DNA of 64,000 nt. Source: Mordavella massiliensis (GTDB lineage Bacteria; Bacillota; Clostridia; Lachnospirales; Lachnospiraceae). Below the pieces are notes generated by a model. The model saw nothing but the letters and a program-made list of their open reading frames with translations, did not search any database and was not told the origin of the DNA. Of this stretch, positions 1 through 64,000 are shown piece by piece. How positions within the stretch are numbered: the stretch's first letter is position 1; the number at the start of each line of letters is the position of its first letter. The stretch lies in the NCBI RefSeq assembly GCF_016902415.1, contig NZ_JACJLV010000008.1, positions 1-64,000 of the forward strand, read 5' to 3'. Position numbers and translations under genes: made by a program.

Positions 1-10
1 TTATTTAACT

Positions 11-76
11 TGATCAATATTAATATGGGGACGGGGGATTTTCAAAAATCCCCCGTCCCCATATTAATATTGATCA
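11..76. repeat. GGGGACG palindromic element, copy R1
   Basis: A 34-nt core (27-60), GGGGACGGGGGATTTT plus its reverse complement around a 2-nt loop, sits between 16-nt flanks (11-26 and 61-76) that are perfect reverse complements of each other. The result is a 32-bp perfect hairpin. It begins 10 nt past the stop codon of the cyclo-ligase gene and could end its transcript, although there is no strong T-run. Three more copies occur at 27972, 51569 and 51700. The form resembles REP/RAYT-type palindromes; no transposase gene is present here. Confidence 0.9.
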
Positions 77-86
77 TTATCTTTGA

Positions 87-647
87 CTATTTTCCTACAT
101 GTATCGCGCCTGTTTCTGTAACAATCAGATCCATCTGCTGATCATGTTCTTCCACCGGTATATCGTCTGTCAGGAACAATTCCCTGCAAAGGGCCGCTCT
201 GGTGCAGGCAGTCTGTTCCAGATACCGGTCATAATATCCGCCTCCGTATCCCAGGCGGGCTCCCTGTTCATTACAGGTCAGGCAGGGAATCAACGCCAGG
301 TCTATCTCTTCCGGGCGGATCAGTCCGGCTCCCGGCGCCGGTTCCAAAATTCCAAAAGTCCCGGGTGCAAGGTCCTGTAAAGAGTGGATCTCATAAACCT
401 GCATCACGCCCTTTTTCTCACAACGCGGCACGCCCAGCCGTTTTCCCTCCGCCAGCACTTTTTCCAGAAGAGGGCGGGTGTTGATCTCCCCTTCCATCCC
501 CACATAACAGAACACCACTTCTGCCTGTTGGAATTCCGGAAGTTCCGCCGCCAGCATACAGATCCTCTCATCTGCCATCTGATAATAGGCGCCGGAAAGA
601 AATTTTCTTTTCTCTAACAGCTCTTCCCGCAGTCTTTGTTTCTTCAT
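87..647 (-). CDS. 5-formyltetrahydrofolate cyclo-ligase (MTHFS family)
   Basis: This 186-aa cytosolic enzyme uses ATP to convert 5-formyl-THF to 5,10-methenyl-THF, returning a storage folate to one-carbon metabolism. The family signature GYGGGYYDRYL is at residues 133-143, and a basic N-terminal helix (KKQRLREELLEKRK) and a C-terminal PVEEHDQQMD segment also match. Length is normal. An in-frame ATG lies 22 codons upstream, but the start at 647 is preferred: it follows AAGGTG at good spacing and begins the conserved sequence. It overlaps the upstream thioredoxin-fold gene by 4 nt (ATGA), so the two are probably translationally coupled. Confidence 0.95.
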   Translation of the reverse strand: MKKQRLREELLEKRKFLSGAYYQMADERICMLAAELPEFQQAEVVFCYVGMEGEINTRPLLEKVLAEGKRLGVPRCEKKGVMQVYEIHSLQDLAPGTFGILEPAPGAGLIRPEEIDLALIPCLTCNEQGARLGYGGGYYDRYLEQTACTRAALCRELFLTDDIPVEEHDQQMDLIVTETGAIHVGK

Positions 648-907
648 GGCTGCACCTTCGCCAGTACCAGGTCCAGATCCAGCGTCAGAGTTCCGTCCTC
701 CAGCTGAAAGCATGGGATTCCGATCTTCCCTTCTTTTTTCACTTCATCAAAGAGTGGCTCATGATCTCTGAGTTTCAAAAAACGCTTCAGATTTGCGGTA
801 CTGTCTGTCCAGTCCAGATAGATATAAGAAATATTCTTGTCCTTCAGCACTTCTTCTGCATGCACGCAATCGGGACAGGCGTTGGTTCCATACATAATCA
901 GTTTCAT
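644..907 (-). CDS. glutaredoxin-like thioredoxin-fold protein
   Basis: An 87-aa single-domain protein with the redox motif CPDC at residues 11-14 right after the first beta strand, and an IP (cis-proline) step in GKIGIPCF, both as in glutaredoxins. It has no signal peptide, so it should be a cytosolic dithiol/disulfide carrier. Its partner is unknown. It is the first gene of a two-gene unit with the cyclo-ligase (4-nt overlap). A metal-handling role is possible given the neighbouring Fur/HMA genes, but nothing in the protein shows it. Confidence 0.85.
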   Translation of the reverse strand: MKLIMYGTNACPDCVHAEEVLKDKNISYIYLDWTDSTANLKRFLKLRDHEPLFDEVKKEGKIGIPCFQLEDGTLTLDLDLVLAKVQP

Positions 908-1009
908 CCTATTTTGCCTCCTGCTTTTGTTATCTCATAACAACCCATTTATTGTTTAGCACAAAAGTCCGCATAATACAATAGGAAATGAAAAGAAACT
1001 TCCCTGCTG

Positions 1010-1417
1010 CTACCGGCAGTGATATATAATCTTTGACACTTTCTTTCCAGTACTTAGATAGCCGTACTGTCTGATTCCCTCCCGGATGATCTGGTCCAGC
1101 TTTTCTTTTGACAGCCGGCAGATCGTATCATCCTCCAGGATAATCTCACATCCGCCGTCATTACAGCACCCTTCCCCGCACTCAATCTTGTACAGGTTCT
1201 GCCTGCTGATCGCTCCAATCTCTTCCAGTGCGTTGATCATGCGATAAACCGTCGCCACCCCGATCCGTTTGTCCTGTTTCGAAGCCTTGTAATAGATTTC
1301 TTTGCAGCTTGCACAGTCATCCTTCAGGATGATATCAATCAGAAGTTTTCTCTGCTTTGTGATACGACATCCATTTTCTTTTAATTGTTCTATGATTTCA
1401 TCTTTTCTGCTCACCAT
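1010..1417 (-). CDS. Fur-family regulator with cysteine-rich sensor region
   Basis: This 135-aa protein has the Fur N-terminal winged helix (CRITKQRKLLIDII, then IGVATVYRMINALEEIGAI at about 52-70). The histidine-rich metal-binding stretch expected near residues 80-95 is replaced by a cysteine cluster (C80, C84, C85, C90), with further cysteines at 35, 38, 100 and 134. It should be a DNA-binding metal or redox sensor, but not a standard Fur/Zur/PerR. It is encoded 14 nt downstream of the HMA protein gene in one transcript, whose promoter carries CTAAC/GTTAG palindromes that it may bind itself (inference). Confidence 0.85.
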   Translation of the reverse strand: MVSRKDEIIEQLKENGCRITKQRKLLIDIILKDDCASCKEIYYKASKQDKRIGVATVYRMINALEEIGAISRQNLYKIECGEGCCNDGGCEIILEDDTICRLSKEKLDQIIREGIRQYGYLSTGKKVSKIIYHCR

Positions 1418-1431
1418 ACCGCCGCCTCATA

Positions 1432-1800
1432 TCAGGAAATGCTGACAACTTCAAATCCCGCTCCTTCTACAGCCTGTTTCAGAACACTCTCATCTACCGC
1501 ACGGTCGTAAGACACTTCCGCTCGGTTATCTTTCAGGTTTACTTTTGCGGAAACCCCGTCTATCGCGTTAAGCGCATTTGTCACACTGTTCACACAGTTC
1601 TGGCAGTGCATGCCTGAAATGCGGATCGTGCGGCGTCCGATCACAGAACCATCAAGCGTCTTCCTTTTCGGCTTTTTCGGCTTCACGCTGCCGGATCCGC
1701 CACCGCAGCATGCCCCCTCTCCTTTGAAATGCTTCAACGATCCCTTCACCGCAAAGATGAGAACGATCAGGATCACCACCATAATAATCGCGTCACCCAT
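1432..1800 (-). CDS. Cys-rich membrane protein with C-terminal heavy-metal-associated domain
   Basis: A 122-aa protein. One N-terminal membrane helix (about residues 4-19) is followed by a CCGGG cluster (32-36), like that of FeoB-associated Cys-rich membrane proteins. A basic linker leads to an HMA domain with GMHCQNC and metal-binding Cys at about 66 and 69. A GTG lies one codon earlier, but GGAGGG at 1807-1812 is 6 nt from the ATG at 1800, which is therefore preferred. It could pass metal (Cu or Fe) at the inner face of the membrane. First gene of an operon with the Fur-like regulator. Confidence 0.85.
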   Translation of the reverse strand: MGDAIIMVVILIVLIFAVKGSLKHFKGEGACCGGGSGSVKPKKPKRKTLDGSVIGRRTIRISGMHCQNCVNSVTNALNAIDGVSAKVNLKDNRAEVSYDRAVDESVLKQAVEGAGFEVVSIS

Positions 1801-1835
1801 CACTATCCCTCCATCCTGTTCCTGTCATTCTATTG

Positions 1836-1867
1836 ATTAGTATATGCTAACTACGGTTAGTATTCAA
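1836..1867 (-). promoter_or_regulatory. promoter with overlapping GTTAG/CTAAC operators, HMA-fur operon
   Basis: On the minus strand, -35 TTGAAT (1862-1867) and -10 TATACT (1839-1844) are 17 nt apart. Inside it, CTAAC-N4-GTTAG (1847-1860) fills the spacer, and ATTAG-N6-CTAAC (1836-1851, plus-strand reading) covers the -10. A protein bound here would block RNA polymerase. The N6 form recurs at 5334-5349 and, with one mismatch, at 4562-4577. The binding protein is not identified; a Fur- or DtxR-type metalloregulator is the likely class. Confidence 0.7.
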
Positions 1868-1912
1868 TAACTCCAGGTGGATTTTATTGATATTTTTTCT
1901 CAAAAACAAAAA

Positions 1913-1953
1913 ACTGATGTTTTCTGCGACAAATCGTCACTGAAAACATCAGT
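1913..1953 (-). terminator. terminator of the DUF6110/P-type ATPase operon
   Basis: A 12-bp stem (1913-1924 with 1942-1953, ACTGATGTTTTC and its complement) is followed on the minus strand by a T-run (TTTTTTGTTTTT). It lies 20 nt past the ATPase stop codon and separates that operon from the HMA-fur unit. Confidence 0.85.
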
Positions 1954-1973
1954 CAACTTTTTAAACCGGCCCG

Positions 1974-4055
1974 CTATTCTTCCGTCAAAAGATTTCTCAT
2001 ACTTTGCAGGCTGATCAGCAGTGTGGATGTGTTGTGAAGCAGCGCCGAGGATGTAGGCCTGATCCGTCCGGTGATCCCAAGCGCGATCAGCGCCGCGTTG
2101 ATCCCGATGATCTGGTGATAATTTTTCCCGATCCGTTTCATCATCCCGTTTGCGAGACGCTTCAGTACCACCAGTTCCGCCAGGTCTTCCGCCGCAATGG
2201 TAATATCGGCGATCTCTCTTGCAAGCTCCGCGCCGTCGCTGATGGCAATGCCCGCGTCAGCGGCGGACAGGGCCGGGGAATCATTGATCCCGTCCCCGAT
2301 CATGATGACCTTGTGTCCCAGCGCTTTTTCCCGCTCCACAAATCCTGCCTTTTCTTCCGGCAGCACCTCCGCGTAATACTCGTCCACGCCGACCCGGCGG
2401 GCGACAGCAGCAGCGGTCTTCTCACTGTCCCCGGTCATCATGACCGTTTTCTGTATCCCTTCCGCTCTCAGCGCCCGGATCATGTCCGCCGCCTCTTCCC
2501 GCAGGGGATCTTCGATGCAGATCACCGCGACGAGTTCCTTTTCAATGGCAAGATACAGGTGGGAGTACTCTTCCGGCAGCGCCTCAAATCTTTCCCGGCA
2601 TTCCGGGCGGACCGTGCAGCCTTCGTCTTCAAATACAAAATGACTGCTTCCGATCACCACCTTTTTCCCGTCAATATATGAGGAGATCCCATGCGCCACC
2701 ACATACTCTACTTTCGAATGCATTTCCTCATGGGCGAGCCGGCGCTTCTTTGCCGCATCCACCACGGCCTTTGCCATGGAATGGGGGAAATGTTCCTCCA
2801 GGCACGCTGCGATCCGCAGGCATTCTTCCTCCGGTTCCTCTCCGAACGGGATCACTGCTTTCACCGTGGGCTTCGCCTTTGTGAGCGTCCCGGTCTTGTC
2901 AAAGACCACGGTATCCGCTTCCGCGACCGCTTCCAGGAATTTCCCGCCTTTCACGGTGATCCCGTACCCGCCGGCCTCCCGGATCGCTGAGAGCACAGTC
3001 AGGGGCATGGCAAGCTTCAGGGCGCAGGAAAAGTCCACCATAAGCACGGACAACGCCTTTGTCACATTTCTGGTCAGGAGTCCGGCTGCCGCCGTGCCAA
3101 GCAGAGTGTACGGCACCAGCCGGTCGGCCAGATGCTCCGCCCTGCTCTCCATAGAAGACTTCAGTTTCTCCGAATCTTCGATCATGGCCACGATCTTTTC
3201 AAATCTGGTGGAGCCGGAAACCGCCTTTACCAGGATGTCCAGTTCGCCTTCCTCCACCACGGTTCCCGCATAGACGGACTGCCCTGGCACCCTGCGCACG
3301 GGCATGGCCTCCCCTGTAAGGGAGACCTGGTTTACCATGCCTTCCCCGCCGGACACCTCTCCGTCAAAGGGGATCACATTTCCCATATGTACGGTCACAA
3401 CGTCGCCCTTTCGGATCTGATCCGCCTTTACCAGGATCTCCTGCCCGTCCCGTTTCAGCCAGACTTTTTTAATATTCAGGGACATGCTCCGCGCCAGATC
3501 TCCCACGGACTTTTTATGGGTCCACTCTTCCAGGAGTTCTCCCACTCCCAAAAGGAACATGACCGAACCGGCGGTATTAAAGTCCCGCCGCAGGACGGAG
3601 ACCCCGATGGCGGTTGCATCCAGAAGCGGGACTTCGATCTTCCTCTCCCGGATGCAGCGCAGCCCCGCCGCAAGATATCGAAGCGACTTAAGCGTCACGA
3701 TCCCTGCGCGCAGGGTCGCAGGCACCAGAAGCCTTCCGCCGTAGTGCAGCAGCACTTTCGCGATCAGTTTTTCCTTATAAGACGCGTTCAGCTCCCTTCC
3801 GGAATTGCGGACAATGGTCTCCGGCACGGCTACCTCTTCATACCGGAAGTTCTTCAGCAGACGGATCAGCGCAGCGCGCTCTCCAGTATAACAGATGACA
3901 GCGTCTGCGGTGCGCTCATACACTTTCACATCTGTTATATTGCCCTGCCTGTCCAGATACCAGAAAAGAGTATCCGCCTCCGCACATGTCATTTTCTCCT
4001 GAACGACATGGATGCGGAGACGGCCCCTGATCTCATGCTTTATGATAAATTTCAT
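1974..4055 (-). CDS. P1B-type metal ATPase, FezB-like (candidate ferrosome ATPase)
   Basis: This 693-aa membrane ATPase has all P-type motifs: TGEAMP (247-252), DKTGT (phosphorylated Asp386), TGDS (541-544) and GDGIND (587-592). The HP-loop equivalent is HFPHSMA (about 422-428). The N-terminal ~75 residues form an HMA-like fold without CxxC. The membrane metal motif reads SCALK (343-347) where most P1B pumps have CPC, SPC or TPC. This non-CPx form and the DUF6110 partner fit the P1B-6 group that includes FezB, the ferrosome ATPase, better than a copper exporter. It starts 6 nt after the partner's stop with only a distant weak ribosome site, which suggests coupled translation. The substrate, presumably iron, is inferred. 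Confidence 0.85.
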   Translation of the reverse strand: MKFIIKHEIRGRLRIHVVQEKMTCAEADTLFWYLDRQGNITDVKVYERTADAVICYTGERAALIRLLKNFRYEEVAVPETIVRNSGRELNASYKEKLIAKVLLHYGGRLLVPATLRAGIVTLKSLRYLAAGLRCIRERKIEVPLLDATAIGVSVLRRDFNTAGSVMFLLGVGELLEEWTHKKSVGDLARSMSLNIKKVWLKRDGQEILVKADQIRKGDVVTVHMGNVIPFDGEVSGGEGMVNQVSLTGEAMPVRRVPGQSVYAGTVVEEGELDILVKAVSGSTRFEKIVAMIEDSEKLKSSMESRAEHLADRLVPYTLLGTAAAGLLTRNVTKALSVLMVDFSCALKLAMPLTVLSAIREAGGYGITVKGGKFLEAVAEADTVVFDKTGTLTKAKPTVKAVIPFGEEPEEECLRIAACLEEHFPHSMAKAVVDAAKKRRLAHEEMHSKVEYVVAHGISSYIDGKKVVIGSSHFVFEDEGCTVRPECRERFEALPEEYSHLYLAIEKELVAVICIEDPLREEAADMIRALRAEGIQKTVMMTGDSEKTAAAVARRVGVDEYYAEVLPEEKAGFVEREKALGHKVIMIGDGINDSPALSAADAGIAISDGAELAREIADITIAAEDLAELVVLKRLANGMMKRIGKNYHQIIGINAALIALGITGRIRPTSSALLHNTSTLLISLQSMRNLLTEE

Positions 4056-4061
4056 GGGCGG

Positions 4062-4361
4062 TTACATCGTTCCTTCTTCGGAAGGATCCGCACCGTCTTC
4101 CTCTGTCTCCTGCACAGCCGCCGCTTCCTGCGCCGCCCTCTCTTCATTGATCTGCTGGGCCTCCGCAAGGATATCCTCAGCGTTCTCCTGCACAGTCGTG
4201 ACCGTTTTCATCACACAGTCTTTTGCACGCAGCGCCGCTGCCGTACACTCTGTATATACTTTCTTTGCGTCCCTGCCGGATAAAATCTTAACGCCTGCCG
4301 TCCCAAAGAGAACTCCTCCTGCAAATATTCCGATCTTTTTCATCAATGACTCACTGAACAT
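4062..4361 (-). CDS. small DUF6110-type membrane protein, FezA-like
   Basis: A 99-aa protein. A glycine-rich hydrophobic N-terminus (about residues 9-27, with GGVLFGTAG giving GxxxG spacing) is followed by a conserved amphipathic stretch (DAKKVYTECTAAALRAKDCVMK) and an acidic, Ala/Glu-rich C-terminal tail. I recognise the pattern as DUF6110, typically encoded next to P1B ATPases like the one 6 nt downstream. In ferrosome loci a small membrane protein (FezA) accompanies the P1B-6 ATPase and is needed to form the iron-storing vesicle. Equating the two is from memory of the family, not a search. GGAGG lies 9 nt before the ATG. Confidence 0.75.
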   Translation of the reverse strand: MFSESLMKKIGIFAGGVLFGTAGVKILSGRDAKKVYTECTAAALRAKDCVMKTVTTVQENAEDILAEAQQINEERAAQEAAAVQETEEDGADPSEEGTM

Positions 4362-4540
4362 ATACTTCTACCTCCTGATAATACTTTTTACTGCTCTGCC
4401 GCCGGCTGATCACTTGTGTCTGTATCCGGTATAAAATACCATTATGAAACAGAACACGGCAGCCCATGCCCAGAATCTGTGCTGTTTCATGCGCCATCAC
4501 TTCCTTCTGTTTTACTAGATTGCAATAAGAATACTATATC

Positions 4541-4577
4541 AGCATAGCAACACTCTCCCAGGGTAGTCAAAGCTAAC
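4541..4577 (-). promoter_or_regulatory. candidate promoter and variant GTTAG operator, fez-like operon
   Basis: On the minus strand, -35 TTGACT (4565-4570) and -10 TATGCT (4541-4546) are 18 nt apart. GTTAG-N6-CTACC (4562-4577) overlaps the -35 and differs by one base from the palindrome at 5334-5349. The leader would be about 170 nt. Evidence is weaker than at the HMA promoter, since both boxes are imperfect. Confidence 0.45.
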
Positions 4578-4628
4578 CGGCCTTGTCGATAAAACTTCTC
4601 ACTATCCCATATAATCTCCAAAACCCAC

Positions 4629-4670
4629 TTGACAGCAGCGAATTACTTTCATAATATAACATTGTTATAT
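4629..4670 (+). promoter_or_regulatory. tetR promoter with overlapping operator
   Basis: -35 TTGACA (4629-4634), a 17-nt spacer and -10 TAATAT (4652-4657). The perfect 17-bp palindrome ATATAACA-T-TGTTATAT (4654-4670) covers the -10 and start site, and the half site TGTTATAT recurs just before the ribosome site (4675-4682). This is the usual arrangement for an autorepressed TetR gene. Confidence 0.8.
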
Positions 4671-4693
4671 ATCACTGTTATATGGAGGTCGCC

Positions 4694-5311
4694 ATGGATG
4701 AAAACACAGTATCTACATTAGAGCGGATCCAGCAGGCCGCATTGGACGAATTTGCAGAAAAGGGATTCCTGGGCGCTTCCCTGCGCCAGATCGTGAAAAA
4801 TGCCGGTGTGACCACCGGCGCCTTCTACGGCTACTTTTCCAGCAAGGAAGCCCTGTTCGCCTCCATCGTGGAACCTCATGCCGCTGCCCTTATGGGCAGG
4901 TTTATGGAAGCCCAGACTTCCTTCGCGGAACTGCCCGAAGAACAGCAGCCGGATCACATGGGCGTAGAATCCTCGGACTGCGTCCACTGGATGGTGGATT
5001 ATATCTGCCGGCACCGGGAACCGGTAAAGCTGCTGCTTTGCCGGTCAGAAGGCACCAGCTATGAACATTTTGTCCATAACATGGTTGAGGTGGAAGTGGA
5101 ATATACACTGAAATATATGGATGTCCTCCGCCGCCTCGGGCGGGAGATCCCCGAACTGGATGAACAGATGTGCCATATCATTGCCAGCGGCATGTTTAAC
5201 GGGATCTTTGAGATCGTGATCCACGATATGCCGGAAGGCAGGGCCCTGCGCTATGTAGACCAGCTCAGGGACTTTTATACAGCCGGATGGCTGAAACTGA
5301 TGGGGCCGTAG
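4694..5311 (+). CDS. TetR/AcrR-family transcriptional regulator
   Basis: A 205-aa regulator with the N-terminal HTH (LRQIVKNAGVTTGAFYGYFSSKEALF, about residues 30-55) and an all-helical ligand domain. An ATG at 4682 is in frame, but GGAGG (4684-4688) can only serve the ATG at 4694, so that start is chosen. The palindrome over its own -10 suggests autorepression. A terminator separates it from the ABC genes, but it is 76 nt upstream in the same direction and is their obvious candidate regulator. The ligand is unknown. Confidence 0.9.
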   Translation: MDENTVSTLERIQQAALDEFAEKGFLGASLRQIVKNAGVTTGAFYGYFSSKEALFASIVEPHAAALMGRFMEAQTSFAELPEEQQPDHMGVESSDCVHWMVDYICRHREPVKLLLCRSEGTSYEHFVHNMVEVEVEYTLKYMDVLRRLGREIPELDEQMCHIIASGMFNGIFEIVIHDMPEGRALRYVDQLRDFYTAGWLKLMGP

Positions 5312-5326
5312 CCCCCATCTTTTTTG
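5299..5326 (+). terminator. terminator after tetR
   Basis: The hairpin GATGGGG (5299-5305) / CCCCATC (5313-5319) overlaps the tetR stop codon and is followed by TTTTTT. It implies that the ABC genes mainly use their own promoter. Confidence 0.8.
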
Positions 5327-5333
5327 CATGGCG

Positions 5334-5349
5334 GTTAGTCATTTCTAAC
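5334..5349. promoter_or_regulatory. GTTAG-N6-CTAAC operator upstream of the ABC transporter genes
   Basis: A perfect 5+5 bp inverted repeat, GTTAG-TCATTT-CTAAC, lies 38 nt before the TTG start. It matches the site over the HMA-fur promoter (1836-1851). The promoter itself is unclear; TTGCAT (5324-5329) with TAACTT (5346-5351) would place the operator in its spacer. Confidence 0.55.
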
Positions 5350-5387
5350 TTCATGATACATATTTTAACCAAAAGGGAGGTAATCAT

Positions 5388-7196
5388 TTGAAGCAGAAAA
5401 AGCAAAGCAGCCTTGCCCGCATCCTGGGTTATGCGGGCGGGCACAGAAATCTCACCCTGCTGGGCTGTATCCTCTCCGCCCTGTCCGCGGTACTGGGGCT
5501 GATCCCCTATGTGTGCGTATGGCTTGCGGCAAGGGACGTCCTGGAAACCTGGCCCGCGCTCACCGGAGTGTCCGGGTCTGCCCGCTGGGGCTGGACGGCG
5601 GTTTGGACCGCAGTCATAAGTATCGTTCTGTATTTTGCAGCGCTCATGTCCACTCATATCGCAGCCTTCCGCACGGCCCGGAATATCCGGCGCTCTGCCA
5701 TGGCGCACGTGCTGAAGCTACCGCTTGGATTCTTCACGGGCAGTCAGTCCGGACGGCTCAGGAAACTGATCGATGACAATGCCGGTCTTACAGAAGATCT
5801 GCTGGCCCACAAGCTGCCTGACCTGGCGGGAACGATCGTCACTCCCATTGCCGCCGTCCTGATGCTCTTCCTCTTTGACTGGAAAATGGGGCTTCTGTGC
5901 CTGCTCACCATGGTGCTGGCGCTGCTGTCCATGTGCCTGATGATGGGCGGAAAGAACGCCGGCTTTTTCCACCGCTATCAGAAGGAGATCGAGCGCATGA
6001 GCGGCGAGGCGGTGGAATATGTCCGGGGCATCCCCGTGGTAAAAATGTTCCAGCAGACCGTGTACTCTTTCAAAGCTTTCTATGCAGCCATCAGGGACTA
6101 CAGCGACCTTGCCAGCCAGTACGCCATGAGTTGCCGTGTGGGGCAGACCTGTTTCCTGACATTTATCAACGGAGCTTTCGCCCTGCTGATCCCGGCGGCT
6201 CTGCTGCTTGCCTCCGGCGGGGACGTGCGCACGGTGCTTGTCAACTTTATCTTCTATGCCCTGTTCGCTCCTGCCTGCGGCCAGATGATCAACCGCATCA
6301 TGTACATGAGCGAAGCTGTCATGGAGGCGGATGAAGCCGTGGGACGCCTGGATGAGATCCTGAGCCAGAAACCGATGGAAAACACAGGGGTACAGAAACA
6401 GCCGGCAGACGCCGCTGTATCCTTTGACCACGTGACCTTTACCTACCCCGGCGCGGACCGCCCGGCTCTTTCCGATGTATCGTTTGCTGTCCGGCCCGGT
6501 CAGGTGACAGCGCTGGTAGGGCCCTCCGGGGGAGGCAAGACGACAGCAGCAAGCCTCATTCCCCGCTTCTGGGATGCAGACAGCGGCGCCGTCTCCATCG
6601 GGGGCGTCAATGTCAAAGAAATGGATACGGAAGACCTGATGAAACAGACAGCCTTTGTGTTTCAGGATACCCGGCTATTTAAAGAGAGCCTTCTGGAAAA
6701 TATCCGGGCAGCCCGGCCGGACGCTTCCAGAGAGGAAGTCCTGTCCGCCGCACACGCTGCCCAGTGCGATGATATTCTGGAAAAACTTCCCCAGGGTCTG
6801 GATACTATGGTGGGCGCCAGGGGCGTGTACCTCTCCGGCGGCGAGCAGCAGCGGATCGCTCTTGCCCGCGCCATTTTAAAAGACGCGCCCATCGTGGTGC
6901 TGGACGAGGCAACTGCTTTTGCCGACCCGGAAAATGAGCACCAGATCCAGAAGGCGTTTGAAGCGCTGATCCGGAATAAAACCGTATTGATGATCGCCCA
7001 CCGGCTGTCCACCGTGCAGGATGCGGACCACATCATTGTCTTAAGCGGCGGAAAGATCGCAGAACAGGGCTGCCATGAGAGCCTGCTTGCACAGCATGGC
7101 GTGTATGCCGCCATGTGGGAAGACTATCAGCGCAGCGCCCGGTGGAAAGTCGGGCGGACAGATCCGAAAAGCGGAAAGGGGGAAAAGACCGTATGA
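5388..7196 (+). CDS. ABC transporter, fused permease-ATPase, subunit 1
   Basis: A 602-aa half-transporter. Residues 1-320 hold about six membrane helices and residues 340-580 the ATPase, with Walker A GPSGGGKTT (378-386), signature LSGGEQQ (482-488) and Walker B IVVLDEATAFADPENE (503-518). The AFADPENE extension replaces the common SNLD/ASLD and recalls siderophore-type IrtAB/YbtPQ transporters (family memory, not a search). The start is TTG at 5388, with AGGGAGG 7 nt upstream and no better ATG. It overlaps subunit 2 by 4 nt, so the two should form a heterodimer. The upstream GTTAG palindrome suggests control by metal. Confidence 0.9.
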   Translation: MKQKKQSSLARILGYAGGHRNLTLLGCILSALSAVLGLIPYVCVWLAARDVLETWPALTGVSGSARWGWTAVWTAVISIVLYFAALMSTHIAAFRTARNIRRSAMAHVLKLPLGFFTGSQSGRLRKLIDDNAGLTEDLLAHKLPDLAGTIVTPIAAVLMLFLFDWKMGLLCLLTMVLALLSMCLMMGGKNAGFFHRYQKEIERMSGEAVEYVRGIPVVKMFQQTVYSFKAFYAAIRDYSDLASQYAMSCRVGQTCFLTFINGAFALLIPAALLLASGGDVRTVLVNFIFYALFAPACGQMINRIMYMSEAVMEADEAVGRLDEILSQKPMENTGVQKQPADAAVSFDHVTFTYPGADRPALSDVSFAVRPGQVTALVGPSGGGKTTAASLIPRFWDADSGAVSIGGVNVKEMDTEDLMKQTAFVFQDTRLFKESLLENIRAARPDASREEVLSAAHAAQCDDILEKLPQGLDTMVGARGVYLSGGEQQRIALARAILKDAPIVVLDEATAFADPENEHQIQKAFEALIRNKTVLMIAHRLSTVQDADHIIVLSGGKIAEQGCHESLLAQHGVYAAMWEDYQRSARWKVGRTDPKSGKGEKTV

Positions 7197-8938
7197 CAAA
7201 GAAATTACAGCACGTATTCGCGCTCAGTGAGAAAGGAGCAAAAGATCTTGTAAAGGCCGTTATCTGGTGTTTTGTATGCAACTTAAGCCTGATGCTTCCG
7301 GTGGGGGCCGTCCTGTTCACGGCGCAGCACCTTTTGGATGCTATGGAAACCGGCGGCAGTCCCATGGAGGGCTTCTGGATCTACACAGGCTTTGCCCTGG
7401 CGGTCCTGGTCCTTTTGTTTGTCCTCCACTGGTTCCAGTATGCTTCCCTGTATCTGGCCACTTATAAAGAGAGCGCCAGCCGGCGGGTGAGCCTGGCGGA
7501 AACACTGCGGCGGCTTCCCTTAAGCTTTTTCGGAAACCGGGACTTAAGCGACCTGACCTCCACCATGATCGCAGACTGCTCCAGTCTGGACCAGATGTTC
7601 TCCCACTACGTGCCGCAGTTATTTGCGTCCGTCTTCTCCACGCTGGTGATCGGCGTCGCCATGTTCGTTTGCGACTGGCGGATGGCGCTGGCCATCTTAT
7701 GGGTCGTGCCTGCTGCGGTCCTTCTGACGGCAGGGAGCAGGAAGATCCAGGACTCCTTCGGCACAAAGAATATTTTAAATAAACGGGCGGTCGCCGACTG
7801 TATCCAGGAAGGACTGGAAACCATCCGGGATATCAAGGCATGCAGCCGGCAGGACGCGTACATGGAAAAACTGGAGAAGAAACTTGCAGCCATGGAGAAA
7901 GGCTCCATCCGCTCAGAGCTGGCAACCGGCGTGTTCGTCTGCTCCGCCCAGGCGTTTCTCCGGCTGGGTCTGGCAACCACCATCCTGACCGGCGGAGCTC
8001 TTCTTGCGGCCGGAAAACTTTCTTTCCTCTATTTCCTCGGGTTCCTCTTTGCCGCCGCCAGGCTGTACGACCCGCTGGGGCTTGTGCTCCAGAATATCGC
8101 CGCCACCTTCAACGCCAAACTGCAGATCGAGCGGATGCGCTCCATTCTGGAACAGCCGGTGCAGAAGGGGACGGAAGAATTTACACCGAAGAACTATGAC
8201 ATCACCTTTGACCATGTCTCCTTCGCCTACCGGGAGGGGGACGGCGTACTTGAGGATGTAAGCTTCACTGCAAAGCAGGGCGAAGTGACCGCCCTGATCG
8301 GCCCCTCCGGCGGTGGGAAATCCACTGCCTGCAAATTGGCTGCCCGGTTCTGGGACGTCACCGGCGGGAAAGTTCTCTTAGGCGGAACGGATGTATCCAC
8401 AGTGGACCCGGAAACGCTTCTTCGCTCCTACTCCATGGTATTCCAGGATGTGGTGCTGTTCCGGGATACGGTGATGGAAAATATCCGTCTTGGCCGCCGA
8501 GGCGCTTCGGACGAGGAAGTGATCGCAGCCGCCAGAGCCGCCCGGTGTGATGAATTTATCCGGGAACTGCCCCGGGGCTATCAGACCATGATCGGCGAGA
8601 ACGGCTCCACCCTCTCCGGCGGCGAACGCCAGCGGATTTCCATCGCCCGCGCGCTTCTGAAAGATGCGCCGGTCATCCTTCTGGACGAGGCAACCGCCAG
8701 CCTGGACGTGGAAAATGAGAGCGCTGTTCAGGAAGCCCTCTCCCGCCTCCTCGCCGGCAAGACGGTTCTGGTCATCGCCCACCGGATGCGCACCGTGGAA
8801 GCGGCAGACAAGATCGTTGTTCTCTCTGAGGGCAGGGTGACAGAGCAAGGAACCCCTTCGGAACTGATGAAACAAAGCGGCCTCTTCCGCCATATGGTGG
8901 AGCTGCAGAGACAGAGCGCCGGGTGGAAACTTAAGTAA
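7193..8938 (+). CDS. ABC transporter, fused permease-ATPase, subunit 2
   Basis: A 581-aa partner of the preceding half-transporter: six helices, then an ATPase with GPSGGGKST, LSGGERQ and VILLDEATASLDVENE. An open frame runs 26 codons upstream, but the ATG at 7193, overlapping the previous stop as ATGA, begins the conserved sequence and follows AAAGGGGGA. This subunit keeps the ordinary ASLD extension, so the two ATPase sites are not equivalent, which is common in heterodimers. The substrate cannot be read from sequence; a siderophore or a toxic compound is possible. Confidence 0.9.
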   Translation: MTKKLQHVFALSEKGAKDLVKAVIWCFVCNLSLMLPVGAVLFTAQHLLDAMETGGSPMEGFWIYTGFALAVLVLLFVLHWFQYASLYLATYKESASRRVSLAETLRRLPLSFFGNRDLSDLTSTMIADCSSLDQMFSHYVPQLFASVFSTLVIGVAMFVCDWRMALAILWVVPAAVLLTAGSRKIQDSFGTKNILNKRAVADCIQEGLETIRDIKACSRQDAYMEKLEKKLAAMEKGSIRSELATGVFVCSAQAFLRLGLATTILTGGALLAAGKLSFLYFLGFLFAAARLYDPLGLVLQNIAATFNAKLQIERMRSILEQPVQKGTEEFTPKNYDITFDHVSFAYREGDGVLEDVSFTAKQGEVTALIGPSGGGKSTACKLAARFWDVTGGKVLLGGTDVSTVDPETLLRSYSMVFQDVVLFRDTVMENIRLGRRGASDEEVIAAARAARCDEFIRELPRGYQTMIGENGSTLSGGERQRISIARALLKDAPVILLDEATASLDVENESAVQEALSRLLAGKTVLVIAHRMRTVEAADKIVVLSEGRVTEQGTPSELMKQSGLFRHMVELQRQSAGWKLK

Positions 8939-9629
8939 TCAGCCCGGCAAATATTGCCGCGCCTGCCACGGTACAGATGCCCGCAGTCACAATCGCCAGA
9001 CTGCTCATGGCGCCTTCCGTCTCACCCATCTCCATGGCTTTTGCTGTGCCGATGGCGTGAGCGGAAGTGCCAATGGCAATCCCTTTTGCTATCGGATGAC
9101 GGATGGAAAAGATCCGGCAGATTGGCTCTGCCATCATATTTCCCAGCACTCCAGTGATAATGATCACAGCCGCCGCGATCTCACTGTGTCCGCCCAGTTC
9201 TTCCGCCACGCCCATACCGATCGCCGTGGTGACAGATTTCGGCAGAAGCGTCACATACTCTGCCCGGGTCAGGCCAAATAAAAGCGCCAGCGCCAATACG
9301 GTCAAAAGGCTCGCTGCAACTCCGGACAAGATGCCGGTCAGGATCGCCCGGTAGTTTTCCTTCAAAAGATGAAGTCTGTCATACATGGGAATTGCCAGAC
9401 TCACTGTAGCCGGCGCAAGCAGATAAGACAAATATTTTGCACTGGCGTTATAGGTTTCATAATCGGTTCCCGTTGCCAAAAGGAACAGGATCACCAGGAG
9501 GATGGCGATCATCAGCGGATTGGCAAGCGCAGTATTCCATCTGCGTTTTACCAGCACTCCGATCCCGTAAGCGGCCAGGCTGATAAATACTCCCGATGCC
9601 GCAGAATTAAGAATCACTTCTTCCAGCAT
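8931..9629 (-). CDS. lrgB: LrgB/CidB-family membrane protein
   Basis: A 232-aa polytopic membrane protein of the LrgB family, with its conserved segments LAPATVSLAIPMYDR, PKSVTTAIGMGVAEELGG and GTSAHAIGTAKAMEMGETEGAMSSLA. LrgA/LrgB pairs form holin-like systems linked to murein hydrolase control and, in several Firmicutes, to export of pyruvate or similar small acids. The ATG at 9629 is chosen over an upstream in-frame start because the family begins there. It overlaps lrgA by 23 nt and converges on the ABC genes with an 8-nt overlap. Confidence 0.9.
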   Translation of the reverse strand: MLEEVILNSAASGVFISLAAYGIGVLVKRRWNTALANPLMIAILLVILFLLATGTDYETYNASAKYLSYLLAPATVSLAIPMYDRLHLLKENYRAILTGILSGVAASLLTVLALALLFGLTRAEYVTLLPKSVTTAIGMGVAEELGGHSEIAAAVIIITGVLGNMMAEPICRIFSIRHPIAKGIAIGTSAHAIGTAKAMEMGETEGAMSSLAIVTAGICTVAGAAIFAGLIT

Positions 9630-9990
9630 GTGTTTTTTCTCCTTTTTCTGATTTCCTGATACAGGCATCCGTCACTTTTCCCGCTGTAACCATCACTACG
9701 ATCGTGGACACCACTGTGATCACGCAGGCGGGCACAAGCATAGCCTTCATATGTCCCCAGGACGCGACCAGTCCTGCTGCCGCCGGGATAAACATCAGCG
9801 GCATGATCTCGATCAGAAATTGTCCGGTTTCCCTGACATCTTCCAGCTTTAGCCATCCAAAGGCCAGAAATGCAAATAACAGCACCAGGCCGTATACACT
9901 TCCCGGAATGGGAAGCGGAATCAAATAATGCAGGATCTCCCCTGCGCAGGTAAATCCCAATATCACTGCAAATTGTCGGATATATTTCAC
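9607..9990 (-). CDS. lrgA: LrgA/CidA-family holin-like protein
   Basis: A 127-aa protein with four membrane helices and the LrgA hallmark LPLPIPGSVYGLVLLF near residues 24-39. The C-terminal ~20 residues are basic and cytoplasmic. The start codon is GTG at 9990, preceded by GAGGAG at 8-nt spacing. It is upstream of and overlaps lrgB. No LytSR two-component genes are adjacent, so control is not apparent here. Confidence 0.9.
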   Translation of the reverse strand: MKYIRQFAVILGFTCAGEILHYLIPLPIPGSVYGLVLLFAFLAFGWLKLEDVRETGQFLIEIMPLMFIPAAAGLVASWGHMKAMLVPACVITVVSTIVVMVTAGKVTDACIRKSEKGEKTHAGRSDS

Positions 9991-10014
9991 AATTTTTTCT
10001 CCTCTTTGTCCTTT

Positions 10015-10845
10015 TTATTTTCCCCAGTTTCCAACCGGCCGGATACTGATCTCGCCAGAAGACAGATCTTCCTCTTTTCCGTCCTCATACCGCACTTTCA
10101 GGCGGCAGTTCTCATCCAGGGAAAGAGCCAGTGCCCTGCGCCTTCCCGCCGGTGTCACAACATCGATCTTCTGTCCGGTCACAAAGCATCTCTCCCGGTA
10201 TTTTTCCACATAACTTTTGTGATCCGGCAAATGATAATAATAGAAAAAACGGTTCAAAAATTCTGCCGCCAGCTGTTCTCTTGCCTGATCCCGATAGCTG
10301 TCAAGTATTGCCCCTGCCTTTTCGGACAGTTCCTCCGGAAATCCTTTTCCCGGCAAGAATACATTGAATCCGATCCCCAGGATCACACTATCGAGGATCC
10401 CCCTGGCCTGGCTGAAGCTGCCTTCCGCCAGGATACCGCAGACCTTTTTCCCTTCCATATAAATATCATTGACCCATTTAATCCCGGCCTTTTTTCCGGA
10501 TACTTTTTCAATGGCTTCACTGGCAGCCACTGCCGCCATAGTAGTGATCCTTCCAGTCAAATCCGCATCCGGCTCCTCCTGTCTTAACAGCAGGCTCAAA
10601 TACACGCCGGTTCCGGAAGGCGAATAAAACGAGCGTCCCAGTCTTCCCTTCCCCGCTGTCTGTTCTCCGGCAATGATTACAGTCCCGGCTGGCGCTCCTT
10701 CCTTTGCCTGCTCCCGCAACAGAACATTGGTAGAATCCACAACCGGAAAGACCTGTAGCGAAAGTCCTTCTGTCTCCTGATTGAAATATTTCCTGACAAA
10801 CGTCTCGTTAATACTTTCTTTTTCAAAAAGCTCTGGTTTCTGCAT
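10015..10845 (-). CDS. birA: biotin-[acetyl-CoA-carboxylase] ligase, monofunctional
   Basis: A 276-aa enzyme that activates biotin with ATP and attaches it to the carrier lysine of biotin enzymes. It has the adenylate loop AGKGRLGRSFYSPSGTGVYLS (two overlapping motifs around residues 64-84), KWVNDIYMEGKKVCGIL, and a C-terminal SH3-like domain. It lacks the N-terminal winged helix of bifunctional BirA repressors; an ~35-residue N-terminal extension stands in its place. It is 6 nt downstream of the MATE gene and shares its transcript. Confidence 0.92.
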   Translation of the reverse strand: MQKPELFEKESINETFVRKYFNQETEGLSLQVFPVVDSTNVLLREQAKEGAPAGTVIIAGEQTAGKGRLGRSFYSPSGTGVYLSLLLRQEEPDADLTGRITTMAAVAASEAIEKVSGKKAGIKWVNDIYMEGKKVCGILAEGSFSQARGILDSVILGIGFNVFLPGKGFPEELSEKAGAILDSYRDQAREQLAAEFLNRFFYYYHLPDHKSYVEKYRERCFVTGQKIDVVTPAGRRRALALSLDENCRLKVRYEDGKEEDLSSGEISIRPVGNWGK

Positions 10846-10851
10846 GTTCTT

Positions 10852-12210
10852 TTACTCCTTTTCAAGCTGACGGATACACTGTTTCCGCACATAGAAGAAG
10901 CATACAGCCTGCATGGCGATGGTAATAATCCAGGATCCCGGATAGGAAATGAACAGGAAATACAGGGATCTGTGATGCGGGAAGAACACATAAACCCAAA
11001 GGATCCGGGTTCCCACCGTACCGATCACCGACAACACCATCGGCACTGCTGAACGGCCCATCCCACGCAGGGCTCCGGGGAAAAGATCCATAACCCCGCA
11101 GAGGAAATAAGGCACCGTAGTGATAGAAAGGATCTCCAGACCGCACCGGATCACGTCCGGCTCAGCCGTATAGATCCGAAGCACCTGATCCCCGAATACA
11201 TAGGCTCCTACGCCCAGAAGCCCCGCCGCGCCTGCGGACAGGATCATACAGTCTAACAGCACCCGGTCCATCCGTTTTTGTTTGCCCACGCTGTAATTCT
11301 GGCTGGTAAAACTCATGCAGGCCTGAGTAACCGCATTGACCGATACATATAAGAATCCCAGGATATTATTGGCCGCGGTATACCCTGCCATGGCGGTAGC
11401 GCCAAAAGAATTGACAGAAGACTGTAAAAGCGCATTGGAAAAATTGATAACCGTACTCTGGATCCCCGCCGGGATCCCTACCTGAAATATACGGATCATG
11501 TATATTTTTTTGATTCCCAGTTTCCGGAAAGAAAGCTGGTAACTTCCTTCTGTTTTCTGAAGGCAGCGGATCACCAGGATTGAAGAGATCATCTGGGAAG
11601 ATACGGTGCCGATCGCCACTCCGGCTACTCCAAGCGGGATCACGATCACAAGCAGAAGGTCCAGCACCACATTTGCCATGCCGGACACTGCCAGAAACAT
11701 CAAGGGCCTCTTGGTGTCCCCTACCGCACGCAGAATGGCAGCACCGTAGTTATACAACATGAAAAACGGCATGCCAAGAAAATAAATCTGCATATATAAA
11801 GTAGCCTGCCCGATCACATCTTCCGGCGTGTCCATCAAAGACAGGGCCGCTCCGGAAGACGCAAATCCTACAAAAGCCATGACCACGCCGCTGATCAGAG
11901 CCAGGGTGATGGCCGTATGTACGGACTCTGACATTTCCTTTTCCTGTCCGGCTGCGTAATACCTGGCCGCCAGCACATTGGCGCCAAGGGAAACGCCGAT
12001 AAATAGATTTGTAAAAATATTGATCAGCGCAGTGGTGGATCCTACAGCCGCCAGCGCCTGGCTTCCGGTAAATCTCCCCACCACAATAATATCCACTGCA
12101 TTAAACATCAGCTGCAGGATGCTGGTCAGCATCAGCGGCAGTGAAAATGAGATCAGCTTATCCATAATTGTGCCATTGCACATATCGATTTCGTATTTAT
12201 TCTTCTTCAA
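10852..12210 (-). CDS. MATE-family efflux transporter
   Basis: A 452-aa membrane protein with about 12 helices in two homologous halves (each with a PLMLTSILQLMFNAVDIIVVG- or GIPAGIQSTVINFSNALLQ-like opening), typical of Na+- or H+-driven MATE exporters of the DinF/NorM class. The start is TTG at 12210, 9 nt from GGAGG; the frame begins LKKNKYEIDMCNG with no closer ATG. A TetR gene is divergent, with 143 nt between the starts, and is the likely local regulator. Substrate unknown. Confidence 0.92.
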   Translation of the reverse strand: MKKNKYEIDMCNGTIMDKLISFSLPLMLTSILQLMFNAVDIIVVGRFTGSQALAAVGSTTALINIFTNLFIGVSLGANVLAARYYAAGQEKEMSESVHTAITLALISGVVMAFVGFASSGAALSLMDTPEDVIGQATLYMQIYFLGMPFFMLYNYGAAILRAVGDTKRPLMFLAVSGMANVVLDLLLVIVIPLGVAGVAIGTVSSQMISSILVIRCLQKTEGSYQLSFRKLGIKKIYMIRIFQVGIPAGIQSTVINFSNALLQSSVNSFGATAMAGYTAANNILGFLYVSVNAVTQACMSFTSQNYSVGKQKRMDRVLLDCMILSAGAAGLLGVGAYVFGDQVLRIYTAEPDVIRCGLEILSITTVPYFLCGVMDLFPGALRGMGRSAVPMVLSVIGTVGTRILWVYVFFPHHRSLYFLFISYPGSWIITIAMQAVCFFYVRKQCIRQLEKE

Positions 12211-12353
12211 CTTCTGTACCCTCCATTTACCCTGCTTATCTTACTGCTTTCCATGTCCAGCGTCAAGTTGTCTTCTTCCGGTTTTCCAATGAAAGGAAAC
12301 GGTTGAAATTCTTCTCCTGCGGAAGTATAATTCTCGCGAAAGGAGAAGAACAC

Positions 12354-12890
12354 ATGCCGATCAATACAAAAGAACAAATTGCAGAAGCCGCCATGACTCT
12401 TCTGATGGATAAAAATGTCAAAAAACTGACTGTAAAAAATATTGTCGAAGAATGCGGAATCACCAGGCAGGCATTCTACTATCATTTTGAAGATATCCCC
12501 CATCTTTTCCGATGGATATTCGAGAAAAGCGAGGAGCATATCCTGGCGCAGGCAAGAGAAAGCAGTGATCCGGAGGAGGAACTCCGCCGTTTTTTCCTGA
12601 TGGCGATCCACACTATGCCTTATGTGAAAAAAGGACTGGAAAGCAATTACGGCAATGAACTGGAAGCGCTTTTCTCACACTATTTCTGTCAACTGTTTGA
12701 GCAGCTGGCCGAGAAGAAAGACATGTACAAAAACTGTACACGCTTAGAAGCAGGTCTGATCCTTCGCTATCACAGTTATGCGATCATCGGACTACTGCAA
12801 AACTGGACAGATGCAGATACAAAAAATCTGGAGCAGATTGTTCATCTGGTCTACCTTTTGATCAGCGAAGGAATTTCCCCTTCTTCCTAA
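12354..12890 (+). CDS. TetR-family regulator (DhaS/AcrR-like)
   Basis: A 178-aa regulator. The HTH (LTVKNIVEECGITRQAFYYHFEDIPHLFRWIFE) spans about residues 25-57 and is followed by a short helical domain; the TKEQIAEAAMTLLMDKNVKKLTVKNI opening is typical of small TetR proteins in Firmicutes. The ATG at 12354 follows AAAGGAG, and the in-frame sequence upstream of it has no conserved character. Divergent from the MATE/birA operon, which it probably represses. Confidence 0.9.
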   Translation: MPINTKEQIAEAAMTLLMDKNVKKLTVKNIVEECGITRQAFYYHFEDIPHLFRWIFEKSEEHILAQARESSDPEEELRRFFLMAIHTMPYVKKGLESNYGNELEALFSHYFCQLFEQLAEKKDMYKNCTRLEAGLILRYHSYAIIGLLQNWTDADTKNLEQIVHLVYLLISEGISPSS

Positions 12891-12914
12891 TATTTCTATA
12901 AAAGATCTGTTCAC

Positions 12915-12950
12915 AGACTGGAGTGTATTTTTTTACACTTCAGTCTTTTT
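12915..12950 (+). terminator. terminator after the second tetR
   Basis: The hairpin AGACTGGAGTGTA / TACACTTCAGTCT (12915-12927, 12934-12946) with a T-rich loop is followed by TTTT. It is 25 nt past the regulator's stop codon. Confidence 0.8.
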
Positions 12951-12977
12951 GTCTATACACTTTTTCTGATCTGATCA

Positions 12978-13006
12978 TTGTAGATTTCGTTCCGGCTCCA
13001 TAGAAT
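12978..13006 (+). promoter_or_regulatory. candidate ftsH promoter
   Basis: -35 TTGTAG (12978-12983), a 17-nt spacer and -10 TAGAAT (13001-13006), 50 nt before the ftsH start. Plausible sigma-A type; neither box is perfect. Confidence 0.5.
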
Positions 13007-13055
13007 AGAAAATGACAAAAAATACTCAGACGTCAGAAAAGGAGAATTTATAACT

Positions 13056-14888
13056 ATGAAAGAAGTCAGATCACCAAAACGACCTATGATCTTCTACTAC
13101 TGTATGGTCCTTCTGATCATTTTCCTCTTTAATATACTTATCGCTCCTCTGCTTGGGCACTCCCAGGTGACAGAGGTTGGCTACAACACCTTTATGGATA
13201 TGATCGATGAAAAGGACATCGGACTGGTACAGATCGAGGACACAGAAATTATTTTTACGAATAAAGAACAGAGCAAAACCTATGAGACCACCGCTATGGA
13301 AGATCCTGGACTGGCAGAGCGTCTCCACAACTGCGGCGCGGAGTTTGAGCGGATCATAGAGGAGCCTGTTTCGCCGCTCTTCAGTATCCTGCTCACTACC
13401 GTCCTTCCCATCCTGATCTTCATTGCACTGGGACGCTATATGAGCAAAAAGTTGATGGAGCAGGCGGGCGGCAAGAATTCCATGGCCTTTGGCATGGGGA
13501 AAAGTAACGCCAAGATCTACGTTCAGTCCACCCAGGGTATCCGCTTCAGCGATGTGGCCGGGGAGGACGAGGCCAAAGAAAATCTGACTGAGATCGTGGA
13601 TTATCTCCACAACCCGCAGAAATATACGGAAGCCGGCGCTTCCATGCCCAAAGGCATCCTGCTGGTGGGGCCGCCCGGAACCGGCAAAACCATGCTGGCA
13701 AAAGCGGTCGCCGGGGAATCCAATGTTCCCTTCTTCTCTATCTCCGGGTCGGAGTTTGTCGAAATGTTTGTAGGTATGGGCGCTTCCAAAGTTCGGGATC
13801 TCTTCAGCCAGGCAAAGGAAAAAGCCCCCTGTATCGTCTTCATCGATGAGATCGATGCCATCGGCCAGAAGCGAAACGGCGGAGGCTACGGCGGAAATGA
13901 CGAGCGTGAACAGACACTGAACCAGCTTCTGACAGAGATGGACGGGTTTGAGGAAAATACAGGCGTCATCATTCTGGCTGCCACCAACCGGCCGGAATCC
14001 CTGGATCCTGCCCTGACAAGACCAGGCCGGTTCGACCGGCGTGTGCCTGTGGAACTGCCGGACCTTGCAGGCCGGGAAGCCATTCTGAAAGTCCATGCCA
14101 AAAAAATCAAGCTGGCCCAGGACGTGGATTTCCACACCATTGCCCGTATGGCCGCAGGCGCCTCCGGGGCGGAACTTGCCAATATCATCAATGAAGCTGC
14201 TCTTCGTGCTGTCCGGAATGGCCGGGTGGTGGTAACCGAGGCGGACCTGGAAGAAAGCATTGAAACGGTTATTGCCGGTTACCAGAAGAAAAATGCCGTT
14301 TTATCCGACAAAGAAAAGCTGGTCGTCTCCTATCACGAAATCGGCCACGCACTGGTTGCCGCGCTGCAGTCTGACTCTGCTCCGGTCCAGAAGATCACGA
14401 TCATTCCCCGCACCTCCGGCGCACTGGGATACACCATGCAGGTGGACACCGGCGACAAGTACCTGCTGACCAGGCAGGAACTGGAAAATAAGATCGCCAC
14501 CTTCACAGGCGGACGTGCCGCAGAAGAAGTGATCTTTGGAGAAGTCACCACCGGCGCGTCCAACGATATCGAACAGGCCACAAAACTGGCGCGTGCCATG
14601 ATCACCCGTTACGGCATGAGCGACGACTTCGACATGGTGGCCATGGAGACTGTGAACAACCAGTATCTGGGCGGAGACACTTCCCTTGCCTGCTCCGAGG
14701 CCACGCAGAAAGAAATTGACCGCAAGGTGGTGGAACTGGTAAAGGCCCAGCATGAGAAGGCAAAAGCACTGCTTCTCGAACATGAAAGAAAACTTCATGA
14801 ACTGGCAAAATATCTCTATGAAAAAGAAACGATCACCGGGGAAGAATTCATGGCGATCCTGAATCAAAAAGGAGGCGATGCACAATGA
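13056..14888 (+). CDS. ftsH: ATP-dependent zinc metalloprotease FtsH
   Basis: A 610-aa membrane protease that unfolds and degrades membrane and some cytosolic proteins. Two N-terminal helices (about 10-28 and 108-126) flank a periplasm-facing domain. The AAA module has Walker A GPPGTGKT (205-212), Walker [13 protein letters not shown], and the second region of homology ending RPGRFDRRV. The zinc site is HEIGH (427-431; most FtsH have HEAGH), with the third ligand Asp504 in [11 protein letters not shown]. The C-terminus is short. It shares a 4-nt overlap with the DUF308 gene and probably a transcript. Confidence 0.97.
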
Positions 14889-15424
14889 AAAGACGTTCCA
14901 GACTTGGGTGGCTTGAACTGATCCTTGGCGTCCTGCTGATCCTTCTCGGCGTCGCCACGATTCTTCTGCCAGGAAAAGTATTCGGGGGACTGATCGTCCT
15001 GTTTGGTTTCGCTGCCGTGATCATGGGTATCGGAGATATCCTTCTGTATATCCGCATGGAACGATTCATCGGCTTTGGCCCTGTCATATCGCTGATTTCC
15101 GGTATCGTCAGCGTAATGGCCGGCATCATGCTTGTGGTATATCCGGGTGCAGGAGTAATGGTCTTATCTGTCCTGTTTCCTATCTGGTTCATCGCCCACT
15201 GTATTTCCAGACTGTCCCACGCAGGAACGATACGGCTCTTTTCAGGAAACGGGATGTACTATACCACTTTGATCCTCAACGGCGTCGGCCTGGCCCTTGG
15301 GATCCTGATGCTCTTTCGTCCGGCATTTTCTCTGGCAGCGATTGGGTTTATCGCCGGATTCTACCTGATCCTCCTTGGGACCGACAGCATCATCCTGGCG
15401 TGCAGCAATGTGGGAATGCGGTAA
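14885..15424 (+). CDS. DUF308 / HdeD-like membrane protein
   Basis: A 179-aa protein with six predicted helices arranged as tandem hydrophobic pairs rich in Gly (LGVLLILLGVATILLPG and later GLALGILMLFRPAFSLAAIGFIAGFYLILLG-like segments), as in the HdeD/DUF308 family. Its role is unknown; relatives are linked to acid or envelope stress. The 4-nt overlap with ftsH suggests coexpression with membrane quality control. Confidence 0.85.
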   Translation: MKRRSRLGWLELILGVLLILLGVATILLPGKVFGGLIVLFGFAAVIMGIGDILLYIRMERFIGFGPVISLISGIVSVMAGIMLVVYPGAGVMVLSVLFPIWFIAHCISRLSHAGTIRLFSGNGMYYTTLILNGVGLALGILMLFRPAFSLAAIGFIAGFYLILLGTDSIILACSNVGMR

Positions 15425-15493
15425 GGAGATAGAATGGAAAAATAATCCCTCCTGTGGTACGATAAAGGCAGAAACAACGAGGAGGAAGCATAC

Positions 15494-15985
15494 ATGCATT
15501 ATATAAACCATTACCACTCTCCCCTTGGCACGATCCTTCTTGCCGCTGATGATACCGGCCTTACCGGCCTGTGGTTTGAAGGCCAGAAATATTTTGCCCA
15601 GGGACTTGATAAAGAAACAGAAGAAAAAGAGTTCTCCGTATTTCAAACAGCCCGCCGCTGGCTGGATGTTTATTTCTCAGGGCAGGCTCCTGACTTCCAG
15701 GTTCCTCTTCATTTTCAGGGAACCGCCTTTCAGAAGGAGGTATGGGAGATTCTCTTATCCATTCCCTACGGCAAAACCACCACTTACGGAACCATTGCAA
15801 AGCAGCTGGCTGCAAAAAGAGGCCTTCCGCATCTGTCCGCCCAGGCAGTGGGCAGTGCGGTCGGCCACAACAAGATTTCTATTATCGTTCCCTGCCATCG
15901 TGTGATTGGGGCAGACGGAAGCCTCACCGGGTATGCCGGCGGCATCTGGAGAAAAGAAAAACTGCTGGCGCTGGAACAGGCTTAA
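15494..15985 (+). CDS. ogt: methylated-DNA-[protein]-cysteine S-methyltransferase
   Basis: A 163-aa suicide repair protein that takes the alkyl group from O6-alkylguanine or O4-alkylthymine in DNA onto its own cysteine. The active-site motif IVPCHRVIG puts the acceptor at Cys134; VWEILLSIPYGKTTTYGTIA supplies the HTH that presents the flipped base; the N-terminal RNase H-like domain is present. Length and order match Ogt rather than Ada. It ends at a strong terminator. Confidence 0.95.
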   Translation: MHYINHYHSPLGTILLAADDTGLTGLWFEGQKYFAQGLDKETEEKEFSVFQTARRWLDVYFSGQAPDFQVPLHFQGTAFQKEVWEILLSIPYGKTTTYGTIAKQLAAKRGLPHLSAQAVGSAVGHNKISIIVPCHRVIGADGSLTGYAGGIWRKEKLLALEQA

Positions 15986-16006
15986 TCCCAGCGCCAGCCA
16001 TGTATG

Positions 16007-16039
16007 AATTACAGCAGGCATGTCATGCCTGCTGTAATT
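16007..16039. terminator. terminator after ogt
   Basis: A 16-bp perfect stem (AATTACAGCAGGCATG and its complement) with a single-base centre at 16023, followed on the plus strand by TTATTTAC. It isolates ogt from the T-box leader. Confidence 0.8.
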
Positions 16040-16086
16040 TATTTACAAGTGAACTATCAGATTCCAAGTAAGCATCAAAACTTTCG

Positions 16087-16115
16087 TTGACTTTTCCATA
16101 AAAATATGCTAAGAT
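16087..16115 (+). promoter_or_regulatory. promoter of the asnS T-box leader
   Basis: -35 TTGACT (16087-16092), a 17-nt spacer and -10 TAAGAT (16110-16115). Transcription would begin near 16122, leaving a leader of about 400 nt. Confidence 0.7.
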
Positions 16116-16121
16116 GCGTCT

Positions 16122-16470
16122 CAAAGAAAAATAAGATAAGGCAAGGAAGAGAACCAGTAGGTATCTGAAATTGTTACAGAGAGTCCCGTTTGCTGAGAGT
16201 GGATACAGGGAAAGATATTTTGAGAGATCAAAGTTCCTGCAAAGGAATCGAATAACGCCTCGGAGCCGCATACCGACTACATTGTCTGACAATGTTGAGA
16301 CTATGATGGGAACGCCCATTACAGCGTAAGGGTATCGATGCCATGTATAACATTTCCTGTGTTCATACAGACGTCCGTACCTGGAAAGGTCTGTGCCGCG
16401 AGACACAGACGAACTAAGGTGGCACCACGGATCTACCATCCGTCCTTGGAAACAGGGACGGATTTTTTTA
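16122..16470 (+). ncRNA. T-box leader, asparagine-tRNA responsive
   Basis: A tRNA-sensing transcription attenuator in the 480-nt gap before asnS. The invariant T-box AAGGTGGCACCACGG is at 16416-16430, followed by the terminator stem ATCCGTCC (16438-16445) / GGACGGAT (16456-16463) and seven T. Upstream is a long stem I region with an AGTA bulge motif (near 16154). An AAC triplet at 16254-16256 is in a suitable place for the Asn specifier, though I did not fold the RNA. Uncharged tRNA-Asn should stabilise the antiterminator and switch asnS on. No protein gene is credible in this gap. Confidence 0.92.
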
Positions 16471-16519
16471 TGCTCAAAATTCCGCCCTGCAAAACTATTT
16501 TTGAAAGGAAGGATACACA

Positions 16520-17920
16520 ATGAGCAAAGAATGTACGAAAATCAAAGAACTCTTTTCTGCACAGGACGCGCACATCGGACACGAAGTCACGGTCCGGGGA
16601 TGGATCCGCAACCATCGCAAGCAGAAAAATATGGGGTTTATAGAATTGTACGACGGAAGCTGTTTCCAGTCTCTGCAGCTGGTATACACAACAGAAAGTG
16701 ACAAAGATGGCAGGCTGAAAACTCTGCACAACGGCGCCTGCATCGAAGCGGCGGGAACCGTACAGCAGGGATTTCAAAAGGAATTGATCGAACTGAATCT
16801 CTCCCATGTTACACTGCTGGGAGACTGTCCCGAGGACTATCCCCTGCAGCCCAAAAGACATTCTCTTGAATTTTTGCGTGAACAAGCCTATCTTCGTCCG
16901 AGAACACGTCTGTTCCAGGCCGTATTCCGTATCAGAAGCGTGGCTGCACAATCGATCCACGCCTATTTTGCGGACAGAGGTTTCTTATATGTAAACACTC
17001 CTTTAATCACCGCAAATGACGCAGAAGGCGCCGGCAACACCTTTACCGTGACGACACTCGATATCACTGGTATCAAAGAACAGGCAAAGAAAGCTTCTGA
17101 AGAGATCTTTAAACAGGATTTCTTCGGAATCCCCGCTTCGCTTGCAGTAACCGGACAGCTTGAAGCCGAAACATTTGCGATGGCTTTTGGCGACGTATAT
17201 ACCTTCGGGCCCACGTTCCGCGCAGAAAACTCAAATACGAAGACACATATGGCTGAGTTCTGGATGGTGGAACCGGAAATGGCGTTCTGCGACCTGGACC
17301 GTCTCATGGATGTGGAAGAAGATTTTTTGAAAACCATTCTCGGACAGATCATGAAACAATGCAAAGAAGAGCTTACATTCCTGGAAGGCTTTACCAAATT
17401 ACCGCTCCGGGAAAGAATGCAGGCAGTGATTGACTCTAACATCGTCCGGATCCGCCACGAGGATGCCATCCGCATCCTAAAAGAATCCGGTGAATCATTT
17501 GAATTTGAACCTGAGTATGGAGAAGACACGGCAAAGGAACACGAAAAATATCTCACCGAAAAGTACTTTCATGCACCCGTATTTATCTATGACTGGCCAA
17601 AGGACATCAAAGCATTTTATATGTATCAGAACGACGATGGCAAAACTGTCGGCGCAGTCGATCTGCTCGTCCCGGGTGCCGGCGAACTGATGGGCGGCAG
17701 CCAGCGTGAAGTGCGATATGACCGGCTTCTGGCAAGAATGCAGGAACTTGGCATCTCCACAGACAGCCTGGACTGGTATTTGAACCTTCGCAAATACGGC
17801 TCCTGCGACCATTCGGGATTTGGCATGGGCTTTGAACGGTTACTGATGTATGTGACAGGAATGGAAAACATCCGGGATGTTATCCCCTTCCACAGAACAC
17901 CGGGAAGCTGCGAATATTAA
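16520..17920 (+). CDS. asnS: asparaginyl-tRNA synthetase
   Basis: A 466-aa class IIb enzyme that charges tRNA-Asn. It has an N-terminal OB-fold anticodon-binding domain (VTVRGWIRNHRKQKNMGFIEL), class II motif 2 around TFGPTFRAENSNTKTHMAEFWMVEPE, and motif 3 GFGMGFERLLMYVTGMENIRDVIPFHRTPG. The ENSNT and HMAEFW signatures fit AsnRS rather than AspRS. It is preceded by its T-box leader and ends in a hairpin terminator, so it is a single-gene unit induced by asparagine starvation. Confidence 0.97.
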   Translation: MSKECTKIKELFSAQDAHIGHEVTVRGWIRNHRKQKNMGFIELYDGSCFQSLQLVYTTESDKDGRLKTLHNGACIEAAGTVQQGFQKELIELNLSHVTLLGDCPEDYPLQPKRHSLEFLREQAYLRPRTRLFQAVFRIRSVAAQSIHAYFADRGFLYVNTPLITANDAEGAGNTFTVTTLDITGIKEQAKKASEEIFKQDFFGIPASLAVTGQLEAETFAMAFGDVYTFGPTFRAENSNTKTHMAEFWMVEPEMAFCDLDRLMDVEEDFLKTILGQIMKQCKEELTFLEGFTKLPLRERMQAVIDSNIVRIRHEDAIRILKESGESFEFEPEYGEDTAKEHEKYLTEKYFHAPVFIYDWPKDIKAFYMYQNDDGKTVGAVDLLVPGAGELMGGSQREVRYDRLLARMQELGISTDSLDWYLNLRKYGSCDHSGFGMGFERLLMYVTGMENIRDVIPFHRTPGSCEY

Positions 17921-17921
17921 A

Positions 17922-17968
17922 CAAGAGATCCTGACCGGGAACACCCCGGCCGGGATCTCTTGCTTTTC
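17922..17968 (+). terminator. terminator after asnS
   Basis: CAAGAGATC (17922-17930) pairs with GATCTCTTG (17954-17962), with an inner CCGGG/CCCGG stem, followed by CTTTTC. It lies directly after the stop codon. Confidence 0.8.
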
Positions 17969-17979
17969 TTCATAATATC

Positions 17980-18492
17980 TTACAGATAGCTGACTGTCTC
18001 TGAAAGTTCTTTGCGGTTGCTGTGATTTGGCAGAGGACCCGCATCTTCCGTCGGATACCCCAGGTCCAGAAGCATCAGCACTTCCTCCTGCTCGGGAAGT
18101 CCGAATTCTTTTGCCGCCTCTTCTGGATCAAACAGGTTGAGCCAGCAGCTCTCCACTCCTGCATCTTTAGCCGCCAGCATCAGATGGGTCGCTACGATGG
18201 CCGCATCCTCAATCCCGGAATCTCTCTTCCCTCCCGGATAAGTAAACACATTGTTTTTGTCAAAGGCAACCAGCAACACTGTGGGCGCCCCATACCGACA
18301 CCGGGTCAGCTTATCAATCTTTGCCAGCCCTTCCTCTGACTGTATCACGTAAATGTGCTGTTCCTGCAGGTTCTTGGCAGTAGGAGCCAGGCGTCCTGCC
18401 TCCAGGATCTGATCCAGCTTTTCCTGTTCAATCTGCCGGCTCTCATAACTCTTACAAGAATACCGTTCTCTTACAACTTCTGAAAATTCCAT
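17980..18492 (-). CDS. nitroreductase-family flavoprotein
   Basis: A 170-aa FMN-dependent NAD(P)H oxidoreductase of the nitroreductase fold. It has the N-terminal phosphate-binding RERYSCKSY, LAPTAKNLQEQHIYV, and GIEDAAIVATHLMLAAKDAGVESCW in the centre. It is shorter than classic NfsB (about 215 aa) and belongs to the small clostridial group. The natural substrate is unknown. It is convergent with asnS and not clearly in an operon. Confidence 0.9.
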   Translation of the reverse strand: MEFSEVVRERYSCKSYESRQIEQEKLDQILEAGRLAPTAKNLQEQHIYVIQSEEGLAKIDKLTRCRYGAPTVLLVAFDKNNVFTYPGGKRDSGIEDAAIVATHLMLAAKDAGVESCWLNLFDPEEAAKEFGLPEQEEVLMLLDLGYPTEDAGPLPNHSNRKELSETVSYL

Positions 18493-18573
18493 TCTGCACT
18501 TCCTCCTTTTTCTTTCTGCCTTTATTATAATCCTGCCCTCTGGGAGTGAAAAGAAGTATTTTCAGATTTCTGC

Positions 18574-19566
18574 TTACCGCTCCACCTGATTCCGGTAAAT
18601 GCTGCTGACTACACCCCACACGATTCCTGCCACCGGCCAGATCACCCAGGTAATATGCCACTCCATGGTCAGAAAGCTGACCAGCAGATATACAGCTATC
18701 ACACAGCCCCAGTAAATCCCGCTGATCCGTTTATTCTGCTTCTTGGCGATGCGGGTATAATCTCCCTCTTCCAGAAGAACCTGATAACCGTCCCAGATAA
18801 TGCAGGTGCGCACAATGAGAAAAACTCCAGTTGCCACAAGGAACAGCAGCAGACTGATCGCCCCGGTAAGCGCCATGACATTTTCTTCTCCAAATAGCAG
18901 GATCATCAGGAAAATAGGGATACAGGAGGCCACGCACAGCGCTACTCCCGCTGCCAGTTCAATGACATGACCTCTCTCATATTTCTGCTTCCGATCCCGA
19001 ACCATGCCATCTACTCCGTAGGCTGTATCCAGCGCCTCTTTCTCCAGAAAATCATACTTTTCGTCATAATGACCGGTAATCACAAAGATAGATACTGCTG
19101 CAACGATCAGAAGAATCAGGATAGTAGTCCCCAGAAGGGCGCCCTGATCTTCCGTCAACGGAAGCAATCCCGCTTCTCCGGCGCCGGAAAGAAGAAGCAG
19201 AAATACCGGAGACATAATACATAAAAACACGCCAAAAGCGCAGGGAACAGAGACCTTCTGGCAATGAGCCAGATAATCGTTGGCAAGTTCCATGGACACC
19301 GGCACCAGCTTCTCTCCGGTCTCGTCTGCAATCTTCTCATCTGCTGCCGGGTTTTTCTCCTCTTCTTCCATCTCGTCGCGAAGAAGATAGTCTGTACTGA
19401 CATCAAATAGTTCTGACAGTTTCAGGATCCGGTTCATATCCGGAACCGACAAAGCCCCTTCCCATTTAGAAATGGATTGCCGGCTTACTTCCATTTTCTC
19501 CGCCAGTTCCTCCTGGGACCAGCCGGCCTTCTTTCGTAAATAAATAATTTTGTCTGCTAAGATCAT
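18574..19566 (-). CDS. XRE-type HTH protein with C-terminal membrane domain
   Basis: A 330-aa protein. Its Cro/CI-type HTH (residues about 4-60, LRKKAGWSQEELAEKMEVSRQSISKWEGALSVPDM) is followed by an acidic linker and about five to six membrane helices in the C-terminal two thirds. This architecture (soluble repressor head on a membrane body) is common in Firmicutes and suggests a regulator tied to an envelope signal. The ATG at 19566 follows AGAAGGAG; sequence upstream of it lacks family character. The target genes are unknown. Confidence 0.88.
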   Translation of the reverse strand: MILADKIIYLRKKAGWSQEELAEKMEVSRQSISKWEGALSVPDMNRILKLSELFDVSTDYLLRDEMEEEEKNPAADEKIADETGEKLVPVSMELANDYLAHCQKVSVPCAFGVFLCIMSPVFLLLLSGAGEAGLLPLTEDQGALLGTTILILLIVAAVSIFVITGHYDEKYDFLEKEALDTAYGVDGMVRDRKQKYERGHVIELAAGVALCVASCIPIFLMILLFGEENVMALTGAISLLLFLVATGVFLIVRTCIIWDGYQVLLEEGDYTRIAKKQNKRISGIYWGCVIAVYLLVSFLTMEWHITWVIWPVAGIVWGVVSSIYRNQVER

Positions 19567-19708
19567 ATGCTTTCTCCTTCTGCCAGACGGCCTGTCTGAC
19601 GCGCCGCACTGGTCTTTGTTAAGGAAAGTATACTGTTTTGGGCCATCCTGCGCCAGCAACCAGACTTTACAATTCCGCAACCAGCGCGTACATTACTGGT
19701 AAACAGCC

Positions 19709-21079
19709 TTATTTTTTATTCAGAAGGCAGACACATTCTGTATGATATGTGCCGGGGAATAAATCGACGCACGCCAACCGTTCCACCTGGTATCCTCTCC
19801 CCTGCAGAAGTTCCAGATCTCTTGCAAGACTGGTGGGCTTGCATGCAATATATACCATCTTCTGTACCCCGAACCGGATGATCTTCTCAAGCGCTTTGGG
19901 ATTCACGCCATCTCTTGGGGGATCCAGCACGATCAGATCCGGCACTTCTCCCAGTTCATCGATCACCTTCAGTACATCCCCTGCCCAGAAAGCGCAGTTA
20001 TTAAGACCGTTTAATGCCGCATTCTCTTTTGCCGCTTCCACAGCTTCTTCCACGATTTCCACGCCCACGACTTTTGCGGCCACCGGAGCCAGGATCTGGG
20101 CGATGGTGCCGGTACCGCTGTACAGGTCGAAGATCACCTTATCCTTTGTGTCACCGATGTAGCTTCTGGCTGTCTCATACAGGACTTCCGCCCCCAGAGA
20201 ATTGGTCTGGAAGAAGGAAAACGGCGTAATCTTAAACCGCAGTCCCAGAAGCTCCTCATAAAAATAATTCTGTCCGTAAAGAATATCTGTTCCTTCATCT
20301 TTCACCACATCCGCCACACTGTCGTTTCTTGTATGGAGAATGCCTGCAATGGTTCCCTCCAGTTCCAGTTCCAGAAGCGCTTCCGCAAATCCGTGACCGT
20401 CAAACTCACGGTCTCCTTCTTCCGTCGTAGTCACCAGATCGATCAGGATCTCTCCGGTCTTTACCGCTTTTCTTACCAGCAGATGCCGGAAAAATCCGGT
20501 ATGACGCATCCGGTGATAATAAGGAAGACCGGTACTTTTTGCATAGTCCAGTGTCCTGATGAGGATTTTTCGGAAATCCTCATCTACGATCCGGCATTCC
20601 GGCACATTGACAATATCATGGAAACTGCCTCTTTTATGCATCCCGAGAGCCAGCGGCCCGTCTTTATACTCATCTCCAAAGGAAAACTCCATCTTATTGC
20701 GGTAGGCCTCCTGCCGGGGGCTTGGATGGATCCCTTCCCAGATGTATTCCCCGTCCACAGCCTCATCCATCATGTTTCTGATCTGGGTCTCTTTTAATTG
20801 CAGCTGTTCCTCATACGGAAGATTCTGATAGGTGCATCCGCCACATTGCCCGAAATGCGGACAGGGCGGTGTGATCTCGTTCGCCGCAGGCTCCAAAACC
20901 TCCAGGATCCGTCCCTCTGCCTTTCCTTTACGGATCTTATTTACCGAAAACCGTACCAGCTGCCCCGGCACCCCGTTCTTTACAACAACCGTTTTTTCCT
21001 CCTCCGGAATAAGGATCTTTCCTTTGTTCGGAAATTCCACTTCCTGGATCCGGCCTTCATAGATCTGTCCTTTTTTCAT
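19709..21079 (-). CDS. 23S rRNA (uracil-C5)-methyltransferase, RlmD/RlmCD type
   Basis: A 456-aa RNA methyltransferase of the TrmA/RumA family. It has an N-terminal TRAM domain (VEFPNKGKILIPEE), a [4Fe-4S] motif CPHFGQCGGC (about 93-102), the SAM-binding VIFDLYSGTGTIAQIL, the DPPRDGV catalytic loop, and the nucleophile Cys in YIACKPTSLARDL. It modifies U747 and/or U1939 equivalents; in Gram-positives one enzyme may do both. It is 24 nt downstream of the NYN gene. Confidence 0.93.
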   Translation of the reverse strand: MKKGQIYEGRIQEVEFPNKGKILIPEEEKTVVVKNGVPGQLVRFSVNKIRKGKAEGRILEVLEPAANEITPPCPHFGQCGGCTYQNLPYEEQLQLKETQIRNMMDEAVDGEYIWEGIHPSPRQEAYRNKMEFSFGDEYKDGPLALGMHKRGSFHDIVNVPECRIVDEDFRKILIRTLDYAKSTGLPYYHRMRHTGFFRHLLVRKAVKTGEILIDLVTTTEEGDREFDGHGFAEALLELELEGTIAGILHTRNDSVADVVKDEGTDILYGQNYFYEELLGLRFKITPFSFFQTNSLGAEVLYETARSYIGDTKDKVIFDLYSGTGTIAQILAPVAAKVVGVEIVEEAVEAAKENAALNGLNNCAFWAGDVLKVIDELGEVPDLIVLDPPRDGVNPKALEKIIRFGVQKMVYIACKPTSLARDLELLQGRGYQVERLACVDLFPGTYHTECVCLLNKK

Positions 21080-21103
21080 CCATACTCTCCGTTTCTTCTT
21101 TTC

Positions 21104-22054
21104 TTACTGCCGCCTGTCTCCGGAAAGCCTGTGGTATTTTGCATTCAGGATCGTCCCGTCCTGCTCTACTTTCACATGATCCAGACTCTTCACATATTGA
21201 TTAAACTGCGCGTAGCCATAATCGCTGATCTTAAAATCTTTGTATTTATCATAGACCCTATTTCCAAGCGTGCTCAGCTCGATACCGTTCTTCCCGGCTT
21301 TTTTCACCAGACTTACCACATAATTGTCTATATCAGCTTTGCGTCTCTGATCCTCTTTCAGCGTCACGGTCACAATGTGTCCATGCTTCACCAGCTGGAT
21401 CCTGGGGAACTGCTCCAGGAATTTGGACAGCATGTTGTAGCCGTAGCTTCGCACGTCAAAATCCGGATACAGGCTGACCAGACGGCTTCCCACTTCTCCA
21501 AGACCAGTGCCTTTATTGCTGTCCTGATTTTCAATGATCATATCAATCACCGCATCCTCGATCTTTCCAATACTGAGGCGCTCATGCTGCACTCTGGCCT
21601 TGCCTGCGCCCGGCTCCTGCTCGTCCATCAGATTTTCCAGGATCGTAAATTTATCACAGGCTTTGCGGAAGGGCTCCGGCGTTTTATTTTCTCCCATGCC
21701 GATCACAGTCTTTCCGCTCTCCCTGAGACGGCTGACCAGACGGGTAAAATCGCTGTCGCTGGATACAATACAGAAACCATCCACATCGTTCGTATATAAA
21801 ATATCCATCGCATCAATGATCATAGCGGAATCCGTGGCATTTTTCCCCTGAGTATAACTGAACTGCTGGATCGGAGTGATGGAGTTGCTTAAAAGCTGCT
21901 CCTTCCATCCGGAAAGCTGGGTGCTTGTCCAGTCCCCGTATATCCTCTTATATGTGATCACACCGTATTTAGAAAGTTCTGTCAGAACAGGCTTGATATA
22001 CTTTGCCGATACATTTTCCGCATCGATCAGCAGTGCGTAACATTGTTCTTCCAT
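21104..22054 (-). CDS. NYN-domain nuclease-like protein with two OST-HTH/LOTUS modules
   Basis: A 316-aa protein. The N-terminal NYN (LabA/PIN-like) domain, about 1-150, keeps acidic metal-binding positions in LLIDAENVSAKYI, NATDSAMIIDAMD and CIVSSDSDFTRLV. Two ~75-residue OST-HTH repeats follow (about 165-240 and 248-310), each with the pattern G-x-L-G-x-x-V/L-x-D/Y. LOTUS modules bind RNA (G-rich or G-quadruplex in eukaryotes), so an RNA-processing or RNA-decay role is likely. The adjacent rRNA methyltransferase gene, 24 nt away, fits that. The substrate is unknown. Confidence 0.88.
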   Translation of the reverse strand: MEEQCYALLIDAENVSAKYIKPVLTELSKYGVITYKRIYGDWTSTQLSGWKEQLLSNSITPIQQFSYTQGKNATDSAMIIDAMDILYTNDVDGFCIVSSDSDFTRLVSRLRESGKTVIGMGENKTPEPFRKACDKFTILENLMDEQEPGAGKARVQHERLSIGKIEDAVIDMIIENQDSNKGTGLGEVGSRLVSLYPDFDVRSYGYNMLSKFLEQFPRIQLVKHGHIVTVTLKEDQRRKADIDNYVVSLVKKAGKNGIELSTLGNRVYDKYKDFKISDYGYAQFNQYVKSLDHVKVEQDGTILNAKYHRLSGDRRQ

Positions 22055-22090
22055 AGTTGTCCTCCGAAAATAGTAAGAAATGTTTTCAAG

Positions 22091-22148
22091 ATAAAAGCAG
22101 GCAGGACGCCCTTCCTCTCACAGATGGGGCTTCCAACCTGCTCTTTTA
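22091..22148 (-). terminator. probable terminator after the acidic-tail membrane protein gene
   Basis: A long imperfect hairpin whose outer arms are ATAAAAGCAGG and CCTGCTCTTTTAT, so one arm carries a 2-nt bulge. On the minus strand it is followed by CTTTTATCTT. It lies 25 nt past the stop codon at 22174. Confidence 0.6.
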
Positions 22149-22173
22149 TTGCGTTCTGAAACTGTAATCTCTT

Positions 22174-22416
22174 CTATACCTGATCATCATCATTGAAGAA
22201 ATCATCGTCAAAATCATCGTCGAAATCTTCCTCAAAATCTTCCAGATAATCCGGTGTAAAGAAGCAGTATACCGCATAAGCGATGGCTGCAACCGCAGCT
22301 ACAGCTCCTACAATGGCAAGTACCCAGAGTACTGTCTTGCACTGGCTGCTTTCCTCCTTCTTATTGATCAGTTCGTTCAACTTTGTTGCAGCAATGATAT
22401 CCTCTACCTTACTCAT
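22174..22416 (-). CDS. small single-pass membrane protein with Asp/Phe-rich acidic tail
   Basis: An 80-aa protein of unknown function. A polar N-terminus (about 1-27, ending CKTV) leads to one membrane helix (about 28-52, Val/Ala-rich), and the C-terminal 28 residues are almost all Asp, Glu and Phe in a DDFDDDFF pattern. It should be anchored with the acidic tail on one face of the membrane. I recognise the type from Lachnospiraceae genomes but no assigned domain. It has its own terminator and looks monocistronic. Confidence 0.7.
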   Translation of the reverse strand: MSKVEDIIAATKLNELINKKEESSQCKTVLWVLAIVGAVAAVAAIAYAVYCFFTPDYLEDFEEDFDDDFDDDFFNDDDQV

Positions 22417-22510
22417 GCTCCCACATCCTTTCTTATGCTGTCACAGCAAGTTCATTAATTAAAGACATTATATCACTAACATTTTCAGATTACTATAACT
22501 TTATGCCAAT

Positions 22511-24745
22511 TTACTCAATTTTCTGCAATTTTGCAAAAGCAGCGAACATTTTCTTTGTACCCGGGCCGTCAAAATCTACGGTCACCTCGTAATCCCGGCC
22601 GCCTTTTACCATGGCTGTCACCGTCCCGGGGCCGAATTTGACATGCCGGACCCGGTCGCCCACCTGGTATCCAGGTCCTTCTCCCTTTGGCGATCCAAAC
22701 TCCCTGGCCGGCGCCGCGGTTGCAAATGCTTTTGTCCGAAAGGCCTGTCTCGCCTGCTGGTATGCGGACGTTTTCACCGGTTCTTCCTTTTCCTTTTCGA
22801 AAACCGCGCCTGTAGACACCAGGTTCATGGGGATCTCCTTTAAAAACCGGGACATTTTGTTATACTGGGTCTCGCCCCGGATCATCCGGCGTCTCGCGCA
22901 CGTCAGAGTCAGCTCCTCTTCTGCCCTTGTGATCCCTACATAGCAGAGTCTCCGCTCTTCTTCCACTTCTTCCGGATCGTCCGAAGTGATCGTCAGATAA
23001 CTGGGGAAAATCCCATCCTCCATCCCGGCCAGATATACATGAGGAAATTCCAGTCCCTTGGCGCTGTGAAGGGTCATCAGCACCACATAATCGCTGGATT
23101 CATCCAGACTGTCAATGTCTGCCACCAGCGCCACTTCTTCCAGAAAACCGCTTAATGTGGCCGGTTCATCCTGTTCGTCACAGACCTCTTCATAAGCGGA
23201 GATCTTACTTAATAACTCGTCAATATTTTCTATCCGGCTCTGGGCTTCTTCCTCACCTTCCTGCTGCAGACTTTCTATGTATCCCGTTTCCTCAATGATC
23301 TCCTGCATCAGTTCGGAGATGGTCATCTCCTCTGCATCCGTCTTAAAATGTTCGATCAATGCCACAAATGATTCCAGTCTGGAAGCCCCTCTTCCAATCC
23401 CCGGGATCAGATCCACCGCCCGCAGGGCCTCATAAAATCCGATCTCCCTTCCTGCCGCATATTCCTGTACCCGGTTGATGCTGGTAAGGCCGATCCCTCT
23501 TTTGGGTACATTGATGATCCGGCGCACCGCCAGGTCGTCACGACCGTTATCAATGGTCTTTAAGTAAGCCAGCAGATCCTTGATCTCCCGCCTTGCATAG
23601 AAGTTCACGCCGCCCACGATCTTATACGGGATATTGGCAGTCACAAACTTCTCCTCAAATAAACGGGACTGGGCGTTAGTCCGGTACAAAATGGCGTGGT
23701 CATGATACGCCGATTCTCCTTTTTCCACCCGCTTACGGATATCGTCCACGATATATTCCGCCTCGTCAAAAGCCGTGTCAAACTGACGGACATTGATCTT
23801 CTTTCCTTCCCCGTTATCTGTCCAGAGCGTTTTCTCCTTCCGCCCGTGATTATGGCGGATCACCGCATTCGCCGCGTTCAGGATATTTTCCGTAGACCGA
23901 TAATTCTGCTCCAGTTTGATGACCTTTGCATCTGGAAATACCTGCTCAAAATCCAGAATATTACGGATATTCGCCCCTCTGAACTTATAGATCGACTGAT
24001 CGTCGTCCCCTACCACGCAGAGATTCCGGTATTTGCCGGCCAGCAGGCGGACCAGTTCAAACTGCACAGTATTAGTATCCTGATATTCGTCCACCATAAT
24101 ATAACGGAACCGCTCCTGATAGTACTCCAGCACATCTTTCTGCGTCTGGAAAAGCTGCACCGCCTTCAGCAACAGATCATCAAAATCCAGGGCATTATTG
24201 GCCCGAAGCTGTTTTTCATATTCTTCGTATACCGAAGCGATCCTCTGACGGCTGTAGTCTCCCTGTGCCTGGATCCGGTACTCTTCCGGCGTGATCAGCT
24301 CGTTTTTTGCCTGTGAGATGGCTGCCAGAAGAGATCTTTCCCTGTAAATCTTTGTATCAATCTGCAGCAATTTACAGATGTCTTTCATCAGAGTTTTCTG
24401 ATCGTCTGTGTCATAGATCGTAAAACTGTTGTCATATCCCAGAAGTTCAATATGTCTTCTAAGGATCCGTACACACATAGAGTGAAACGTGCTGACCCAG
24501 ATGCTTTCCGAGCCAAAGCCCACCAGGCGGTCCACTCTTTCGCGCATCTCACCGGCCGCTTTATTGGTAAAGGTGATCGCCAGGATATTCCAGGGATTTA
24601 CTCCTTTTTCCTCGATCAGATAAGCGATCCTGTGAGTCAGCACTCTCGTTTTTCCGGAGCCCGCCCCCGCCAGGATCAGAAGCGGTCCTTCTGTATGATA
24701 TACCGCTTCCTTTTGCTGTTCATTCAATGTATCGTAAATGCTCAA
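22511..24745 (-). CDS. pcrA: ATP-dependent DNA helicase PcrA (UvrD family)
   Basis: A 744-aa SF1A 3'-5' helicase for repair, rolling-circle replication and removing RecA or stalled polymerase. Walker A is AGAGSGKT (about 26-33); also seen are TNKAAGEMRERV, VDEYQDTN (motif II), QNYRST, TLHSAKGLEFPHVYLAG and VGITRAEEELTL. The C-terminus ends in a Tudor-like domain (VGDRVRHVKFGPGTV) that in PcrA contacts RNA polymerase. The start is TTG at 24745, overlapping the DUF3783 stop as TTGA with a poor own ribosome site, so translation is probably coupled. Confidence 0.96.
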   Translation of the reverse strand: MSIYDTLNEQQKEAVYHTEGPLLILAGAGSGKTRVLTHRIAYLIEEKGVNPWNILAITFTNKAAGEMRERVDRLVGFGSESIWVSTFHSMCVRILRRHIELLGYDNSFTIYDTDDQKTLMKDICKLLQIDTKIYRERSLLAAISQAKNELITPEEYRIQAQGDYSRQRIASVYEEYEKQLRANNALDFDDLLLKAVQLFQTQKDVLEYYQERFRYIMVDEYQDTNTVQFELVRLLAGKYRNLCVVGDDDQSIYKFRGANIRNILDFEQVFPDAKVIKLEQNYRSTENILNAANAVIRHNHGRKEKTLWTDNGEGKKINVRQFDTAFDEAEYIVDDIRKRVEKGESAYHDHAILYRTNAQSRLFEEKFVTANIPYKIVGGVNFYARREIKDLLAYLKTIDNGRDDLAVRRIINVPKRGIGLTSINRVQEYAAGREIGFYEALRAVDLIPGIGRGASRLESFVALIEHFKTDAEEMTISELMQEIIEETGYIESLQQEGEEEAQSRIENIDELLSKISAYEEVCDEQDEPATLSGFLEEVALVADIDSLDESSDYVVLMTLHSAKGLEFPHVYLAGMEDGIFPSYLTITSDDPEEVEEERRLCYVGITRAEEELTLTCARRRMIRGETQYNKMSRFLKEIPMNLVSTGAVFEKEKEEPVKTSAYQQARQAFRTKAFATAAPAREFGSPKGEGPGYQVGDRVRHVKFGPGTVTAMVKGGRDYEVTVDFDGPGTKKMFAAFAKLQKIE

Positions 24746-25155
24746 TCTTCCTGCTTCCTTTCTGCGTCCTTCTGTTTCATATATAAATGTTCCTTCTTGA
24801 TCTCCTCATAAAGAGACAGGGAATCCCACTCCTGATTGGTCGGGGTTACCACCGCTTTCAGATCCACCTGAACCTTCTCCTTTTTCATCAAAAACAAAGC
24901 CTTGTCCAGCATTTCCTCTGTAGCTGCGCTGATCACCATCATCTCTTCTGGAAATCCTTCTCCTTTGTATTCACATCCGGTATCTGTATCTTCCAGATCC
25001 TCCTTTTCCCGGATCCCGGCAAGCGCACCGATAGGAAGACCATACTCCTCCGTCTCCACATGCCGGACCTTATAACCGAGAAATCCAAAGATCATCCCGA
25101 TCTTTTTCCCTTTCCCGGTTCCTTTCAGATTATAACAGAGCACTGCTGATCTCAT
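24742..25155 (-). CDS. DUF3783-domain protein
   Basis: A 137-aa cytosolic protein of the DUF3783 family: an N-terminal alpha/beta half (AVLCYNLKGTGKGKKIGMIFGFLGYKVRHVE), the motif MMVISAATEEMLDKALFLMKKEKVQVDLKAVVTPTNQEWD, and a charged C-terminal helix. Its function is unknown. The ATG at 25155 is chosen; a TTG three codons earlier abuts the GGAAG site with no spacing. The stable position before pcrA with a 4-nt overlap suggests a role connected with DNA maintenance, but nothing in the protein proves this. Confidence 0.82.
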   Translation of the reverse strand: MRSAVLCYNLKGTGKGKKIGMIFGFLGYKVRHVETEEYGLPIGALAGIREKEDLEDTDTGCEYKGEGFPEEMMVISAATEEMLDKALFLMKKEKVQVDLKAVVTPTNQEWDSLSLYEEIKKEHLYMKQKDAERKQED

Positions 25156-25246
25156 AGCATACAACTTCCTTTCCCCAACAGTATGTTCTCATTATATGGG
25201 TTTTCAAATAGAAGTGCAAGCCGGGAAAAAATTAAAGAAATATTTC

Positions 25247-25275
25247 TTGTCATATAGTTTCGGAAACTATATAAT
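25247..25275 (+). promoter_or_regulatory. DUF1836-gene promoter filled by a 21-bp palindrome
   Basis: -35 TTGTCA (25247-25252), a 17-nt spacer and -10 TATAAT (25270-25275). The perfect palindrome ATATAGTTTC-G-GAAACTATAT (25252-25272) spans the whole spacer and touches both boxes. It is an obvious repressor site; since the gene product resembles an HTH regulator, autorepression is likely. Confidence 0.85.
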
Positions 25276-25295
25276 GATTATATTGAGGTGATTTT

Positions 25296-25910
25296 ATGAC
25301 GATAGATACAAAAGATCTGCTGAACAGTATCCTGTCCAGCATTTCACGGATTGACTATATCAGACCGGGAGAGATCCCCAACATCGATCTGTACATGGAT
25401 CAGGTGACAACTTTTATGGAAGAACAGCTGAAGCGGACCAAACGGCACGATGACGATAAGATCCTGACCAAAACAATGATCAACAATTATGCCAAAAACA
25501 ACCTTCTTCCCCCTCCGGTGAAGAAGAAATATTCCAAAGAACATGTGCTGGTGATGATCTTCATCTATTATTTCAAAAATATTCTTTCCATCAAAGATAT
25601 CGAGACACTGCTTGCTCCCATCACGGACAAAGCTTTTGATGAGGAAGATCCTCTTGACATGACTGCTGTTTATGAAGAGATCTGCCAGATGGAAAAATCC
25701 CGGATCGAAGGGCTTCAGAAAGACGTAACCAGATCCTATCAGCTTGCCCTGGAAAGCTTCCCTGACGTTCCGGAAGACCAGCAGGACTATCTCCGGCTGT
25801 TTGCTTTTATCTGCAACCTGAGTTTTGACGTGTATGTGAAAAAGCTGATCATTGAAAAACTGATCGATGAACTTCCATCCTCTGAAAATGACGCGAAAAA
25901 GAAGAAATAA
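25296..25910 (+). CDS. DUF1836-family MerR-like HTH protein
   Basis: A 204-aa protein. The region RPGEIPNIDLYMDQVTTFMEEQL to VKKKYSKEHVLVMIFIYYFKNILSIKDIETLL (about 20-107) has the predicted HTH of DUF1836, distantly like MerR. The C-terminal half is helical and ends in Lys-rich SSENDAKKKK. It is probably a DNA-binding regulator. The ATG at 25296 follows GAGGTG. The coding end is part of the bidirectional terminator stem. The strong palindromic promoter argues for tight self-control; other targets are unknown. Confidence 0.85.
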   Translation: MTIDTKDLLNSILSSISRIDYIRPGEIPNIDLYMDQVTTFMEEQLKRTKRHDDDKILTKTMINNYAKNNLLPPPVKKKYSKEHVLVMIFIYYFKNILSIKDIETLLAPITDKAFDEEDPLDMTAVYEEICQMEKSRIEGLQKDVTRSYQLALESFPDVPEDQQDYLRLFAFICNLSFDVYVKKLIIEKLIDELPSSENDAKKKK

Positions 25911-25932
25911 GCAGCGCTTATTTCTTCTTTTT
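25896..25932. terminator. bidirectional terminator overlapping the DUF1836 stop codon
   Basis: A 17-bp perfect stem (25896-25912 with 25916-25932) with a 3-nt loop, A-rich on the left and T-rich on the right. It serves both convergent genes. The stop codon 25908-25910 lies inside the stem. Confidence 0.85.
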
Positions 25933-25939
25933 ATCTTTT

Positions 25940-26242
25940 CTATGCTTCTTCCTGCGGAGCATCAATTCTTTCAAATACCATATCGTATCCATCGTTCCCA
26001 TAATTTAACGAGCGGTTCACGCGGCTGATGGTAGCTGTAGAGGCTCCGGTCTTTTCCGCAATCTCCAGATACGTCTTGTGCTCTCTTAACATCTTTGCCA
26101 CTTCAAATCTCTGGGAAAGGGAAAGCAGTTCATTGATCGTACAGATATCCTCAAAAAAAGTATAACACTCCTCTTTATTCTCTAAGCTCAGTATCGCAGA
26201 AAACAGATAATCCACTGCTTCTGTCCTGATCTTCTTACTCAT
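25940..26242 (-). CDS. YerC/YecD-family TrpR-like regulator
   Basis: A 100-aa DNA-binding protein of the TrpR-related YerC group: TFFEDICTINELLSLSQRFEVAKML, then the HTH KTYLEIAEKTGASTATISRVNRSLNYG (about 58-84). It lacks a recognisable tryptophan pocket signature. The ATG at 26242 has GGAG 8 nt upstream; an upstream in-frame ATG would place the ribosome site inside the gene. An inverted repeat TGTAACA-N12-TGTTACA at 26257-26282 just before the start may be its own operator. Confidence 0.88.
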   Translation of the reverse strand: MSKKIRTEAVDYLFSAILSLENKEECYTFFEDICTINELLSLSQRFEVAKMLREHKTYLEIAEKTGASTATISRVNRSLNYGNDGYDMVFERIDAPQEEA

Positions 26243-26256
26243 AACATACGCTCCTT

Positions 26257-26282
26257 TGTAACAATATTTCATTACTGTTACA
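26257..26282. promoter_or_regulatory. inverted repeat upstream of yerC-like gene
   Basis: TGTAACA (26257-26263) and its exact complement TGTTACA (26276-26282) are 12 nt apart, so the half-site centres are 19 nt apart (about two helical turns). Placed 15-40 nt before the start codon of an HTH gene, it is a reasonable autoregulatory site. Confidence 0.5.
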
Positions 26283-26307
26283 TTTTAACACAGTAAATTC
26301 TTGAAGT

Positions 26308-27036
26308 CTACACCTTTTTCCCGTGTTTTAACAAAGACCGCAGTTTCTCATAAGAGGTATTGGCGACCAGTTCCTCCGGGAAACCAGTTTCCCGGCACAA
26401 CTCTTCTGCTTCTGGATATTCTGCGATATCCACATCCACATGGGCGTCGCTTCCCCATACGATCATGGTTCCCTCTTTTTTACATGCTTCCAGCATTTTC
26501 TTACAGTTTTCGTGGGTATTTACCCGGAACCCTTCCGGCCGCAGAGAAGAATTGTTCACCTCAAGCAGTGTTCCTGTACGTTTTGCCTCTTTTGCCAGTG
26601 CCTCATAATCGGCCGGGAATCTTCCGTCGTCCGGATGGCCGATAATGTCCACATAGGGATTTTGCATCACCGCATAATATGCCTCCATGACATTTTCAAT
26701 GGTCCGCTCTTCCAAAAAGCAGGGCATGTGCATGCTGGCGATCGCAAGATCCAGGTTTTTCAATGTTGCTTCCGGCAGATCCAGTCCTCCCGTCCGGTCC
26801 GTAATATTCACTTCCGCCCCAAGCAAAAGATGAATGCCGCACATCGAACGCGGCACCACCTGGAAGTTCTGGAAATAATATAATGGAGCGGCTCCCGGCA
26901 TCTGCGGCGCATGTTCAGTAACCGCAAGGCCGGCAAGCCCTTTTTCAGCCGCCATGGACACCATCTCCCGCAGCGTATTATAGGCATGCCCGCTTACGAT
27001 CGTATGGCAATGCGTGTCAATTTCAATTTTCATCAT
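26308..27036 (-). CDS. PHP-domain phosphatase (YcdX type)
   Basis: A 242-aa trinuclear-metal phosphoesterase. PHP metal motifs are visible: DTHCHT (7-12), VTEHAPQMPG, LLLGAEVNI, IASMHMPC, DIIGHPDDGRF and WGSDAHVD. The order and length match the YcdX subgroup (general phosphatase), not histidinol phosphatase or DNA polymerase PHP domains. The physiological substrate is unknown. It lies 65 nt upstream of yerC-like on the same strand and may be its operon partner. Confidence 0.92.
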   Translation of the reverse strand: MMKIEIDTHCHTIVSGHAYNTLREMVSMAAEKGLAGLAVTEHAPQMPGAAPLYYFQNFQVVPRSMCGIHLLLGAEVNITDRTGGLDLPEATLKNLDLAIASMHMPCFLEERTIENVMEAYYAVMQNPYVDIIGHPDDGRFPADYEALAKEAKRTGTLLEVNNSSLRPEGFRVNTHENCKKMLEACKKEGTMIVWGSDAHVDVDIAEYPEAEELCRETGFPEELVANTSYEKLRSLLKHGKKV

Positions 27037-27193
27037 TCTGTCCTTCTTTCCTGCAAACGATTCATCATTTCTGATACACGCAATTATTATACCGCATACT
27101 TTTTCCTTTTTCTACACATTCTAAATCATATCGCCCGCAATTCAATCAGAATATCATCAGAATATCTATTACACAGTTTAGGAGGCATATTTT

Positions 27194-27457
27194 ATGAATA
27201 AAGAAGAAGAGAAAAATCAGAAACTCATAGACGCCTGCGATTATCTGTCCAGCGCGGCATCCAGCCAGGACCTGACGGGACTGATCCCTTCCGCACCGGT
27301 GTCCCCGGGAGAACTGGAATCCTATGAAGAGTTGTATCCCTTCCTGCCGCCCGGAGGAAATGCGCAGTCCATCCGTCCGGAAAAGAACGGTTCAGAGACT
27401 TCCAGGCATGCCGGATTGTCCGAAGGCACACGCAAACCGCGCCACGCACAAGAGTAA
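27194..27457 (+). CDS. hypothetical protein, 87 aa
   Basis: I do not recognise a domain. A real gene is supported by AGGAGG 9 nt before the ATG, codon use like the neighbours, and an in-frame layout: an acidic/Lys helix (MNKEEEKNQKLIDACDYLSS), a Pro-rich middle (SAPVSPGELESYEELYPFLPPGG) and a polar, disordered tail. No signal peptide or membrane segment. It lies 39 nt upstream of another family-restricted hypothetical and probably shares its transcript. Confidence 0.6.
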   Translation: MNKEEEKNQKLIDACDYLSSAASSQDLTGLIPSAPVSPGELESYEELYPFLPPGGNAQSIRPEKNGSETSRHAGLSEGTRKPRHAQE

Positions 27458-27496
27458 AAAGGCGGCATATACTAATCAAAAAACGGAGTTTTTATC

Positions 27497-27973
27497 ATGC
27501 CAGCTATGAATCTTATTCCGGTAAACGGGATCATTGTAAGCATCACACCTTTTGGAGACGACTGCTGCGAGCAACAGGTCAGCATCCGCACCACGGAAGG
27601 AATCAACAATTTCATCGTCGGACCGGAAACCTATGTGCAAAACAATGTACGCCTGCGCCCGGGGATGAACGTCACTGCCCTGTACGACGGAGAACAGGCT
27701 GTCCCGCTCATCTACCCGCCCCAGTACCGCGCCGTCTTTATCGGCCGGCGAAATCCCGGCGAAAAAGTATACGCCGGTTATTTTGACGAAACCCTCACTT
27801 CGTCCGACGGATCACTGCAGCTAAACATTGACACCTCCACCAGCGTGGTAACTGCTAACGGCCAGACGTTCCAGTGCTCGCCGGGCGGGCATACCCTGAT
27901 CGTATATTACAGCGAGACCACCCGGAGCATACCGGCTCAGACCACACCCCGGAAGATCATCGTGATTTGCTAA
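27497..27973 (+). CDS. conserved hypothetical protein, 158 aa (Lachnospiraceae-restricted)
   Basis: A cytosolic, beta-rich protein without a named domain that I can assign. Conserved-looking blocks are NLIPVNGIIVSI, GDDCCEQQVSIRT, VRLRPGMNVTALYDG, VPLIYPPQYRAVFIGRR and the C-terminal TRSIPAQTTPRKIIVIC. I have the impression of similar proteins across this family, always uncharacterised. The first half could be an OB-like barrel (inference). GGAG is 8 nt before the ATG. The stop codon is the start of palindromic repeat R2. Confidence 0.75.
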   Translation: MPAMNLIPVNGIIVSITPFGDDCCEQQVSIRTTEGINNFIVGPETYVQNNVRLRPGMNVTALYDGEQAVPLIYPPQYRAVFIGRRNPGEKVYAGYFDETLTSSDGSLQLNIDTSTSVVTANGQTFQCSPGGHTLIVYYSETTRSIPAQTTPRKIIVIC

Positions 27974-28030
27974 AAAAATAACAGGGGACGTAGTCCTTTG
28001 CAAAAGGACTACGTCCCCTGTTATTTTTTT
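27972..28030. repeat. GGGGACG palindromic element, copy R2 / bidirectional terminator
   Basis: A 35-nt core (27984-28018, GGGGACGTAGTCCTTT and complement, 3-nt loop) lies inside 12-nt flanking arms AAAAAAATAACA and TGTTATTTTTTT. The stem is 28 bp and perfect, with an A-run on one side and a T-run on the other, so it should end both convergent transcripts. It overlaps the stop codon at 27971-27973 and ends 2 nt before the acyl-CoA ligase stop. The inner core sequence differs from R1, R3 and R4. Confidence 0.92.
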
Positions 28031-28032
28031 CA

Positions 28033-29667
28033 CTAACTTCTGTTCTGCACTTCTACCAGATGCAATGCCCCATACCGCTCACGAAGCTTGGGTTTCTCAA
28101 TCTTCCCGGTGGGATTTCTCGGCACATCGGCAAAGAATATTTTTCTGGGTCTCTTATACCTTGGCAGTTTTCTGCAAAATTCATTGATCGTCTCTTCATC
28201 GCAGGAGACACCCGGCTTTAATTCAATGATCGCGGCCGAGATTTCTCCCAGCCTGTGATCCGGCAGCCCGATCACTGCCACATCATGAACCGCTTCGTTG
28301 GTACGCAGGAAATCTTCCACCTGTACAGGATAGATATTTTCTCCACCGCTGATAATCACGTCTTTTTTACGGTCTACCAGGAAAATGAATCCATCTTCGT
28401 CTTCTTCTGCCATGTCTCCGGTATACAGCCATTCTCCGTGAAGCACATCCGCTGTGGCCTTCGGATCGTTGTAATAGCAGACCATGACTCCCGGGCCGCT
28501 GACCGCCAGTTCTCCGGTTTCTCCCGGTTTTACGTCATTGCCATTCTCGTCAATAATCCGGGTCTTCCAGCCGTATCCGGCCTTGCCGATGGCTCCTACC
28601 TTCTCAATATTCCCAATTCCCAGATGGACGCATCCGGGACCCAGAGATTCGCTGAGTCCATAGTTGGTGTCATACTGATGATCCGGGAAATATTCCAGCC
28701 AGTGCTTGATCAAGCTTGGCGGCACCGGCTGTGCGCCGATATGCATCAACCGCCACTGATCCAGCTGATACATGGACAGGTCGATCTTTCCACTGTCCAG
28801 CGCCAGTAAAAGATCCTGAGCCCACGGCACTAAAAGCCAGACGATGGTACACTTTTCTTCGGAAACCGCCCGCAGGATAAACTCCGGATTCGTGCCTTTT
28901 AAAAGCACTGCTTTGCCGCCTGTCAACAGACTTCCCAGCCAGTGCATCTTTGCTCCGGTATGATACAGCGGCGGAATACACAAGAACACATCGTCCTTTG
29001 TCTGACCGTGGTGATTCTGCTCCGCTTTCGCCGCGTGCATCAGCGCCTGATGCGTATGCAGAATGGCCTTGGGAAATCCTGTGGTTCCAGATGAAAAATA
29101 AATCGCCGCATAATCTTCATCTGTCACGTCAATCTTTGGGGACTGGCTGGAACAGTTCGCGGAATGCATGGTGTAATCTTCTGCAAATCCGGGGCATCCG
29201 TCTCCCACAAAAAACAACAGCCTGTGCCGGCTGATATCATCTGCAATCTCTTCGATACGGCCGATAAACTCCGGACCAAACACCAGCACGTCTACCTCTG
29301 CCAGTTCCACACAGTACTTGATCTCCTCTGCGGAATACCGGAAATTCAGAGGAACGGCCAACGCTCCTGTCTTCAGGATCCCAAAATAAATCGGCAGCCA
29401 TTCCAGACAATTCATCAACAGGACTGCCACCTTGTCGCCTTTGTGAACTCCCCGCTCCAGCAGAAGGTTCGCAAAACGGTTTGCCTTTTCATTAAATACA
29501 TTCCAGGTGATCTCTCTTCTATAATAGGATGCCCGCACAGATTCGATCAGTTCATATTCCTTCCAAGTCACTCTGCGGGTTTCCGGCATCTCCGGATTAA
29601 TCTCTACCAGCGCCACATCATCTCCGTACAGCCGGCAGTTTTTTTCCAAAATATCTGTAATAGGCAT
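28033..29667 (-). CDS. acyl-CoA synthetase / AMP-dependent ligase (ANL superfamily)
   Basis: A 544-aa enzyme that adenylates a carboxylic acid and transfers it to CoA. Motifs: P-loop YFSSGTTGFPKAILHTH, YGLSESLG, LYTGDMAEEDEDGFIFLVDRKKD, ISGGENIYP, and the C-terminal catalytic Lys in NPTGKIEKPKLR. An insert after TWKEYELIESVRA is unusual relative to short-chain ligases. The acid is unknown; medium/long-chain or aromatic acids are all possible, and it does not look like the bile-acid ligase BaiB at the N-terminus. It has its own promoter and operator and ends at repeat R2. Confidence 0.88.
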   Translation of the reverse strand: MPITDILEKNCRLYGDDVALVEINPEMPETRRVTWKEYELIESVRASYYRREITWNVFNEKANRFANLLLERGVHKGDKVAVLLMNCLEWLPIYFGILKTGALAVPLNFRYSAEEIKYCVELAEVDVLVFGPEFIGRIEEIADDISRHRLLFFVGDGCPGFAEDYTMHSANCSSQSPKIDVTDEDYAAIYFSSGTTGFPKAILHTHQALMHAAKAEQNHHGQTKDDVFLCIPPLYHTGAKMHWLGSLLTGGKAVLLKGTNPEFILRAVSEEKCTIVWLLVPWAQDLLLALDSGKIDLSMYQLDQWRLMHIGAQPVPPSLIKHWLEYFPDHQYDTNYGLSESLGPGCVHLGIGNIEKVGAIGKAGYGWKTRIIDENGNDVKPGETGELAVSGPGVMVCYYNDPKATADVLHGEWLYTGDMAEEDEDGFIFLVDRKKDVIISGGENIYPVQVEDFLRTNEAVHDVAVIGLPDHRLGEISAAIIELKPGVSCDEETINEFCRKLPRYKRPRKIFFADVPRNPTGKIEKPKLRERYGALHLVEVQNRS

Positions 29668-29690
29668 AAAAATCCCCTTTCTGGCACATC

Positions 29691-29746
29691 ACTTTAGCGC
29701 TTTTAATCGTTAAAGTAACTATACCTTTTTTGAAAGGGGATGTCAA
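29691..29746 (-). promoter_or_regulatory. promoter and operator of the acyl-CoA ligase gene
   Basis: On the minus strand, -35 TTGACA (29741-29746), a 17-nt spacer and -10 TATAGT (29718-29723). Immediately downstream lies the inverted repeat ACTTTAGCG / CGTTAAAGT (29691-29699, 29708-29716; one mismatch, 8-nt centre), covering the start site. This is the position for a simple repressor. The -35 begins 3 nt after the stop of the upstream gene. Confidence 0.75.
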
Positions 29747-29748
29747 CC

Positions 29749-30765
29749 TTATTTTACTGCCTTTTTAGCAAATTCCGTAGTCACAAGATCCTGATAAGGA
29801 GCCCGTTCCTTCAGTTCACCTGCTTCTTCCAGAATATCCTGTAAAAGTTCAAAACTATCTTCTTCAAAGATCAGATCTGCCTTCCAGGTATCCTGATCAT
29901 AGTACCTTGCTACGATCGTGGTAATGGTTTCCAGATCCGTTTCCTCAAACTGCGGTTCAATCACCTGCGCGATCTCCTCCGGCGTATGATCCTGCACATA
30001 ATCCATGCCCTTCTGCAGGGCGTCCGTAAATCCCTGGATGATCTCCGGATTTTTCTCCATATAGCTTTTCTTTGCAGAAAAAGCAGTGTAAGGAACGTAT
30101 CCGCTGTCCGTACCAAGGGAAGCCACTACATACCCTTTGCCTTCTGCTTCAAGGCTGGTCGCTCCCGGTTCGAATTCCACCGTAAAATCAGCTTTGCCTT
30201 CTGCGAAAGCAGCCGCCGTAGAGCCGAAATCAATATTCTGGTCGATCGTAAGATCCGCCGCCGGGTCCATCCCGTTTTTTCGGAGAATATATTCAAATAC
30301 CATCTGAGGCATGCCGCCTTTTCTGCCTCCCAGCACCTGCGTCCCTTTCAGGTCTTCCCAGGTAAAGTCCGGCATCTCTTCTCTTGCCACCAGGAAGTTC
30401 CCGGCGCGCTGGGTCAGCTGGGCAAAGTTTACTACATAATCTGTAGCGCCCTCATTGTAAGTATAGATGGAGGCTTCCGACCCCATAAAGCCAATATCGG
30501 CTTCACCAGAGATCACAGCCGTCATCGTTTTGTCAGCACCAAATCCACATACCAGATCCAGCGCGATCCCTTCTTCTTCAAAGTATCCTTCTTCCACCGC
30601 CACATACATCGGCGCATAAAAGATAGAATGAGCAACTTCATTTAACGTAACTTCTGTCAGTTCCTTTCCGGCTTCTTCCGTGCCGGAGCACCCGGCCAGG
30701 ATCCCTGAAAGCAGCATCAGCGCCAGACCCGCTCCCATCAGACGCTTCCTCATCCACTTTTCCAT
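29749..30765 (-). CDS. ABC transporter substrate-binding lipoprotein (SsuA/THI5-like)
   Basis: A 338-aa protein. A lipoprotein signal (basic MEKWMRKRL, hydrophobic stretch, lipobox ending LAGC) is followed by an NMT1/SsuA-type binding fold (FYAPMYVAVEEGYFEEEGIALDLV, then GEADIGFMGSEASIY). Relatives deliver pyrimidine precursors, sulfonates, nitrate or riboflavin. The ATG at 30765 has GGAGGA 6 nt upstream; earlier in-frame ATGs lack a site. No permease or ATPase gene is adjacent, so it is an orphan that must use components encoded elsewhere. The ligand is unknown. Confidence 0.88.
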   Translation of the reverse strand: MEKWMRKRLMGAGLALMLLSGILAGCSGTEEAGKELTEVTLNEVAHSIFYAPMYVAVEEGYFEEEGIALDLVCGFGADKTMTAVISGEADIGFMGSEASIYTYNEGATDYVVNFAQLTQRAGNFLVAREEMPDFTWEDLKGTQVLGGRKGGMPQMVFEYILRKNGMDPAADLTIDQNIDFGSTAAAFAEGKADFTVEFEPGATSLEAEGKGYVVASLGTDSGYVPYTAFSAKKSYMEKNPEIIQGFTDALQKGMDYVQDHTPEEIAQVIEPQFEETDLETITTIVARYYDQDTWKADLIFEEDSFELLQDILEEAGELKERAPYQDLVTTEFAKKAVK

Positions 30766-30859
30766 AATCGTCCTCCTCATGACTTCTGCCGGCATATGCC
30801 CCGCCGGCAAAGAATAGATTCAAAACTAATATATTCATCATGAGAAGAAGCTGTGACGT

Positions 30860-31711
30860 CTAGGAAATGATCCGGTGGATCTGCCGGTATTCCCGGGGCG
30901 ACATTCCGTAAATCTGCTTAAATGCCCGGGAAAAATGCAGCGCATTGGGATATCCCACCATCACGGCGATATCACTGATCTGCCGGTCCGAAGTAGTGAG
31001 AAAATCCGCGGCCCTTGCCATCCGGTAATGGGCCAGAAAGTCCTGCGGGGACTGGCCGATCACCATTTTAAATATTTTTCCGAAATAACTTCTCTCCAGC
31101 TGACAGTGTCTGGCCAGTTCCTCTACCGTAATATTTTCCGCATAATGATTGGCAATATAAGTAATTGCCTCCTTGGAATAAAATTCCCGAAGCTTCCCTT
31201 CCTGCCGCTTTTTCCGGGTACTGGAATAACGGATCAGTTTATCCATCAGAAGATACAACCGTCCGATCATTTCCATGGAAGAAGTGTTTTCACCGTAGAC
31301 CAGCTGCCTGATCTCCTGCTCCAGTTCCTCTCCATGCTCTTTGGTATCCGGAAGATAAACCGGGTGCTTGTAGGAAATCCCGGCAGACTCGATGCATTCT
31401 TTTGCCCGCAAGCCGCTAAACTCCACCCACATATAGGTCCATGGATCCTGCTCGTCCGCCATATAGGTGTTCACATATCCGGGCTCGATGATAAACCCGG
31501 ATCCACCCTGCAGCTGAAATTCCTGCATATTATCCTTTTTATCATTGGCGCGCAGTTTCCCCTTGCCGGAAATAATATAATGAAATAAATAATTATTTCT
31601 GACATAAGGACCGAATGCGTGCAGCGGACTGCACTTTTCATACCCATACTGTATGATCGTCAGATCGATGAAATGTTCATCCCGGAAAATGGAAAATTTC
31701 GTATCCCCCAT
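30860..31711 (-). CDS. AraC-family regulator of the alpha-galactoside operon
   Basis: A 283-aa regulator. The N-terminal cupin-like sugar-sensing domain (HAFGPYVRNNYLFHYIISGKGKL, about 30-55) is followed by two C-terminal HTHs (ITVEELARHCQLERSYFGKIFKMVIGQSPQDFLAHYRM and QISDIAVMVGYPNALHFSRAFKQIYGMSPREY). The arrangement resembles MsmR/RafR. It is divergent from the binding protein, permease and alpha-galactosidase genes, with a 271-nt intergenic region rich in inverted repeats, so it most likely activates them in response to raffinose- or melibiose-type sugars. Confidence 0.92.
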   Translation of the reverse strand: MGDTKFSIFRDEHFIDLTIIQYGYEKCSPLHAFGPYVRNNYLFHYIISGKGKLRANDKKDNMQEFQLQGGSGFIIEPGYVNTYMADEQDPWTYMWVEFSGLRAKECIESAGISYKHPVYLPDTKEHGEELEQEIRQLVYGENTSSMEMIGRLYLLMDKLIRYSSTRKKRQEGKLREFYSKEAITYIANHYAENITVEELARHCQLERSYFGKIFKMVIGQSPQDFLAHYRMARAADFLTTSDRQISDIAVMVGYPNALHFSRAFKQIYGMSPREYRQIHRIIS

Positions 31712-31815
31712 CTTGCACCTTCTCTCCGTCTTTATATTGTGTTTTTTACTAAATTCTAACCGTGCTTTTTATATATTTTTCATAAACTTTCTTCTTCTTT
31801 TACAATTATATACCA

Positions 31816-31959
31816 AAATGCGTCTACACTTCAACTATTTGCTGTAAATAACGCATTTGGGTAATATTCAGACTCATAAATACATTTACCCCTATTCGTT
31901 AAAATGCTATCATTTTAAATAGCTTACAGCATAATCTTCGTGCAATCTGTATATTGCAC
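31816..31959 (+). promoter_or_regulatory. alpha-galactoside operon promoter with three inverted repeats
   Basis: -35 TTGCTG (31839-31844), a 17-nt spacer and -10 TAATAT (31862-31867). AAATGCGT (31816-31823) and ACGCATTT (31851-31858) are perfect inverted arms around the -35. TTAAAATG-N4-CATTTTAA (31899-31918) lies about 30 nt past the start site, and GTGCAAT-N6-ATTGCAC (31940-31959) about 20 nt before the ATG. The first could bind the AraC protein; the other two could be operators or leader hairpins. Confidence 0.6.
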
Positions 31960-31982
31960 AAACCAAAAAGGAGAGGTGTGGA

Positions 31983-33269
31983 ATGAAAAAGAAAGTGACC
32001 GCTGTATTTCTTGTATTGACGCTCCTTCTCAGTATGGCCGCTGTCGCCGGATGTGGCAGCGATTCCTCTGCTGACGGGAAGACCGAGATCGAGATCATAC
32101 AGTACAAAATGGAAGCGACCGACTACTTTGACGCACTGGAAAAAGAATTCAATGAGACCCACGATGATATTCATCTGACCATTGATTCCCCCAATGATGC
32201 GTCCACCATCATGAAAACCCGGTTCATCCGCGAAGATTATCCGGATATCATCGGTATCGGCGGCGACATCAACTACTCTTACTATGTGGATGCCGAGATC
32301 CTTGCCGATCTGTCCGACTGGGACGGCATGAGCAATATCAAAGAAGCCTATCTTGATATCGCAGAGGCTCTGGAATTTGTACCTACCGACGGTACATACA
32401 TTGCTCCCTACATGGCGAACGCCGCCGGCATTCTCTATAATAAGGATATGTTTGAGGAACACGGCTGGGAGATCCCCACAAACTGGGACGAACTGATCTC
32501 TCTGTGCGAAGAGATTCAGTCCGAAGGGATCCTTCCCTTCTACTTCGGCTTCCGTGATACCTGGACCTGTCTGGCTCCCTGGAATGCGATTGCCGTAGAC
32601 CTGGCTCCTGCTGATATCTGTAAACAGGTCAACAGAGGCGAAGCCACCTTTACGGATGCATACCGCGAAGCCGCAGAAAAATATCTCCAGCTGATGGATT
32701 ACGGTCCGGACGATCCGCTGGCCTATGGTTACAATGACGCATGTACCTCTTTTGCCAACGGAGAATCTGCTATGTACCCCATCGGAAGTTATGCGGTTCC
32801 TCAGATCCAGTCCGTAAATCCGGACATGAACATTGATTCCTTCGTCATGCCCGCAAGCGACAGCTCTGATGGAAATACTCTGAACTCCGGTATTGACCTT
32901 GGATTCTCAGTTACTGCTGCCTGCGAAAACAAGGAGGCTGCTTACGAGGTTCTGGACTTCCTGTATGAAGATGACAACATCCAGGCATACATTGACGACC
33001 AGAACGCAATCTCCTGCAAGGAAGGAGACTATCAGCTGGGTTCCATGCTGGACGGCATGAGCGAGTACATCGAATCCGGCAACATGACCGACTACCAGGA
33101 TCACTACTATCCGTCTGAGATGGCTGTTGACGCGATCCTGCAGACCTATGTGGTAAATGGCGACATCGAACAGTTCCTGTCCAGATTCGATACAGACTGG
33201 CAGCGTTACAACCGCGACATCATCCGTACTGTACAGGAATATGAAGAAGAAAACGGCAGTGCCGAGTAG
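31983..33269 (+). CDS. extracellular sugar-binding lipoprotein (ABC, family 1 solute-binding)
   Basis: A 428-aa protein: signal peptide with lipobox AVAGC (Cys24), an acidic Ser-rich linker, then a type 1 carbohydrate-binding fold (IIQYKMEATDYFDALEKEFNETH, AGILYNKDMFEEHGWEIPTNWDELISLCEEIQ). The GH36 enzyme in the same operon points to raffinose, melibiose or stachyose as ligand. First gene of the operon, 18 nt before the first permease. Equivalent to MsmE/RafE by position. Confidence 0.93.
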   Translation: MKKKVTAVFLVLTLLLSMAAVAGCGSDSSADGKTEIEIIQYKMEATDYFDALEKEFNETHDDIHLTIDSPNDASTIMKTRFIREDYPDIIGIGGDINYSYYVDAEILADLSDWDGMSNIKEAYLDIAEALEFVPTDGTYIAPYMANAAGILYNKDMFEEHGWEIPTNWDELISLCEEIQSEGILPFYFGFRDTWTCLAPWNAIAVDLAPADICKQVNRGEATFTDAYREAAEKYLQLMDYGPDDPLAYGYNDACTSFANGESAMYPIGSYAVPQIQSVNPDMNIDSFVMPASDSSDGNTLNSGIDLGFSVTAACENKEAAYEVLDFLYEDDNIQAYIDDQNAISCKEGDYQLGSMLDGMSEYIESGNMTDYQDHYYPSEMAVDAILQTYVVNGDIEQFLSRFDTDWQRYNRDIIRTVQEYEEENGSAE

Positions 33270-33287
33270 GAAAGGAGTGGGGATAGA

Positions 33288-34154
33288 ATGAAAAATGATA
33301 AAAAACGGACGTATCTGTTGATCACAATACCGATCCTGGCATTGTTCGTATGTTTTAACACCATCCCTCTGATCCGTGGTGTGATCTACAGTTTCACAAA
33401 CTTCAGAGGTTTTGGTTCCTACGACTGGGTAGGCCTCCGTAACTATATTGACCTGTTTGGTGATTCCCGCGTTGGCGGTTCTTACCTGTTTACCTTTAAG
33501 CTGGCCATCTGCGCCACAGTTCTGACCAACGTGATTAGCCTGATCCTGGCTCTTGGCCTGAACGGCAAGATCCGTGCAAAAAGCTTTTTCCGCGCGGCAT
33601 ATTTCCTGCCGAATGTTCTGGGCGCGCTGGTTGTAGGTTACATTTTCCAGTATCTGTTTACCTACATCATCCCGGCGCTGGGCGAGATGATCGGAAGCCC
33701 GACCTTAAGCCAGAGTATGCTTTCCAATGAAAACCTGGCATGGTTCGCCATCGTGATCGTCTGCTGCTGGCAGGCAGTTGCCATGAACACGATCATCTAT
33801 ATCTCCGGCCTTCAGACCGTACCGGAAGATGTGTACGAAGCAGGCGACCTGGACGGCGCCACCGGATGGAAGCGCTTCCGCCACCTGACCTTCCCCCTGA
33901 TCATCCCGTTCTTTACCATCAACATGGTTCTGTGTGTCAAGAACTTCCTGATGGTATTCGACCAGATCATGGCCATGACAAAAGGCGGTCCTGCACAGAG
34001 TACCGAATCCATCTCCTACCTGATCTACAACAATGGTATGTCAGGCGGACAGTTCGGATTCCAGAGCGCTAACGCCGTCATCTTCTTCATCGTGATCGTC
34101 GTACTTTCCGGCGCACAGATGACCATATCCAGCAGGAAGGAGGAGCAGTTATAA
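33288..34154 (+). CDS. sugar ABC transporter permease (MsmF-like)
   Basis: A 288-aa inner-membrane permease with six helices. The EAA loop contacting the ATPase is present as EDVYEAGDLDGATGWKRFRHLTFPLIIP (near residue 185). The long N-terminal helix (LLITIPILALFVCFNTIPLIRGVIYSF) is usual for the MalF/MsmF class. It overlaps the second permease by one base (TAATG). No ATPase gene is found in the operon. Confidence 0.95.
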   Translation: MKNDKKRTYLLITIPILALFVCFNTIPLIRGVIYSFTNFRGFGSYDWVGLRNYIDLFGDSRVGGSYLFTFKLAICATVLTNVISLILALGLNGKIRAKSFFRAAYFLPNVLGALVVGYIFQYLFTYIIPALGEMIGSPTLSQSMLSNENLAWFAIVIVCCWQAVAMNTIIYISGLQTVPEDVYEAGDLDGATGWKRFRHLTFPLIIPFFTINMVLCVKNFLMVFDQIMAMTKGGPAQSTESISYLIYNNGMSGGQFGFQSANAVIFFIVIVVLSGAQMTISSRKEEQL

Positions 34155-34999
34155 TGAAAAAAGCAAGAATTGGAAATCAGACCAACTGGACTGTTGTGAT
34201 CTTATTGATCCTGGGATTAAGCACTGTAGTTTTTCCATTATACATGGCTGTTGTAATTGCGTTTAAGCAGCCGTCCGAAATGACAAACAGCATTTCCGGT
34301 ATCCTCTCACTTCCGGCAAGCTTCAGTTTAAGCAATTTCTCACAGGCCATGGAAGTGACAGATTTCTGGCGCTCCCTGACTAACAGTATCCTGATCACTG
34401 TAGTAACCGTAGTTCTCTCCGTACTGATCCACTCCCTGATGGGATATGCCATCGGAAGAAACCGGGCGCACAGTAAATTTTACAAATTCGTATACTTATT
34501 TATCGTAAGCGGCATGTTTGTTCCGTTCGCGATCCTGATGATGCCTCTGGCAAAACAGACCGCTGAGATGGAACTTGCAAATTGGGCTGGCGTAATCATC
34601 CTTTATGTGGTATTCTATATGCCGATGAACGTACTGTTGTACTCTGGATACCTGGTAAATATTCCGATCGCGCTGGAAGAAGCTGCCGAGGTTGACGGAG
34701 CCACCACATGGAGCACCTACTGGAAGATCATCTTCCCGATCATGAAGCCCATGCATGCGACAGTCGCGATCATCACTGCACTGGCCGTATGGAACGACGT
34801 AATGACGCCTCTGATCATTATGGCCGGTACCGGACAGAACACACTGCCTCTGGCACAGCTGAATTTCCAGACACAGTTCGGTACCAACTACAACCTGGCA
34901 TTTGCCTCTTATCTGCTGGCGCTGATCCCGATCCTGATCTTCTACGTGATCTGCCAGAAACAGATTCTGAACGGTGTTGTAAACGGTGCAGTCAAATAA
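34154..34999 (+). CDS. sugar ABC transporter permease (MsmG-like)
   Basis: A 281-aa permease with six helices and the EAA motif LEEAAEVDGATTWSTYWKIIFPIMKP (near 178). It pairs with the preceding permease to make the channel. Firmicute CUT1 sugar transporters often share a single MsmK-type ATPase encoded elsewhere, which would explain its absence here. 31 nt before the alpha-galactosidase gene. Confidence 0.95.
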   Translation: MKKARIGNQTNWTVVILLILGLSTVVFPLYMAVVIAFKQPSEMTNSISGILSLPASFSLSNFSQAMEVTDFWRSLTNSILITVVTVVLSVLIHSLMGYAIGRNRAHSKFYKFVYLFIVSGMFVPFAILMMPLAKQTAEMELANWAGVIILYVVFYMPMNVLLYSGYLVNIPIALEEAAEVDGATTWSTYWKIIFPIMKPMHATVAIITALAVWNDVMTPLIIMAGTGQNTLPLAQLNFQTQFGTNYNLAFASYLLALIPILIFYVICQKQILNGVVNGAVK

Positions 35000-35030
35000 C
35001 CAGAATCAACATTGAAACGAGGGCAAACTT

Positions 35031-37226
35031 ATGGCAATCTTACTTGACACTAAAAATCGTGTATTTACATTACAGACAAACCATAGTATGTACCAGATGA
35101 AAGCAGACAGGTATGGAGTATTACTCCATACCTTGTTTGGCGAAAAGGGATCCGTTTTTGATTACTCCTATCTGATCACTTACGCGGACCGCGGGTTCTC
35201 CGGCAACCCTTATGATGTGGACGACGAGCGCACCTATTCTCTGGACGCTCTGCCGCAGGAGTATCCCACCTACGGAAGCGGCGATTACCGGGGCAGCGCC
35301 CTGAAAGTATGCTATCCGGACGGCACCACTTCCTGCGAACTGCGCTATGTGGGTTATGAGGTCCTGGAGGGAAAATACAGCATCCCCGGACTGCCGGCCA
35401 TCTACCAGATGGAAGAAAACAAGGCCGACACTCTGGTGATCACTTTGGAGGACACCCGGAAAACCTTTTATGTGCATTTATACTATGGAGTTATGGAAGA
35501 CCTGGATATCATTACCCGGTCTGTCCGCATTGAAAACCACAGTGACAAACCTGTTTTTCTGGAAAATGTGCAAAGTACCTGTGTTGACTATCTGCACGGA
35601 GAATTTGATCTGCACACCTTTTACGGGCGCCACATCAAAGAGCGCAATTATCAGCGCGCTCCAATCCATCACGGAGTACAATCTGTCGGGAGCACACGCG
35701 GAATGTCCAGCCATCAGTACAATCCTTTCCTGATCCTTTCCGATAAAAGAACCACGGAGACCTTTGGAAACTGCTATGGCTTCTCTTTCCTGTACAGCGG
35801 AGATTTCCTGGGAAGCGCCGAATATGATACCTATAATCAGACCCGGCTGCTTCTTGGCATCAACCCCGGCAATTTCAACTACCGCCTGGACCCGGGAAAA
35901 ACCTTCTGTTCTCCGGAAGTAGCCATGGCCTACTCCGGAGAGGGACTGGAACATCTCTCCCACATTTTCCACAGAGCCTTCCGCAACAACCTGTGCAGAG
36001 GGAAATTTAAAAAGGCCCGCAGACCGGTACTCTTAAACAGCTGGGAAGGTGTATACTTTGATTTTAACGGAGAAAAGCTGGTGCAGATGGCAAGGGACGC
36101 CGCTTCCATGGGCATTGAACTCTTTGTCATGGACGACGGCTGGTTCGGCAAGCGGGATAAAGATGTATCCGGCCTGGGCGACTGGGTCGTAAATGAGAAA
36201 AAACTTGGCTGTACGCTGGAAGAACTTTCCGACCAGATCCATGCACTCGGCATGCAGTTTGGCATCTGGTTTGAGCCGGAAGGCATCAGTGAAGACAGTG
36301 ACCTTTACCGGGCGCATCCCGACTGGGCGCTGCAGATTCCCGGGAAAGCTCCCACCCGGTCCCGGTATCAGTTAGTTCTGGATTTCTCCAGACAGGATGT
36401 GCGCGACTATATCTTCGGCCAGATGTGCCAGGTTCTGGACTCTGCAAAGATTGAATACCTGAAATGGGATTTTAACCGCAGTATTACCGATATTTACAGT
36501 GCTCTTCTGCCTGCAGATCAGCAGGGAGAAGTCACACACCGGTATATTCTCGGCCTTTATGATATGCTGGACAAACTGGGCAGACGCTATCCGGACATGC
36601 TGATCGAAGGCTGCTGCGGAGGAGGCGGACGCTTTGACGCCGGCATGCTGTACTATTCGCCCCAGATCTGGGCAAGCGACAACACCGATGCCATCGAACG
36701 GCTGTCGATCCAGTACGGATCTTCCTTCTGCTATCCGATTTCCGCTGTGGGCTCCCATGTATCTCAATGCCCCAACGAGCAGACCGGTCGCTACGCTCCT
36801 ATCAATACCCGGGCAACGGTAGCCATGTCCGGCACCTTTGGATATGAACTGGATGTCAACCATATGACGCCTGTAGAAAAAGAAGTGGTAAAGGCTCAGA
36901 TCTTTGAATTCAAAAAATACTATGACCTGATCCAGTATGGCAACTATTACCGCCTGACAGATCCTCTGAAAACCAAGGACTATCACTGCTGGCAGTTTGC
37001 TGCTGAGGACAGGAGCGAAGCGCTTCTTTGTATCGTAGCTTTACAGATCCGTCCCAACGGCCCCGGATGCTGGACCAGACTTCGCGGACTGGATCCGGAT
37101 GGTATCTATGAGATTGATGGAAAGGAATATCCCGGTGATGTATTGATGCGCGCCGGCATTCCGCTTCCAAAGGCAACGGAAGAATACGAAAGCTTCCGCA
37201 TTTACATCAGGAAAAAACAGGCATAA
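35031..37226 (+). CDS. alpha-galactosidase, GH36
   Basis: A 731-aa cytosolic enzyme that releases terminal alpha-1,6-galactose from melibiose, raffinose and stachyose. The N-terminal beta-sandwich is followed by a TIM barrel with the nucleophile Asp480 in YLKWDFNRS and the acid/base Asp550 in WASDNTDAIERL; CCGGGGRFD precedes it (CSSGGGRFD in many relatives). Length fits the tetrameric GH36 group I enzymes. No signal peptide, so sugars are imported intact by the operon's transporter. Last gene, followed by a terminator. Confidence 0.96.
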   Translation: MAILLDTKNRVFTLQTNHSMYQMKADRYGVLLHTLFGEKGSVFDYSYLITYADRGFSGNPYDVDDERTYSLDALPQEYPTYGSGDYRGSALKVCYPDGTTSCELRYVGYEVLEGKYSIPGLPAIYQMEENKADTLVITLEDTRKTFYVHLYYGVMEDLDIITRSVRIENHSDKPVFLENVQSTCVDYLHGEFDLHTFYGRHIKERNYQRAPIHHGVQSVGSTRGMSSHQYNPFLILSDKRTTETFGNCYGFSFLYSGDFLGSAEYDTYNQTRLLLGINPGNFNYRLDPGKTFCSPEVAMAYSGEGLEHLSHIFHRAFRNNLCRGKFKKARRPVLLNSWEGVYFDFNGEKLVQMARDAASMGIELFVMDDGWFGKRDKDVSGLGDWVVNEKKLGCTLEELSDQIHALGMQFGIWFEPEGISEDSDLYRAHPDWALQIPGKAPTRSRYQLVLDFSRQDVRDYIFGQMCQVLDSAKIEYLKWDFNRSITDIYSALLPADQQGEVTHRYILGLYDMLDKLGRRYPDMLIEGCCGGGGRFDAGMLYYSPQIWASDNTDAIERLSIQYGSSFCYPISAVGSHVSQCPNEQTGRYAPINTRATVAMSGTFGYELDVNHMTPVEKEVVKAQIFEFKKYYDLIQYGNYYRLTDPLKTKDYHCWQFAAEDRSEALLCIVALQIRPNGPGCWTRLRGLDPDGIYEIDGKEYPGDVLMRAGIPLPKATEEYESFRIYIRKKQA

Positions 37227-37241
37227 AAAAATATATGCGAA

Positions 37242-37280
37242 AAGGGCGCTCCCCTGTCATGGGGAACGCCCTTCTTTCCT
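37242..37280 (+). terminator. terminator of the alpha-galactoside operon
   Basis: The hairpin AAGGGCG-x-TCCCC / GGGGA-x-CGCCCTT (37242-37254, 37261-37273) is followed by CTTTCCT. It is between convergent operons and its A-rich upstream side may serve the hydrogenase gene as well. Confidence 0.75.
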
Positions 37281-37297
37281 GCTCTAATTTCTAACTG

Positions 37298-39055
37298 TTA
37301 TTTATATCCGATACCGGTCTTTGCCATAGCTTCCAGATGATCGGTATGCAGAAGCATATGCGCTTTATGAGAATTGGGCTCTCCAAAATATTCCGCATAT
37401 AACTGATTGATATCCGGATTCTCATGAGAGAACCGAAGATCTGCATTTTCATCCAGGCAGTACAGCTTTTTGCCCCGGTCAAAGGCCCACTCTTCGCCGT
37501 CGTGGATTGGCTGTCCGCCGCCGCCTACGCAGCCGCCGGGACAGGCCATCACTTCTACGAAATCATAGTGCACTTCTCCGCGCTCGATCATATCCAGCAG
37601 TCTCCTGGTATTTCCCAGTCCGCTGACTACAGCGATCCGTACAGTGATATCATCAATAGCAAGTTCTGCTTCCATAACCCCGTGGTTTTCCTGGAATCCA
37701 GGGCTTCTGACCATCTTAAAGGCATCTGCCGGAGGATTTTCCTTTTTCAGGATATAGTAAGCTGTACGAAGCGCTGCTTCCATTACGCCTCCGGTCGCTC
37801 CAAAGATCACGCCTGCGCCGGTGCCTTCCTGCATCGGTCGGTCACTTTCGATATCTTCCAGTGTCTCCGGACTGATATGAGCGGAACGGATCATTTTCGC
37901 CAGTTCTCTGGTCGTCAGTACCGCGTCAATATCATGGCCCGCGTATTCTTCATAAAACATCTCCATCTCACGCTCGCCCTTCTTTGCCACGCAGGGCATG
38001 ATGGACAGCGTATAGATCTTCTCCGGCGCAACTCCCAGCTTATCTGCAAAATAGGTCTTCATCACCGCTCCAAACATCTGCTGCGGCGATTTCGCCGTAG
38101 ACAGCTGTTTCACCAGATGCGGATACTGGGACTTGATAAACCGGAGCCAGCCCGGACAGCAGGAGGTAAACATGGGACGCTCTTTAAACTCGCCTGTAAC
38201 AAAACGCTGCACGAATTCATTGGCCTCTTCCATGATCGTCAGGTCTGCAGAGAAGGTGGTGTCAAATACATAATCTGCGCCCATCTTCTTTAATGCATCC
38301 AGGATCTTTCCTACTGGAGCCTCATCCGGAGTCAGCCCCAGTTCTTCTGCCCATGCGGTACGCACTGCAGGAGCTACCTGGGCTACTACGATCTTTTCCG
38401 GATCCTCGATTGCTTCCCATACCTGCTCTGTATCGTCCCGCTCTCTCAACGCGCCTACCGGACAGTGGGTAATACACTGGCCGCAAAGTACGCAGTTTGC
38501 TTCTTCAATAGTCTTATGTCCTGCCACATTCACATTCGTTCTGGAACCGGTGCCCTCCACATCCCATACGCACATACTCTGTACCTTTTCACAGATCTGG
38601 ATACAGCGCATGCACTGGATACATTTGGAAGAATCCCGGATCAGCGGGAAGTCTTTATTCCAGGGCATCTTTTTAGGCTCTTTTTTAAAAGGAATGTCAA
38701 TAATATTCAAGTCATTGGCTATTGTCTGGAGACTGCAGTTTCCGCTTCTTGCACAGGTCACACACTGACAGTCATGCTGGGACAGGATCAGTTCCACATT
38801 GGTCTTCCTGTCGCGACGCACTCTGGGGCTGTTGGTATGGATCACCATGCCTTCCTGTGCCACATTGTTACAGGACGTAACCAGTCTGTCTTTTCCTTCT
38901 ACTTCTACCACACACACACGACAGGCTGCGATCTCATTGATCCCTTTCAGATAACAAAGATTGGGGATCGGAATGCCATTCTGTTTGGCAGCCTCCATAA
39001 TGGTGGTGTTTTCTTCTACAGATATTTGTTTTCCATCTATTGTAAGATTTACCAT
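37298..39055 (-). CDS. [FeFe] hydrogenase catalytic subunit
   Basis: A 585-aa soluble hydrogenase. In order: an N-terminal [2Fe-2S] domain (CYLKGINEIAACRVC...SC), a His/Cys [4Fe-4S] site (HDCQCVTCARSGNC), two ferredoxin clusters (CIQCMRCIQIC, CVLCGQCITHCPVGAL) and the H-cluster motifs TSCCPGW, MPCVAKKGE and EVMACPGGCVGGGGQP. A short small-subunit-like tail closes it. It would evolve or oxidise H2 against NAD(P)H or ferredoxin. It overlaps by 7 nt the flavoprotein gene encoded upstream, so the two should form one complex. The HydEFG maturases are not in the window. Confidence 0.95.
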   Translation of the reverse strand: MVNLTIDGKQISVEENTTIMEAAKQNGIPIPNLCYLKGINEIAACRVCVVEVEGKDRLVTSCNNVAQEGMVIHTNSPRVRRDRKTNVELILSQHDCQCVTCARSGNCSLQTIANDLNIIDIPFKKEPKKMPWNKDFPLIRDSSKCIQCMRCIQICEKVQSMCVWDVEGTGSRTNVNVAGHKTIEEANCVLCGQCITHCPVGALRERDDTEQVWEAIEDPEKIVVAQVAPAVRTAWAEELGLTPDEAPVGKILDALKKMGADYVFDTTFSADLTIMEEANEFVQRFVTGEFKERPMFTSCCPGWLRFIKSQYPHLVKQLSTAKSPQQMFGAVMKTYFADKLGVAPEKIYTLSIMPCVAKKGEREMEMFYEEYAGHDIDAVLTTRELAKMIRSAHISPETLEDIESDRPMQEGTGAGVIFGATGGVMEAALRTAYYILKKENPPADAFKMVRSPGFQENHGVMEAELAIDDITVRIAVVSGLGNTRRLLDMIERGEVHYDFVEVMACPGGCVGGGGQPIHDGEEWAFDRGKKLYCLDENADLRFSHENPDINQLYAEYFGEPNSHKAHMLLHTDHLEAMAKTGIGYK

Positions 39056-40881
39056 AATGTTTCTCTGCCTCCTTTAAATATTCCGAATCCGAAGTGATCA
39101 CAGCGCAGACATCTGGATGCCTCCTGTTTTGCTTCTTTTTCTGTCATGCAGTTTTCCACGCCGTCGAAGTCACAGACTCTCTCACAGGCCTCGCGTTCTG
39201 TAAGGTTTACTCTTCCGCAAGGTGTGCGGTCATGGAGACTTGGCTCCGGAATCTCTACATCACAGGAAATCTGATGATGATATCCCAGATATTCATCGAT
39301 GTTTGCCGCTACGACTTTGGCCGCCGCGATCGCCTTGATCACGGATGCCGGTCCGCTGGCACAGTCGCCGCCTGCAAATACACCCGGCATGTTCTCAAAG
39401 GTGCCTGAGCTCTGGGTTACGATCTTGCCGCGGGCTACCGGGATGCCGGCCTCTTCAAAGTGTTTGGTCTCAATATTCTGTCCGATCGCCACGATCAGTA
39501 CGTCGCATGGTATGTAAATATCCTTTTCTCCGGTAGGCCGGATGCTCGCACGTCCGTCCTTGATAGCGCTGACCATCTGCGGAGTCACATAAATACCTCT
39601 GATATGATGGTTTTCGTCTACATCCAGGGAAGCCGGTGCTTTCAGAGTCTGAAGTTCAATACCTTCTGCCACCGCTCCTTCAATCTCTGCCGGAAGCGCT
39701 GTCATATCCGCCACTCTTCTGCGATATACGATGCTGACTTTCTCCGCGCCCAGTCTCTTCGCTGTGCGGACCGCATCCATGGAAACGTTTCCGCCTCCGA
39801 TAACTGCCACATGTTTACCGGAAAGATCCATAATCTGTTTCTTTCCTACATTACGCAGGAACTGTACCGCAGAAAGGATGCCGTCCGCATCTTCCCCTTC
39901 CAGCCCCAGCTTTTTATCCGTGCTGGCTCCGATGGTGATCAGTACCGCGTCATACTGATCTCTCAGTTCCTGGATTGAAATATCCTGTCCGATCTTTAAT
40001 CCGTATTTTACTTCCACGCCTGTCTTCAGGATTGCTTTGATGTCATCATCCAGCCGGTCCTTGGGAAGCCGGTAATTCGGGATACCGTATCTCAACATTC
40101 CGCCCAGCTCCGGAAGCATCTCATACACGGTCGTCTGATGTCCCATCAGCTGCAGATAATAAGCCGCGCTAAGTCCTCCCGGGCCTCCGCCGAGAACCGC
40201 GATCTTCTTACCTGTAGACGGCGCACATGCCGGAGGATCCACCTCGCCTGCATAATCTGCAGCCATCCGCTTTAAGCCGCGGATATTTACGGAATCGTCC
40301 ACCATATTCCGGCGGCATCTTGCTTCGCAGGGATGCTCGCAGATAAAGCCGCAGGTTGTGGGGAACGGATTGTCCTTGCGGATCAGGCGGATCGCGTCTG
40401 CATATCTTCCGGCGCCCACCAAAGCCACATATCCCGGAATATCCACATGTGCCGGACATAAGGATACGCAGGGTACCGGCTGGCTGTATGCACAGGTACA
40501 CCGGCCGTTCTGGATATGCTCCACATAATCATCTCTGTAGCCGATCAGACCCTTATAAACCATCCTTGCAGCTTCATAGCCAATGGCACAGTCTGCGGAC
40601 TCCATAATAGACTTGGCTGTCTGCTCCATCACATCCAGCGTCTCCATCGTAGCATTTCCGTCCAGAACATCCTTGATAAACTGGTTGAGCTGGCCAAGAC
40701 CAATCCTGCAGGGTACACATTTTCCGCAGGTCTGGGCATGGCAGAGCTCCAGGAACGCACGGGCCATGTCCACGGGACATAATCCCGGAGGGCTGGATTC
40801 GATTCTTCGTTCCAGATCCTTATAGAGACCTTCCATCACGACTTCCGCTCTTTTCGGCAAATCGATTTCCAATCTGCTCAT
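39049..40881 (-). CDS. GltD-like FAD/NAD(P) oxidoreductase with NuoF-type C-terminal cluster domain, hydrogenase partner
   Basis: A 610-aa fused flavoprotein. Residues about 45-130 match the C-terminal part of NuoF/HydB with its N3-type cluster (CGKCVPCRIGLGQL). Next comes the glutamate synthase small-subunit module: a Cys-rich N-part (CAYSQPVPCVSLCPAHVDIPGYV, CGFICEHPCEARCRR), FAD-binding KIAVLGGGPGGLSAAYYLQ, and NAD(P)-binding HVAVIGGGNVSMDAVRTAKRLGA. A Cys pattern CLRCDH sits near the end. No glutamate synthase large subunit is near. With the hydrogenase it should form an NAD(P)H-linked H2 complex, like the GltD-associated (HydDB A2-type) group; this assignment is from memory. Confidence 0.88.
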   Translation of the reverse strand: MSRLEIDLPKRAEVVMEGLYKDLERRIESSPPGLCPVDMARAFLELCHAQTCGKCVPCRIGLGQLNQFIKDVLDGNATMETLDVMEQTAKSIMESADCAIGYEAARMVYKGLIGYRDDYVEHIQNGRCTCAYSQPVPCVSLCPAHVDIPGYVALVGAGRYADAIRLIRKDNPFPTTCGFICEHPCEARCRRNMVDDSVNIRGLKRMAADYAGEVDPPACAPSTGKKIAVLGGGPGGLSAAYYLQLMGHQTTVYEMLPELGGMLRYGIPNYRLPKDRLDDDIKAILKTGVEVKYGLKIGQDISIQELRDQYDAVLITIGASTDKKLGLEGEDADGILSAVQFLRNVGKKQIMDLSGKHVAVIGGGNVSMDAVRTAKRLGAEKVSIVYRRRVADMTALPAEIEGAVAEGIELQTLKAPASLDVDENHHIRGIYVTPQMVSAIKDGRASIRPTGEKDIYIPCDVLIVAIGQNIETKHFEEAGIPVARGKIVTQSSGTFENMPGVFAGGDCASGPASVIKAIAAAKVVAANIDEYLGYHHQISCDVEIPEPSLHDRTPCGRVNLTEREACERVCDFDGVENCMTEKEAKQEASRCLRCDHFGFGIFKGGRETLW

Positions 40882-40940
40882 ACATCTTCACTCCTTTTCA
40901 CTCTCTTATGACAAATCATTGACAAACCTCTCTAACCAAC

Positions 40941-40974
40941 ACAGGACGCAGGCCTTAAAAAGCCTACGCCCTGT
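40941..40974. repeat. imperfect hairpin between deoB and the hydrogenase flavoprotein gene
   Basis: Arms ACAGGACGCAGGCCTT and AAGCCTACGCCCTGT pair with a few G-U or mismatched positions. There is no T-run on either strand, so a simple terminator is not convincing. It somewhat resembles the R2 element (CAGGGGACGTAGTCC) and may be a decayed relative. Confidence 0.45.
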
Positions 40975-41029
40975 ATTAATCACACAATTCATTAAAAATA
41001 CTCGGTCTGTTTTCATTGTTCTTAGGAAA

Positions 41030-42229
41030 TTATAACAGATACCTGTAGGAATCGTCAACATTTTCTGTGATATCTGACCAAAAGCTTTTTCCGTCACCCT
41101 GAAAACTTATGTTAAATATGTCGGCAATCGTGGCTGCTATGTCTGCATAACTGTGCCGAATGCCCAGACCGCATCCCTTTTTCAAATGTTCGCCGAAACA
41201 CAGACAGGGCACATACTCCCTGGTATGATCTGTTCCCGGGAATCCGGGGTCGCATCCATGATCCGCTGTAAGGATCAGCACATCTTCCCGGCGCATCTTT
41301 CCCATCAGCTGCCGGATCTTCGGATCCACCTCATTCAACGCATTCACATATCCGTCAATGTCGTTGCGGTGCCCGTAGATCATATCAAAATCCACAAGAT
41401 TTACAAAGCAAAGGCCTTCAAACTCTTTATCCATCAGTTCCAGCGTCTGCTCCATATTCCGGGTATTTCCTTTATTGGGAAATGTCTCCGTGATCCCGCG
41501 TCCGGCAAAAATATCATGGATCTTCCCTACGCCGATCACAGATTTTCCGGCTTTTTTCAGCGCATCCAGAAGTGTTTCCTTCGGGGGTTCCACGGAAAAA
41601 TCATGGCGGTTTACCGTCCGCGTAAAATCAGGATATTCTCCCACAAAAGGTCTGGCGATCACCCGGCCGACTCCGTGTTCTCCTGTCATGATCTTTCTGG
41701 CGATCCGGCAGTCCGCATAAAGTTCTTCCAGCGGAACCTTTTCTTCATGAGCTGCGATCTGAAAGACACTGTCTGCCGATGTATACACGATCAGCTTCCC
41801 GGTCTTAAGATGTTCCCTTCCATAATCGCGGATGACTTCCGTACCGGAATAAGGTCGGTTGCAAAGCACTCCTCTGCCGGTCTCTTTTTCAAACTCCCGG
41901 ATGACCTCATCCGGAAATCCTTCCGGATAAACAGGCAGCGGCTTTGGCGAGATTACACCTGCAATCTCCCAGTGTCCCACTGTGGTATCTTTTCCGGCCG
42001 ACTGTTCCTGAAGTTTCATATAACATCCGATCGTTTCTTCTTTCGTTTTTTGAAAAGAAGTCCCCTCAATCTGATAAAGGCCGAGTTCAGCCAGTGTGGG
42101 AACTTGCAGCTTCCCGCTTCTGACACAGGTGCCCAGTGTATCGCATCCGCTGTCACCGAATCTGTCAGCATCCGGCGCGGCTCCTGCCCCTACGCTGTCC
42201 AGAACGATCAAAAATACACGTTTTGCCAT
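41030..42229 (-). CDS. deoB: phosphopentomutase
   Basis: A 399-aa alkaline-phosphatase-superfamily mutase that interconverts (deoxy)ribose-1-phosphate and -5-phosphate, linking nucleoside phosphorylases to the pentose pathway. Metal-site motifs: VLDSVGAGAAPDA, DTTVGHWEIAG, LVDFDMIYGHRNDIDGY and TADHGCDPGFPGTDHTREYVP. Length is usual. It would process the ribose-1-phosphate made by the uridine phosphorylase at 52.2 kb, although the genes are 10 kb apart. Confidence 0.96.
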   Translation of the reverse strand: MAKRVFLIVLDSVGAGAAPDADRFGDSGCDTLGTCVRSGKLQVPTLAELGLYQIEGTSFQKTKEETIGCYMKLQEQSAGKDTTVGHWEIAGVISPKPLPVYPEGFPDEVIREFEKETGRGVLCNRPYSGTEVIRDYGREHLKTGKLIVYTSADSVFQIAAHEEKVPLEELYADCRIARKIMTGEHGVGRVIARPFVGEYPDFTRTVNRHDFSVEPPKETLLDALKKAGKSVIGVGKIHDIFAGRGITETFPNKGNTRNMEQTLELMDKEFEGLCFVNLVDFDMIYGHRNDIDGYVNALNEVDPKIRQLMGKMRREDVLILTADHGCDPGFPGTDHTREYVPCLCFGEHLKKGCGLGIRHSYADIAATIADIFNISFQGDGKSFWSDITENVDDSYRYLL

Positions 42230-42254
42230 TGGCGAACATCTCCTTTTTTCATCT

Positions 42255-42878
42255 TTACAGATCGATCTTCTGATCTTTATAATAGTAGATCCTGTCTTTT
42301 TCTCCGATAGGTCTTAATACCCGGCAGGGATTTCCCACTGCCACTACATCTGACGGAATGTCTTTTGTCACGACGCTTCCGGCTCCGATCACAGTGTTAT
42401 CGCCCACCGTCACGCCCGGAAGGATGATCACTCCGGCGCCGATCCATACATTTTTCCCGATATGCACCGGTATATTAAACTGATAGGCTTCCTGCCGGAG
42501 TTCCGGCAGGACCGGATGCTCCGCTGTCGCAATCGTCACATTGGGGCCGATCATAGTATAGTCTCCGATATAGATTTCTCCATCATCCACCAGAGTCAGG
42601 TTAAAATTCGCGTACACGTTTTTCCCCATATGTACGTGATGCCCTGCCCAGTTCGCATGAAACGGCGGTTCCAGATAGACGCCCTCGCCGATCTCTGCAA
42701 ACATTTCTTTTAAAAGCGCTTCCCTTTCCTCGTTCTGGGAAGGTCTGGTATGATTATACTCATACAGGCGTTCCAGGCAGACTGCCTGATCCGCAAGCAG
42801 CTCCTCTCCTGTGGGAAGATAGAGTTTCCCTTCCATCATACGGCGGCGTTCCTCTTCCTCGCTAAACTGTTTCCTCAT
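42255..42878 (-). CDS. sugar/maltose O-acetyltransferase (LbH hexapeptide)
   Basis: A 207-aa acetyl-CoA-dependent transferase of the LacA/Maa group. The N-terminal Mac domain (EERRRMMEGKLYLPTGEEL) is followed by left-handed beta-helix hexapeptides (IGDYTMIGPNVTIATAEHP, catalytic His in AEHP; IGAGVIILPGVTVGDNTVIGAGSVVTKDIP). It probably acetylates a glucoside or galactoside. It overlaps the SseB-like gene by 17 nt. A second Maa gene lies at 47.9 kb. Confidence 0.92.
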   Translation of the reverse strand: MRKQFSEEEERRRMMEGKLYLPTGEELLADQAVCLERLYEYNHTRPSQNEEREALLKEMFAEIGEGVYLEPPFHANWAGHHVHMGKNVYANFNLTLVDDGEIYIGDYTMIGPNVTIATAEHPVLPELRQEAYQFNIPVHIGKNVWIGAGVIILPGVTVGDNTVIGAGSVVTKDIPSDVVAVGNPCRVLRPIGEKDRIYYYKDQKIDL

Positions 42879-43638
42879 GAGTATCCTCCTTTTGCTGTCT
42901 TGCCGGACTTTTCCTGATGTTTAAAATGATATTCACTCCCAGCGGGTTGACCGCTACACCGGATACTCCGTTCAGGATAATATCCGGGATCTTGGACGCC
43001 TCAACCACGGAAGCCTTGAATTTTTTCTCCTTATCAAACTTACGAAACTCCGGGATATCGGTAAACACCGGCTGATATGTCTTGCCATCTTTCTGCTTGA
43101 GCACCGGGATTCCCTCTTTTTCATGCATAGCTACGATATAGCGCCCTTTCTGGAAATGCGCCAGCATCTCATCATTCAGTTCCTGCAGTTTTTCCGTCAT
43201 TTTCCCGCCGTCTTTTTTGCGAAATTCCTGTACGAAATACAAAGCTGTCAAATGCATCTGCGGATTCTCAATCCGCATCTGTCCCTCGGGCAGCTTCTCC
43301 TCATCCTGACGGCGCACCAGTTCCGTAAGCTGGACACAGATCTCGCTATCCGTCCCACGATCCACCAGAAGCGCATTAACGCCCATAGGAAAAAGTCCCG
43401 TATAGAAGGGCAGAAACATTTGATTTTTCATCTCGATGAGCTGGACCCGCTCCCCTGCATCCGACAATGTCTGGATCTCTTTCTCCGCCGTCTCCTTATC
43501 AAAATATAAGAGCACCTGATCATCAAAGGTTTCCGGATCGCAATAGACAAACGGCATCCGGGAACACAGAGAAAATACCAGGTAAAGATTCTGTGATGTT
43601 CTCAGTTTGTTTAAAGTCTCTTTCTTATCAGCTTTCAT
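42862..43638 (-). CDS. SseB-domain protein
   Basis: A 258-aa cytosolic protein with two blocks: an N-terminal SseB-like domain (NLYLVFSLCSRMPFVYCDPETFDDQVLLYFDKETAE, about 18-100) and a C-terminal part (VLKQKDGKTYQPVFTDIPEFRKFDKEKKFKASVVEASKIPDII) that repeats the fold and ends GVAVNPLGVNIILN. SseB_C/SseB families in gut Clostridia have no known function. Upstream partner of the acetyltransferase, with overlapping reading frames. Confidence 0.8.
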   Translation of the reverse strand: MKADKKETLNKLRTSQNLYLVFSLCSRMPFVYCDPETFDDQVLLYFDKETAEKEIQTLSDAGERVQLIEMKNQMFLPFYTGLFPMGVNALLVDRGTDSEICVQLTELVRRQDEEKLPEGQMRIENPQMHLTALYFVQEFRKKDGGKMTEKLQELNDEMLAHFQKGRYIVAMHEKEGIPVLKQKDGKTYQPVFTDIPEFRKFDKEKKFKASVVEASKIPDIILNGVSGVAVNPLGVNIILNIRKSPARQQKEDTHEETV

Positions 43639-43694
43639 GTATGTTATGTCCTTTCCTCATACTGTCTTCATCTTACCACGGCCGGACAGGATGT

Positions 43695-44369
43695 TCAATC
43701 CTGTGTTCGGGTATACCTGCACACTGCAAAACACTTCCCGCAAAGATCTGTGCGGATCCCGGTCCGTTCATACATAATCTCCAGCTGTTTTTCATAACAG
43801 CTTTTTACGTCTACGATCTCATTTCTTGTCATTCCGGCCTCCCAGAAGGTTCCTCTTAACGCTCCTGCCGGACAGTTCTGAACACACGCTGTACACTTCC
43901 CGCACCTGGACTTTGTGTAGGGCTCCTCCGTTTCCAGGGGAGCATCTGTGAATAAAGAAGAGATCCTGACTGCCGGTCCGTACTCCGGCGTGACCAGCAG
44001 ACAATTCTTCCCAATCCAGCCAAGGCCTGCTCTTGCCGCCACGGTCTTGTGGGGAACCGGCGAGACATAGTCGTCATTTACCTTTACCCGGTCTGTGGTC
44101 TGTGCGTAAGCCTGAAATCCCCGTTCTTTTAAAAACGCCTCCCCTGCCAGGACGATCTGATTTAATTTCTTGTTTAACTCATCGTACAAATGATAATATT
44201 CCACCGTAGGTCCATCTTTCAGATCGCGGACCACTTTTTTCGGAAGGGCAACCGCCACCGCGACTCCTACCGGATACCTGCAGTTCCCGATACCTGTCAT
44301 ATCACCGGCTCCGGCCAGGTCTGCGCCCTGCTCATATAACACCTGTTTCAATGCTTCTGTAAGACCCAT
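43695..44369 (-). CDS. QueG-like 4Fe-4S double-cluster protein
   Basis: A 224-aa protein resembling a shortened epoxyqueuosine reductase. The cobalamin-binding-like N-part (ADLAGAGDMTGIGNCRYPVGVAVAVALP) is followed by ARAGLGWIGKNCLLVTPEYGPAVRISSLFTDAPL. Two clusters follow: CGKCTACVQNCP and a reduced second set (C..LCGKCFAVC). It lacks the C-terminal HEAT-like repeats of QueG, so tRNA queuosine activity is uncertain; reductive-dehalogenase-like corrinoid proteins are the wider family. Confidence 0.85.
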   Translation of the reverse strand: MGLTEALKQVLYEQGADLAGAGDMTGIGNCRYPVGVAVAVALPKKVVRDLKDGPTVEYYHLYDELNKKLNQIVLAGEAFLKERGFQAYAQTTDRVKVNDDYVSPVPHKTVAARAGLGWIGKNCLLVTPEYGPAVRISSLFTDAPLETEEPYTKSRCGKCTACVQNCPAGALRGTFWEAGMTRNEIVDVKSCYEKQLEIMYERTGIRTDLCGKCFAVCRYTRTQD

Positions 44370-44408
44370 GCTTTTTTCTCCCTTCCGTCTATACTTCTGC
44401 TCCTGATC

Positions 44409-45464
44409 TTATTCTGCCAGAATTCTTCCTGTAACTTTATCTTTCACCTGTGAAAATGTCAGAACCGGCAAGGGCTGATCCGTATGTTCCCCGATCATTT
44501 TTTCCATCCAGACCATGTTATACCAGCATCCGAATTTGTAGCCGCTGTCATGGAACTCACCTGCCAGGCGAAATCCCATATGTTCATGGAACTGCACGCT
44601 GTTCCGGTCCAGATACTCATCTTCTTCCTTCGGGCAGGCAATGCAGGCATTCACGTTCAGAATGTGCATCTCCTTCAGGATCGTCTCCAGTGCGTCGTAA
44701 AGCTTTCTTCCGGCTCCGCTGCGGCGTTCCTCCATATCCACATAGATGGACAATTCCACGGACCATCCATATGCAGCGCGCTCTGCAAAGGCAGACGCAT
44801 AGGCATAACCAATGATCCGACCGTCTCTGACAGCCACAATGTAAGGATATTTTTCCAGGGTTCTTTCCATCCTTTCCCGAAATTCTTCCACTGTGGGCAC
44901 GTCATATTCAAATGTAATGGCGGTATCCGTCACATAAGGCGCATAGATTTCCAGAAGGCGTGGTGCATCCGAAAGGTTGGCGGTACGAAGCAGAATCTGT
45001 GCATGATCTTCCACTCCTGATCCTTTTGACCACTCCATTAGATACTCTTCTTCTCTGGTATCTTTATCTGTCATTTTCCGCTGAATCCGAAATCCTTCTC
45101 GCTTATAAAAATGAACTGCTTTTTCATTTTTCTGGTAGACATGAAGTGTCAGCTCTTCATTCTGTTCTTTCACAAAATCCAGCAGAGCTTTGCCGATTCC
45201 CAAAGATCTGTACTGGCTTTTTACAAAAATCCCTGCAACATAGCTTTGATCCAGTCCAATAAATCCCAGAATTTCTCCGTTTTCCTCATAGACATACATC
45301 TCAGCCTGTAAAAACATTCCTTTTACCGAGGTAAGATTTCCCTTCCAATACTCTGACGGAATAAAAGAATGGACTTCCACATTGGTATCCAGCCAGATTT
45401 TCGCTACCGAATCAAGATCTTCTTCTGTCATGGCCCTGATCCGGCAGTTTTTCTCTTTTTTCAT
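44409..45464 (-). CDS. tandem GNAT acetyltransferase (two domains)
   Basis: A 351-aa protein made of two GNAT folds. Residues 1-150 hold the first (VKSQYRSLGIGKALLDFVKEQ is the acetyl-CoA loop), and about 158-330 the second, similar to phosphinothricin/methionine sulfone acetyltransferases (EIYAPYVTDTAITFEYDVPTVEEF, DMEERRSGAGRKLYDALE). Substrates unknown; the second could detoxify amino-acid analogues. A GTG two codons earlier is possible, but AGAAGG is spaced for the ATG at 45464. The fusion of two different GNAT classes is unusual. Confidence 0.88.
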   Translation of the reverse strand: MKKEKNCRIRAMTEEDLDSVAKIWLDTNVEVHSFIPSEYWKGNLTSVKGMFLQAEMYVYEENGEILGFIGLDQSYVAGIFVKSQYRSLGIGKALLDFVKEQNEELTLHVYQKNEKAVHFYKREGFRIQRKMTDKDTREEEYLMEWSKGSGVEDHAQILLRTANLSDAPRLLEIYAPYVTDTAITFEYDVPTVEEFRERMERTLEKYPYIVAVRDGRIIGYAYASAFAERAAYGWSVELSIYVDMEERRSGAGRKLYDALETILKEMHILNVNACIACPKEEDEYLDRNSVQFHEHMGFRLAGEFHDSGYKFGCWYNMVWMEKMIGEHTDQPLPVLTFSQVKDKVTGRILAE

Positions 45465-45476
45465 TCGCACACCTTC

Positions 45477-46289
45477 TTACTTTAATCTCCCGCAGGCAAT
45501 ATATATCTTTCCGCCCGCCAGGATATGCTGTTTTACGTTCCTTTGCAGGGATGTTTTCTCCGGCAGATTCCTATACTCTGTCTCCGGGACATCCTGGCAT
45601 TGAAAGAGCCATTCCAGGAAATCACGTCCCGGTTCTCCCGGATCATAGATTTCAAATCGCTCCTGAAACTTCCGGATATTCGAGTCCTCCGGCAGCATGT
45701 TCTTTAACTGCGGATCCAAAAGCCAGGAATGACAGCGATATTCGCATCCTTCCATCTCCGGCTCATATTTCCCGAAAAAATCTTTCGCTTCTTTTAAAGA
45801 TTTTTCCACAGATTCCGGAGAAAAATCCGCATCTGACGGGATATGAACCGCTATTCCAGGGCCGTCATCAAAGAGCTTTCGTTCATACTCCAGGGCTCCG
45901 ATCCGGAACTCATGACATCCGGCCTGTCGGGCCGTCCACCAGTATCTGTCGAATTCATATCTTCCTGTCCTCTCATATGTCTCCTTGAGAAACCTGGGAA
46001 AACATTTCATCGTAGCAGTGTAAACGGAAGGCTCGATCCCCTTCCTGCTGTAAACCTCATAAGAATCCGCTGCAACCTTCAGCATGCAGACCAGCATTTT
46101 CATATGGTCTTTGTCGTCCGAAAGCTTCTGTTCCAGCCTGGTGTGTACGCTTTTCATTTTTTCATACTCAAAGAAATCCTGCCTGATATCCTCCAGGAAG
46201 GCAAAATCCGTCTCTGAAAGTATTTTTTCTATCCGAAGCTTTACTTCAGGCTGTATACCAATCCTCTCACATAACTGTAAAACATCCAT
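45477..46289 (-). CDS. GNAT-like acyltransferase-domain protein (DUF5596/GNAT_C type)
   Basis: A 270-aa protein. The N-terminal helical region (MDVLQLCERIGIQPEVKLRIEKILSE) is followed by a GNAT-like C-terminal domain with RYEFDRYWWTARQAGCHEFRIGALEYE and GIAVHIPSDADFSPESVEKSLKEAKDFF and the SWLLDP motif. I recognise this as the DUF5596 plus GNAT_C pair found in anaerobic Firmicutes; it is often annotated simply as acyltransferase. Substrate unknown. Three nt from the following kinase-like gene. Confidence 0.78.
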   Translation of the reverse strand: MDVLQLCERIGIQPEVKLRIEKILSETDFAFLEDIRQDFFEYEKMKSVHTRLEQKLSDDKDHMKMLVCMLKVAADSYEVYSRKGIEPSVYTATMKCFPRFLKETYERTGRYEFDRYWWTARQAGCHEFRIGALEYERKLFDDGPGIAVHIPSDADFSPESVEKSLKEAKDFFGKYEPEMEGCEYRCHSWLLDPQLKNMLPEDSNIRKFQERFEIYDPGEPGRDFLEWLFQCQDVPETEYRNLPEKTSLQRNVKQHILAGGKIYIACGRLK

Positions 46290-46291
46290 TT

Positions 46292-46798
46292 TTATCCCAT
46301 TTTCCTTTTTCTTTCTCTCTCCAGATACTGTTCTGCCTCATCCCGGCTCCGAAAAGTATAAATGTCCCGGCTGCCCCTGTATTTCTCCAACAGCGCATAG
46401 ATTTCCGGCAGCTGATCTTTCGGAAAATCCAGGATCCACTGCCGGAACTCTTCGTCAAATTCTTCTTCCTTCCAGGGGATGTCCACCCGTTCCTTTCCGA
46501 TGCGGGAAGTTGCCCCTTCCAGGCAGACCTCCAGCGGATAATCCAGAAAAAACACGGTGTCACATTCCCGCATCCTCAGTTCCAGCGTCCGGTTGTAATT
46601 ACCATCGATAATCCAGGCATCCTGGCTGACGATCTCACGGATACGTCGGTCAAATTCTTCTCTGGAAATGTTGGTGCGATCCGGTTTATGCCAGATCATA
46701 TCCAGATAATACAGTGGAAGCCCTGTCAGTTCCTGAAGTTTTCTGGCAAAAGTGCTCTTTCCCGCTCCGGGACATCCGATCACCATCACTTTCTTCAT
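46292..46798 (-). CDS. P-loop kinase-like protein (FlaR/topology-modulation type)
   Basis: A 168-aa AAA/adenylate-kinase-like protein. Walker A is GCPGAGKSTFARKL (8-21), then LYYLDMIWHKPDRT, AWIIDGNYNRTLELRMRECDTVFFLDYPLEVCL, and a C-terminal charged helix. This pattern matches proteins labelled DNA topology modulation FlaR-like; the real activity is probably phosphorylation of a small molecule. The ATG at 46798 is favoured because GAGGGAG is too close to an ATG two codons earlier. Confidence 0.82.
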   Translation of the reverse strand: MKKVMVIGCPGAGKSTFARKLQELTGLPLYYLDMIWHKPDRTNISREEFDRRIREIVSQDAWIIDGNYNRTLELRMRECDTVFFLDYPLEVCLEGATSRIGKERVDIPWKEEEFDEEFRQWILDFPKDQLPEIYALLEKYRGSRDIYTFRSRDEAEQYLERERKRKMG

Positions 46799-46814
46799 GC
46801 TCATTCTCCCTCGT

Positions 46815-47579
46815 CTATTTTCTGACAACCAGCAAAAATCTATGGATCGTCCCCTCTATTTTCCCTTCCCGTTCAATGGACTCTTGCATTTTCAGTAACC
46901 TTTGAAAGCACTTGTCTACAGAAAACCCCGGAAATTCCCACTCGATGACGTGAGCAAACCAGACGAAAGCTCCGATATCATTGAAAATGATCGGCCGATA
47001 TGCTTCTTCAGCCCTCAAAATCTCAAAACCCGCTTTTTCAAACACTCTACTTTGTTCCTCCAAATGGTGGAGGGGAAATGGCACAGGCGTCCCCGGCAAA
47101 ACCATTTCCACCAGATCCCTGTCATTGTCTCCACCAACCTGTTCCGTCACAAATATCCCGCCTTTGCGTAAAAGTCTGTAAATTTCCGACGCATCATAAT
47201 CCCCATGACGGTTGATAATCAGATCAAAGGATTCCTTTTCAAACGGAATCGCAGAGGGGTCACTGCATTCCCTAAATTGGATTCCCAGTGGCAGCAATTT
47301 TTCCCGACACAATTCTACATTAGGCTGATACCCTTCTGTTGCCGCTGTTCGATGAAATGGATGATTCAGCGATAGTAAAAATTCTCCACCACCAGTGTCA
47401 TAATCCAGAATATCCGCATCTTCCCTGAGATATTGCCTCAAAACATCTTTATAATTCCAGGGCAGGTCATTCTCTTCTTCATATCTGCCATGGATATGAG
47501 AAAAATCCCAACCTTTGATATGTGCCATTTCCTCTTCTGTTTTCCAAATATCTTTTAATTCGTTCTCCTGATACCTCAT
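46815..47579 (-). CDS. class I SAM-dependent methyltransferase
   Basis: A 254-aa Rossmann-fold methyltransferase. Motif I appears as ADILDYDTGGGEFLLSL (about 54-70), motif II as AIPFEKESFDLIINRHGDYDASEIYRLLRKGGIFVTEQVGG. The acidic DTGGG replaces the more common DxGxGxG. The C-terminal cap includes FPLHHLEEQSRVFEKAGFEIL. Substrate unknown. It sits upstream of the kinase-like gene in the same direction. Confidence 0.87.
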   Translation of the reverse strand: MRYQENELKDIWKTEEEMAHIKGWDFSHIHGRYEEENDLPWNYKDVLRQYLREDADILDYDTGGGEFLLSLNHPFHRTAATEGYQPNVELCREKLLPLGIQFRECSDPSAIPFEKESFDLIINRHGDYDASEIYRLLRKGGIFVTEQVGGDNDRDLVEMVLPGTPVPFPLHHLEEQSRVFEKAGFEILRAEEAYRPIIFNDIGAFVWFAHVIEWEFPGFSVDKCFQRLLKMQESIEREGKIEGTIHRFLLVVRK

Positions 47580-47599
47580 TTTTCCCCTTCCAGATACTG

Positions 47600-47812
47600 T
47601 TATTCTTCGTCTGTCAATCCGTATATCTGATACAAAGAGAGCATATTCTGATATTGCATTTTATTTCCCATAAGCTGGCGGTAAGTCGCAGTTTTTTCTT
47701 TTCCCTCTTCTTTCAGACGTTTCATTTTCTGGTCCGTATTCTGATAATTTTCCCGGATCGCATGCAACATTTTTTCAAACGCATCCAGTCTTGCCTTCTC
47801 GTCCATACCCAT
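47600..47812 (-). CDS. small helical hypothetical protein, 70 aa
   Basis: Mostly charged coiled-coil-like helix (EKARLDAFEKMLHAIRENYQNTDQKMKRLKEEGKEKTATYRQLMGNKMQYQNMLSLYQ split over two heptad-rich segments). No membrane segment. GAGGAGG is 6-7 nt before the ATG, a strong site. Its ATG overlaps the stop of the 31-codon remnant (TAATG), so it is translated right after that frame. Function unknown; it resembles small proteins common in this family. Confidence 0.7.
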   Translation of the reverse strand: MGMDEKARLDAFEKMLHAIRENYQNTDQKMKRLKEEGKEKTATYRQLMGNKMQYQNMLSLYQIYGLTDEE

Positions 47813-47907
47813 TATAATCCTCCTCGTTCTCCGGCGATCAGAAACTGCCGCACCCGCCCGTCATCCAGAATATAAAAATGATCCATAAATAGAGTCGTCT
47901 CTGTCAT
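47812..47907 (-). pseudogene. 31-codon 5' remnant of a metallo-beta-lactamase-fold hydrolase
   Basis: An open frame of 31 codons with its own ATG (47907) and a GGAGGA site. The product, MTETTLFMDHFYILDDGRVR followed by QFLIAGERGGL, reads like the first two beta strands of MBL-fold hydrolases, just before the usual LLIDTG. It stops at TAA where the active-site sequence should begin. It overlaps the upstream acetyltransferase by ATGA and the downstream 70-aa gene by TAATG. It is either a truncated gene or a retained short coupling peptide. Confidence 0.6.
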
Positions 47908-48515
47908 AGCTGGTCTCCTCCTTGCACATGTTTCTTATTCTCCCGCACAACTCTGCAAGGATTTCCAAAAGCAACCACATCATCCGGAATATCTCTGGTC
48001 ACAACGCTGCCCGCTCCGATCACTACATTATTGCCGATCGTCACGCCGGGAAGAATGATGACGCCTCCTCCGATCCACACATTGTCTCCGATATGAACCG
48101 GTGCCGTCTGTGTCTTGCAGAATTCAAAGGATCCGTCCTCCTTTGGCTCTCCAAAACGATCGACAGCATTCGTCGGATGAAACGCCGTATATATCTGAAC
48201 ATTCGGAGCGATCAGTGCATTTTCACCGATATGGATCTTGTTGTCATCCAGAAAGATGCAGTTCATATTCACTTCGCAATTGTTGCCAAAATAAATATTG
48301 TTCCCATAATCTACATAAAAAGGCGGTGTGATCCAAAGATTTTTTCCTTTCCCGCCCAGAAGGCTTCCAAGGATCTTGTCTTTTCCTTCCAGATCTTCAG
48401 ATGGAAGATTGTTATAAATCCGCACCAGATTTTTGGCTTTATGCCATTGTTCTAAAAGTTCCGGATCGCCGCAGTCATATAACATTCCGGCAAGCATTTT
48501 CTCTCGTTCTGTCAT
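47904..48515 (-). CDS. sugar O-acetyltransferase (Maa-like, hexapeptide)
   Basis: A 203-aa transferase. The N-terminal Mac domain (EREKMLAGMLYDCGDPELLEQWHKAKNLVRIYNNL) is followed by hexapeptide repeats with the catalytic His in IYTAFHPTNAV and WIGGGVIILPGVTIGNNVVIGAGSVVTRDIPDDVVAFGNPCRV. An insert (DRFGEPKEDGSFEFCKTQ) distinguishes it from the copy at 42.3 kb. The ATG at 48515 is preferred to one three codons upstream that collides with the ribosome site AAAGG. It overlaps the 31-codon remnant by 4 nt. Confidence 0.9.
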   Translation of the reverse strand: MTEREKMLAGMLYDCGDPELLEQWHKAKNLVRIYNNLPSEDLEGKDKILGSLLGGKGKNLWITPPFYVDYGNNIYFGNNCEVNMNCIFLDDNKIHIGENALIAPNVQIYTAFHPTNAVDRFGEPKEDGSFEFCKTQTAPVHIGDNVWIGGGVIILPGVTIGNNVVIGAGSVVTRDIPDDVVAFGNPCRVVRENKKHVQGGDQL

Positions 48516-48544
48516 CTTTTTCATCCTTTTACTAAATCTAAATA

Positions 48545-49054
48545 TTATGCCGGCTCCTTCTGTTTCCCGTAAATGCACAGATCATAAACGGCTCCATTTT
48601 TCAGAACTCCGTTTTTCAGCACCCCTTCCAGTTCAAATCCGTTCTTTTCCAATACTCTCCGGGAAGCAATATTGGGAGCATATACCAGTCCTGTGATACG
48701 GATAATATCCAGCTGTTCAAACGCTTCCTGACAGATCTTTCGCACAGCCTCTGTCATGATTCCTTTTGACCAGCGTTCTGTCAGCAGGAAATATCCTATC
48801 TCCGCATCCTGCCGGTATACATCCTGTTTCCGTTCTACGGAAATGTTTCCTACCACCGTTCCATCTGCCAGGATCGCACGGAAGACTCCTTCCTTTCCTT
48901 CTTTTTCCAACGCCATATTGATCCACCAGGCCGCGCTGTCTTCTGTATAGGGATCAGGAAGCTGATCCGACAGATAAGACCGGTCCAGCAAAGTGCAGAT
49001 CTCAGCCATTCTTGCACAGTCGTCCATCGTCCATTTTCTTAATTCTACTTTCAT
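48545..49054 (-). CDS. GNAT acetyltransferase (RimJ/RimL-like)
   Basis: A 169-aa N-acetyltransferase. Acetyl-CoA loop: DAEIGYFLLTERWSKGIMTEAVRKICQEAF; then RITGLVYAPNIASRRVLEKNGFELEGVLKNG, the signature of the RimJ/RimL/SpeG group that modifies N-termini or small amines. A tandem KNGVLKNG near the end looks like a short duplication. The open frame continues about 100 codons upstream across the tag gene, but the ATG at 49054 begins the domain. Confidence 0.9.
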   Translation of the reverse strand: MKVELRKWTMDDCARMAEICTLLDRSYLSDQLPDPYTEDSAAWWINMALEKEGKEGVFRAILADGTVVGNISVERKQDVYRQDAEIGYFLLTERWSKGIMTEAVRKICQEAFEQLDIIRITGLVYAPNIASRRVLEKNGFELEGVLKNGVLKNGAVYDLCIYGKQKEPA

Positions 49055-49059
49055 ATTCC

Positions 49060-49659
49060 TCACTCCTTGTCTCTTCGCTTCTTTACCGCATCGGTAACAG
49101 CCAGAAGTTCCCGGTAGCGCCCGCAGCTTTCCAGATGATCGTTGATGATGCCGCAGGCCTGCAGATGGGAATATACAGTGATCGATCCCATGTATTTCAG
49201 GCCTCTTTTTTTCAGATCCTTGCTGATCTGGTCTGACAACCCGTTTCTTGCAGGGATCTCTCCTTTCTGATGTCCGGTATAGAGATAGGTTTTTCCCCCG
49301 GTAAATCCCCAGATATAGTCGCTGAAAGATCCAAATTTTTCCCGGATCTTCTGAAAGCACCTGGCATTGTGGATCACGGCTTCAATTTTTCTTCTGGAAC
49401 GGATCATTCCTTCTGTGTTCAGGATTCTTTCTATCTCTGCCTCCTGATATTCGGCCACTTTATTGTAATCAAACCGGTCAAAACACTCCCGGAAAATTTC
49501 TCTTTTCTGAATCATCATGTTCCAGTTTAGTCCGCACTGCATGACCTCCATCATAAGAAACTCAAACTGTTTCTGGTCGTCATACACCGGAACGCCCCAT
49601 TCTTCATCATGGTAACGGATCATTTTTTCATTGCAGGTACACCAGGGACATCTGTCCAT
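49060..49659 (-). CDS. tag: DNA-3-methyladenine glycosylase I
   Basis: A 199-aa base-excision enzyme that removes 3-methyladenine. It has the Tag zinc-binding and pocket motifs CPWCTCNEKMIRYHDEEWGVPVYDD at the N-terminus, FEFLMMEVMQCGLNWNMMIQKREIFRECF in the middle, and MGSITVYSHLQACGIINDHLESC at the end. Length and order are typical. Together with ogt at 15.5 kb it gives alkylation repair. It is 5 nt upstream of the GNAT gene. Confidence 0.95.
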   Translation of the reverse strand: MDRCPWCTCNEKMIRYHDEEWGVPVYDDQKQFEFLMMEVMQCGLNWNMMIQKREIFRECFDRFDYNKVAEYQEAEIERILNTEGMIRSRRKIEAVIHNARCFQKIREKFGSFSDYIWGFTGGKTYLYTGHQKGEIPARNGLSDQISKDLKKRGLKYMGSITVYSHLQACGIINDHLESCGRYRELLAVTDAVKKRRDKE

Positions 49660-50019
49660 CTTTCTCCCCTCCTGACTTCTACTCTTTGATAAGAATTCCT
49701 ACATTTTCCGGCTCAAAAAGCCTTTCCCCTATTATAGCAAAAACTTAGAAAAACAGATACTCCTATTTCTCAGCAAGTCTCGTTTTTCTTCCGTTTGATC
49801 CGCCGCTTGAGAACAAAATGTATCTTATATGGAAGAAATATCAGGTCTTCTCTCCGATCGCGGAAAAGTTCCTGTCACAGATCAGAGATTCCGGCACAAC
49901 TTTAATATTTTAATTTTTTATTGTGTTAAAGCGGCTTTTTTGCTATACTTGGAACAGACTTCTATCAGGATCCCCCTGTTAGGATTCGTTTTGAAATTAT
50001 ATTTAGGAGGTACAATGCA
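49660..50019. other. divergent intergenic region, tag / aldehyde dehydrogenase
   Basis: 360 nt with no credible gene. It holds AT-rich sequence and the dehydrogenase promoter at 49921-49949. A two-codon frame ATG-CAA-TGA at 50015-50023 overlaps the dehydrogenase start. Confidence 0.7.
49921..49949 (+). promoter_or_regulatory. promoter of the aldehyde dehydrogenase gene
   Basis: -35 TTGTGT (49921-49926), a 17-nt spacer and an extended -10 TGcTATACT (49941-49949). Transcription would start near 49956, 64 nt before the gene. AGGAGG at 50005-50010 is the ribosome site. Confidence 0.75.
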
Positions 50020-51570
50020 ATGATAAAAGGATTTAAAAATGCAGTGGAACTTGATTTTTCTGTAGAAGAAAACCGCCGGAAACTGGAAGAAGCTTTCCAG
50101 CAGGTAAATGCAGAAAAGGGAAAAACTTATCCTCTGATCATCGGCGGTGAAAAGATTGAGACCGAGAAAAAGATCACTTCTCTTTCTCCCGCTACAAAAG
50201 AAGTCCTTGGATATGCCTGCTCCTGCAGCCGCGAGCTTGCAGATAAAGCGATCCAGACTGCAGACGAAGCTTTTAAAACCTGGAGCCGCACACCGGCTGA
50301 AGAACGGATCCGGTGCCTGCGCCGCCTGACCAGACTGATCGAAGAAAACCGTTTCATCCTGGACGCATGGAATGTGGAAGAAAGCGGCAAGAACTGGGGC
50401 GAAGCAGACGGAGAACTCTGCGAAGCGCTGGACTTCTTTAACTCCTACGCTATGCATATGGCCAACCTGGACAAAGGACTGGAACTGGTTCCTACCGATG
50501 AACTGACCAAATGTATCTACATCCCTATCGGTGTAGGCGCTATCATCCCGCCGTGGAACTTCCCGCTGTCTATCTGCGGAGGCATGGTCACCGCCGCTCT
50601 GGTTACCGGCAACAGCGTGATCTGCAAACCGTCTTCTGACACACCGATCGTAGCATACAAATTCGTTGAGCTCTGTCTGAAAGCAGGATTCCCGGCAGGA
50701 ACCATCAACTACATCCCCGGCTCCGGCTCAGAGATCGGCGATTATATTGTAGAGCATCCACGCACCCGTTTTATCAACTTCACCGGTTCCAAAGCCGTAG
50801 GATGCAGGATCAACGAAAAAGCAGCCAAAGTAGCTGACGGCCAGATCTGGCTGAAACGCGTGGTTGCAGAGATGGGCGGAAAGAACGCTATCATCGTTGA
50901 CTCCACTGCAAACATCAAAAAAGCAGCCGCAGGTGTGGCAAGCTCTGCATTTACCTTCCAGGGACAGAAATGCTCCGCATGCTCCCGCGCATTAGTAATG
51001 AGCGATGTCTATGATGAATTTGTAGAAGAAGTCGTAAAATGCGCCAAAGACTTAAAAGAACATCAGGGAAGCGGCGCAAGCAACGCTCCTATGGGTCCGG
51101 TCATCAATCAGGCCGCATATGACAGCATCACCGGCTACATAGAAGTAGGCCGCAAAGAAGGCAAGATCGTCTACGGCGGAACCTACAGCGATACCGAAGG
51201 CTTCTACATTGACCCGACCGTAATCCGTGATGTGGACAAAGACGCAAGGATTGCCAACGAGGAGATCTTCGGGCCTGTGCTTGCTGTTGTAAAAGTAGAT
51301 TCCTTTGACGAAGCTCTGGCTATCGCCAACCAGACAGAATACGGGCTGACCGGCTCTGTATACAGTGAGACCAGAGAACATATCCAGAAGGCAAAAGTAG
51401 AATTCCAGGTAGGAAACCTCTACTTCAACCGCAAATCCACTGCAGCCGTTGTCCTGCAGCACCCCTTCGGCGGATTCAACATGTCCGGAACAGACGCCAA
51501 GACAGGAACCAGCGATTACCTGACCAACTTCCTGAATCTCAAATCTGTAACAGAAGATTTAAATTCATAA
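50020..51570 (+). CDS. L-glutamate gamma-semialdehyde (1-pyrroline-5-carboxylate) dehydrogenase family
   Basis: A 516-aa NAD(P)-dependent aldehyde dehydrogenase. Active-site Cys is in FTFQGQKCSACSRALV and the general base Glu in VVAEMGGKNAIIVD; the GKPSSDTP-like and PPWNFPLSICGG segments bind the cofactor. The length and QKCSACSR signature match the RocA/PruA group, which oxidises glutamate semialdehyde from proline or arginine to glutamate. No proline dehydrogenase or arginase gene is nearby. Monocistronic with its own promoter; its stop codon is adjoined by palindrome R3. Confidence 0.9.
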   Translation: MIKGFKNAVELDFSVEENRRKLEEAFQQVNAEKGKTYPLIIGGEKIETEKKITSLSPATKEVLGYACSCSRELADKAIQTADEAFKTWSRTPAEERIRCLRRLTRLIEENRFILDAWNVEESGKNWGEADGELCEALDFFNSYAMHMANLDKGLELVPTDELTKCIYIPIGVGAIIPPWNFPLSICGGMVTAALVTGNSVICKPSSDTPIVAYKFVELCLKAGFPAGTINYIPGSGSEIGDYIVEHPRTRFINFTGSKAVGCRINEKAAKVADGQIWLKRVVAEMGGKNAIIVDSTANIKKAAAGVASSAFTFQGQKCSACSRALVMSDVYDEFVEEVVKCAKDLKEHQGSGASNAPMGPVINQAAYDSITGYIEVGRKEGKIVYGGTYSDTEGFYIDPTVIRDVDKDARIANEEIFGPVLAVVKVDSFDEALAIANQTEYGLTGSVYSETREHIQKAKVEFQVGNLYFNRKSTAAVVLQHPFGGFNMSGTDAKTGTSDYLTNFLNLKSVTEDLNS

Positions 51571-51618
51571 TCAATAGGGGACGGGGGATTTCTGAAAATC
51601 CCCCGTCCCCTATTGATT
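51569..51618. repeat. GGGGACG palindromic element, copy R3
   Basis: A 34-nt core (51577-51610, same arms as R1, loop CTGA) lies inside 8-nt flanks AATCAATA / TATTGATT. The stem is 23 bp and perfect. It begins in the dehydrogenase stop codon (51568-51570). It is only 81 nt from copy R4, in an almost identical core. Confidence 0.92.
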
Positions 51619-51699
51619 CATATCATTTTTTCCACATTTTATCCATGTGTAATTCACACTGGTTATCCACATTTCGGGGATTATTCCTCTTGCCGCCTG
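51619..51699 (+). other. 81-nt segment between two palindromes with DnaA-box-like 9-mers
   Basis: Contains TTTTCCACA (51628-51636), TTATCCATG (51639-51647) and TTATCCACA (51663-51671), all on the plus strand. The last is the exact DnaA-box consensus, the first fits TTWTNCACA, and the middle one matches 7 of 9. Nothing else is recognisable. See findings; not proposed as an origin. Confidence 0.5.
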
Positions 51700-51741
51700 C
51701 AAAGGGGACGGGGGATTTCTAGAAATCCCCCGTCCCCTTTG
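51700..51741. repeat. GGGGACG palindromic element, copy R4, forming the end of cdd
   Basis: A 34-nt core (51704-51737) with no loop (centre CT|AG) lies inside 4-nt flanks CAAA / TTTG, giving a 42-nt perfect palindrome. The cdd stop codon (TAG on the minus strand, 51719-51721) is at its centre, so the last residues of cytidine deaminase are encoded by the repeat. Confidence 0.92.
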
Positions 51742-52186
51742 TTAGATTTTCTGGTCCGAATCCTGCCGGGAACAATTCCTTCAATGTATAGATCTGATAG
51801 TCTTTTTCGCTTTTCGCCAGAATGATCTGAAATTCTTCTGGTGAGCAGAACTCTGTCATTACCTGTCTGCATACTCCGCAAGGAGCCACATAATCCGTAA
51901 TCTTTCCGTCCATACCTCCTGCAATGCAGATTGCTGCAAATTCTCGTTCCCCCTCGCTGACTGCTTTGAAAAATGCCGTCCGTTCCGCACAGTTTGTCGG
52001 CGTATATGCCGCATTCTCGATATTACATCCGGTGTAAATTTTTCCTGTTTTTGTCAGTAGCGCAGCCCCCACCTTAAAATGAGAATATGGCGCATAGGCA
52101 CGGGTCATCTGCTCTTTTGCCTCCCGGATCAGTTCCTGAATCCTTTCTTTGCCAATCCAAATATTCACAGAATCACTTCCTGTCAT
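51719..52186 (-). CDS. cdd: cytidine deaminase with repeat-derived C-terminus
   Basis: A 155-aa zinc hydrolase converting (deoxy)cytidine to (deoxy)uridine. The zinc site is complete: CNIENAAYTPTNCAERTAFF (Cys and catalytic Glu) and VAPCGVCRQVMTEF (two Cys). Like other small tetrameric CDAs it ends near LFPAGFGPENL, but here six or seven extra residues (TKGTGDF) come from palindrome R4. GAGAGG precedes the ATG. It is 35 nt downstream of udp and completes a salvage route with udp and deoB. Confidence 0.95.
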   Translation of the reverse strand: MTGSDSVNIWIGKERIQELIREAKEQMTRAYAPYSHFKVGAALLTKTGKIYTGCNIENAAYTPTNCAERTAFFKAVSEGEREFAAICIAGGMDGKITDYVAPCGVCRQVMTEFCSPEEFQIILAKSEKDYQIYTLKELFPAGFGPENLTKGTGDF

Positions 52187-52221
52187 ATTGTATCCTCTCC
52201 GTCCTGTTATTTTCCAAAACC

Positions 52222-53001
52222 TTAATTTCTCCGATCTTCCCGGATCAGATTCCTTACGGCCTCTACCGCTGTCCGCACTGCCGCATCTGTATCGTGAACA
52301 ACCGGATTGTCAAGCCCCTTTGCCGCCCGTTCCTGATTGGCCATCACAAGGAAACAAGAGCCGGCGCGGACATGCAGACTGCTTGCCACAACAAACAGCG
52401 CGGCCGATTCCATTTCTGATGCCAGGCATCCCAGTCTTTTCCATGCCTCCCATTTATTCAAAAGCTCATAACTCACCGGTTTTGTCTCCGGAGAGTGTTG
52501 TCCATAGAAAGAGTCCTTGCACTGCACCACTCCGGTGTGATAAGTATGTCCCATTTCTTTTGCTGCTCGAATGAGTGCATTCGTAACCTGGATATCCGCC
52601 ACTGCCGGAAACTCCACCGGCGCATACTCCCGGCTGGTTCCTTCCATACGGATGGCTCCGGTCGCGATCACCAGGTCGCCGCCCATAACATCCAGCTGCA
52701 TTCCGCCACAGGTGCCGATCCGCACAAAAGTGTCTGCCCCGGCCATCACCAGTTCTTCCATGGCAATGGACGCCGATGGTCCGCCGATTCCGGTGGAGGT
52801 AACACTGACTTTTTCACCATCCAGTGTCCCCGTATATGTAACGAATTCCCGGCTGTCCGCTATCAATCTGGCATCATCCAGATACTTTGCGATCTTTGCA
52901 CACCGCTTCGGGTCGCCGGGTAGGATTACATAGCGCCCCACATCTCCCTTTCCCACCTGCAGATGATACAGCTTTTCCTGATCTTCTGAATAATTGATCA
53001 T
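52222..53001 (-). CDS. udp: uridine phosphorylase
   Basis: A 259-aa NP-I family enzyme that cleaves uridine with phosphate to uracil and ribose-1-phosphate. Motifs: [14 protein letters not shown] (phosphate), [31 protein letters not shown], and [16 protein letters not shown] (ribose). The presence of FYGQHSP in the mid-region fits Udp rather than purine phosphorylases. The ATG at 53001 follows AAGGAG; an upstream in-frame ATG does not. Encoded just upstream of cdd on the same strand. Confidence 0.94.
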
Positions 53002-53028
53002 ATGCCTTCCTCTCCTTTTCATTCATTA

Positions 53029-53544
53029 TTATAGTTCCTTCATGTAAAACCGGTCCATGGTGCTGTGCACTACGCTCTCAGGCCGCCCGATCAAATGAAA
53101 TCCATACTTTTCATACATCCTCATGGCCACTTCCAGGTTGGAATGCGTCTCAAGGTACAATCTACGAAAACCTGCGGCCCTGGCATATTCCTCTATCGTT
53201 TTCATTAAGAGTTTCCCATATCCCCGGCCTTTCCAGCCCTCTGCCACATAAAGCTTCTGCACTTCCGCACACCGATCAAACCCTGAAAACTTCTCCATCC
53301 CAACCCCGCCGATCACCCGGCCGCTCTCTTCCGTCAGGATAAAGTATGTCCTCGCCTCTGACCCGCTGTCATAATACCTGCTCAGATGATCCAGTTCCGG
53401 ATCGAAATACGCCGTCCCGGGGATATCCAGATGGTATCGTTCCAGATTCGCACGGATAATCGCGGCGATCACAGCGTCATCATCTTTCGTGATCAGATGC
53501 ATATTTCTTTCCTTCAGCCATGCCTGTATTTTCTGTCTGTTCAT
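53029..53544 (-). CDS. GNAT acetyltransferase
   Basis: A 171-aa single-domain N-acetyltransferase. The acetyl-CoA loop is VQKLYVAEGWKGRGYGKLLMKTIEEYARAAG, then LETHSNLEVAMRMYEKYGFHLIGRPES, both typical. About 25 extra N-terminal residues (QKIQAWLKERNMHLITKDDD) precede the fold. A GTG three codons earlier is possible, but the ATG is better spaced from GAG-rich sequence. It lies 27 nt upstream of udp in the same direction. Substrate unknown. Confidence 0.88.
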   Translation of the reverse strand: MNRQKIQAWLKERNMHLITKDDDAVIAAIIRANLERYHLDIPGTAYFDPELDHLSRYYDSGSEARTYFILTEESGRVIGGVGMEKFSGFDRCAEVQKLYVAEGWKGRGYGKLLMKTIEEYARAAGFRRLYLETHSNLEVAMRMYEKYGFHLIGRPESVVHSTMDRFYMKEL

Positions 53545-53590
53545 AAGTCTCACTCTTTCATCAGAGCCTGCATTTCACATCCTGGATTTA

Positions 53591-54439
53591 TTATTTATCC
53601 GGTGTCCAAAACGCATAACTTACCGTTCCATTCTCCCATTCGCCGCACGCCAGATATACCCGGCCTGGCCGTGCAACGAATTCCGGGTTGCCCTTATCAT
53701 TCGTTTGCACAGCAACTGCCTCTCCTTCCGGCATCTGCTCTGCTTCATTCTGTTCCTGCCCCAGAAGTGCATCCTCCCATGAAAGGATCTGTATACGCTC
53801 CGGCATCTCATCAAACTGCAGCTCCATCTGCATGGGCGCAGAGAGCTTTCTGACTTCCACGGGACTTGTCTGCAGAATATGCGGCGCATCCGTAGTAACC
53901 GTGTTGCTTTCTCCATTCTCTTCATACGTCCATGTATAGCTTAGCGGTTCCGAAATCATGACCGAAGCTGCCGCCAGCTCATCCGTATAGCATACATTCA
54001 GATACGGGCGTTCAGATGGATCTTTTTCTACAAAAAATTCATCAAGATAATGTCCATACTGTCCGATGTATTCCTGATTTGCCTGCTCTGTCCGCCTGAT
54101 CTCTGTGATTCCATGATACTGTGCGGGGTATGATTCCGCGATCATTCCGTTTCCGTAGATATCCACCACATCCCCGTTATCCAGATTATCTGCGGCCATC
54201 TTCTTCCCTGATTCATCATAAACTGCATCCTCTGGTACTGTCCCGTAAAAAGGATATTCCGCTTCCAGATTCACAAAAATACCCTCCCCGTCATCCTTTT
54301 CCAGATAGACTGCCCTCATCGGATCCCCCGTCAACTGTCCTTTCTTTTTTTCCGTGATTTTCAAAACACAAATAAACGCAATTGCCAGGCTTACCAGTAT
54401 CATGGCAATCATAATTACAACTTTTACACTTTTCTTCAT
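53591..54439 (-). CDS. membrane-anchored extracytoplasmic protein of unknown function
   Basis: A 282-aa protein. One N-terminal helix (about 7-27, uncleaved-anchor type with KITEKKKG after it) is followed by a soluble outer domain. The first half (RAVYLEKDDGEGIFVNLEAEYPFYG... GDVVDIYGNGMIAESYPAQYHGITEI) looks like small beta-barrel DUF3221/YobA proteins; the rest, with WTYEENGESNTVTTDAPH and YLACGEWENGTVSYAFWT, is unassigned. The function is unknown; an envelope-stress or lipoprotein-like role is only a guess. Confidence 0.7.
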   Translation of the reverse strand: MKKSVKVVIMIAMILVSLAIAFICVLKITEKKKGQLTGDPMRAVYLEKDDGEGIFVNLEAEYPFYGTVPEDAVYDESGKKMAADNLDNGDVVDIYGNGMIAESYPAQYHGITEIRRTEQANQEYIGQYGHYLDEFFVEKDPSERPYLNVCYTDELAAASVMISEPLSYTWTYEENGESNTVTTDAPHILQTSPVEVRKLSAPMQMELQFDEMPERIQILSWEDALLGQEQNEAEQMPEGEAVAVQTNDKGNPEFVARPGRVYLACGEWENGTVSYAFWTPDK

Positions 54440-54464
54440 GACCCAATATTATCCACCTGTTCTT

Positions 54465-55355
54465 TTATTTCTCCCCCTCATATCTGCCATCTTTCCGGTA
54501 GGCTCCCGGCGTCATGCCGAACCGCTTTTTAAATACCCGGTTGAAATACGAAAGATTGCCAAACCCTGTATCCAGCGCCACTTCTGTTACGCTCTCTCTT
54601 CCGGATGCCAGTCTGGCTGCCGCCTCCTCCATCCGGCACTGATTGATATACTCTACACAGGTCATATTCATGTACTGTTTAAAGAAACGCATGAAATAAT
54701 ACTCGCTGAAATGGCAGAGATCCGCAAGTTCCGCCACACTGACGGGGCGCTGGTAATTTTCCTTGATATATCCGGTTACCGTCTTTAATTTCTCCAATAC
54801 TTCCTGATTCTGCTTCTCTTTTCGTTCAAACGGTGCTTCCCGGTATAAGGCCGCCAGCGCCTTCAGAAGTTCTCCCTTAACCGCCAGTTCATGGCCTTCT
54901 TCTTCTGAATCAAACTCCTTTTTCAGACGTGCAAACATCCCGGCAAGTTCTGCAGCCAGACGAGGTTCTCTCTCACCAGAGATCACCGCCGGAAACCGGA
55001 CTTCCCCCTGTTCCAGAGGAGCCAGATATTTCACGCTGCACAGATCCAGTGGACCGCCCAGCAGGGAAGGATGAAACACGAAACTGTCCGTCTCCAGGAA
55101 ATCTGTGCCTCCCGCCGGGATTCCATGTAAGATGCCAGACGTAAGGAAGAGCACATCTCCTTCCTTTACCGGACAAGGCTCCAGATCGATCAGATACGTC
55201 CCCTGCCCTCTCCGGACACAGGTGATCTCAAACTCTTCATGCCAGTGGACCGGCAGGCCGGGAAGCCTTGCCGGGTACACACAATTATAATATTCAATGG
55301 GAAAAAGAGGGCTTCCATGCTGGTTCTCTTCCCGATACATTTTCTTTTCCTTCAT
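54465..55355 (-). CDS. AraC-family regulator, probable regulator of GH31 glucosidase
   Basis: A 296-aa regulator. The N-terminal cupin with HWHEEFEITCVRRGQGTYLIDLEPCPVKEGDVLFL (about 37-72) is followed by a C-terminal tandem HTH (VSVAELADLCHFSEYYFMRFFKQYMNMTCVEYINQCRM and SVTEVALDTGFGNLSYFNRVFKKRFGMTPGAYRKDG). Divergent from the GH31 alpha-glucosidase with 182 nt between the starts, so it most likely activates that gene on an alpha-glucoside signal. Confidence 0.92.
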   Translation of the reverse strand: MKEKKMYREENQHGSPLFPIEYYNCVYPARLPGLPVHWHEEFEITCVRRGQGTYLIDLEPCPVKEGDVLFLTSGILHGIPAGGTDFLETDSFVFHPSLLGGPLDLCSVKYLAPLEQGEVRFPAVISGEREPRLAAELAGMFARLKKEFDSEEEGHELAVKGELLKALAALYREAPFERKEKQNQEVLEKLKTVTGYIKENYQRPVSVAELADLCHFSEYYFMRFFKQYMNMTCVEYINQCRMEEAAARLASGRESVTEVALDTGFGNLSYFNRVFKKRFGMTPGAYRKDGRYEGEK

Positions 55356-55537
55356 TGTTCACTTTTCCTCCACAACCGCAGGATTGTGTCAAAATAAGTT
55401 GGAAATATACAAGACTTTCTTTTCCTTCCAAAGTAAAATATCGTTAGAATCAAAGCTGTAAATTTCCAGTCTGTCCTTAGATTGGTATTACAGCATCATC
55501 GTATCACATTACAAATCATTAGAAAAGGAGAAATCTT

Positions 55538-57598
55538 ATGGTACGCAAATTTACGTTCGGACGTCCCTTCCCTACAGACGCAGTGGTAAAAACATATCCT
55601 GCCCAGGAAGGAACACTCCCCTATTTTACAAACACAGAGGAAAGCCTTGTTCTTACTCTGGAAAAGGGCGCTCCTGTCTACGGACTGGGAGAACAGGTGC
55701 GGGGGATCAATAAGAGGGGCTGGATCTACACCAGCAACTGTACCGATAACCCGCATCACACAGAGACCACCCGCTCCCTCTACGGAGCCCACAATTTCCT
55801 CATCATCGGAGGCGCCTCACCCTTTGGCATTTTCATCGATTATCCGGGAACGCTGACATTTGATATCGGTTATACCAGAAGTGACACCCTGCGTATTACC
55901 CCCGAGGACTGGAACCTGGACATTTACCTGATCGAGACAGAGGATCATCTGCCCGCTTCCATTGTCCATACCTTCCGCCAGATGATCGGACGCAGCTATA
56001 TCCCGCCGAAGTGGGCGTTCGGCTATGGACAGAGCCGATGGGGCTATAAAGACGAAGCGGACTTCCGGGAAGTGGCCGAAACCTACGCAGAGAACGGGTT
56101 CCCTCTGGACGCCATTTACATGGACATCGACTATATGGAACGCTACAAAGACTTTACCGTTTCCAGGGAAAGATTCCCTGATTTTCCGGGACTGGTAAAT
56201 GATCTGAAAGAACAGGGTGTCCATCTGGTTCCTATCATCGATGCCGGAGTAAAGATAGAGGAGGGATATCCCGTCTATGAGGAAGGCGTGGAAAAGGGAT
56301 ATTTCTGCAAAGAAGAAGACGGCACGCCTTTTGTAGGCGCCGTATGGCCGGGAAAAGCGCATTTCCCGGATATGCTGAACCCCGAAGCCAGACGGTGGTT
56401 TGGACTGCATTACAAATATCTTCTGGATCAGGGGATCGAAGGCTTCTGGAATGACATGAATGAACCGGCTATTTTTTACTCTGAAAAGAGACTGAACAAG
56501 GTCTTTGATGAAGTGGCTGAACTGAAGGGCCAGAATCTTGACCTGGAGAAAAATGACCGTTTTCTGGGCCTTGTCAACACGCTGGCCAACCATCCGGAAG
56601 ATTACCGGAGCTTTTATCATGAACCGGGAAATGGTATGGAAAGGGTCCGCCACGACAAAGTCCACAATCTCTACGGTTATAACATGACCAGGGCCGCAGG
56701 CGAAGCATTTGAAGAACTGGAGCCGGACAAACGGATCCTGATGTTCTCCCGAGCCTCCTATATCGGCATGCACCGGTACGGCGGCATATGGCAGGGCGAC
56801 AATATGGCCTGGTGGTCCCACCTTCTGATGAATATAAAAATGATGCCTTCCTTAAACATGTGCGGATTCCTCTATACCGGCGCAGATCTGGGCGGCTTTG
56901 GCGGTGACACTACGGAAGACCTGGTCCTTCGCTGGCTGCAGTTCGGGATCTTTACGCCTCTGATGCGGAATCACTCCGCCATGGGAACCCGGGAACAGGA
57001 ACTGTACCGCTTCTCCAATATGGAAAGCGCAAAGAAGATCCTGGAACTTCGGTATTGCCTGCTTCCTTACCTGTACAGTGAGTACATGAAGGCCGCTTTG
57101 CATGACGAGATGCTCTTCCGTCCTCTTGCCTTTGACTACCCGCAGGATACACAGGCTGTTCAGGTGGAAGATCAGCTGCTTCTTGGCGAAAGCCTGATGC
57201 TGGCCCCTGTTTATCAGCCAAACGCAGAAGGCCGTTATGTATACCTGCCGGAAGACATGCTCCTTATCACCACAACAGGTCCGGAGGATATCCGTCTGAA
57301 ACTGATGACTGCAGGACACCACTATGTGCCTGTAGCGGAAAACGAACTGATCTTTTTCCTGCGAAAAGGACATCTCCTTCCGCTGGCCGCGCCTGCAAAA
57401 AATACTGCTGCTGTGGATGATACCAGGCTTCAGGTCATCGCCTGGCCAGGTACAGAAGCTTCCTATACCCTCTACAGCGATGACGGCGTCAGCAAAGACT
57501 ATGAGAATCCGGAAAATCTGTCAGACATTCAACTTTCATCCGATGGCCGGATCACCTATACCGGAGCTTTGGAGCGGAACCTTACACTTTGGAATTAA
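55538..57598 (+). CDS. alpha-glucosidase, GH31
   Basis: A 686-aa intracellular glycosidase. The N-terminal beta-sandwich is followed by a TIM barrel with the nucleophile Asp in GFWNDMNEPAIF, the acid/base Asp in IWQGDNMAWW, and FMGADLGGFGGD-like YTGADLGGFGGDTTEDL. C-terminal beta domains close it. No signal peptide. It releases glucose or xylose from alpha-linked oligosaccharides; the exact linkage cannot be told. AAAGGAG precedes the ATG. A single-gene unit ending at a bidirectional terminator. Confidence 0.93.
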   Translation: MVRKFTFGRPFPTDAVVKTYPAQEGTLPYFTNTEESLVLTLEKGAPVYGLGEQVRGINKRGWIYTSNCTDNPHHTETTRSLYGAHNFLIIGGASPFGIFIDYPGTLTFDIGYTRSDTLRITPEDWNLDIYLIETEDHLPASIVHTFRQMIGRSYIPPKWAFGYGQSRWGYKDEADFREVAETYAENGFPLDAIYMDIDYMERYKDFTVSRERFPDFPGLVNDLKEQGVHLVPIIDAGVKIEEGYPVYEEGVEKGYFCKEEDGTPFVGAVWPGKAHFPDMLNPEARRWFGLHYKYLLDQGIEGFWNDMNEPAIFYSEKRLNKVFDEVAELKGQNLDLEKNDRFLGLVNTLANHPEDYRSFYHEPGNGMERVRHDKVHNLYGYNMTRAAGEAFEELEPDKRILMFSRASYIGMHRYGGIWQGDNMAWWSHLLMNIKMMPSLNMCGFLYTGADLGGFGGDTTEDLVLRWLQFGIFTPLMRNHSAMGTREQELYRFSNMESAKKILELRYCLLPYLYSEYMKAALHDEMLFRPLAFDYPQDTQAVQVEDQLLLGESLMLAPVYQPNAEGRYVYLPEDMLLITTTGPEDIRLKLMTAGHHYVPVAENELIFFLRKGHLLPLAAPAKNTAAVDDTRLQVIAWPGTEASYTLYSDDGVSKDYENPENLSDIQLSSDGRITYTGALERNLTLWN

Positions 57599-57609
57599 GA
57601 GGATATGCA

Positions 57610-57651
57610 AAAAAAGATTGCTGCCTGATCCGTCAGGCGGCAATCTTTTTT
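57610..57651. terminator. bidirectional terminator, GH31 / GH13
   Basis: A 19-bp stem (57610-57628 with 57633-57651, one G-T mismatch) with loop TCCG, A-run on the left and T-run on the right. It serves both convergent genes. Confidence 0.88.
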
Positions 57652-57655
57652 ATGA

Positions 57656-59281
57656 TTACAGAAGTATCATCACAGCCTCATAAGGCTTCAACTCTTCCTC
57701 ATACTCTCCCGGATAATTGTGGATCAGTACCCTTCCATCCTTCCACTCCTTCCAGAGAGGACAGGTGGCCGGCTGGTCGGAAAAGTTTGCACAGACCAGC
57801 ATCTCTGTATCTCCCAGGCGTCTGGTATAGGCAAAGATCTGCGGATCCTCCGGCAGGAGAAGGTGAAACTCTCCTTCTACAAACACCGGATGCTCCTTCC
57901 GAAGCCGGATCAGCTTCTGGTAAAAAGAAAAAACAGATTCCGGATCTTCCAGTTCCTTTCCGGCGTTGATCCTGGTATAATTCGGATTCACTTCGATCCA
58001 GGGTGTGCCGGACGTAAAGCCTGCGTTCGGGGTATCATCCCACTGCATGGGCGTACGGGCATTATCCCGGCTTCTGGCATAGATGGATGCCATGATATCC
58101 TCTTTTTCATAGCCTTTTTCCAGACGTTCTTTGTACATGTTCAGGGTCTCGATATCCCGGTAATGGCTGATATCTTCAAACTGCACATTGGTCATGCCCA
58201 GTTCTTCCCCCTGGTAAATATAAGGCGTTCCCTGCATGCCGTGAAGCAGAACTGCCAGCATCTTGGCAGATTCCGCCCGGTATTTCCCGTCATTTCCCCA
58301 GCGGGAGACGATCCTTGGAAGATCATGATTATTCCAGAACAGGCTGTTCCAGCCTTTTCCATGAAGTTCGGTCTGCCATTTGGCAAGCACTTTTTTTAGT
58401 TTCACCAGGGGCAGCGGCGCCAGATCCCATTTTTCTTTTCCTTCCTGCTGATCCAGGCCGATATGTTCAAATTGAAATACCATGGAAAATTCGCTGCCGT
58501 TTGGATGGCTGTAAAGCTTTGCCCGTTCCACGTCTGCGCCCCATGCCTCTCCTACGGTAATGAGGTCGCCCTTTTGAAAGGTCTCTCTACTCATTTCCCG
58601 GATAAATGCGTGGAGCATCGGACCATTCGCCGTGATTTCCAGATCCGGCTCCTTGGCGATCTGATCGATCACGTCCAGGCGGAAGCCTCCCACGCCTTTT
58701 TCCATCCACCAGAGGATCATATCATAGATCTCCCGGCGCACTTTGGGATTCTCCCAGTTCAGATCCGGCTGCTTTACCGAAAACTGATGGAAATAATACT
58801 GGCCAAGTTCCGGCACCCATTCCCAGGCCGGGCCGCCAAATCCCGCTTTCATCTCATTGGGCAGTTCTCCTTCCACGCCGTCTTCCCAGACATAATAGTC
58901 ATGATAAGGGTTGTCTTTACTCTTTTTCGCTTCCAGAAACCAGGGATGTTCATCAGAAGTATGGTTCAGCACCAGATCCATGATGATACGGATCCCGTGG
59001 TCTTTCGCCTTCCGGATCAGTTCCTCCATATCTGCCAGCGTGCCGAACATGGGGTCAATATCCTGATAGTCTGAAATGTCATATCCATTGTCATCCTGGG
59101 GCGACTTGCAGACCGGTGAAAGCCAGATGGCGTCAATGCCAAGTTTCTCCAGGTAGGGAAGTCTTTCGATGATCCCGGGAATATCTCCGATCCCGTCACC
59201 ATTGCTATCCTGAAAACTGCGGGGATAGATCTGGTAGACCACCGCCTGCTGCCACCATTTTTTCTCATACTGCTTTTTCAT
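57656..59281 (-). CDS. alpha-glucosidase / oligo-1,6-glucosidase, GH13
   Basis: A 541-aa cytosolic GH13 enzyme. Conserved regions: DLVLNHTSDEHPWF, GFRLDVIDQIAKEPD (nucleophile Asp), LITVGEAWGAD (acid Glu) and FWNNHDLPRIVSRWG. The valine-free DVID and the length match oligo-1,6-glucosidase/alpha-glucosidase (MalL/trehalulase-like). It handles isomaltose or short maltodextrins made by malQ and malP. It lies 31 nt downstream of malQ in one operon. Confidence 0.93.
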   Translation of the reverse strand: MKKQYEKKWWQQAVVYQIYPRSFQDSNGDGIGDIPGIIERLPYLEKLGIDAIWLSPVCKSPQDDNGYDISDYQDIDPMFGTLADMEELIRKAKDHGIRIIMDLVLNHTSDEHPWFLEAKKSKDNPYHDYYVWEDGVEGELPNEMKAGFGGPAWEWVPELGQYYFHQFSVKQPDLNWENPKVRREIYDMILWWMEKGVGGFRLDVIDQIAKEPDLEITANGPMLHAFIREMSRETFQKGDLITVGEAWGADVERAKLYSHPNGSEFSMVFQFEHIGLDQQEGKEKWDLAPLPLVKLKKVLAKWQTELHGKGWNSLFWNNHDLPRIVSRWGNDGKYRAESAKMLAVLLHGMQGTPYIYQGEELGMTNVQFEDISHYRDIETLNMYKERLEKGYEKEDIMASIYARSRDNARTPMQWDDTPNAGFTSGTPWIEVNPNYTRINAGKELEDPESVFSFYQKLIRLRKEHPVFVEGEFHLLLPEDPQIFAYTRRLGDTEMLVCANFSDQPATCPLWKEWKDGRVLIHNYPGEYEEELKPYEAVMILL

Positions 59282-59312
59282 GGAATTCTCTCCTTTTCCT
59301 GCGAACGGCCTT

Positions 59313-60791
59313 TTAAATAGCCGGTCTGTATTTTCTGACTAAGGTTCCAAACTCTTTCATGGCTCTTTCTATTTCCTCAAAGGACGGCATCCTCCACTCC
59401 CAGTTGGGAGAGCCTACGGTTCCCGGCGTATTCATATGGCCTTCTTCTCCCAGCCCCAGGATGTCCTGGATGGGAAGGATTACATAAGAAGCTTTGCTCT
59501 TTAAGGTATAAGCCAGAAGCCGGTCTTTGACTGAACCGCTGCCGCATCCTTCTTTTTTCAGAAACCGGCGGATCTTCCGCCTGGAGGCACAGTTCAAATG
59601 GTGATACCATTCCATCAGGGTATCATTATCATGGGTTCCTGTGTAAAGGATCATGTTTTCTTTATCTGCATTGATGTCTCTGGCATATTTCCCGCCCGAA
59701 TCTATGGAAAACACCAGGATCTTCATGCCCTTCAGATGATAATGATCTTTCAGCGTCAGCACCTCCGGACGCAGTTCCCCCAGATCCTCCGCCACCAGTT
59801 CTACTTCCGGCAGTTCTCTGGTCAGAAGATCCAGCACCTCATAGCCCGGAGCTTCGATCCATTCCCCTTCCATGGCCGTCGGACAGGAAGACGGGATCTT
59901 CCAGTAGGTATCAAATGCCCGGAAGTGATCGATCCTGACGATGTCGAACAGCTTTCCGCTGTAACCGATCCGTTCCAGCCAGAACCGGTAGTGATCCTCT
60001 TTCATATGATCCCAGTCATAGATAGGATTGCCCCACCGCTGTCCGGTAGCGCTGAAATAATCCGGAGGCACGCCTGCGATGAAGATGGGGCGTCCATCGG
60101 TATCCAAAAGGAACTGATCCTTTCCGCCCCATACGTCTACCGAGTCTACTCCCACATAAAATGGCACATCGCCCATAATGCGGATCCCTTTTGCATTGGC
60201 TGTCTCTTTGACCTTCATCCACTGAAAATAAAAGAGATACTGAAGAAAGATCTGAAAATCTGCCTCTTCCCTTTCTTCTGCCGTCAGTTTCCGGGGATTG
60301 CTGATCCAGTTCTTATCCGCTTCCTCCCACTCATTCCAGCAGACCCCGCCGTTTTTCCGTTTCAAAGCCCGGAACACACCGTATTCCTGCACCCATTTCT
60401 GCTCTGCAAAAGAGCGGAATTTTGAAGTCTCATCTAGGCTCTTTTCCCGGAACGTCTTCCAGGCCTCTTTAAGATGCGGCAGTTTCCATTCCCGCACACC
60501 GTCATAGTCCACCTTTCCGGCATACTCCCGAAACGGCGACGGTTCCCTGGCAAGAAGCCCTTCCTTCCAGAGTTCCTCCAGGCTGATGTAGAGTTCATCT
60601 CCTGCATAGGAGGAATAGGGCTGATAGGGAGAATTCCCGTAGCCCACCGGGTTCAGGGGAAGGATCTGCCAGATCTTCATCCCCGCTTTTTCCATGATAT
60701 CGATCCAATGATATGCCGCCTCTCCCAGTTCTCCAATCCCGCTTTTGGACGGCAGGGAGAAAACAGGCATTAAGATTCCTGTCTGTCTCAT
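59313..60791 (-). CDS. malQ: 4-alpha-glucanotransferase (amylomaltase)
   Basis: A 492-aa GH77 enzyme that shuffles alpha-1,4-glucans, releasing glucose and lengthening dextrins for phosphorolysis. Motifs: IMGDVPFYVGVDSVDVW, VRIDHFRAFDTYWKIP (nucleophile Asp), ELVAEDLGELRPEV and YTGTHDNDTLMEWY. Length fits bacterial MalQ of the short type. Between malP and the GH13 gene on the same strand. Confidence 0.95.
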   Translation of the reverse strand: MRQTGILMPVFSLPSKSGIGELGEAAYHWIDIMEKAGMKIWQILPLNPVGYGNSPYQPYSSYAGDELYISLEELWKEGLLAREPSPFREYAGKVDYDGVREWKLPHLKEAWKTFREKSLDETSKFRSFAEQKWVQEYGVFRALKRKNGGVCWNEWEEADKNWISNPRKLTAEEREEADFQIFLQYLFYFQWMKVKETANAKGIRIMGDVPFYVGVDSVDVWGGKDQFLLDTDGRPIFIAGVPPDYFSATGQRWGNPIYDWDHMKEDHYRFWLERIGYSGKLFDIVRIDHFRAFDTYWKIPSSCPTAMEGEWIEAPGYEVLDLLTRELPEVELVAEDLGELRPEVLTLKDHYHLKGMKILVFSIDSGGKYARDINADKENMILYTGTHDNDTLMEWYHHLNCASRRKIRRFLKKEGCGSGSVKDRLLAYTLKSKASYVILPIQDILGLGEEGHMNTPGTVGSPNWEWRMPSFEEIERAMKEFGTLVRKYRPAI

Positions 60792-60806
60792 ATGCTCTCC
60801 TCTTTC

Positions 60807-63071
60807 TTACAGATGCCAGATATCCTGATTATATTCTGCAATGGTGCGGTCAGATGAAAAATATCCTGCTTTGGCGATATTGACCAGCATCTTCTTTGCC
60901 CAGGCCTTCTCGTCCTCATAATCCTCCAGCATTCTTTCTTTGGTAAGGATATAATCTTTCAGGTCAAGCAGCGTCATAAACCAGTCTTTGCTCACGATCT
61001 CCTTATAAAGCCGGCCCAGATTCACCGGATCTCCGATAAGGATCATCTGCTTGCTGATGATAAAATCTACCAGTTCTTCGATCTCCGGATCGCTTTCGTA
61101 AATGGCTCTGGAATTATAAGCCGCCTTGTCATAGAGGTCGATGACTGTTTCAGACTTTTCTCCAAAAATGTAAATGTTATCATCGCCCACCAGTTCGTGG
61201 ATCTCCACATTAGCGCCGTCCTCGGTTCCAAGCGTTACCGCCCCGTTCAGCATGAATTTCATATTGCCGGTGCCGGAAGCCTCCTTGGAAGCCAGGGAGA
61301 TCTGCTCGGAAATGTCGCAGGCCGGGATCAGCTTTTCCGCTTTGGTCACATTGTAATTTTCCACCATCACGATCCGCAGATAGGGACTGACCTCCGGGTC
61401 GTGATTGATCAGTTCCTGCAGACACAGGATCAGATGGATAATGTCTTTTGCAATGGTATAGGCCGGCGCAGCTTTGGCGCCAAAGATCATGGTAACCGGA
61501 CGTTTGGGAAGATGTCCTTTCTTGATCTCTTTATATTTATAGATCGCATACAGCGCATTCATCTGCTGTCTCTTATACTCATGGAGACGCTTGATCTGGA
61601 TATCGAAAATTGCATTTTCATCAATATCCACATCCTGGGTTTCTTTCAGATATTTTTTCAGCTCCAGCTTGGCGTCCTTCTTGATCTCTCTTAATCTTTC
61701 AAGCACTGCGTCATCGTCCCGGAAGGCCAGCAGCTTCTCCAGGCTGTCCGCATTCTCCACGAAATCTTTGCCGATCAGTTCTTTCAGATAATCTGCCAGC
61801 TCATGGTTACAGTGAACCAGCCACCGGCGGAAGGTAATGCCGTTGGTCTTATTATTAAATTTCTCCGGATAAATGTCATAGAAAGGCTTCAGTTCGGATT
61901 CCTTCAGGATCTCTGTGTGAAGCGCCGCCACGCCATTTACCGCATATCCGTAGTGGATATCGATATGGGCCATATGTACACGGTCCATTTCATCAATGAT
62001 ATAGACTTTTTCATCATGAAAATCTCTTCTGACTCTTGCGTCCAGTTCTCTGATAATGGGCAGAAGGTGGGGCACTACTTTCTCAAGATAGGAGACCGGC
62101 CATTTTTCCAGCGCCTCGGAAAGGATCGTGTGGTTCGTATACGCGCAGGTTTTTCTCACCACGTCTATGGCCGTATCCATGTTAAATCCCTTCTGCGTAG
62201 TCAAAAGCCGGATCAGTTCCGGAATCACCATGGTCGGATGGGTATCATTGATCTGGATACATACATGCTCGTGAAGATGGTAGAGGTTTACCCCTCTTTC
62301 CTCTGCTTCCTTTAAGATCAGCTGGGCCGCGTTGCTGACCATAAAATACTGCTGATAGATCCGGAGCAGCTGTCCCGCCTCGTCGCTGTCATCCGGATAA
62401 AGGAAGAGCGTCAGATTTTTAGGGATATCTCGTTTGTCGAACTGGATCCCGTCATGGATGATGCTTTCATCCACGGTATCCAGGTCAAAGAGATGCAGTT
62501 TGTTGCAGGTATCCTTTCCATATCCCGGCACATCAATATCGTACATCGTAGAAGTCAGGGTAAAGTCTTGAAAAGGCACCTCAAAATGGCGGTCCGTCCT
62601 GGTAAGCCAGCTCTCTTCTGTGATCCAGGGATTTTTCTCCTCCCGCTGCTTATGATCTGCAAATTTCTGAAGGAAAAGGCCGTCATGATAGTTTAGCCCC
62701 ACGCCGTCTCCGGCAAGCCCCAGCGTTGCGATCGAATCCAGGAAACAGGCGGCCAGCCGTCCAAGCCCGCCGTTTCCAAGGGAAGGCTCTGCTTCTACTT
62801 CTTCCACCTCGGTCAGATCGAATCCGTATTTTGCCAGCACCTCTTTTGCTTCATCAAAAAGGCCCAGATTGATCAGATTGTTGGAAAGCAGCTTGCCGAT
62901 CAGAAACTCTGCGGAAATATAATACAGCTTCCGGTCTCCTTCCTTTTGTTTCATATGTTTCATCTTATCTTTGGTAACAAAAAGAAGCGCTGTATACATC
63001 TCCTCTTTGGTTGCTTCTTTCAAATCTTTCTGAAATTTTTCCTGCAGTACATGCTGTAATGCCTGTTCCAT
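60807..63071 (-). CDS. malP: maltodextrin/glycogen phosphorylase
   Basis: A 754-aa GT35 phosphorylase that releases glucose-1-phosphate from alpha-1,4-glucan ends. The PLP Lys lies in [28 protein letters not shown]. The N-terminus has [22 protein letters not shown] and the acceptor-site [14 protein letters not shown]. Mammalian-type regulatory sequence is reduced, as in MalP. First gene of the malP-malQ-GH13 operon; its promoter has TTTCGT-type direct repeats that the divergent LacI protein could bind. Confidence 0.95.
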
Positions 63072-63095
63072 TTCTTTCTACTCCTTTCAAGATAG

Positions 63096-63148
63096 TTTCG
63101 TATTGTTTCGTTTGGTTTCATCTTAATCCATGTCTGGATATTCGTCAA
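63096..63148 (-). promoter_or_regulatory. malP promoter with 10-bp direct repeats
   Basis: On the minus strand, -35 TTGACG (63143-63148), a 17-nt spacer and -10 TAAGAT (63120-63125). Just downstream, on the plus strand, GTTTCGTATT, GTTTCGTTTG and GTTTCATCTT repeat every 10 bp (63095-63124). They lie at the transcription start, the right place for a repressor. Confidence 0.65.
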
Positions 63149-63166
63149 TCTGTTTTTCCTTTTTTC

Positions 63167-63251
63167 TTGTATTCTTTTTATTTCATGCTATAATAATTCC
63201 AAATGAACACAGGATCTGCATTAAAAATATGCAGGTTTTCGAAATATTACG
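63167..63251 (+). promoter_or_regulatory. promoter and candidate operator of the lacI-type gene
   Basis: -35 TTGTAT (63167-63172), a 16-nt spacer and -10 TATAAT (63189-63194). Downstream, TTTCG-N8-CGAAA (about 63237-63254) is an inverted repeat of the same TTTCG word found at the malP promoter. AGGAGG lies 7 nt before the ATG. Confidence 0.65.
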
Positions 63252-63278
63252 AAATCTTTTTTCACCAGGAGGTCTTCT

Positions 63279-64000
63279 ATGGCAACTTTGCAGGATATTG
63301 CGGATAAGCTCGGAATTTCAAAAGGAACAGTATCAAAAGCTCTGAACGGCGCGCCCGACATCAGTGAATCCCTGCAGAAGACCGTCATCGACACTGCCGT
63401 AGAGATGGGATATCGCAAGATCCAAAGATCCGGGAAAAGCCGCAGGCTCTGTGTCCTGATCCAGCGTATGGAGTACCAGGCCCCGGGTGCGTTCGGATAT
63501 GACCTGATCCTGGGATTCCGCCAGATGGCTGAGCCCGCCGGATACACGGTGGATGTGATCCCGGTCACAGAAGGTCTGCAGCATTCTCTTTCCTATGATA
63601 GCTTTATGCTGCAATATAACTATCTGGGCGCCTTTGTTCTTGGTTTTTCCCTGGAAGATCCCTGGATGAAAGAATTTCCCTCCAGCCATACGCCGGCGGT
63701 CCTTTATGATAATTACGTTTCCGCCAACCCCTGTATGGCCGCCATAGGGATTGACAACCGGGAGGGCATGGAACTGGCTGTTTCCCACTTAAAAAGTCTG
63801 GGGCACCGGAAAATCGGTTATCTGAGCCACGCCCTGGACTCCCACATCATGCAGGTCCGTCTGGACGCTTTCCTTAAAACCATGAAACAGCAGGAACTTT
63901 CTGCTGATCTTTCCGACACCGGCAGTTCTCACTACACTTCCTGCTGTGTAGAGAAACACCTGCCCCGTCTCCTGTCCGAAAAACAGGCGACCGCCATCAT
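63279..64000 (+). CDS. LacI-family regulator of the maltodextrin genes (partial, cut by window end)
   Basis: About 240 codons are visible. The N-terminal HTH is classic (ATLQDIADKLGISKGTVSKALNGAPDISESLQKTVIDTAVEMGY, about residues 2-45), followed by a periplasmic-binding-like effector domain starting RRLCVLIQRMEYQAPGAFGYDLILGFRQ. It is divergent from malP-malQ-GH13, with TTTCG repeats at both promoters, so it should control them; by analogy a maltose- or dextrin-responsive MalR. The C-terminal ~100 residues lie beyond the window. Confidence 0.93.
   Translation, partial: MATLQDIADKLGISKGTVSKALNGAPDISESLQKTVIDTAVEMGYRKIQRSGKSRRLCVLIQRMEYQAPGAFGYDLILGFRQMAEPAGYTVDVIPVTEGLQHSLSYDSFMLQYNYLGAFVLGFSLEDPWMKEFPSSHTPAVLYDNYVSANPCMAAIGIDNREGMELAVSHLKSLGHRKIGYLSHALDSHIMQVRLDAFLKTMKQQELSADLSDTGSSHYTSCCVEKHLPRLLSEKQATAI

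Follow-up and report, generated by a model that had tools for sequence, protein, structure and literature searches.

The window, a 64,000-nt stretch of Mordavella massiliensis contig NZ_JACJLV010000008.1 analysed as a whole, probably carries a ferrosome (fez) operon, in which FezA would act as a scaffold that clusters FezB, and FezB would load Fe(II) into a compartment. The gene fezA (4062..4361, minus strand; ORF call, Pfam and structure model) encodes a DUF6110 protein of 99 aa, and fezB (1974..4055, minus strand; ORF call, profiles, tree and model) encodes a P1B-6 ATPase of 693 aa with SCALK in TM4 and HN in TM6. The ORF calls agreed with the lengths, coordinates, strand and 6-nt gap given for this pair in an initial annotation, which had proposed a candidate ferrosome locus. 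A likely terminator of the fez transcript, an inverted repeat plus a T run read by eye, was located 3' of fezB (1905..1952, minus strand). FezA matched Pfam DUF6110 with 137.3 bits (E 2e-40, cut-off 26) and no other Pfam family, and was the single DUF6110 match of the genome. FezB matched the heavy-metal P1B model TIGR01525 with an E-value of 3e-144.

The membrane motifs of FezB were inspected. The TM4 segment was found to be VDFSCALKLAMP in place of CPx (VDFSCALK motif), and TM6 contained LHNTST, which places HN in the last membrane region. This HN is described as a hallmark of P1B-6 pumps in the part of PMC9374683 that treats them. No CxxC was found in the first 150 residues, and thus the SCALK motif and the head lacking CxxC reported in the initial annotation were both confirmed. 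The predicted structure had a mean pLDDT of 78.4 and a head with ferredoxin-like order, and its best PDB matches were copper, cadmium and zinc P1B pumps. The ATPase of genome G446 (C. difficile) was the reciprocal best hit of FezB, with 58% identity over 690 aa, the next hits being at 31-33%, and it carries the same SCALK and HN motifs. The window genome encodes four P1B-type paralogues with CPC or CPT in TM4 and 29-33% identity to FezB, while a fifth P-type pump matched FezB in short stretches only.

A tree was computed for 59 pumps, 34 of them of fez type and 25 drawn from Cu, Zn and other P1B groups, with CopA and ZntA of E. coli among the latter. The fez set was split from the others with an SH-aLRT of 97. 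Window FezB and the C. difficile ATPase fell together in an 18-row set inside the fez set (SH-aLRT 98), apart from ZntA, CopA and the four P1B paralogues of the window genome. The groups had been assigned beforehand by membrane motif and neighbours; the tree was built by a quick method with SH-aLRT as its only support measure, L187 and L116 formed long branches, and several rows, including C. difficile, had an odd composition. The phylogeny that had been suggested as a check on the ATPase therefore set it apart from Cu/Zn exporters, in a sample without a named Mn exporter. A Cu, Zn or Cd exporter (P1B-1, P1B-2) was rejected on the basis of the missing CPx in TM4 and the placement away from CopA and ZntA.

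The identity of the comparison genome was established with RpoB. The G446 RpoB segment showed zero differences across 954 residues to chain C of PDB 7l7b, which we take to be the C. difficile RNA polymerase; four papers mention the two names together. By RpoB, genome G301 of the class survey is a close relative of C. difficile and a congener of G446. G446 contains one DUF6110 match, directly before the P1B ATPase and in the same order and strand as in the window. The protein adjoining FezB there matched DUF6110 with an E-value of 1.6e-22, and FezA of the window and of C. difficile share 47% identity. The small protein thus belongs to the same Pfam family as the neighbour of C. difficile FezB, in line with the profile check proposed earlier. 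The assignment of the G446 pair to CD630_05910-05920 (fezAB, as given in the relevant part of PMC11651100) rests on the lone DUF6110 match there and on rough position. For fezX, named in an excerpt of PMC11533511, several small ORFs were seen upstream in C. difficile, none of them convincing as a match. The contig search for fez loci returned no C. difficile among the 80 loci listed. Judged by sequence, the window pair are orthologues of C. difficile FezA and FezB, which supports the ferrosome-locus interpretation of the initial annotation.

FezA was modelled as a helix at residues 3-27 with GxxxG and a long helix at 30-90 (mean pLDDT 79.6, pTM 0.40). The residues G16, G20 and G23 were invariant in 25 FezA sequences (the window and 24 others), which bore out the GxxxG motif noted earlier in the small protein; of the three, G16 and G23 alone stayed so when a wider set of 15 was compared. 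A plasmid search with FezA gave no match. Such a search misses distant members, since on a Deinococcus plasmid a DUF6110 protein was seen to be encoded next to a pump of the P1B class.

The distribution of the pair was evaluated in two genome sets. Of 391 Clostridia genomes, 29 had a DUF6110 match (24 above the curated cut-off), as had 21 of 61 near relatives (19 above it). Of the 61 loci in which FezA was matched, 59 have FezB downstream on the same strand, the two matches being at most 583 nt apart; L054 and L058 are the exceptions. For the loci fetched with FezA, the figure was 35/37. FeoA or FeoB was encoded near fezAB in 16/54 fez loci vs 1/61 control P1B loci, and any of FeoA, FeoB, Fur-like, DtxR-type, flavodoxin or DUF3793 in 22/54 vs 1/61 (p 9e-8, to be taken as a guide only because the loci are related). 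The 54 loci, which include at least one double count (L089 and L104, whose contigs share the length 111474), remained from 66 fez-side loci after removal of six without a FezA tblastn hit (L070, with feoA and feoB, among them) and of a further six, namely five other Clostridioides loci and a plasmid. The controls are taxonomically wider; among Clostridia controls, 1/17 had any of the six genes. No Feo gene was found in the examined flanking DNA of 38 of the 54 fez loci, nor in the first 12 kb of the window. Two congeners, G391 (L081) and G392 (L078), show feoA, feoB, an HMA protein, a Fur-like gene, fezA and fezB, with a DtxR-type gene in front in opposite orientation (Pfam names for L081). 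The window encodes an HMA-domain protein with a FeoB-associated-like N-terminus (1432..1803, minus strand; Pfam), which scored 15.9 bits against PF12669; the L081 counterpart scored 33.9 and was the only one above the cut-off of 27.

Replacement of ferritin by fez was also considered. Strong ferritin matches (E < 1e-15) occurred in 4/19 DUF6110-positive vs 18/42 other genomes, a trend only (p 0.15), and G413 was entered here as DUF6110-negative though a FezA-like protein is present. In the window genome ferritin was matched once, with a borderline 24.5 bits that equals the cut-off, and such sparse ferritin suits a need for another iron store without proving it. The congener G391 has a strong ferritin plus fez.

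A further small gene opens the operon. It encodes a 26-aa protein, MKQHRFWAWAAVFCFIMVFYTGYRHK (4410..4490, minus strand; profiles and pN/pS), and ends about 50 nt before fezA, between the candidate operator described below and fezA. This ORF was absent from the initial annotation. Read by eye, the protein probably forms one membrane helix with a basic end. A strict pattern found similar ORFs in front of fezA in 14/63 loci. For 12 of these ORFs the median pS was 0.89 and pN 0.20 (ratio 0.23), and a purine-rich stretch lies before each of the 12. On these substitution patterns, the 26-aa protein is under purifying selection. It matched the first 25 of 69 profile positions of Pfam DUF6219 (PF19727) with 24.0 bits (E 3.6e-5), and it is named DUF6219-like because this score is under the curated cut-off of 27. 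A search of NCBIfam with the protein gave no match, and a literature search found no paper naming DUF6219.

A profile of the 26-aa protein was built from 13 sequences. In 61 relatives it gave 8 matches with E < 1e-7, and 8/8 lay immediately before a fezA-type gene; three were in genomes outside the profile (G397, G413 and G419). In G413 the DUF6110 search was empty, yet the 26-aa ORF is followed by a FezA-like protein and then by a P-type pump. Eight weaker matches came from G400, G416 and G417. The two that were examined (G400 and G417) are longer DUF6219-type proteins of 83 and 79 aa with the motif twice, encoded beside a peroxiredoxin and the peroxide-stress protein YaaA (Pfam names for G400). 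In the 391 Clostridia genomes the profile was matched in 11/29 DUF6110-positive genomes and 0/362 others (Fisher 5e-14), G385, one of the 11, having a DUF6110 match just below the curated cut-off. When only genomes outside the profile were counted, the values were 7/25 vs 0/362 (2e-9). Absence of the ORF is not absolute in these counts, because at most 21 candidates were scored per genome. The 26-aa gene touches fezA or fezB in 6 of the 11 genomes, and in G250 it directly follows fezB. In G113, G232, G332, G385 and G390 the gene and fezA are either on different contigs or separated by more than 300 kb, and no plain iron gene was seen near these unlinked copies in the ORF lists of the five genomes, read by eye. 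The second fez copy of G035 consists of a small ORF and fezA without fezB, which suggests FezA as the partner of the 26-aa protein. No 26-aa ORF was found near C. difficile fez, and the profile found none in the C. difficile congener G301. In L081 a weak match of 15 residues was obtained (E 0.0014). As far as the sequences indicate, the 26-aa gene can head the operon, come after fezB or lie at another place; in the sampled genomes it appears only alongside a FezA-type protein.

A divergent Fur-family regulator of 135 aa is encoded at 1010..1417 (minus strand; Pfam) and is a candidate regulator of the region. It scored 51.2 bits against PF01475 (cut-off 23.1), over profile positions 1-65 of 121 only; the Fur-like neighbour reported in the initial annotation is therefore present, as a divergent member of the family. 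A motif scan located two unstranded copies of a Fur-box-like palindrome, TTGANAAANTTTNTCAA. The candidate operator at 4586..4602, with 3 mismatches, lies about 100 nt upstream of the 26-aa ORF, and the second copy at 1887..1903, with 2 mismatches, lies upstream of the HMA and Fur-like genes. The shared operator mentioned in the initial annotation may be this palindrome. By count the two copies are uninformative, because 7 matches were found in the whole window vs 4.5 expected, and the evidence lies in their position and in conservation in related loci. In 10 loci the palindrome stands 93-113 nt ahead of the operon's first ORF, a distance that runs from the upstream edge of the palindrome to the start adopted for that ORF. 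It precedes the 26-aa ORF in the window, L078 and L088, and fezA in the other seven (L081 included). All 10 genomes encode a relative of the window Fur-like protein scoring above 60 bits, on another contig in G416 and about 10 kb from fezA in G417.

The palindrome was present in 10/13 loci with a Fur-like gene in the genome vs 1/21 without, counting 32 loci minus L050 (80 nt of upstream DNA) and L185 (genome outside the search for the Fur-like gene) plus four blind loci, and taking a shuffle P of at most 0.05 as presence. The exceptions include L057, positive without a Fur-like gene, and L059 (P 0.13), negative with one. In the blind test of four fresh loci, both expected positives (L031 and L044) lacked the palindrome, while L035 and L039 (221 nt upstream only) were negative as expected. 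A tree-based test on 24 loci gave four independent pairs, three of them agreeing (p 0.25). The link between the Fur-like protein and the palindrome is a lead only, because the blind positives failed and the independent pairs were four. Control of the fez operon by the Fur-like protein is only suggested. A classical Fur box before fezA was rejected: the best 7-1-7 match in the window has 3 mismatches, a quality that the best of 50 shuffles reached as well. The variant palindrome is the closer fit, although it was built from the same loci. An operator of the CTAA/TTAG type was likewise discarded, its occurrences being scattered.

In the proposed mechanism, FezA and FezB would be made together under iron control and would cluster in the membrane. 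FezA would be the scaffold, its GxxxG helix self-associating and its long charged helix gathering the pump, like the mycobacterial relative PacL. FezB would move Fe(II) into a closed membrane compartment, where the iron would be stored, the membrane gathered by FezA becoming the organelle, and the 26-aa protein would probably be a small membrane subunit working with FezA. The metal, the direction of transport, the organelle, the iron control, the scaffold role and the role of the 26-aa protein are points that we infer, and this bacterium, a gut commensal according to the initial annotation, may form the organelle. A literature search returned nothing on organelles, metals or transport in this species. 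The main rival is an export platform of the PacL type, in which FezA would gather FezB into clusters in the cell membrane for the export of Fe(II) or of another metal, with no organelle. Its basis is kinship: according to parts of PMC9374683 and PMC13043812, DUF6110 has a relative in DUF1490/PacL, a family that gathers P-ATPases into foci in the membrane. In PMC13043812, DUF6110 proteins are termed PacL-like and effluxosome-like assemblies are suggested. The FezA-like divergent protein of G413 scores higher with DUF1490 (23.1 bits, cut-off 28.4) than with DUF6110 (17.8, cut-off 26), below both cut-offs, and the modelled order of one helix plus a long helix in FezA resembles PacL. Nevertheless, such a platform is unlikely here. 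The close C. difficile orthologue is reported to make ferrosomes (review PMC12574912, in part), and the tail of window FezA has no His, unlike PacL1. At the level of sequence, the C-terminal metal motif and the CPC pump that define the PacL (DUF1490) effluxosome are missing from the window pair. The Feo genes near some loci and the possible Fur-type operator fit a low-iron store slightly better than detoxification.

Movement of another divalent metal (Zn, Mn, Cd or Ni), with an incidental iron neighbourhood, appears highly improbable. P1B-6 pumps are described as poorly characterised in a passage of PMC9374683, and general P1B models score FezB with heavy-metal and Cd/Zn pumps; on the other side stand the separation of FezB from ZntA, CopA and the four paralogues of its own genome and the enrichment of Feo neighbours. 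A reading in which the 26-aa ORF arose by chance or serves as a translated leader, only regulating fezA translation and yielding no subunit, is also quite unlikely. The 5' position of the ORF in the operon and its absence near C. difficile fez would agree with this, but protein-level selection (pS 0.89, pN 0.20), the gene unlinked to fezA in five genomes and the copy directly after fezB in G250 do not. A leader need not travel with DUF6110 when unlinked, and this reading is disfavoured for that reason. Returning to the ferrosome operon, we tentatively propose that many Clostridia ferrosome systems possess a third part, a one-helix DUF6219-like subunit of 26 aa that partners FezA, and in part of the Lachnospiraceae also their own Fur paralogue acting through a variant Fur box; the third part would have been overlooked because it is only 26 residues long.

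The FezAB pair itself belongs to a known kind, and what is new here is the 26-aa protein and the candidate dedicated Fur. Ferrosomes are among the few described membrane-bounded bacterial organelles, according to a section of the review PMC12574912, which also relates that a C. difficile fezB mutant colonised mice less well and asks whether commensals have ferrosomes. Relatives of fezAB were found in Lachnospiraceae, Faecalibacterium and Blautia among the matches listed, so gut neighbours of C. difficile may store iron likewise. The 26-aa protein could offer a small handle on the assembly of the organelle or of the pump. Two literatures are joined by the present comparison, as DUF6110 is the family both of ferrosome FezA and of the 'PacL-like' effluxosome scaffolds. 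The word ferrosome is absent from the main text of the newer paper (PMC13043812), and FezB from that of the older one (PMC9374683), as far as these texts were available.

The window locus was finally compared with known systems. Ferrosome formation in C. difficile depends on FezA and FezB, and Fur represses the two, as stated in part of the review PMC12574912. The fezAB of this species resembles the window pair in that DUF6110 is followed by a P1B-6 ATPase in the same order and strand, and differs in having no 26-aa ORF nearby and no Fur-like gene of the window type in the DNA examined around fez. Desulfovibrio magneticus has a fez cluster with FezC, and ferrosomes contain the putative ferrous iron transporter FezB, according to the relevant text of PMC10979944. 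The initial annotation had listed FezA and FezC as small partners; FezC, which occurs in some fez clusters, is instead a DUF4405-like cytochrome and no FezA-like small partner (PMC10979944, same text). Like the window, the zinc efflux platform PacL1-CtpC of M. tuberculosis pairs a small membrane protein, with GXXG and a tail rich in Glu and Ala, with a P1B pump that has HN in TM6 (PMC9374683 and PMC13043812, in part). The window proteins lack both the CPC of CtpC in TM4 and the His-rich metal motif of PacL1, and the cited passages on the zinc platform do not mention an organelle. The G035 locus without fezB suggests that the partner of the 26-aa protein is FezA. For the 26-aa protein, the very small subunits known from P-type ATPases may serve as a precedent by analogy; one of them, KdpF, is likewise a membrane peptide, has about 30 aa and shares a transcript with a P-type pump (PMC3618439, in part).

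A TetR gene and ABC half-transporters adjoin the fez operon in the window (4682-8938), and the same arrangement was found in genomes carrying other family codes, as seen at loci L058 (1635-2264) and L056 (1-4099). The TetR protein of L058 is 82% identical to that of the window, suggesting that the block was acquired by transfer. The genome harbouring L058, G035, possesses a complete fez operon at a separate locus, L077, besides a free-standing pair in L058 (6051-6422) that consists of the 26-aa ORF and fezA and lacks fezB.

The small protein encoded by this ORF resembles the DUF6219 family, whose longer members at L246 and L244 contain two copies of the motif. At both loci they are clustered with a peroxiredoxin and the peroxide-stress protein YaaA (L246 155-1614, L244 233-1680), hinting at a role of the family in the handling of iron or peroxide. 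Near fezAB, a flavodoxin and a DUF3793 protein were found together at L080, L079, L087, L077, L064, L074 and a few further loci; DUF3793 may be part of an iron-starvation response.

In the clade of the divergent Fur-family regulator (window 1010-1417), the DNA-binding half is retained, while the remainder is variable or missing. The ORFs of L211, L213 and L232 comprise only 109, 111 and 82 residues, respectively, and other members display differing cysteine-bearing stretches.

In the genome taken as Clostridioides difficile, the region upstream of fezA (L182, roughly 6700-7100) is filled by many repeats with a unit like TATATAAGCTAGATA.

On an Arcobacter plasmid (L189, 2150-5905), a P1B-6-like pump is preceded by proteins annotated as YtxH-domain and DUF2202, neither of which was matched in the Pfam search. 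The arrangement may represent a different type of fez-like cluster.
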